DNA of 20,689 bases. Origin: a virus. Every line of letters begins with the position of its first letter. Within the stretch, counting starts at the first letter, position 1. This document shows positions 1 to 20,689 of the stretch, piece by piece. The stretch is from positions 1 to 20,689 of IMG/VR virus record IMGVR_UViG_3300033553_000418, one strand, 5' to 3'. The notes beneath the pieces were generated by a model. That model saw only the letters and a list, made by a program, of their open reading frames with translations, searched no databases and was not told where the DNA came from. A program made the translations under genes and the position numbers.

Positions 1-118
1 CGGTCTGCTTGATCGCGGCGGCAAAGGCGCGCTGCTCGATGCCGTGGTCCATCAGGACGCCCTTGAGGTTCAGCGGCATATGCGGCTCCAGGTCAACCTT
101 GCAGGCGAGTCTCGGCAT
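1..118 (-). CDS. B: MuB-like DNA transposition protein, N-terminal fragment
   Basis: Only the first 39 codons are in the window; the gene continues past the left edge. The peptide begins MPRLACKVDLEPHMPLNLKG and continues into a Cro/XRE-like helix-turn-helix start (LKGVLMDHGIEQRAFAAAIKQT). This is the type of N-terminal HTH I associate with the AAA+ ATPase (MuB-like) of BcepMu-type phages, which activates the transposase and selects target DNA. The start is set by GGAGG five bases upstream of the ATG at 118. The gene follows the transposase on the same strand but is separated from it by 130 bp containing a terminator, so it may be under separate control. The ATPase domain itself is not visible, so the family call rests on the HTH and the position after the transposase. 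Confidence 0.72.
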   Translation of the reverse strand, partial: MPRLACKVDLEPHMPLNLKGVLMDHGIEQRAFAAAIKQT

Positions 119-158
119 GACGGCCTCCGCTGCAAAGTGGGTTGTGGTAAAGTTTCAC
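93..158 (-). CDS. possible 21-codon leader ORF overlapping the start of B
   Basis: Reading leftward, AAGGAG lies eight bases before a GTG at 158 that opens a 21-codon frame (MKLYHNPLCSGGRHAETRLQ then G, stop TGA at 93-95). It runs through the Shine-Dalgarno of the transposition-protein gene and 26 bases into it, in another frame. Ribosomes on it would pass over the B start, an arrangement compatible with translational coupling. The ribosome binding site is good, but so short an ORF can arise by chance and no homologue is recognised. Confidence 0.3.
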   Translation of the reverse strand: MKLYHNPLCSGGRHAETRLQG

Positions 159-183
159 GGTCGTTTCTCCTTAAAAAGTGCGA

Positions 184-206
184 CAAAAAAGCCCCTGTTT
201 CGGGCT
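184..206 (-). terminator. intrinsic terminator between transposase and B
   Basis: On the minus strand the arms AGCCC and GGGCT close a seven-base loop (GAAACAG) and run straight into six T residues (185-190 on the plus strand). This is a classic but short Rho-independent terminator. It lies downstream of the transposase stop and upstream of the B gene, so it could limit B expression relative to the transposase. Confidence 0.6.
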
Positions 207-218
207 GTACCAAGCGGC

Positions 219-241
219 GTCCTGCTTCGAACAGGGCGCCG
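219..241 (-). repeat. inverted repeat (hairpin) just after the transposase stop
   Basis: GCGTCCTG and CAGGGCGC form an 8-bp stem with one G-U pair around the loop CTTCGAA. It starts eight bases after the transposase stop codon and precedes the T-tailed hairpin at 184-206. It has no T-run of its own; it may protect the 3' end of the transposase mRNA or help pause RNA polymerase. Confidence 0.45.
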
Positions 242-248
242 TATTTAC

Positions 249-2063
249 TTAAACCAGCCGCAGCCCACCTGCTGCCGCGACGGGTGCGGTTTCTTCCATG
301 TCCAGCAGCCCGGCCAGCATCGTGTCCAGCTCGACTTCTGGTATTCCGTCCGGCCACGTCTCGCGCACCCAGGCGTTTTCTTCCGAGGTCAGCGGACGGC
401 GTAGCTGCGTGTAAGCCCAGCTGATGGCTGCCACATGTGTGTAGGGCTTGATCACGACCTGCAGCGGGTTGATCACATCGAGCTGGGTGCCGCGCTTGGG
501 CAGGTAGCTGGGGAGCATGGCGCGGGCTTCTGGCGCGAAGGGGTCGATCTCGCCCAGGAAAGCCGGGGTCTTGCCGTACTTGGCTTTCTTGGCCTCGCGC
601 AGGGTGTTGGCGCCGTAGGCCTCTTTCATCATGGCCTTGCGGTTGGTATCAACCAGCGTGTCAGGCAGGGCGTTGAACCCCTCGCCGAAGATCGCCGCGT
701 CCTCCCGGATGCCGTCCAGACCGATGGCGAGCGGCGCGCAGGATGTCCAGGTGTCCGCGCCGGTATCCAGCGCGCGCACCCGCACGTACTGCACCCCGCG
801 CTCGTCGCGCTCGTAGGGGTTGAGGCTCACTTCCACCTTTCCACTCACGTACACGCCAGGCACTGCTGACACGTCGTAGCGCGCGCCCTTGAGCCGCGCT
901 GGGGCGTAGGAAATCGACAGGTCGCCTTCCACCGTGCGGGTTTCCACCTTGCTGGTGGGCAGCGCGCGCATGATGGCCTCGTCCGGGGCGATGCGCAGGT
1001 GCTCGGCGCGGATCGTGTTCCAAAGTGCGTAGCGGGTGTGGCCGTGGCGACCGTGGATACGCAGGGAGTTGAAGCCGTGCGCCCAGGTCAGCGCCCTGGC
1101 ATTCAGCTCGTCCAGGTTGTCGGTCACGCAAAACGCCAGCTTGTGCTCGAACTTGGTCTCGACAATGTTCTGGCTGCCCTCAACGCCGCCGGTAGCGCGC
1201 GGGTTTCCCGGCATGTGCGTGATGTGGCGAACGTCCAGCGCCTGCAGAAAGCTCTCGAATAGATAGCCGCGGTTGCTCGATCCGGCGTCGTCGTGAAGAA
1301 TCCACGGCACCCCGAACACCGGCATCGCCTCGCCACTCTGAAAGCGCTGCTGGGTGCACCAGATGAAGAAGTCGATCAGGTTTTCCGAGGTCTCCGCGCC
1401 CATGTAGTAGCGCACCATGATCGCCCCGCTGTAGCCGTCCCACATCACGTAGCGGATCACCCGCTGCGACTCGATCCGCTTCACGTTCTCCGGCTTGTTC
1501 TTGTAGAACACCCCTTCGTCCATCAGCTGGGCACCGCTATCGTCCAGGTAGAACACCACGCACACCGAGGCGTCTATTTCCCAGGTGTAGTTGGGGTGCT
1601 TGTAGCGCATCGGCATGTGCGGCGAGGGTGCGGCCAGCTGCCCGGGATGCATGCCATGCTTGCGCATCGCGCGGGAAATCGTCGATGCGTGCGCAGGCAC
1701 GATCTCGCCGGTTTCCTTATCCACCCGCCCCGCCACGATCTTGCCGTTCTCGCGCATCATCTCGGCGCCATCGGCGATGCACAGCGTGCGCTTGCCGTTC
1801 TTGCGCGTGGCCGACGCCAGCGTCGTCCCCATCACCCTGACATCCTCGTCCGACAGGCAGCTCGTGCCTTTGTCGGCGCGGGTCTTGCGGCCGTCGCTGT
1901 AGCCCACCTGTTTCAGGTAGCGGTGCAAGGTCGCCAAGCTGCAGTTCAACTGCCGCGCCATGCTTTCTTTCAGTGCCGCCTTTTGCCCCTTGGCCGCCTG
2001 CGCAAGCTGGGAGCATAGGGACCGCAGGGACAGCACCTGGTCGGGAGTGAGCGAAACAGCCAT
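249..2063 (-). CDS. A: MuA-like DDE transposase
   Basis: A 604-aa transposase of a Mu-like phage, which would cut and join the phage ends during integration and replicative transposition. The N-terminal ~130 residues carry helix-turn-helix segments for end binding. The catalytic core has D164 (in WEIDAS), D259 (in ILHDDAGSSNRG) and E295 (in GGVEGSQNIVE); D259 and E295 are 35 residues apart, a DD35E spacing. A beta-barrel-like region follows (~380-450) and then a C-terminal tail that would contact the B protein. I chose the ATG at 2063 over the one at 2105: the upstream one overlaps the preceding gene by 32 bp and lacks a ribosome site, while 2063 begins 10 bp after that gene's stop and has AAGG upstream. 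It is the last gene of the early operon before a hairpin and terminator. The protein looks intact. Confidence 0.93.
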   Translation of the reverse strand: MAVSLTPDQVLSLRSLCSQLAQAAKGQKAALKESMARQLNCSLATLHRYLKQVGYSDGRKTRADKGTSCLSDEDVRVMGTTLASATRKNGKRTLCIADGAEMMRENGKIVAGRVDKETGEIVPAHASTISRAMRKHGMHPGQLAAPSPHMPMRYKHPNYTWEIDASVCVVFYLDDSGAQLMDEGVFYKNKPENVKRIESQRVIRYVMWDGYSGAIMVRYYMGAETSENLIDFFIWCTQQRFQSGEAMPVFGVPWILHDDAGSSNRGYLFESFLQALDVRHITHMPGNPRATGGVEGSQNIVETKFEHKLAFCVTDNLDELNARALTWAHGFNSLRIHGRHGHTRYALWNTIRAEHLRIAPDEAIMRALPTSKVETRTVEGDLSISYAPARLKGARYDVSAVPGVYVSGKVEVSLNPYERDERGVQYVRVRALDTGADTWTSCAPLAIGLDGIREDAAIFGEGFNALPDTLVDTNRKAMMKEAYGANTLREAKKAKYGKTPAFLGEIDPFAPEARAMLPSYLPKRGTQLDVINPLQVVIKPYTHVAAISWAYTQLRRPLTSEENAWVRETWPDGIPEVELDTMLAGLLDMEETAPVAAAGGLRLV

Positions 2064-2073
2064 GAGACAGGCC

Positions 2074-2322
2074 TTAGAGAGGTTGATCGAGGTTGTCGGT
2101 GACATTGAAGATGTCGATGTCCGTCATGCCGCCCTGTTTGGCGATTTCCACGATGCTTCGCAACGCCACGTGGTAGGCGCTGCATTGATGGAACAGCAAT
2201 TCCAATAGCTCGCGCGCTGCGGCGATGTCTGATTTGGCCTGTGGTGTTGCGGCGTCGTGTGCCAGCTTGAGCCGAGCGCACGCGGCCTCATAAACGGCTA
2301 GTTCACGCGGGTAGCGGCTCAT
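2074..2322 (-). CDS. small early phage protein, unknown function
   Basis: An 82-aa mostly helical protein (MSRYPRELAVYEAACARLKL...). The ATG overlaps the stop of the 318-aa gene upstream by four bases (ATGA, 2319-2322), and the transposase starts 10 bp after its stop, so it is firmly embedded in the early operon and probably translationally coupled. It has no signal peptide, membrane segment or metal-binding cluster. I do not recognise the family; a role in early transcription or transposition control is only suggested by position. Confidence 0.75.
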   Translation of the reverse strand: MSRYPRELAVYEAACARLKLAHDAATPQAKSDIAAARELLELLFHQCSAYHVALRSIVEIAKQGGMTDIDIFNVTDNLDQPL

Positions 2323-3275
2323 TGCAGCGCCTCCGGCTTCAGGCCAGCGGCGCGCAGATCGAGTTCGCTGTAGTCGCCGAGCAGAACGTCCCTATCAATC
2401 GGGAGGTGGTAGGTTTCGCTGATATCTACCGCACGCTGAGCGACCATCGCCAGGGCATGCAGGCATTCGTCGCGCATGAGCTGTCCACCGACCTCCTGCG
2501 TCAGGTGCGCCACCTCGCGGGCGATTTTGTCCAGTTCCAGCATGGCGGTACTGAGCGCCTTGTGCAGCGGTGCGCACTCGTAGTCGCGCTTCTCGATGTC
2601 GGTGAAGTCGGCCTGGCGGCGCTCGGCACTTGCCACCTTCAACTCCAGTGCGCTGATCTGGCCCTGCTTGGTGCCGATCACCCGATCGCGGTCGGCGGCG
2701 GTGTCTTCGGCTTCCTTGGCCTTGGCCGTCAGCGCGGCCTTCTCGCTGGCATGGCGGACCGACAGTTCCTGCATCAGGTCGAGGATTTGCTCGCGGTCGT
2801 CGGTTGCCATCGCGGCCTTGATGGCAACCTGGTCATCGGCGGGGAGAGCTTTGAGGGCACGGTAGTCCTGGTTGCGGAAGCCGATGCGTTCGGCGGCTTC
2901 GTAGAGGTCGCCGCCGAGCAGGTGGTACTGCTGTGCCATCTCGCGAATTCGTTTCCCGGACTTGCCGAGAAAGCGTTCACAGAATTCCTCTAAATCGGCG
3001 ACGTATCGCCGATTTCCGTCGGCATCGCGATAGCTGATTGCCCGATAAGCCTTTGATTGCTTGAGTTCTATGAAGACCTCGACTTGTGCGCGAGCGGCGA
3101 CCGTCGCCGAAAATTCAAGGGCCTCGATGCGGCCGAGACAGCGTGCAGCGGTGAACGCTGCCTCGCGCTCGATGTCTGCGGTTTCCTGTTCGCCTGCAAC
3201 GGTGATGGCGTGTCCTGCCGGCATCGGGCCTGCGGTATCGCCGAGTTCTGCGGGCTGGTGGGGTTTGCGTGACAT
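2319..3275 (-). CDS. coiled-coil early phage protein
   Basis: A 318-aa protein. The N-terminal ~150 residues are helical, with conserved-looking stretches such as YRAISYRDADGNRRY and LEEFCERFLGKSGKRIREMA, which resemble a DNA-binding module. Residues ~165-235 are rich in K, E, A and Q with few prolines (ASEKAALTAKAKEAEDTAAD), predicting a coiled coil and dimerisation. The C-terminal ~80 residues form another helical domain. AGGGGA upstream of the ATG at 3275 supports the start. The layout recalls early proteins next to the transposase in BcepMu-type phages, but I cannot name a function. It might act as a DNA-binding accessory or replication factor. Confidence 0.78.
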   Translation of the reverse strand: MSRKPHQPAELGDTAGPMPAGHAITVAGEQETADIEREAAFTAARCLGRIEALEFSATVAARAQVEVFIELKQSKAYRAISYRDADGNRRYVADLEEFCERFLGKSGKRIREMAQQYHLLGGDLYEAAERIGFRNQDYRALKALPADDQVAIKAAMATDDREQILDLMQELSVRHASEKAALTAKAKEAEDTAADRDRVIGTKQGQISALELKVASAERRQADFTDIEKRDYECAPLHKALSTAMLELDKIAREVAHLTQEVGGQLMRDECLHALAMVAQRAVDISETYHLPIDRDVLLGDYSELDLRAAGLKPEALQ

Positions 3276-3290
3276 GTGATCCCCTGTGGG

Positions 3291-3644
3291 TTAATTGGCT
3301 TGGCGGCTGTAGCGCTGCCGGGTTTCTTCCAGGCGGGACGTCGCCCGTTCCATGCCTCTGAGGTGGTCCAGGGCGGTTTGGACGACGCGCGCCCCGAGCC
3401 GCCAGCGTTCGCTGTCGGGCAGCTGCTCGGCGTAGCCGGACAGCTTGAGGTTTTGCAAGTCGCGGAAAATGTTGTTCTTCTGGTTGGCTACGGTCTTGCC
3501 CACGCGCTGCGCCCAGGCGGCTGAGATTTCGGTCATGGAGAGGCCGTTCACTTCGTGCCCGGCCAGTGCGGACTGCACGAACAGCAGGCGCTGCTGGGCT
3601 TCGCAGGTGTAGCTGGTGGCGGCGGTTTGCTTGTTGTCACTCAT
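3291..3644 (-). CDS. winged helix-turn-helix DNA-binding protein
   Basis: A 117-aa protein. Residues ~15-95 fit an IclR/MarR-like winged helix: a first helix (AQQRLLFVQSALAGHEVNGL), a helix-turn-helix (SMTEISAAWAQRVGKTVANQ, then KNNIFRDLQNL) and a wing (SGYAEQLPDSERWRLG), followed by a basic C-terminal helix. It overlaps the end of the preceding gene by eight bases and ends 15 bp before the coiled-coil gene. It is likely a regulator within the early operon; the target is unknown. Confidence 0.75.
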   Translation of the reverse strand: MSDNKQTAATSYTCEAQQRLLFVQSALAGHEVNGLSMTEISAAWAQRVGKTVANQKNNIFRDLQNLKLSGYAEQLPDSERWRLGARVVQTALDHLRGMERATSRLEETRQRYSRQAN

Positions 3645-4116
3645 GGTTGGTCAACTCCAGCTCTGGCTGGTGGCTGCGCGCCACGTTCTCGCGGTGCCAG
3701 GCAAGCGCCTCCAGCGCCGTGTTGATCTCGCTGGCCACCTGGTCGGCGTCCATCTGGCCGGTGGCAAACCCCAGCAGCGCAGACACGGCGGTATTCAGCG
3801 TGGTTTGCAGGCGATGCACGTCGTCTACCTCGACCTGACGGCCGTGCGGCATGGGGATCACCATCAGGCCGCTGCTGTGCGCCAGCCAGCGGGTGATGAA
3901 GTCGCAGCCGCATGCGTGCTGGAAGGCGTGGATCTTCTTGCCGGGGATCGAGCCGTCGCGCAGCCATCCGTACACCGTCCACTGCGATTCCTCGCCCGCC
4001 AGCTCGGCGATGCGGTCCACGTTGCGCCGGTGCTTCTCCAGCGCGTAGTCCTTGCACAGCTCGATCGCCTCGCGCAGCGAGCGCGGGTTGACCGTCCTCC
4101 AATTGCGGCGCGTCAT
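3637..4116 (-). CDS. CII/CP76-like HTH regulatory protein
   Basis: A 159-aa protein from the ATG at 4116, preceded by AGGGGGGA four bases upstream. An in-frame TTG at 4209 would add 31 residues of unlikely composition and is rejected. The central part (VDRIAELAGEESQWTVYGWL, then RDGSIPGKKIHAFQHACGC) has the helix-turn-helix and the following 'x-W-L-A-H-S-S-G' segment seen in phage CII-type regulators. The C-terminal half is helical (LQTTLNTAVSALLGFATGQM) and may oligomerise. It lies third in the early operon and probably regulates the lysis-lysogeny choice or replication. The CII label is by pattern, not by a search. Confidence 0.75.
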   Translation of the reverse strand: MTRRNWRTVNPRSLREAIELCKDYALEKHRRNVDRIAELAGEESQWTVYGWLRDGSIPGKKIHAFQHACGCDFITRWLAHSSGLMVIPMPHGRQVEVDDVHRLQTTLNTAVSALLGFATGQMDADQVASEINTALEALAWHRENVARSHQPELELTNHE

Positions 4117-4141
4117 TGCGTCCCCCCCTGTTCGGGTTGGC

Positions 4142-4164
4142 CGCAAACAAAACGGCTGTTTGCG
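4142..4164. repeat. inverted repeat in the leader of the CII-like gene
   Basis: CGCAAACA and TGTTTGCG are perfect 8-base arms around a 7-base spacer, in the 89-bp gap between the 68-aa gene and the CII-like gene. It could be an RNA hairpin 26 bases before the start codon or a protein-binding operator. No adjacent T-run points to termination. Confidence 0.45.
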
Positions 4165-4205
4165 TCTATGAAACCGCGTGTCATGGAATAAAATCGGTTC
4201 ATGGC

Positions 4206-4412
4206 TCAAGCGGCCTTGGTGAGCACGGCCGGATGCGCAGCGTTGATCTCATCCATGATCCGGGCGGCGCGCAGCACGCGGGCCAAGGTGTATAGGCTGC
4301 GCGGCGTGCGGGTCAGGTACAGCTGGCTGTTCACGTGGCCGCGATGTGTGGAGTTGATCTCGGCCAACTCGATGGCGACCTGGGCGTGGGGGTGGGTTGG
4401 GGCGTGTTGCAT
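4206..4412 (-). CDS. small early phage protein, unknown function
   Basis: A 68-aa protein (MQHAPTHPHAQVAIELAEIN...), histidine-rich at the N-terminus and helical and basic later (TPRSLYTLARVLRAARIMDE). GGAG five bases before the ATG supports it. It lies between the Ner-position gene and the CII-like gene, in the same direction. It has no membrane segment and no recognised domain. Confidence 0.65.
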   Translation of the reverse strand: MQHAPTHPHAQVAIELAEINSTHRGHVNSQLYLTRTPRSLYTLARVLRAARIMDEINAAHPAVLTKAA

Positions 4413-4440
4413 GGCGGGCTCCGGGGTTGAGTTAAGTGAG

Positions 4441-4674
4441 TTAGGCAGCGAGCTGGGTTTCCGGCGCGAGCTTCAGGCCGAGGGCAACGGCAATTTCGTG
4501 GGCTTTGCCGAAATGGCCTTTGTACTGGCCGTTGAGGACCATGTAGACGTAGCGGCGTGAGTAGCCGTTGGCATCGGCCCAGGCGGCAACCGGTTTGCCG
4601 GCGGCCATAAATTTGAGCTTCACGTCGGCGGGGGACAGCGGTTTCTCGGTCGGCAATGGATAGGGTGTGTGCAT
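4441..4674 (-). CDS. small HTH protein in the Ner position
   Basis: A 77-aa protein starting at the ATG at 4674, with GGAG six bases upstream; a GTG at 4743 lies inside the operator and is rejected. Residues ~30-70 (PVAAWADANGYSRRYVYMVL then NGQYKGHFGKAHEIAVALGL) form a compact helix-turn-helix fold. It is the first gene of the early operon and is divergent from the repressor, as is Mu ner. Ner in Mu dampens early and repressor transcription; a similar role here is inferred from position and size only. Confidence 0.78.
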   Translation of the reverse strand: MHTPYPLPTEKPLSPADVKLKFMAAGKPVAAWADANGYSRRYVYMVLNGQYKGHFGKAHEIAVALGLKLAPETQLAA

Positions 4675-4720
4675 GGCGGCTCCTGTGCTTCTGTGTGGGT
4701 AGTAACTAAACGATGGTTGA

Positions 4721-4750
4721 ATCATAGGTGAAGAAATCTTCACCTGTCAA
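4721..4750 (-). promoter_or_regulatory. early promoter, sigma70 type
   Basis: Read on the minus strand: a perfect -35 TTGACA (4750-4745), an 18-bp spacer and a -10 TATGAT (4726-4721). The predicted start is near 4714, giving a ~40-nt leader before the ATG at 4674. The spacer is almost wholly taken up by the palindrome at 4726-4745, so a repressor bound there would occlude RNA polymerase. Confidence 0.8.
4726..4745. promoter_or_regulatory. primary operator (20-bp palindrome)
   Basis: AGGTGAAGA and TCTTCACCT are perfect 9-base arms around a 2-base AA centre. It sits exactly between the -35 and -10 of the early promoter, touching one base of each. The repressor gene is divergent and starts 27 bp to the right, so its product is the obvious ligand; the Ner-position protein is an alternative. 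Confidence 0.72.
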
Positions 4751-4755
4751 CTAAA

Positions 4756-4775
4756 AGGTGAAAATATCCTCATGA
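4756..4775. promoter_or_regulatory. secondary, degenerate operator at the repressor start
   Basis: This 20-bp stretch begins AGGTGAA and matches the primary operator at 14 of 20 positions, 30 bp away (about three helical turns, the same DNA face). The left arm is kept and the right arm is degraded. It covers the likely ribosome site and the ATG of the repressor, which suggests autoregulation or cooperative binding. Confidence 0.5.
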
Positions 4776-5275
4776 TCGGTCAACGGCTGAAATTTGAACG
4801 CGAGCGCATCGGGATGACGCAGCCTGAATTCGCGGCCATAGCGGGTGTCTCGAAGCGCACTCTTATCGATTGGGAGAAGGGAGTTTCTTCGCCGACGGCA
4901 GTACAACTCTCGGCGCTCATGGAGTCTGGTGTTGATGTGTTCTACGTGCTGACCGGCCAGCGCATCGTGTCGCTGCAGCAGCCGGCGCCGCCCACGCAAG
5001 AGGAAATCGAAATCCTCGCCAACTACCGGCTCAGCCGTGAGGAGGATCGCCAGGCGCTGGCGCGCACGGCTGCGGCGATGGCGAAGCAGCCCGCGCCCAA
5101 GTCTCGGCTGCGCCAGCCGAAAACCGCCGTGGTGTTCGATACCGAATACAAAGGCAAGCGCACCGGGCCAACGGTCTACAGCACGGAATACACGGGCAAA
5201 CGCACTGGGCCAACAGTCATCAGCCAAGATGCGAAGGCCGCGCCGAAGAAGAAGCGCAAGGATGGGCCGCCATGA
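4772..5275 (+). CDS. XRE-family phage repressor
   Basis: A 167-aa protein. Residues 4-60 are an XRE/Cro-CI helix-turn-helix domain (MTQPEFAAIAGVSKRTLIDW then EKGVSSPTAVQLSALMESG). A helical linker follows (~75-105). The C-terminal ~55 residues are low complexity: a 14-residue unit repeated in tandem (124-137 and 138-151), then a lysine-rich tail. There is no S24 (LexA-like) peptidase domain, so RecA-stimulated self-cleavage is unlikely; control by proteolysis of a flexible tail, as for the Mu repressor with ClpXP, is a possible analogy. It is divergent from the early operon, with palindromic operators between. Only a weak AAAGGTG ribosome site is seen, inside the second operator. Confidence 0.85.
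   Translation: MIGQRLKFERERIGMTQPEFAAIAGVSKRTLIDWEKGVSSPTAVQLSALMESGVDVFYVLTGQRIVSLQQPAPPTQEEIEILANYRLSREEDRQALARTAAAMAKQPAPKSRLRQPKTAVVFDTEYKGKRTGPTVYSTEYTGKRTGPTVISQDAKAAPKKKRKDGPP
5141..5224 (+). repeat. 42-bp tandem repeat in the repressor tail
   Basis: Two adjacent 42-bp units encode TEYKGKRTGPTVYS and TEYTGKRTGPTVIS, 12 of 14 residues identical. Most DNA differences between the units are at third codon positions, so the protein sequence seems to have been kept after the duplication. Confidence 0.8.
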
Positions 5276-5517
5276 AAAAGCCGTTCACGCTGGCGCCGGG
5301 CCATGTGTCGGACGATGTGGTTGAGTCGCTGGAATTCCTGCTGGAGCGGGCGAGGAATGGCGAGGTGTTCGGCATTGCCTACGTTGCGCAATTGAAGCCG
5401 CGCGCCGTTATCATGGACACGGCCGGCGAATCGCACCGCAATCCGTTGTTCGCGTTGAGCATGCTCAGCGTGTTGGTGGCGCAGTTGACGGATCGCGTGC
5501 GGGGACGTGTGGAGTGA
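5272..5517 (+). CDS. small protein co-transcribed with the repressor, unknown
   Basis: An 81-aa protein (MKKPFTLAPGHVSDDVVESL...). Its ATG overlaps the repressor stop by four bases (ATGA), implying translational coupling. It has two predicted helical segments around a short hydrophobic strand region (FGIAYVAQLKPRAVIMD). It has no signal peptide or convincing membrane segment. I have the impression of similar small proteins beside phage repressors, but I cannot name the family. It may modulate the repressor or act in immunity. Confidence 0.7.
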   Translation: MKKPFTLAPGHVSDDVVESLEFLLERARNGEVFGIAYVAQLKPRAVIMDTAGESHRNPLFALSMLSVLVAQLTDRVRGRVE

Positions 5518-5566
5518 AACCGGCGAAGAGAAAAATTAAACGACAATAGGCTAGAGGGAGAGATAA

Positions 5567-6226
5567 ATGAGTGATGCGGCTGGCTTTTCTGCGTTGGCGA
5601 TCTTTGCCATTTCATGGGCGGTATTTGCTACCGCGGGGAGACAAAAGGGATGGCCTGGAATCATTCGGCATGGGGGCGGATTAGTAGTGGGCCTGGTGGT
5701 GCTGATGCTAGGCGTCGTGGCCTTCTCGCCATCAGAGCCAGAGCGGTCAACCGTTTCCGAGGCGTCGCAGCAGCCATCTAAACTGGCTGAGAAGCCAGCG
5801 GGGCTGGGCGTTACGCGGGCGCAATTTGCAGACCGCTGGAATTCGATCAGCCAGAACGAGATCGGCGCCATCGAGCTGACCGAGGGTGCGGCAAAGATTG
5901 ACCTCGCCAAGAACCAGGGGCTCTTGCTGACCAGCAAGAATGAGAGTGGCTTGGTTGATGGCGCCATGTTCATGTTTGCGCCACAAACCGATCTGGAAGC
6001 GCTCAATGCGATGATCAACGTGGCAGCGATCATCGGGTCCACCAATCCTGAGCTGGCGCCGGATCAGCGAGGGGAAATCATGAGACGCCTTCGCATGACG
6101 GGAGATGATGCGGACTATGAGTTTGCTGATGGCGAGCGCACTAGAACGCAGGTGGTTGGATCGGTGAAGTATTACTTCACGCAGATCGCCGGCCTTCTGG
6201 TGTTCGGGGCTGAGGCTCCAGACTGA
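5567..6226 (+). CDS. two-TM membrane protein, candidate moron
   Basis: A 219-aa protein with AGGGAGAG just upstream of the ATG. Two hydrophobic segments (about residues 7-24 and 36-54, the second GLVVGLVVLMLGVVAF) anchor it in the inner membrane. A linker follows (~55-80) and then a ~140-residue soluble domain that does not match a family I know. Its GC content looks lower than that of the late genes. It lies 49 bp after the repressor-linked gene, points the same way, and ends before a minus-strand terminator. The position next to the repressor suggests expression in the lysogen, so a role in lysogenic conversion or superinfection exclusion is possible but unproven. Confidence 0.75.
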   Translation: MSDAAGFSALAIFAISWAVFATAGRQKGWPGIIRHGGGLVVGLVVLMLGVVAFSPSEPERSTVSEASQQPSKLAEKPAGLGVTRAQFADRWNSISQNEIGAIELTEGAAKIDLAKNQGLLLTSKNESGLVDGAMFMFAPQTDLEALNAMINVAAIIGSTNPELAPDQRGEIMRRLRMTGDDADYEFADGERTRTQVVGSVKYYFTQIAGLLVFGAEAPD

Positions 6227-6248
6227 GAATCGCCAATCTGAGGCGTTG

Positions 6249-6281
6249 AAAAACAATCGGACGGCCCATGAGTCGTCCGAT
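6249..6281 (-). terminator. intrinsic terminator for the minus-strand gpG cassette
   Basis: ATCGGACG (6256-6263) and CGTCCGAT (6274-6281) form a perfect 8-bp stem with a 10-base loop. Read leftward, the stem is followed after two bases by five T residues. It ends transcripts coming from the gpG gene, whose stop is 62 bp away. It may also act weakly on the converging membrane-protein gene. Confidence 0.68.
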
Positions 6282-6291
6282 GAGATTAAAA

Positions 6292-6323
6292 CGGTTTGTG
6301 AGTGGGTTTGATGTCACAAACCG
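6292..6323. repeat. inverted repeat beside the terminator
   Basis: CGGTTTGTG and CACAAACCG are perfect 9-base arms around a 14-base spacer. It lies between the gpG stop and the T-tailed hairpin. It has no T-run and could be a 3'-end stabiliser or a protein-binding site between the two converging genes. Confidence 0.5.
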
Positions 6324-6342
6324 GCATGCCGTTAGCCTTGCC

Positions 6343-6912
6343 TCACTTCAGACTCTCGATGAAATCCCGCATCGTATCCAGGATGCTTTCGCGGTCGTGA
6401 TCTGACACGCCGAGGAATGGCCGTGCGGGGATGTCGCCCCACAAATGCTTGAACTGCGATTTCTTGCCGCCAAAGTGCTGCATGGCGCCGTATGCCTCCG
6501 GGGTGCCTACATGCACACTCTCGCCAACGACCTGGTAGTTGATGCGCAGCGAGAGCGCTTTCCCTTCGCCGATCAGCGGCTTCTTGGCCGCCAGAATGGA
6601 GCCAGACCGTTTGCTCAGGCGGCCTTTGTCGTCGCCGCGCTTGAGGTAGTACCCGTTCTTCGTACCGACGCGCTTGCCCGTTTCCTTGTCGTGGATGCCG
6701 CTGCGGCGGCGAAGATCCTCCAGGAGCGTCGTCGGGCTGTTCTCTTGCCAGCGGGTGCCGTCCGGGCCGGTGCTGGTTTGGAAGCGCGGCTTGGTCGAGC
6801 CGACCAGAACTTCACCGATGGCCTTGAGTAGCGGCTGCGGGCGTTTGACGGCATTGAGAGTCCTGCGCAGTACACGCTGCACCTCGGCGTCTTCTACTTC
6901 GATTCCAATCAT
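6343..6912 (-). CDS. G: phage virion morphogenesis protein (Mu gpG / P2 gpS type)
   Basis: A 189-aa protein starting at the ATG at 6912 (MIGIEVEDAEVQRVLRRTLN). An upstream in-frame extension to 7173 reads through two membrane-protein genes in another frame and is rejected. The C-terminal region has the features of the phage_tail_S family: VGTPEAYGAMQHFGG, then IPARPFLGVSDHDRESILDT. These proteins act in tail completion and head-tail joining. The gene overlaps the 66-aa membrane gene by four bases, so it is the third member of a leftward cassette. In Mu this gene precedes the protease I on the same strand; here it lies next to I but points away. No neighbouring portal or gpF gene is present. 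Confidence 0.85.
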   Translation of the reverse strand: MIGIEVEDAEVQRVLRRTLNAVKRPQPLLKAIGEVLVGSTKPRFQTSTGPDGTRWQENSPTTLLEDLRRRSGIHDKETGKRVGTKNGYYLKRGDDKGRLSKRSGSILAAKKPLIGEGKALSLRINYQVVGESVHVGTPEAYGAMQHFGGKKSQFKHLWGDIPARPFLGVSDHDRESILDTMRDFIESLK

Positions 6913-7109
6913 GGTTTGCTCCTTTCTAGCGCTTTGGCAAGAATCTCGTGGCGACGAGTCTCCTCCCGGGAAAGCTGAACACGTGTTGTAATTTCTTCGG
7001 CGGATTTTTTGTCCGCGCTCCGCGACCGCAGGAAATTCGTATAAGCAACTGTCGCCCCAATGATCGCGGCCGCACCGACCACGGCGACAGCCAGCAATAC
7101 CTGGCTCAT
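6909..7109 (-). CDS. small membrane-anchored coiled-coil protein
   Basis: A 66-aa protein with one N-terminal hydrophobic segment (residues ~3-23, LLAVAVVGAAAIIGATVAYT), then a charged helix likely to form a coiled coil (TRVQLSREETRRHEILAKAL). It overlaps the genes on both sides by four bases each (ATGA at 7106-7109 and 6909-6912), so the three are translated as a unit. The topology fits a small spanin- or holin-accessory protein, but no lysozyme is nearby and the function is unknown. Confidence 0.7.
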   Translation of the reverse strand: MSQVLLAVAVVGAAAIIGATVAYTNFLRSRSADKKSAEEITTRVQLSREETRRHEILAKALERSKP

Positions 7110-7333
7110 TTTCCGCCGCCGTTACGTTTCTTTGCGCTCGCCGCTTTCTCCGGGTGGCGTTCCCTCCATTCACTCACGGCTTCTTCGAGTTCGCGGAGGG
7201 TGAGCCAGGCGCCGGCCCCGCGCCACGCTGCGTCGGCGACAAGCCGTGCGATGAGCCAGGCGATGAGCAGCATCACAAGCAGGCCTGCACCTGCCATGAT
7301 GGTGCCGCCGATTAGGATGGCTGTGGATTGCAT
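7106..7333 (-). CDS. small membrane protein, first gene of the inverted cassette
   Basis: A 75-aa protein starting at the ATG at 7333, with GAGGG seven bases upstream; a start at 7390 would run into the late leader and is rejected. One strong hydrophobic segment spans residues ~5-32 (AILIGGTIMAGAGLLVMLLI), followed by an amphipathic charged tail (LTLRELEEAVSEWRERHPEK) with a basic end. Two small membrane proteins in tandem recall holin or holin/antiholin pairs, but neither the sequence nor the neighbours establish that. Confidence 0.68.
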   Translation of the reverse strand: MQSTAILIGGTIMAGAGLLVMLLIAWLIARLVADAAWRGAGAWLTLRELEEAVSEWRERHPEKAASAKKRNGGGK

Positions 7334-7387
7334 GTTCGTTCCCTCGGTAGTGGTGGTGCGTGTACTGTAGCCGCTCCGAACCCCCGC

Positions 7388-7444
7388 CAAAAACTAACCC
7401 CGGTTAGTCTCTACCCCCGCGCGCGCGGGTTGAAACTGCGCGGC
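7388..7444 (+). promoter_or_regulatory. late leader element, copy 1 (before protease I)
   Basis: CAAAAACTAACCCCGGTTAG (7388-7407) contains the dyad CTAACC-cc-GGTTAG. It is followed by a perfect 14-base GC palindrome (7416-7429) and then the ATG at 7445. A related 20-mer (16 of 20 matches) lies exactly the same distance, 57 nt, before the gp37 ATG. Mu has a C-activated late promoter upstream of I, so an activator site is a reasonable reading. No recognisable -10 or Shine-Dalgarno is seen. Confidence 0.5.
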
Positions 7445-8461
7445 ATGTTGACCAGATACGCCGCGCTCTCGTTTGCCATCACCCCCAATGCGCAGGGGGA
7501 AATCCAGCTCACGCCCGCCGGGGTGTTCCGTGGCCGTGACGGCCGCCCGGTCGAGGTTGATGGCTTCCGGATGGACGCCGTTTCCGCCGCCAAAGTCGCC
7601 GCGCTTGCAGCTGCGCGCAAAACCCCCTTCGTCATCGACTACGAACACCAGACGCTCGCCAGCGAGAAGAACGGCCAGCCCGCGCCCGCCGCCGGCTGGT
7701 TCAAGGCGCTGGAATGGCGCGAGGGTTCAGGGCTCTACGCCACCGACGTGGAATGGACGGCCAAAGCCCGCGCGCACATCGACGCCGGCGAATACAAATT
7801 CATCAGCCCGGTCTTCAGCTACCACCCGAAAACCGGCGAAGTGCTGCGGATGCATATGGCCGCGCTCACCAATAATCCCGCGCTCGACGGCATGGATGCC
7901 GTGGCGGCGCTGGCGACCGAGTTTTTCACCCGCTCGCAAGAGCCCACCATCAAAGAGGATCGACCCATGAAGGCTATCGCCATTCTGCTGGGTCTGGCCG
8001 ACGACGCGAGCGAGGCGGAGATCACCACCGCACTCGCCGCGCTCAAGGCCAAGACCGGCGAACAGGACACCACCATCGCTGCGCTCAAGACGCAGTCGCC
8101 CGACCCGGCCAAATACGTGCCGATCGAAACCGTGACGCAGCTGCAGACCGACCTGGCCGCGCTGAGCACCCGCCTCAACGACGGCGAGCTGGACAGCGTG
8201 ATCGAAGGCGCACTCGACGCCGGCAAGCTGCTGCCGGCAATGGAAAGCTGGGCGCGCGAGCTCGGCAAGTCCAACCTCGCCGCGCTCAAGACTTACATCG
8301 AGAAGACCCCGGCGATCGCCGCGCTCAAGGGCACGCAGACCGGCGGACGCGGCCCTGCTGGCGCCGGCGGCGCGATCGACGATGCAACCAACACCGCGGT
8401 GATGAAAGCGCTGGGGCAGACCCCCGAGCAATTCGCCACCGGCAAAATCAAGGAGGACTGA
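7445..8461 (+). CDS. I: Mu-like prohead protease (I protein) with fused scaffold
   Basis: A 338-aa protein from the ATG at 7445; in-frame codons back to 7328 overlap the opposing gene and the late leader, so they are excluded. The N-terminal ~170 residues are the protease: conserved-looking PFVIDYEHQTL, AAGWFKALEWREGSGLYATD and YKFISPVFSYH. The C-terminal half (~175-338) is helical and acidic, fits a scaffold, and can be made alone from an internal start. The protease trims scaffold and head proteins during capsid maturation. It is the first late gene of the plus strand in this window and ends three bases before the decoration-protein gene. No Shine-Dalgarno is visible upstream of its ATG. 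Confidence 0.92.
   Translation: MLTRYAALSFAITPNAQGEIQLTPAGVFRGRDGRPVEVDGFRMDAVSAAKVAALAAARKTPFVIDYEHQTLASEKNGQPAPAAGWFKALEWREGSGLYATDVEWTAKARAHIDAGEYKFISPVFSYHPKTGEVLRMHMAALTNNPALDGMDAVAALATEFFTRSQEPTIKEDRPMKAIAILLGLADDASEAEITTALAALKAKTGEQDTTIAALKTQSPDPAKYVPIETVTQLQTDLAALSTRLNDGELDSVIEGALDAGKLLPAMESWARELGKSNLAALKTYIEKTPAIAALKGTQTGGRGPAGAGGAIDDATNTAVMKALGQTPEQFATGKIKED
7967..8461 (+). CDS. Z: nested in-frame scaffold protein (Mu Z-like)
   Basis: Within the protease gene, an ATG at 7967 is preceded by AGAGGA, giving a 164-aa product identical to residues 175-338 of the I protein. In Mu the scaffold Z is made in the same way from inside gene I. The product is rich in alanine and helical (LDSVIEGALDAGKLLPAMES), as expected for a scaffold. 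The internal ribosome site is better than that of the full-length gene, which fits a need for many scaffold copies per protease. Confidence 0.65.
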   Translation: MKAIAILLGLADDASEAEITTALAALKAKTGEQDTTIAALKTQSPDPAKYVPIETVTQLQTDLAALSTRLNDGELDSVIEGALDAGKLLPAMESWARELGKSNLAALKTYIEKTPAIAALKGTQTGGRGPAGAGGAIDDATNTAVMKALGQTPEQFATGKIKED

Positions 8462-8464
8462 GAC

Positions 8465-8875
8465 ATGCCCGCACTCGCAGCAGCACGTAACACCCAGGAA
8501 CGCGCCGGCAACGTTGCCGGAGTCCCCGTCAAGGCCGCCACCACCTGCCATCAGGGCGGCATCGCGGTGCTCGATGCGGGCTACGCCGCGCCCGGCCGCA
8601 CTGCGCTCAACCTCATCGCCATTGGCCGCTTCGAGGAAACGGCCACGGCCGTCGTGGCGGGCGACGCCACGGCGCGCGTCAAGCGCGGCACCTTCAAGTT
8701 CGCCAACAGCGCGGCCGCCGATTTGATCGCGCAGGCCGACGTCGGCGCGGACTGCTACATCGTCGACGACCAGACGGTCGCCAAAACCAACGGCACCAAC
8801 ACCCGCAGCCGCGCCGGCAAGATCGAAGCCGTCGACGCCGACGGGGTGTGGGTTCAAATCGGCCTCGGCCAGTAA
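8465..8875 (+). CDS. capsid decoration (cement) protein
   Basis: A 136-aa protein with a perfect AAGGAGG eight bases before its ATG. The pattern VKAATTCHQGGIAVLDAGYA, then ALNLIAIGRFEETATAVVAG, VKRGTFKFANS, VGADCYIVDDQTVAKT and GVWVQIGLGQ fits the all-beta decoration proteins that coat phage heads. It sits between the protease/scaffold and the major head protein. Mu itself has no gene here, but related phages do, as I recall. Strong expression is implied by the ribosome site. Confidence 0.78.
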   Translation: MPALAAARNTQERAGNVAGVPVKAATTCHQGGIAVLDAGYAAPGRTALNLIAIGRFEETATAVVAGDATARVKRGTFKFANSAAADLIAQADVGADCYIVDDQTVAKTNGTNTRSRAGKIEAVDADGVWVQIGLGQ

Positions 8876-8887
8876 AGGATCGCAATC

Positions 8888-9784
8888 ATGCTCATTACCG
8901 CAGCAACTCTCCTCGCCCTGCAGCAGGGCTTCAACGCAGCATTCGCCCAGGGCTTTGGCAGCGCCGCGCCGAGCTGGGGCCAGGTCGCCATGCGCGTCCC
9001 GTCCACCGCCGACGCCGAGAACTACGGCTGGATGAAGGAAATGCCCGGCATGCGTGAGTGGATCGGCAAGCGCGTCATCCATAACCTGGAAGCCACCGCC
9101 GCCAAGCTCATCAACAAGCACTACGAGCACACCATCGGCGTCGACGCCGACCACATCCGCGACGACAAGCTCGGCATCTACGCGCCGATGTTTTCGATGC
9201 AGGGCGAGATCGCCGGGCGCCACCCCGACCAGCTGGTGTGGGGCCTGCTGCCGACCGGCTTCGCCGTCAAGGGTTTCGATGGACAGTACTTCTTCGACAC
9301 CGACCACGTCGGCTACGACGCCAACGGCGCGGAAACCGCCTGGAGCAACACCGGCGGCGGCGCGGGCGCACCGTGGTTTCTGATGGACCTGTCGCGCAAC
9401 TTCATGAAGCCGCTGATCTTCCAGGACCGCTCGCCGACCAACTTCGTCAGCCTGGACCGCGACACCGACCTCAACGCGTTCATGGATCGCCAGTTCCTCT
9501 ACGGCGTCGATGCGCGCTACGTCGCGGGCTTCGGTTTCCACCAGCTGGCCTACGGCTCCAAGGCCGCGCTCGACGCCGCCAGCTTTGCCGCCGCACGCCT
9601 GGTGCTGGAAACCCAGAAGCGCCCCGACGGCACCCCGCTGCCGGTGATGGCCACGCACCTGGTGTGCGGCCCCAGCAACCGGGCGGCTGCCGAGGCCATC
9701 CTGAAGAAGGAATACCTGGCCGCCGGCGAGACCAACACCAACTACAAAGCGGTCGAGCTCGTCGTCAACCCGTTCCTGGGCTAA
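8888..9784 (+). CDS. T: Mu-like major head subunit gpT
   Basis: A 298-aa major capsid protein. The features of the Mu gpT family are clear: an N-terminal LLALQQGFNAAFAQGFG, VPSTADAENYGWMKEMPGMR, EWIGKRVIHNLEATAAKLIN and a C-terminal LVCGPSNRAAAEAILKKEYL then ELVVNPFLG. The full length is present. AAGGA precedes the ATG. It follows the decoration gene by 12 bp and is followed by a stable hairpin. It forms the icosahedral shell after proteolysis of the scaffold. Confidence 0.95.
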   Translation: MLITAATLLALQQGFNAAFAQGFGSAAPSWGQVAMRVPSTADAENYGWMKEMPGMREWIGKRVIHNLEATAAKLINKHYEHTIGVDADHIRDDKLGIYAPMFSMQGEIAGRHPDQLVWGLLPTGFAVKGFDGQYFFDTDHVGYDANGAETAWSNTGGGAGAPWFLMDLSRNFMKPLIFQDRSPTNFVSLDRDTDLNAFMDRQFLYGVDARYVAGFGFHQLAYGSKAALDAASFAAARLVLETQKRPDGTPLPVMATHLVCGPSNRAAAEAILKKEYLAAGETNTNYKAVELVVNPFLG

Positions 9785-9803
9785 TCGCAGCAGGTTGATT
9801 CAC

Positions 9804-9823
9804 GGCGGCTGGCAACAGCCGCC
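9804..9823 (+). repeat. GCAA-tetraloop hairpin after the major head gene
   Basis: GGCGGCTG and CAGCCGCC form a perfect 8-bp stem closed by GCAA, a very stable GNRA-type loop. It lies 20 bp after the head-protein stop. There is no T-run, so an mRNA stabiliser or partial terminator that reduces downstream expression is more likely than a full stop. Confidence 0.6.
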
Positions 9824-9882
9824 ATCGGTAAATCGGCTCCCGCTCGCCCAATTCGAAGAGCGGCATCAATCAGGAGAACGTT

Positions 9883-10221
9883 ATGTCCAAGGCTCAACGC
9901 CAGCCCGCAGCACCGAAACCAAAAACACCGCCCGCAGCTAACGCACAGAAAGACCCGGTTGCGCCCGGTGCGCCCACGCCCGATCCGGCGCTTGCCGGCG
10001 CGGGCGAGACGCAGGGCAAGCAACCCGATCCCGCGCAGCCCCACCTTGTCGTGACGCATTTCCACATCGCCGCCCGCACCGACGGCTTCCGCCGTTGCGG
10101 CCGCGCCTGGCCTGCTGCCGGCGTCGAAGTGGCGGTCGCGGATCTGGCCGAAGGCGACCTCGATCGCCTGCGCGCCGAGCGCGAACTGGTCGTCACGCCC
10201 ATCGCCAAGGCCGCCGAGTGA
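9883..10221 (+). CDS. Mu gp35-like protein (FluMu/HI1506 type)
   Basis: A 112-aa protein. The N-terminal ~50 residues are proline/alanine-rich and disordered (QRQPAAPKPKTPPAANAQKD). The C-terminal ~60 residues (LVVTHFHIAARTDGFRRCGR then AWPAAGVEVAVADLAEGDLD) match my recollection of the conserved domain of Mu-type gp35. AGGAG eight bases upstream sets the start. The gene lies between the major head protein and gp36, as in Mu. Its role in the virion is not established; a head or head-tail connector role is inferred. Confidence 0.72.
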   Translation: MSKAQRQPAAPKPKTPPAANAQKDPVAPGAPTPDPALAGAGETQGKQPDPAQPHLVVTHFHIAARTDGFRRCGRAWPAAGVEVAVADLAEGDLDRLRAERELVVTPIAKAAE

Positions 10222-10634
10222 TCTACGCCACCCTGGCCGACCTCGTCCTTGCCTTCGGTGAAGACGAGATCGTGCAGATCACCGACCGCGCCATGCCGCC
10301 CCTGGGCGTGCCCGACGCAACGGTGGCCGAGCGCGCGCTGTCCGCCGCCCAGGCCGAGATCGACAGCTACCTGGCCAGCCGCCACCAGCTGCCGCTTTCT
10401 GCCGTGCCCGACGTGCTGCGCGACTGCGCCTGCGACATCGCCCGCCAGCGCCTGCACGGCGCGATGGTGCCGGACGAAGTCACCCGCGCCTACGAACGCC
10501 GCATCGCCTGGCTGCGCGACGTATCCGCCGGCCGCGCCAGCCTCGGCGCGCTCACCCAAACCCTGCCCCCGCCGCCCACCGGCCTGCCCGAGATCGTCTC
10601 CGGCGGCCGCGTGTTCGGCGATCGGGGTTACTGA
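10218..10634 (+). CDS. Mu gp36-like protein (DUF1320)
   Basis: A 138-aa protein whose GTG start at 10218 overlaps the gp35-like stop by four bases (GTGA), so it is likely coupled. The N-terminus VIYATLADLVLAFGEDEIVQ, then ITDR, and the middle AQAEIDSYLASRHQLPLSAV and VLRDCACDIARQRLHG are typical of DUF1320, a neck or head-tail connector protein. A longer reading from 10095 overlaps gp35 and is rejected. The C-terminus is proline-rich. Confidence 0.87.
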   Translation: MIYATLADLVLAFGEDEIVQITDRAMPPLGVPDATVAERALSAAQAEIDSYLASRHQLPLSAVPDVLRDCACDIARQRLHGAMVPDEVTRAYERRIAWLRDVSAGRASLGALTQTLPPPPTGLPEIVSGGRVFGDRGY

Positions 10635-10641
10635 TTATTGA

Positions 10642-10655
10642 CGGCCGCAAGGCCG
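10642..10655 (+). repeat. second GCAA-tetraloop hairpin
   Basis: CGGCC-GCAA-GGCCG, a 5-bp stem with a GNRA-type loop, lies seven bases after the gp36 stop and at the left edge of the accessory cassette. It has the same loop as the hairpin at 9804-9823. Confidence 0.45.
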
Positions 10656-10711
10656 AAACCCTGGCGCAAGCCCGCTGTAGTTGCAACCCAAACCCCTGAA
10701 GGAGTCGTTCC

Positions 10712-11221
10712 ATGAAGCCCACCAGACACATCATCCTCGCCGGCCTCTTGGTCGTTTCGTCCCTGTTTGCCGGCTTCGCCCACGCCGGCGCGCTCACCGA
10801 CTTCGCCGAAAACAAGATCGTCGACGCCACCCTGCGCGGCCAGGCCATCGGCGCGCCGGCCACCTGGTACGTCGCGCTCTACACCATCTGCCCCACCGAC
10901 AGCACCGCCGGCACCGAAGTCACCGGCGGCAGCTACGCGCGCGTCGCCGTCACCGCCGGCCTCACGCAATGGGCCGGCACCCAGTCGGCCGGCAGCACCA
11001 TCGCATCGAGCGGCACCGGCGGCACCACCAGCAACAACGCCGCGTTCACCTTCCCGACGCCGACCGCGACATGGAACACCGTGGTGTGCTGGGGCGTCAT
11101 CGACGCCGCCACCGCTGGCAACCTGTGGATCTACTCGGCGCTGACGGTCAGCAAGACGATCAACATCGGCGATGCGGTGAGCTTCGCGGCGGGCTCGGCC
11201 ACGTTCCAGATCGACAACTAA
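10712..11221 (+). CDS. virion/tail-fibre-like protein with an apparent signal peptide
   Basis: A 169-aa protein with GAAGGAG before the ATG. Residues 26-169 (GALTDFAENKIVDATLRGQA, then WYVALYTICPTDSTAGTEV, GGSYARVAVTAGLTQWAGT, NAAFTFPTPTATWNTVVCWG and TINIGDAVSFAAGSATFQID) match a small phage domain often annotated as tail-fibre protein and normally beginning near 'ALTD'. Here 25 residues precede it that look like a Sec signal: KPTRH, then ILAGLLVVSSLFAGF, then AHA-G. Two cysteines (in TIC and VVC) could pair after export. Phage structural proteins do not normally have signal peptides. It is the first gene of the accessory cassette. Confidence 0.75.
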   Translation: MKPTRHIILAGLLVVSSLFAGFAHAGALTDFAENKIVDATLRGQAIGAPATWYVALYTICPTDSTAGTEVTGGSYARVAVTAGLTQWAGTQSAGSTIASSGTGGTTSNNAAFTFPTPTATWNTVVCWGVIDAATAGNLWIYSALTVSKTINIGDAVSFAAGSATFQIDN

Positions 11222-11224
11222 GCC

Positions 11225-11659
11225 ATGCTGACCACCGCTGAAGTCCAGTCCCACGCCGCTGATCCAACTCTAGCCGCTGCGCTTGCCGCTGGCGATGACG
11301 TGTCCGCTGCCGCCCGCCTGTCGCAACTACTGACCGAGACCGTGATGGTGCCGATCAACGAGCTTGGCGCATGGGCTGCGCAGACCGGCGTGCGCGCCGC
11401 AGTACAGGACGCCGCCGATACCGTGGGGCATCCGCTGCGCAGCGTGGCGCTGACGGCCATCGACCTGTTGCAAGGGAGCATGGCGTCGAGCTTCGACACA
11501 GTGGCGTATGCCGGGCTGTTGGACGGGATGCAGGCGGGCGGGCTGATGACACAGGCAGATCGTGACCTGCTGATGGCGATGGCGACCAAGCCGCGTCGCG
11601 TCGCGGCCAACGAAGTCGCACATGCGGTGCGCAACAATGACGGGAGCAGCAAGCTATGA
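11225..11659 (+). CDS. accessory-cassette protein, unknown
   Basis: A 144-aa helical protein (MLTTAEVQSHAADPTLAAAL...). Its repeated alanine-rich helices resemble small proteins found near tail-fibre-like genes in phages, whose function I do not know. No clear Shine-Dalgarno is seen; the ATG is four bases after the preceding stop, so coupling is likely. The next gene overlaps its stop by four bases. Confidence 0.68.
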   Translation: MLTTAEVQSHAADPTLAAALAAGDDVSAAARLSQLLTETVMVPINELGAWAAQTGVRAAVQDAADTVGHPLRSVALTAIDLLQGSMASSFDTVAYAGLLDGMQAGGLMTQADRDLLMAMATKPRRVAANEVAHAVRNNDGSSKL

Positions 11660-12060
11660 GCACCACGACACTGACCAAAGCCGCGCGCACCCTAGTCGCG
11701 GCGGCAACCAGCAACGCCGCAGCCGGCACCACGCGAGGCGTGCTCGACTTGCGCACCACGCAAGGCGGGCTGCTGACGATGAAAATCACCAACGGCGCAA
11801 CCGGGCCGACCGTGCAGTGCGAGGGCCGCGTGCTGGTCGCTCACAACGCCGGGACTACACCTGCCGCAGCCAGTGCCGGGGCGGATTGGAAAACCCTGTG
11901 GCGCTTCGGCGGCGGGGTAACGGCCAGCGCCATCACCGAACAGTCGATCGCCATCGACCCGTCTGTGATGCACGTTGAAGTTGAGTTCACCGGCAACACC
12001 GGGCAGGCGGTCGTGGTCGAGGCATTCATGTCCGAAATCAGCAACGCAAGCACGGTCTAA
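11656..12060 (+). CDS. accessory-cassette protein, probably beta-rich virion protein
   Basis: A 134-aa protein whose ATG overlaps the previous stop (ATGA, 11656-11659). It is rich in beta-strand-like segments (GLLTMKITNGATGPTVQCEG, ITEQSIAIDPSVMHVEVEFT), a composition common in small virion surface proteins. It has no signal peptide or membrane segment. It belongs to the five-gene block between gp36 and gp37. Confidence 0.68.
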   Translation: MSTTTLTKAARTLVAAATSNAAAGTTRGVLDLRTTQGGLLTMKITNGATGPTVQCEGRVLVAHNAGTTPAAASAGADWKTLWRFGGGVTASAITEQSIAIDPSVMHVEVEFTGNTGQAVVVEAFMSEISNASTV

Positions 12061-12063
12061 TTC

Positions 12064-13647
12064 GTGTCGAGCATCATCCTACCAGGGAGGTTTAACCAGC
12101 AGCCGCAGGGGGCAGTACGGCTGAAAAGCTGGGTTCCGCCACCCACGTATTTCCTGATTTCTTCAGGTAACGGGTATCTTTACGACGCAGTCTCGGGTAA
12201 TACAATTGCCCCTGACGTCGGGTACACGGTTGCTTGTGCAACCGGGATTGGGTATGCGACTGCTGAAAATACCACCGCGTTCCTTCATACAGGTGTGTCG
12301 TCCGATGTGGACGTGGCACCGATCAGCGTTATTTATCAGGTGGATTATCAACCCCTGGGCGGAGCAGCCACCTCCATATCGCCGACGCGCAACACCTATA
12401 GCCCATCAAGTCTGCGTGCTCTCACCGAAGGATTAGTTCACAGCCTCGGTGGCGGCAACGTCAGCAACATTTACGATGTGATGGCGACCGCGCCCGGAAT
12501 TACCACGGTCGCAGCCCGCGTGACTGACCTGAATGGTCAACGGGCCTTTTGTCAAGGACATCTAAAGCAGGACCAGAATCGCCTCACGTATTGGGCGCCC
12601 ACGACGCAAGCAGCCATATACCGCCCCTTTGGCGGGGATGAGCTGCCTATGGCGCTGCTTGCGTTTTGGCGTGACTACGACATTGGCGACGAATTGTGCG
12701 AGCAGGCGTCACGCGCCCCGTGGAGCCTGATCGAAGCACCTAATCGCGTCCTCTATTTCGATGTGGCTGCGGGCGGGACGACCACGCACAACCTCGAAGG
12801 CGCAGCCGCAGCCCAAGCCGCAGCCGCCGCCGCACTCTCCGTCTCCGTGCCGCTGGCCGGCGCTGGCATCTCAGTCGCCACCGCAAGCGGTGCGGTATCG
12901 GTATCAATCAATCCATCCGGTAACGCAACAGCGCAGGCCAACGCATCCGGCGGTCTGAGCCTGAGCATCCCGCTGTCTGGGTCTGCCGTGGCGCAGGCGC
13001 TGGCGGCGGCGGGCCTTTCTCAGGCGGTGCCGCTGTCTGGCGCGGCTGCAGCAGGCGCGGCGGCATCCGGGGCGATCTCGATCAACGTCAGCCTGTCGGG
13101 TGCTGCGATTGCCGATGCGGCCGCCAGCGCGGGGCTGACGGTGGAGTCGGTCGGGTCGGTGGACCTGGCCGGCAATGCGGCGGCATCCGCTGTGGCATCG
13201 GCTTCGCTCGCGCAGTCCATCCCGCTCACCGGCGCTGCGCTCACGGTATCCGGCGCGTCCGGCGCGCTGACGCAGATCGTGGCGCTGGCCGGCGCGGCGG
13301 CGGCGGCCTCAATGGCGACCGGCGGGCTGGACGTGGCGGTGAATCTATCCGGCGCGGCGCTGGTCGAGGCGCTGGCAGCGGCCGGGCTGACGGTCGGGGC
13401 GGACGGGCTGTCCGCCGACGCTGCCGCCGAGGCGTCGTCCAGCGGCACTGTCACCCTGCGCGTCAACCTGGACGGCGCTGCGGTGGCGCAGGCGATCGCC
13501 GCTGGCGCGCTGTCCGCCGATGGGCTGATCGTGGCGGGCACGCCTGGCTACAAAGTCACCCGCGCCCCGCGCTCCTGGCGCGTGTCACGCGCTCCCCGCA
13601 CCTGGCACGTTTCCCGTGCCCGCAGATCCTGGAAGGTTTCCGCATGA
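12064..13647 (+). CDS. repeat-rich virion-type protein with LamG-like N-terminal domain
   Basis: A 527-aa protein from a GTG start three bases after the preceding stop (SSIILPGRFNQQPQGAVRLK). Three parts: (1) residues 1-~240, a beta-rich domain ending WSLIEAPNRVLYFDVAAGG, similar in style to LamG-like phage domains; (2) residues 244-488, twelve imperfect ~20-residue repeats (L-S-G-A-A-x-A-x-A-x-A-A-G-x-L-S-x-x-V-P); (3) residues 497-523, three 9-residue basic units (RVSRAPRTW-like), then KVSA. The N-terminal coding region has clearly lower GC than the repeats, a sign of separate origin. It is probably a head or tail surface fibre; no experimental function is known to me. Confidence 0.78.
   Translation: MSSIILPGRFNQQPQGAVRLKSWVPPPTYFLISSGNGYLYDAVSGNTIAPDVGYTVACATGIGYATAENTTAFLHTGVSSDVDVAPISVIYQVDYQPLGGAATSISPTRNTYSPSSLRALTEGLVHSLGGGNVSNIYDVMATAPGITTVAARVTDLNGQRAFCQGHLKQDQNRLTYWAPTTQAAIYRPFGGDELPMALLAFWRDYDIGDELCEQASRAPWSLIEAPNRVLYFDVAAGGTTTHNLEGAAAAQAAAAAALSVSVPLAGAGISVATASGAVSVSINPSGNATAQANASGGLSLSIPLSGSAVAQALAAAGLSQAVPLSGAAAAGAAASGAISINVSLSGAAIADAAASAGLTVESVGSVDLAGNAAASAVASASLAQSIPLTGAALTVSGASGALTQIVALAGAAAAASMATGGLDVAVNLSGAALVEALAAAGLTVGADGLSADAAAEASSSGTVTLRVNLDGAAVAQAIAAGALSADGLIVAGTPGYKVTRAPRSWRVSRAPRTWHVSRARRSWKVSA
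12793..13527 (+). repeat. twelve imperfect ~60-bp tandem repeats
   Basis: The repeats start at protein residues 244, 264, 284, 304, 324, 344, 368, 388, 408, 428, 449 and 469; ten are 19-21 residues, one is 24. Each has a leucine, a small residue and glycine at the start (LSGAA), an alanine-rich middle and a short strand at the end (LSVSVP-like). The DNA copies have diverged, so the array is old. Confidence 0.85.
13552..13632 (+). repeat. three 27-bp tandem repeats at the 3' end
   Basis: Three exact-length units encode KVTRAPRSW, RVSRAPRTW and HVSRARRSW, strongly basic and each ending in tryptophan. They are followed by KVSA and the stop. Confidence 0.8.
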
Positions 13648-13922
13648 CGAAGACGTTTGATGAGATGGACCCGTGGGAAAATCCAGTGATTGAGTTCGAC
13701 TTCGCTGGCGAACTTGCCGCTGTCGATACGGCCGTGGTCGAAGTAACGCCCGGCGGCCCCGAGCTGCTCGATGGGGTCTGTCAGATATCCGGCGCGGGCG
13801 TGTACCAGCGCATCAAATCCGAGGCAATGACAGCCGGGGTCAATTACCGCTTTCGCTGCAAAGCTGCGCATGGCCTCGACAAACGCGTGAGATCGGCGAT
13901 TCTGCCGGTGCGCGACGCCTGA
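13644..13922 (+). CDS. small phage protein ending the accessory cassette
   Basis: A 92-aa protein whose ATG overlaps the stop of the repeat protein (ATGA, 13644-13647). The sequence (MTKTFDEMDPWENPVIEFDF, then VCQISGAGVYQRIKSEAMTA and GVNYRFRCKAAHGLDKRVRS) predicts a small beta-rich domain. I recall similar short proteins directly after 'RAPRSW'-type proteins in phage head regions, perhaps as partner chains. The function is unknown. Confidence 0.7.
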   Translation: MTKTFDEMDPWENPVIEFDFAGELAAVDTAVVEVTPGGPELLDGVCQISGAGVYQRIKSEAMTAGVNYRFRCKAAHGLDKRVRSAILPVRDA

Positions 13923-13979
13923 CAAAAACCAACCCGCGTTAAACCCGGCCGCGCCCTGCGCGCGCGCAAAGTCCGGGTC
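13923..13979 (+). promoter_or_regulatory. late leader element, copy 2 (before gp37)
   Basis: CAAAAACCAACCCGCGTTAA (13923-13942) matches the element before the protease gene at 16 of 20 positions, with the first 13 bases identical but for one. It is followed by a hairpin with arms ACCCGG (13943-13948) and CCGGGT (13973-13978) and then the ATG at 13980. The distance from motif start to ATG is 57 nt in both copies. No Shine-Dalgarno is visible. Confidence 0.5.
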
Positions 13980-14516
13980 ATGATCTCCGAAGCCGAACTC
14001 CTCGACGTAATCCGCAATGCGGCCATTGGCCAGCTTTGCCGGCGCGTCGAGGTGTTGCCGTCGCTCTCCGAACGTGGGCTGATCGATGCCCTGGGCAAGC
14101 CGCCCGCTGTGTTTGCCAGCGTGCGCGCGGTGGATGTGAGCGGCGACCTGGCGACGGTGCGCTATTCGCTGTGGGTGGTGGCGCAGAACTTTCGCGGCCA
14201 CCAGGCGGCGCGCCAGGGCGACGGCATTGTGCTCGGCCTCTACGACCTGGCCGAATGCGTGATGGCGGTGATCCTCGCCGAGCCGGGCTACGTGCTCAAC
14301 AACTTTCGCCCAGACGGCGGCGAATACGCCGACAAATACGGCGTTCACACGGGCGAGATCACCTGCTCGGCCCAGGTGGACCTGCCCGACCAGTGCGACC
14401 TGCAGGCGCTGCTGACGCCGTTTGTAACCTTCCACGCCGACTACGACGTCGCCTCTTCCTCCACCATCGCCGCGCCCGCCGCGCCCGATACCGTAACCCT
14501 GCCCCAGGAGCCGTGA
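13980..14516 (+). CDS. Mu gp37-like protein (DUF1834)
   Basis: A 178-aa protein with features of the Mu gp37 family: MISEAELLDVIRNAAIGQLC, VRYSLWVVAQNFRGHQAARQ and GIVLGLYDLAECVMAVILAE. These proteins belong to the neck or tail-terminator region. The start at 13980 is the only good one and lies 57 nt after the repeated leader motif. In Mu it follows gp36 directly; here 3.3 kb of accessory genes lie between. Confidence 0.85.
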   Translation: MISEAELLDVIRNAAIGQLCRRVEVLPSLSERGLIDALGKPPAVFASVRAVDVSGDLATVRYSLWVVAQNFRGHQAARQGDGIVLGLYDLAECVMAVILAEPGYVLNNFRPDGGEYADKYGVHTGEITCSAQVDLPDQCDLQALLTPFVTFHADYDVASSSTIAAPAAPDTVTLPQEP

Positions 14517-14683
14517 TGCAGACCATGACCCTTAAACCCGCCGCCGATGTCGTGGTGCGCAAACAGGACGGCACGCCGCTCGCTGCGGCGGGCGAGCCCG
14601 TCGAACTCAACAGCTACTGGCAGCGCCGCCTCAATGACGGCGACGTGGTCGCTATTGCCGCAGCCAAACCGAAAAAGGACTAA
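14516..14683 (+). CDS. Mu gp38-like protein (DUF2635)
   Basis: A 55-aa protein (MQTMTLKPAADVVVRKQDGT, then PLAAAGEPVELNSYWQRRLN and DGDVVAIAAAKPKKD) with the hallmark motif 'PVELNSYWQRRLNDGDV' of DUF2635. Its ATG shares one base with the gp37 stop (TGATG), which indicates coupling. It always precedes the tail sheath gene in this phage group, as it does here; its function is not known. Confidence 0.85.
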   Translation: MQTMTLKPAADVVVRKQDGTPLAAAGEPVELNSYWQRRLNDGDVVAIAAAKPKKD

Positions 14684-14686
14684 GCG

Positions 14687-16159
14687 ATGCCCGAGAACAT
14701 CAGCTTCAACGAAATCCCGGTCGATATCCGCACGCCGGGCCAGTTCATCGAAATCGACAACAGCCGCGCGCTGAAGGGCCTGCCGACGCAGGGCCGCCGC
14801 CTGCTGGTGATGGGGCAGCGCCTCGCCGCCGGCACCGTGCTGCAGGCCGTGCCAACCCGGATTTCCAACGCGGCGGAAGCGATCAACTATTTTGGTCGCG
14901 GCTCGCAGCTGGCCAACATGGTGGCCGCCGCCAAGGCCGCCAACGCCTACACCGAAATGTGGGCGGTGGCGCTCGACGACAACGCCGCCGGCGTGGCCAG
15001 CGCGCACACCGTCACCCTCTCGGGTGTGGTCGCCGCCGCCGGTACGCTGCGGCTCTACGTCGGCGGCGTGCGCGTCGAAGCTGCCGTCGCGGCCGGCGAG
15101 GCCAATTCGGCCACCGCCACCAAGCTGGCCGCCGCGATCAACGCCAACCTCGATCTGCCGGTGACGGCTGCGGCCGCCCTCGCCGTGGTCACCATCACCT
15201 GCCGCCACAAGGGCGAAATGGGCAACACGCTCGATCTGCGCGTCAACTACTACAGCGACGACGCCAGCCCGGTGGGCTTGGTGTCGGCCATCGCGCAGAG
15301 CGTGGTGGGCAGCGCCAACCCGGCCGTGCTGACCGCGTTCGCCAGCCTGGGCGGCGACCAGTACTACAGCATCATCTCGGGCTGGTCCGATGTGGCCAAC
15401 CTCACCGCGTGCGAGGCCGAGATGTCCACCCGCTGGGGTCCGATGGCGCAGCGCACCGGCCACGTGTTCGCCGGCGTCTCCGGCACCTACGGCACCCTGG
15501 CCGGCCTGGGCTCGGCGCGCAACAGCCCGCACACCACGCTGATCGGCGCCAAGAAGGTGCCGACCTCGCCGTGGATCCTCGCCAGCGTGCTCGGCGCGGT
15601 GTGCGAGTTCCACGGCGCGATCGACCCGGCCCGCCCGTTCCAGACCCTGGTGCTGCCCGGCATCCTGTCGCCGTCGATCACCGACCGCTTCACGCTGGAA
15701 GAGCGCAACCTGCTGCTGCGCGACGGCATCAGCACCTTCACCGTAGGCCCGGACGGCACGGTGAACATCGAGCGCGTGATCACCACCTACCAGACCAACG
15801 CCTTCGGGATCGAGGACATCAGCTACCTCGACCTGGAAACCAAGTGGACGGTGGACTACATCCGCTACGCGGTGCGCGCGCGCATCGCCCTGCGCTACCC
15901 CCGATTCAAGCTCGCCGACGACGGCACGCAGTTCGCCGCCGGCCAGGCCATCGTCACCCCGCGCGGCATCCGCGCCGAGCTGTTCGGCCTGTTCCGCGAG
16001 CTGGAAGAGGTGGGGCTGGTCGAGAACTTCGACCAGTTCAAGAACGATCTCATCGTCGTGCGCAGTGACGCCGATCCCAACCGGGTGAACGCAGTCATCC
16101 CGCCCGACGTCGTCAACCAGTTCCGCGTCTTCGCGGCAGCGGTTCAGTTCCGTCTGTAA
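14687..16159 (+). CDS. L: contractile tail sheath protein (Mu gpL)
   Basis: A 490-aa sheath subunit that surrounds the tail tube and contracts on infection, showing that the virion is a myovirus. The start (MPENISFNEIPVDIRTPGQF) and the C-terminal RALRYPRFKLADDGTQF-like region and IRAELFGLFRELEEVGLVEN are typical of the Mu family. It is full length, with AAGGA upstream of the ATG. It is three bases after gp38, as in Mu. Confidence 0.94.
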   Translation: MPENISFNEIPVDIRTPGQFIEIDNSRALKGLPTQGRRLLVMGQRLAAGTVLQAVPTRISNAAEAINYFGRGSQLANMVAAAKAANAYTEMWAVALDDNAAGVASAHTVTLSGVVAAAGTLRLYVGGVRVEAAVAAGEANSATATKLAAAINANLDLPVTAAAALAVVTITCRHKGEMGNTLDLRVNYYSDDASPVGLVSAIAQSVVGSANPAVLTAFASLGGDQYYSIISGWSDVANLTACEAEMSTRWGPMAQRTGHVFAGVSGTYGTLAGLGSARNSPHTTLIGAKKVPTSPWILASVLGAVCEFHGAIDPARPFQTLVLPGILSPSITDRFTLEERNLLLRDGISTFTVGPDGTVNIERVITTYQTNAFGIEDISYLDLETKWTVDYIRYAVRARIALRYPRFKLADDGTQFAAGQAIVTPRGIRAELFGLFRELEEVGLVENFDQFKNDLIVVRSDADPNRVNAVIPPDVVNQFRVFAAAVQFRL

Positions 16160-16174
16160 ACACAGGGTCTCATC

Positions 16175-16528
16175 ATGGCAAACAAAGTAACCGGCCGGGT
16201 CTTCATCTCGATCAACGGCGCGCGCATGCGGTCCAAGGAAGGCGCCAAGCTGAATCTGGGCGGCGCCGAGCGCGACGCGGTCGTCGGCGACGACAGCATC
16301 CACGGCTTCACCGAAAAGCTCATCGCACCGAGCATCGAGTTCACCACCAGCCACATGGCCGACACCGACCTCAAGGCGCTGGCCGACCTGACCGACGCCA
16401 GCGTGCAGTTCGAGGCCGACACCGGCCGCGTCTACGTGCTGCGCAACGCCTGGTGCGCGAAAGCGATCGAAATGAGCAAGGGCGAAGTCAGCCTGGTGTT
16501 CAACGGCCTGTCGTGCGAGGAGGTTTGA
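16175..16528 (+). CDS. M: tail tube protein (Mu gpM)
   Basis: A 117-aa tube subunit that polymerises inside the sheath. Recognisable features are NKVTGRVFISINGARMRSKE, GAKLNLGGAERDAVVGDDS and the C-terminal KGEVSLVFNGLSCEEV. It lies 15 bp after the sheath gene and one base before the chaperone gene. The ribosome site is weak (AGGG). Confidence 0.92.
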   Translation: MANKVTGRVFISINGARMRSKEGAKLNLGGAERDAVVGDDSIHGFTEKLIAPSIEFTTSHMADTDLKALADLTDASVQFEADTGRVYVLRNAWCAKAIEMSKGEVSLVFNGLSCEEV

Positions 16529-16529
16529 G

Positions 16530-16796
16530 ATGGACAACGTTATGGTGATTAGCCTGACCAAACCCATCAAGTTCGGCGAAGAGCTCATCGACAAGCTCAC
16601 CTTGCGTGAGCCGGTGGCGCGGGATTTCCGCGAGCTGAGTGCGACCAAGCCGTTCGCCATGATGCTCGACCTGGCGGCGACGCTGTCCGGCGTGCCGGTC
16701 AGCGTGATCGATCAGCTTTGCGCGGCGGACACGATGGCGGTGTGCGACAAGGTGGGCGGTTTTTTGCCCGCCTCCCAGACAACTGGCGCGATCTGA
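16530..16796 (+). CDS. tail assembly chaperone, short form (Mu gp41 type)
   Basis: An 88-aa protein (MVISLTKPIKFGEELIDKLT, LREPVARDFRELSATKPFAM) typical of the short tail assembly chaperone that binds the tape measure protein during tail assembly. It starts one base after the tube stop; the AGGAGG at the end of the tube gene is its ribosome site. A slippery heptamer near its 3' end allows a longer product. Confidence 0.9.
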   Translation: MDNVMVISLTKPIKFGEELIDKLTLREPVARDFRELSATKPFAMMLDLAATLSGVPVSVIDQLCAADTMAVCDKVGGFLPASQTTGAI

Positions 16797-16930
16797 TCGG
16801 CGATATCGCCTACGTGTTTCACTTCCAGCCGAGTGAACTGTGGGCGATGACGCTGGACGATCTGGAGTTCTGGATGACGCAGGCCGAGAGGATCGACCGC
16901 GAGCGGGAAGCGGCTAACGGCGGGGGCTGA
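16530..16930 (+). CDS. tail assembly chaperone, long form by -1 frameshift
   Basis: A -1 slip at 16760-16766 (T TTT TTG read as TTT TTT G) would join the first 79 codons of the chaperone gene to a 54-codon downstream frame, giving a 133-aa fusion. The added part (ARLPDNWRDLIGDIAYVFHF, then QPSELWAMTLDDLEFWMTQA) is a well-formed helical domain that has no start codon or ribosome site of its own close by, which argues that it is made by fusion. Paired short and frameshifted chaperones are established for many long-tailed phages, upstream of the tape measure gene as here. Confidence 0.78.
16760..16766 (+). other. -1 ribosomal frameshift site
   Basis: T TTT TTG in the zero frame is a canonical X XXY YYZ heptamer. 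Both tRNAs can re-pair after a -1 slip. Flanking GGCGG and CCGCC could form a 5-bp stem with the heptamer in its loop, and a 12-base perfect palindrome (GGCGATATCGCC, 16799-16810) lies further downstream; whether either helps is unknown. Confidence 0.75.
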
Positions 16931-17114
16931 AAACCTTGTCGAGGACGTTGCCGATCTTTTCCACGAACAGCGCGACGACTCCGATGAACAGGACGGAGAA
17001 CACCAGGAAAACCAAGCCGCCGATCAAGCCTTCGGTGAACGCCAGATAGATGGATACCCCGATGGCCGCAACGCCACACAGGCCGAGGAAGGTTTCCCAG
17101 AGTTTTTTCGTCAT
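16914..17114 (-). CDS. antisense two-TM membrane protein, unknown
   Basis: A 66-aa protein on the minus strand, in the 200-bp gap between the chaperone frameshift frame and the tape measure gene. It has two hydrophobic segments (about residues 8-25, LGLCGVAAIGVSIYLAF, and 30-52, GLIGGLVFLVFSVLFIGVVA) and basic ends. Its 3' end overlaps the chaperone frame by 17 bp. There is no Shine-Dalgarno, but an extended -10 (TGCTATGCT, 17129-17121) lies just upstream of the ATG, which could give a leaderless transcript. Its topology fits a holin-like or exclusion protein; no family is recognised. Confidence 0.6.
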   Translation of the reverse strand: MTKKLWETFLGLCGVAAIGVSIYLAFTEGLIGGLVFLVFSVLFIGVVALFVEKIGNVLDKVFSPRR

Positions 17115-17130
17115 GAGGCCAGCATAGCAT

Positions 17131-18945
17131 ATGGAAATGTTGCAGTTCGCGCTGGTGCTTTCGGCGGTCAACAAGATCTCGCCAGTCATCCGCAACATCG
17201 AGGGCCGGTTTGAGGGCCTGCGTGCCAAGATCGACAAGGTGCGCGAGGTCAGCGACCGCTTCGGCCGCGACATGCTGATCGCCGGCACGGCTGCAGCGGC
17301 CGCGATCCAGCAGCCGATTTCCGCATTCGCCGAACTGGAAGACGCCTCGACGCGGCTGCGCTCGTCGTTGATGGATCGCAGCGGCGTGGCGGCCGGGTTC
17401 GGCGAGCTGGACGCGCTGGCCAAGAAACTCGGCAACCGCCTGCCCGGCACCACCGCAGACTTCTACGGGATGTTCGATGTGCTGGTGCGCAAGGGCGTGC
17501 CGGCGCAAACGATTCTCGCCGGCGTCGGCGAGGCGGCGGCCTACCTGGGCGTGGTGCTGAAGATGCCCTACACCCAGGCGGCTGAACTGGCGGCCGGCCT
17601 GCAGAAATCGCTGGGCATCGCCGAACGCGACATGCTCGGCTTCATGGACACAATCCAGCGCGCGGTCTACCTCGGCATCGATCCGCGCGACATGGAATAT
17701 GCATTCGCCCGCAGCGGCGGCGCGCTGAAGGCGCTGGCGCTGCAGGGCAAGGCGTCGGCCGACGCGCTGGCGCCGCTGTTCGCCATGCTGATCCCGGTCA
17801 CCGCGTCGGGCGAAACGGCGGGTTCCGGGCTCAGCGCCATCCTGCGCCAGGTGATGGATGCGAGCAACATCAAGTCGGCCAACAAGGAGCTGGCGAAGTT
17901 CGGCATGAGCATGAGCTTCGTCGACAAGGCCGGGAATTTCGCAGGCATCGAGAACTTGCTGGCGCAGATGGAGAAGCTGCGCGGCCTCAACCAGTCCGAC
18001 CGGATGGATGTGCTGACGGCGCTGTTCGGCAACAGCAGCGAGGCGCTGGCTGTCGCCTCGACGCTCATGGAACAGGGCGTCGGCGGGTACCGCAAGATCA
18101 TCGAACGCATGCAGGCGCAGGCCGACCTCAACAAGCGCGTGTCCGCCAACCTGCAGACGCTCACCAACGTGTGGGACGCCGCGAGCGGCACCTTCCGCAC
18201 CATGCTGGCCGACTTTGCCGGCGCGATGGGGCCCGAACTGAAGGCGCTGGCGCAGTGGTTCAACGATGTGTCTGCGAAGGTGGGGCAATTCATCCAGGAT
18301 CACCCCATGCTCGCCAAGGCGATCGGTCTGGGCGTGGTGGCGTTTGCCGCGCTGTCGATCACCCTCGGCGCCACCGCGCTCGCGCTGGCCGGCGTGCTGC
18401 GCTACGTGATGCTGGTGGCCCCGATCCTGGGGGCATTCATGCGCATCGGCCGGGCGATCGCACCGGTGATCTCCGGCCTCGCCTGGCTGTTCCGGCTGCT
18501 GGGGGTGGCAATCCTGAAGAATGTCGTACAAGCCCTGTTGATACTCGGCCGCGTGGCGATGGCCAACCCCATCGGCCTGCTCATCACCGTGCTGGCCGGC
18601 GGTGCCTACCTGATCTACAAAAACTGGGACAAGCTCAAAGGCTGGTTCGGCCAGTTCTGGGAGTGGATCAAGACCAAGGCGGTAGACGTCGGGGCGATCC
18701 TGATGAAGGTGATGTTGCCGCTGCGTGCCGCGAAATGGCTGGTCGAGAAATCAATCGAGCTGACCGCACCAGCTGCGTCGCGGCCGCGCGCGCCTTCGGT
18801 GTCGGGCGCGGGCCAGCAGCGCGTGGGCGGTACCGTGCACGTCAAGATCGATTCCGACGGCCGCGCGCGCGTGCACCAGGTGCGATCGGATAACCCGCGC
18901 GTGCCGGTGCAGGCCGATGTCGGCCGCACGATGGTGATGCCATGA
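17131..18945 (+). CDS. tail tape measure protein
   Basis: A 604-aa protein that sets tail length and is threaded through the tube. It has an N-terminal helical region (LSAVNKISPVIRNIEGRFEG), the TP901-like core (~60-350, with FAELEDASTRLRSSLMDRSG and NANLQTLTNVWDAASGTF-like segments), hydrophobic segments at ~395-495 that may enter the membrane, and a C-terminal basic tail. GAGG is 12 bases before the ATG at 17131, which is long; a second ATG at 17137 is possible. Its size predicts a tail of moderate length, near that of Mu. The next gene overlaps its stop by four bases. Confidence 0.92.
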   Translation: MEMLQFALVLSAVNKISPVIRNIEGRFEGLRAKIDKVREVSDRFGRDMLIAGTAAAAAIQQPISAFAELEDASTRLRSSLMDRSGVAAGFGELDALAKKLGNRLPGTTADFYGMFDVLVRKGVPAQTILAGVGEAAAYLGVVLKMPYTQAAELAAGLQKSLGIAERDMLGFMDTIQRAVYLGIDPRDMEYAFARSGGALKALALQGKASADALAPLFAMLIPVTASGETAGSGLSAILRQVMDASNIKSANKELAKFGMSMSFVDKAGNFAGIENLLAQMEKLRGLNQSDRMDVLTALFGNSSEALAVASTLMEQGVGGYRKIIERMQAQADLNKRVSANLQTLTNVWDAASGTFRTMLADFAGAMGPELKALAQWFNDVSAKVGQFIQDHPMLAKAIGLGVVAFAALSITLGATALALAGVLRYVMLVAPILGAFMRIGRAIAPVISGLAWLFRLLGVAILKNVVQALLILGRVAMANPIGLLITVLAGGAYLIYKNWDKLKGWFGQFWEWIKTKAVDVGAILMKVMLPLRAAKWLVEKSIELTAPAASRPRAPSVSGAGQQRVGGTVHVKIDSDGRARVHQVRSDNPRVPVQADVGRTMVMP

Positions 18946-20129
18946 GCTGGCGCGATCTGCTGCAGCCGGCGTCGTTCCGCGGCGTCGCGTTCAAGTTCGA
19001 GTCCTCCGACGCCAGCGGTGGACGCCGCGCCCAAACCCACGAATACCCGATGCGCGACACGCCCTGGACCGAGGATCTCGGCCGCAAGGCGCGCACGGTT
19101 TCGCTCAATGCCTACGTGCTCGGCGCCGACTACATGGCCGCGCGCGACGCCCTCATTGCTGCACTCGACGCCGCCGGCGCCGGCACGCTGGTGCATCGCT
19201 ACTGGGGCGAGCTGCAGGTCGTGGTCATCGATTACCGGGTGTCGGAGTCCAGCGGCGAGGGCGGCATCGCCCGCTTCTCGATCTCGTTCGCCGAGGCCGG
19301 CTCGCAGACCTTCCCGGCCGCGCGCATCGACACCGCCGAGGCGCTGGCCGTCCAGGTGGAAAAAACCCGCGCCGCCGCGCAGAAAACCTATGCCGACATG
19401 CACCAGGTGGCCGGGCTGCCGGGCTGGGTTTCCGCCGCGGCTGTCGCCGATTTCAGCGGCGCGCTCGATGCGATCGACAACCTGACCGCCCAGTTGACGC
19501 CCGATCTGACGCTGCTTGCCGAGATCCAGCTCGCCGCCGGACGCGTCGCCGGAATGCTGGGCGATCTGATCCGCGTGCCGGTGTCCGCAGCTGCTGCGGT
19601 CGACGCCCGAATCCGCGCGCTGGCGCAGGTTCCTTCCAGCCCGCGTGACGCCTTCACCGCGCTGACTGCGCTGTTTGGCCGCGACGCCGCGCCCGCTGCG
19701 CCCGCCACCACGCCATCCAACCAGCAGGCCGCGATCAACCGTGGCGCGACCGCCGCCCTGGTGCGCCAGCTGGCGGTGACCGAGGCGGCCGGGCTGCTGC
19801 AGTCGACTGATTTCGACAGCGCGATCGCGGCGGCCGAAGCGCGCGACACGGTGCTCGATGCGCTCGACAGCGAAGCCGCCGCCACCCCCGACGACGCGCT
19901 GTTCCGCGCGCTGTCCTCGCTGGCCGCGGCCGTCACCCGCGCCGTGGCCGCGCGATCGGACAGCCTCGCCCGCATCGGCACGGTGCGCTTTTCCGCCACG
20001 CTGCCGGCGCTGGTGGTGGCGCACCGGGTCTACGGCGACGCCACCCGCGCTGATGAGATCGTGTCCCGCAACCGCGTGCGCCATCCCGGCTTCGTGCCGG
20101 GCGGCGTGGCGCTGGAAGTGGCCACATGA
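18942..20129 (+). CDS. N: DNA circulation protein, Mu gpN type
   Basis: A 395-aa baseplate/hub protein. The N-terminal ~120 residues (SWRDLLQPASFRGVAFKFES, RAQTHEYPMRDTPWTEDLGR, KARTVSLNAYVLGADYMAAR) are the DNA_circ_N domain of Mu gpN. The rest is a long alanine-rich helical part. ATGA overlap with the tape measure stop. In Mu it is followed by gpP, as here. Confidence 0.93.
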   Translation: MSWRDLLQPASFRGVAFKFESSDASGGRRAQTHEYPMRDTPWTEDLGRKARTVSLNAYVLGADYMAARDALIAALDAAGAGTLVHRYWGELQVVVIDYRVSESSGEGGIARFSISFAEAGSQTFPAARIDTAEALAVQVEKTRAAAQKTYADMHQVAGLPGWVSAAAVADFSGALDAIDNLTAQLTPDLTLLAEIQLAAGRVAGMLGDLIRVPVSAAAAVDARIRALAQVPSSPRDAFTALTALFGRDAAPAAPATTPSNQQAAINRGATAALVRQLAVTEAAGLLQSTDFDSAIAAAEARDTVLDALDSEAAATPDDALFRALSSLAAAVTRAVAARSDSLARIGTVRFSATLPALVVAHRVYGDATRADEIVSRNRVRHPGFVPGGVALEVAT

Positions 20130-20689
20130 GTTTCGAGCTGCTGGTCGACGGCCAGCGCCACGGCGGCTGGACGCGCGCCTCGGTGAGCCTGGGCATCGAG
20201 CAGATGGCGGCGGCGTTTTCGCTCGACTACACCCAGCGCGGGCCGGCTGACGCCGCCGCCCGCCCGATCCGCCCCGGGCAGCGCTGCGTGCTGGAGTTGC
20301 TCGGCCAGCCCGTGCTCACGGGCTGGATCGACGAAGACAGCGCCAGTCTCGACAAGTCGACGGTCAGCTATGCCGTCAACGGCCGCAGCCTGACGGCTGA
20401 TCTGATCGATTGCAGCGCGATTCACCGCAGCGGCCAGTGGGCCGGCCGCACACTGAGTCAAATCGCGTCTGACCTGGTGAAACCGTTCGACATCCCGCTA
20501 CATGTCCGCACCAGCGTGGGCGCGCCGCTGCCGTCGTTCGCCCTGCAGGAAGGCGAGACGGTTTTCGAAGCGCTCGACCGTGCCGCCCGGCTGCGCGGCC
20601 TGCTGCTCGCGGCCGATGGCGACGGCGCATTGGTGATCATCCGCGCCGGCAGCGAGAAAGCGCCGGGCGAGCTGCGCGAGGGCCAGAAC
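20126..20689 (+). CDS. P: baseplate hub protein, Mu gpP type, N-terminal part
   Basis: An open frame of 188 codons from the ATG at 20126 (overlapping the gpN stop by four bases, ATGA) to the right edge, without a stop. Segments such as FELLVDGQRHGGWTRASVSL, IRPGQRCVLELLGQPVLTGW, YAVNGRSLTADLIDCSAIH and ETVFEALDRAARLRGLLLAA match the first beta-rich domains of Mu gpP/P2 gpD-type hub proteins. The remaining C-terminal part lies outside the window. Confidence 0.9.
   Translation, partial: MSFELLVDGQRHGGWTRASVSLGIEQMAAAFSLDYTQRGPADAAARPIRPGQRCVLELLGQPVLTGWIDEDSASLDKSTVSYAVNGRSLTADLIDCSAIHRSGQWAGRTLSQIASDLVKPFDIPLHVRTSVGAPLPSFALQEGETVFEALDRAARLRGLLLAADGDGALVIIRAGSEKAPGELREGQN

Follow-up and report, generated by a model that had tools for sequence, protein, structure and literature searches.

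Burkholderia phage KS10 (NC_011216; PMC2628397) is a transposable phage in which the capsid module is divided: one end holds F, portal, terL and terS on a single strand, and the opposite strand holds the protease, capsid and tail genes (PMC2628397). In 2008 its authors described this division as unique to that phage, to their knowledge. The early genes of KS10 are codirectional with the I-tail genes, and its gpG lies downstream of the capsid gene, on the same strand and before the sheath gene. RcapMu has the orders terS-terL-portal-F-G and I-T-tail, with G and I as codirectional neighbours, as in Mu. The Mu-like phages L064, L072, L078 and L227 carry gpG outside the F-I interval, between T and sheath, on the strand of I and T. 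In the open-licence PMC literature consulted, PMC2628397 and PMC8705779 included, only the KS10 description bears on an inverted gpG or a split head module in Mu-like phages.

Here we analyse a viral contig of 20,689 nucleotides (the window, meaning the whole stretch analysed), in which gpG and I are divergent and the two halves of the head module lie apart, unlike the codirectional arrangement of RcapMu. The gene orders within the two halves are otherwise like those of RcapMu. In KS10, gpG is on the strand of the capsid gene, unlike that of the window.

Results

The window carries one half of a Mu-like prophage

The window is the entire contig C42, one of 90 in a metagenome-assembled genome (MAG) that is 81% complete, and it contains one half of a Mu-like prophage (Table 1). 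Its minus strand bears the start of MuB, MuA and regulators; a repressor-type gene (HTH_3) and two more ORFs come next, and then a cassette of three minus-strand genes (mem2, mem1 and gpG). Past the cassette, the plus strand bears I, T, sheath, tube and baseplate genes. At its left end the contig breaks off within MuB, and at its right end within an open ORF, stopping short of the prophage ends; TG...CA ends are present in a complete 37.4-kb relative, G060 (IMG/VR 3300033232_000040, 38,424 bases). The T, sheath and baseplate genes were labelled by profile matching to genes annotated in a Vibrio phage and in KS10, and 5272, 5567, reg1 and p4623 are working labels. For gene I, the first ATG was taken as the start, and the Mu-like_Pro profile match was run on 7451-8461.

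Terminase, portal and gpF, noted as missing at this site in a preliminary description made from the sequence, gave no match within the window. MuA, I and the MuB start in the window, together with the activator, terS and terL on another contig of the MAG (C75, below), place the prophage among the Mu-like transposable phages. The portal and F genes of this set were seen in the relatives G060 and L138 only.

Table 1 Features of the window and the basis of each assignment
Feature	Positions	Strand	Basis or remark
MuB N-terminus, 38 residues	5..118	-	76% identical to G060 MuB; cut by contig end
MuA-type transposase	249..2105	-	phrog_310
Hairpin cluster, likely cassette terminator	6228..6330		between converging 5567 ORF and gpG
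gpG, tail completion / virion morphogenesis protein, 189 aa	6343..6912	-	PF05069, phrog_26, TIGR01635, fold
mem1, 66 aa	6909..7109	-	ATGA overlap with gpG; one hydrophobic stretch by eye
mem2, 75 aa, first cassette gene	7106..7333	-	hydrophobic stretch and charged C-terminal tail by eye
TACAGT, -10-like box toward mem2/gpG	7364..7369	-	24 nt from palindrome; same spacing in G061
Palindrome CTAACC-CC-GGTTAG, candidate late-activator site	7394..7407		between mem2 and I
GAAACT, -10-like position	7432..7437	+	24 nt from palindrome; 7 nt before gene I ATG
Gene I, head maturation protease, first gene of rightward I-T-tail block	7445..8461	+	Mu-like_Pro E 4.3e-105
Gene T, major head protein	8888..9784	+	profile matches annotated major head gene of Vibrio phage
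Second late-promoter-like palindrome	13929..13942	+	before 13980 ORF, upstream of sheath

gpG is inverted in a divergent three-gene cassette

The preliminary description had placed gpG, inverted, in a minus-strand cassette with two small membrane proteins, and the profile matches bear this out. The cassette starts at 7333 and is divergent from the plus-strand gene I. Its three reading frames are all open and overlap at the proposed ATGA junctions (6909-6912 and 7106-7109). The same description put gpG beside I on the opposite strand; the strands are indeed opposite, but mem1 and mem2 separate the two genes. Each of the mem proteins is a predicted membrane protein, judged by eye from a single long hydrophobic stretch close to the N-terminus, and the best family match of either in profile searches had an E-value of 0.0091.

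A terminator of its own had also been proposed for the cassette, and the hairpin cluster 3' of gpG is likely to be one. Over 6225-6342, the minus-strand RNA has a folding energy of -38.1 kcal/mol, whereas shuffled versions average -27.0 (z -3.2) and none of 200 reached so low a value, and an 8-pair hairpin followed by UUGUUUUU can be read there, though a simple terminator scan with a loop limit of 8 did not list this hairpin (3 plus-strand matches and none on the minus strand, 2.3 expected).

Both sequence and residues with fold assign gpG to the gpG / P2 S tail completion family. It matches PF05069 Phage_tail_S (E 6.7e-21; 75.2 bits, cut-off 24.3), phrog_26 'tail completion or Neck1' (E 2.9e-30) and TIGR01635 tail_comp_S (44.7 bits, cut-off 37.65), and it retains G33, R43, L120, G148 and R164, which are invariant across 34 sequences. 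Its structure model (pLDDT 79.4) matches eight viral models at E <= 0.001, with E-values of 1.3e-5 to 7.6e-4 and modest TM-scores of 0.44-0.57 by query length; the named ones are mostly virion morphogenesis or tail completion proteins, one of them from Burkholderia phage phiX216. Searches of the PDB by sequence and by fold gave no match to gpG.

A sister phage carries the same inversion

The same inversion, at the same cassette position, is found in an independent contig, the sister phage G061 (IMG/VR 3300033553_000170). In protein sequence, the two phages are 66% identical in G, 92% in mem2 (71 residues) and 39% in MuA, and they are 81-88% identical at the nucleotide level over the cassette and near flanks; mem1 is absent from G061. 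The ends of C42 inside MuB and an open ORF and the incompleteness of the bin would be compatible with a mis-joined assembly or a decayed prophage remnant. However, the shared inversion, cassette and flanks in G061 contradict a mis-join, the possibility raised in the preliminary description, and together with the open frames of the cassette and a gpG dN/dS below 1 they make either very improbable.

Between the window and G061, dN is 0.21 and dS is 0.56 for gpG (170 codons; dN/dS ~0.37), indicating that gpG is under purifying selection. The corresponding pairs of dN and dS are 0.046/0.18 for T and 0.045/0.08 for mem2. That dS is larger in gpG suggests that this gene either was exchanged on its own or has changed faster. 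In a gpG tree built from 48 of 145 rows, the two inverted gpGs form a pair (100/100) that is sister to the G060 gpG at 92/80, a value under the starred level.

These data also bear on the suggestion in the preliminary description that gpG was recruited to a new role. Such a role, together with the two membrane proteins, would be non-structural, for example in superinfection exclusion or lysis, and would suit a separate divergent operon with two small proteins that lack a firm family match. It would also suit the weak similarity of mem1 to membrane morons (family match at E 0.0091) and to holins (family match at E 0.06). However, gpG keeps its conserved residues, its fold and its purifying selection, mem1 is missing from G061, and no second gpG was found in the MAG to cover the structural role. 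We thus regard recruitment as improbable; nothing that we found supports a new role for gpG. From the conserved residues and the modelled fold, we infer instead that the inverted gpG has kept its virion function.

Cassette-less relatives provide the empty site. The sequence block of the hairpin cluster is present in G061 and also in L032, where it aligns (75% over 102 positions) about 58 bp from the palindrome before I, with no cassette between. The folding energy of the L032 block does not stand out from that of shuffles (z -0.86, with 36 of 200 reaching it), so that L032 demonstrates the block as a sequence but not as a terminator. In G060, 167 bp separate the 5272 stop from the palindrome, with no cassette gene.

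The inverted arrangement is rare

Among 214 loci, which overlap, 97 have no G/I pair, 98 have G upstream of I on one strand, 13 have G downstream on the same strand, and 6 have the two genes opposite, these six rows representing only the window phage and G061. By distinct gpG sequences (139, leaving out ORFs shorter than 120 aa, identical sequences and L001), the order is F>G>I in 84, F>G with nothing visible after in 31, T>G>sheath in 15 (the L064, L072, L078 and L227 type), inverted in 2, and other or unclear in 7. Most relatives examined therefore differ from the window, and the inversion is not their standard layout.

Wider searches agree. When 399 genomes of the order were searched with this gpG (E <= 1e-10), seven matched, the window's own included, and in the other six gpG is on the strand of F. 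A viral scan with the F protein of L138 returned 17 loci (L138, L265, which is G060, and L266-L280), with F and G on the same strand in 15 of 15 for L266-L280. A search of viral_contigs with mem2 found only G061, in which the three-gene order recurs in part, with the inversion, mem2 and gpG but without mem1. As a separate observation, L064, L072, L078, L096 and L227 have a sheath related to that of the window, with gpG between T and sheath rather than between F and I. Taken together, the inverted gpG looks like a rare variant of a known, little-described layout.

The other half of the head module

Using the G060 terL protein as a query, we located terL in the MAG on C75 (6,172 bases). One strand of C75 carries, in order, a GemA-like gene (phrog_286), a late transcriptional activator (phrog_532), an endolysin, a weak esterase match, nuclease-like and lipoprotein-like genes (the latter by eye), a DUF2730-like gene (phrog_736), phrog_436, terS and terL. 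The names GemA-like for phrog_286 and DUF2730-like for phrog_736 are working labels. At L250 3463-4005 and 3972-4604, 3' of the endolysin, C75 encodes a nuclease-like protein, hydrophobic by eye over an N-terminal stretch, and a weak match to esterases/lipases.

C75 is 91% identical to G060 over 2,500 and 419 bp, and 86% identical at the nucleotide level over 5.2 kb to L138, its closest relative found. The early region of the window is 77-78% identical to G060, whose coordinates place about 6 kb between the left end of the window and C75. This synteny suggests that C75 and C42 belong to one prophage. Searches of the MAG gave no portal (PF06074), a weak result as 0 control genomes gave a match, and no F (PF04233), for which 4 of 14 control genomes gave a match.

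The complete G060 has tail-T-I-5272-xre on one strand and CII, reg1, p4623, MuA, MuB ... terS, terL, portal, methyltransferase, F, second methyltransferase and gpG on the other. The element has matching ends: one copy of a 12-base inverted repeat lies at position 139 and the other ends at 37,552, which is 119 bp past its only gpG, the final gene. Over its terminal 864 bp, the G060 contig shares 89% identity with a part of C4, from the MAG of the window, that runs on there without interruption, so that host DNA is the most likely identity of the right flank; the left flank does not match that part of C4, and thus no target duplication is shown. In G060, the Mu order is in effect broken at G|I, and the I-tail half lies reversed on the far side of the repressor. 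G064 is also split: its I-tail genes share a strand with a CII-type gene, and the terS-G block occupies the opposite strand.

Three side observations concern these relatives. Two DNA methyltransferase genes flank F in G060, between portal and gpG (L131 15446-16228, 16951-17913), and F is 243 aa long in G060 and 543 aa in L138. Besides MuA and CII, the 39-kb IMG/VR contig G063 (L105/L135/L136) encodes a partial I-like protein that matches the I of the window over residues 17-153; the contig has no PF05069 match.

Divergent halves with the early genes between them, the KS10-type division, are thus complete in G060, and in this MAG are represented by C42 and C75 with terS and terL only. Unlike KS10, the window prophage and G060 have their early genes codirectional with the packaging half, MuA being opposite to I in both. 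The proposal that the head module is split, with its other half elsewhere, is therefore supported by the terminase genes on C75 and by the whole split in G060, but portal, F and a second gpG were not found in the MAG.

A second gpG might nevertheless exist. In L138, so similar to C75, a gpG start (17 codons visible) lies behind F and a 59-aa ORF, so that this prophage may have two gpG genes, an ordinary one behind F and the divergent copy, which might be an allele, a spare copy or a form suited to a different tail. The G060 gpG behind F and a methyltransferase, and the dS of the inverted gpG, which exceeds that of T and mem2 as if it had been exchanged separately, point the same way. Conversely, the MAG shows a single gpG, though its portal-F region is unassembled, and no contig with both copies was seen. 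We consider two gpG genes a real but lesser possibility, our preferred reading being compatible with a divergent gpG that is not the only one.

A candidate bidirectional late promoter between mem2 and I

The palindrome YTAACCNNGGTTAR lies upstream of I in the window, G061, G060 and L032. Weaker copies precede the endolysin operon in C75, G060 and L138; others lie before the window's 13980 ORF and before the G061 homologue of that ORF. The candidate sites agree by position with the Mu C-dependent late promoter type (activator site, poor -10, before lys and I). A general promoter scan of 5400-7600 found nothing.

More broadly, a late-promoter-like element of the form TTAAC-N4-GTTAA, 23/24 nt, NANNNT, 6-7 nt, ATG is seen in Mu-like phages (window 7394, 13929; L250 5301; L132 14848, 11153; L131 8740; L138 1772; L032 951), several with a GCGCGCG run in the spacer. 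The pattern of palindrome, 23/24 nt and NANNNT gave 14 matches in 8 sequences against 0.55 in shuffles, matches that are not independent since these sequences are related and the pattern was derived from them. At the remaining spacings between 10 and 39 there were 0-1 matches, except at 36 (5) and 39 (3). A start codon stands 6-7 nt further on in 10 of the 14 and is missing in four, three of them in the reverse direction, including one (13929, minus) without a gene to serve. Of 124 regions upstream of I, among which some contigs count twice, 13 carry the pattern, where the overall rate would predict 0.29. Because the start codon lies only 6-7 nt past NANNNT, the first mRNA base would fall at or beside the ATG, and the late mRNAs of these phages are predicted to be leaderless or nearly so.

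At 7394, both directions fit the pattern, in the window and in G061. The -10 position on the I side is weaker in the window (GAAACT) than in G060 and L032 (TATCGT). On the mem2 side, TACAGT stands 30 nt from the mem2 ATG, with a ribosome-binding-like GAGGGA and a predicted leader of about 24 nt. Judged from these motifs, one palindromic site might serve both directions, giving a nearly leaderless I mRNA and a mem2-mem1-gpG mRNA with an ordinary leader, and so keep late timing after the split; we offer this tentatively.

Discussion

The window is likely to represent the right-hand half of a transposable, Mu-like prophage, with its head module divided at gpG|gpI and gpG placed in a divergent cassette, still a virion part and probably expressed late through the site of gene I. 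Under this reading, the early genes, late activator, lysis genes, terS, terL, portal and F would run leftward off the window, C75 being a part of them, and I, T and the tail genes would run rightward. In this sub-lineage, gpG lies in the interval bounded by the hairpin cluster and the putative late promoter of gene I, and would either have given up its place after F at the prophage end or occupy both sites. The inverted gene would still make its virion part, and its transcription would probably start from the palindromic activator site of gene I, via a second -10 box on the opposite side, so that gpG and I could both be late despite lying on opposite strands.

A divided head module is already known from KS10, which, like the window prophage, is transposable, and the inverted gpG looks like a rare variant of it. 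The present locus is another case of a divided capsid module, oriented unlike KS10 and accompanied by a complete relative, and its own gpG stands across the head-module break and points the opposite way. The shared palindrome would allow a direct test of how a displaced gene keeps its late timing.
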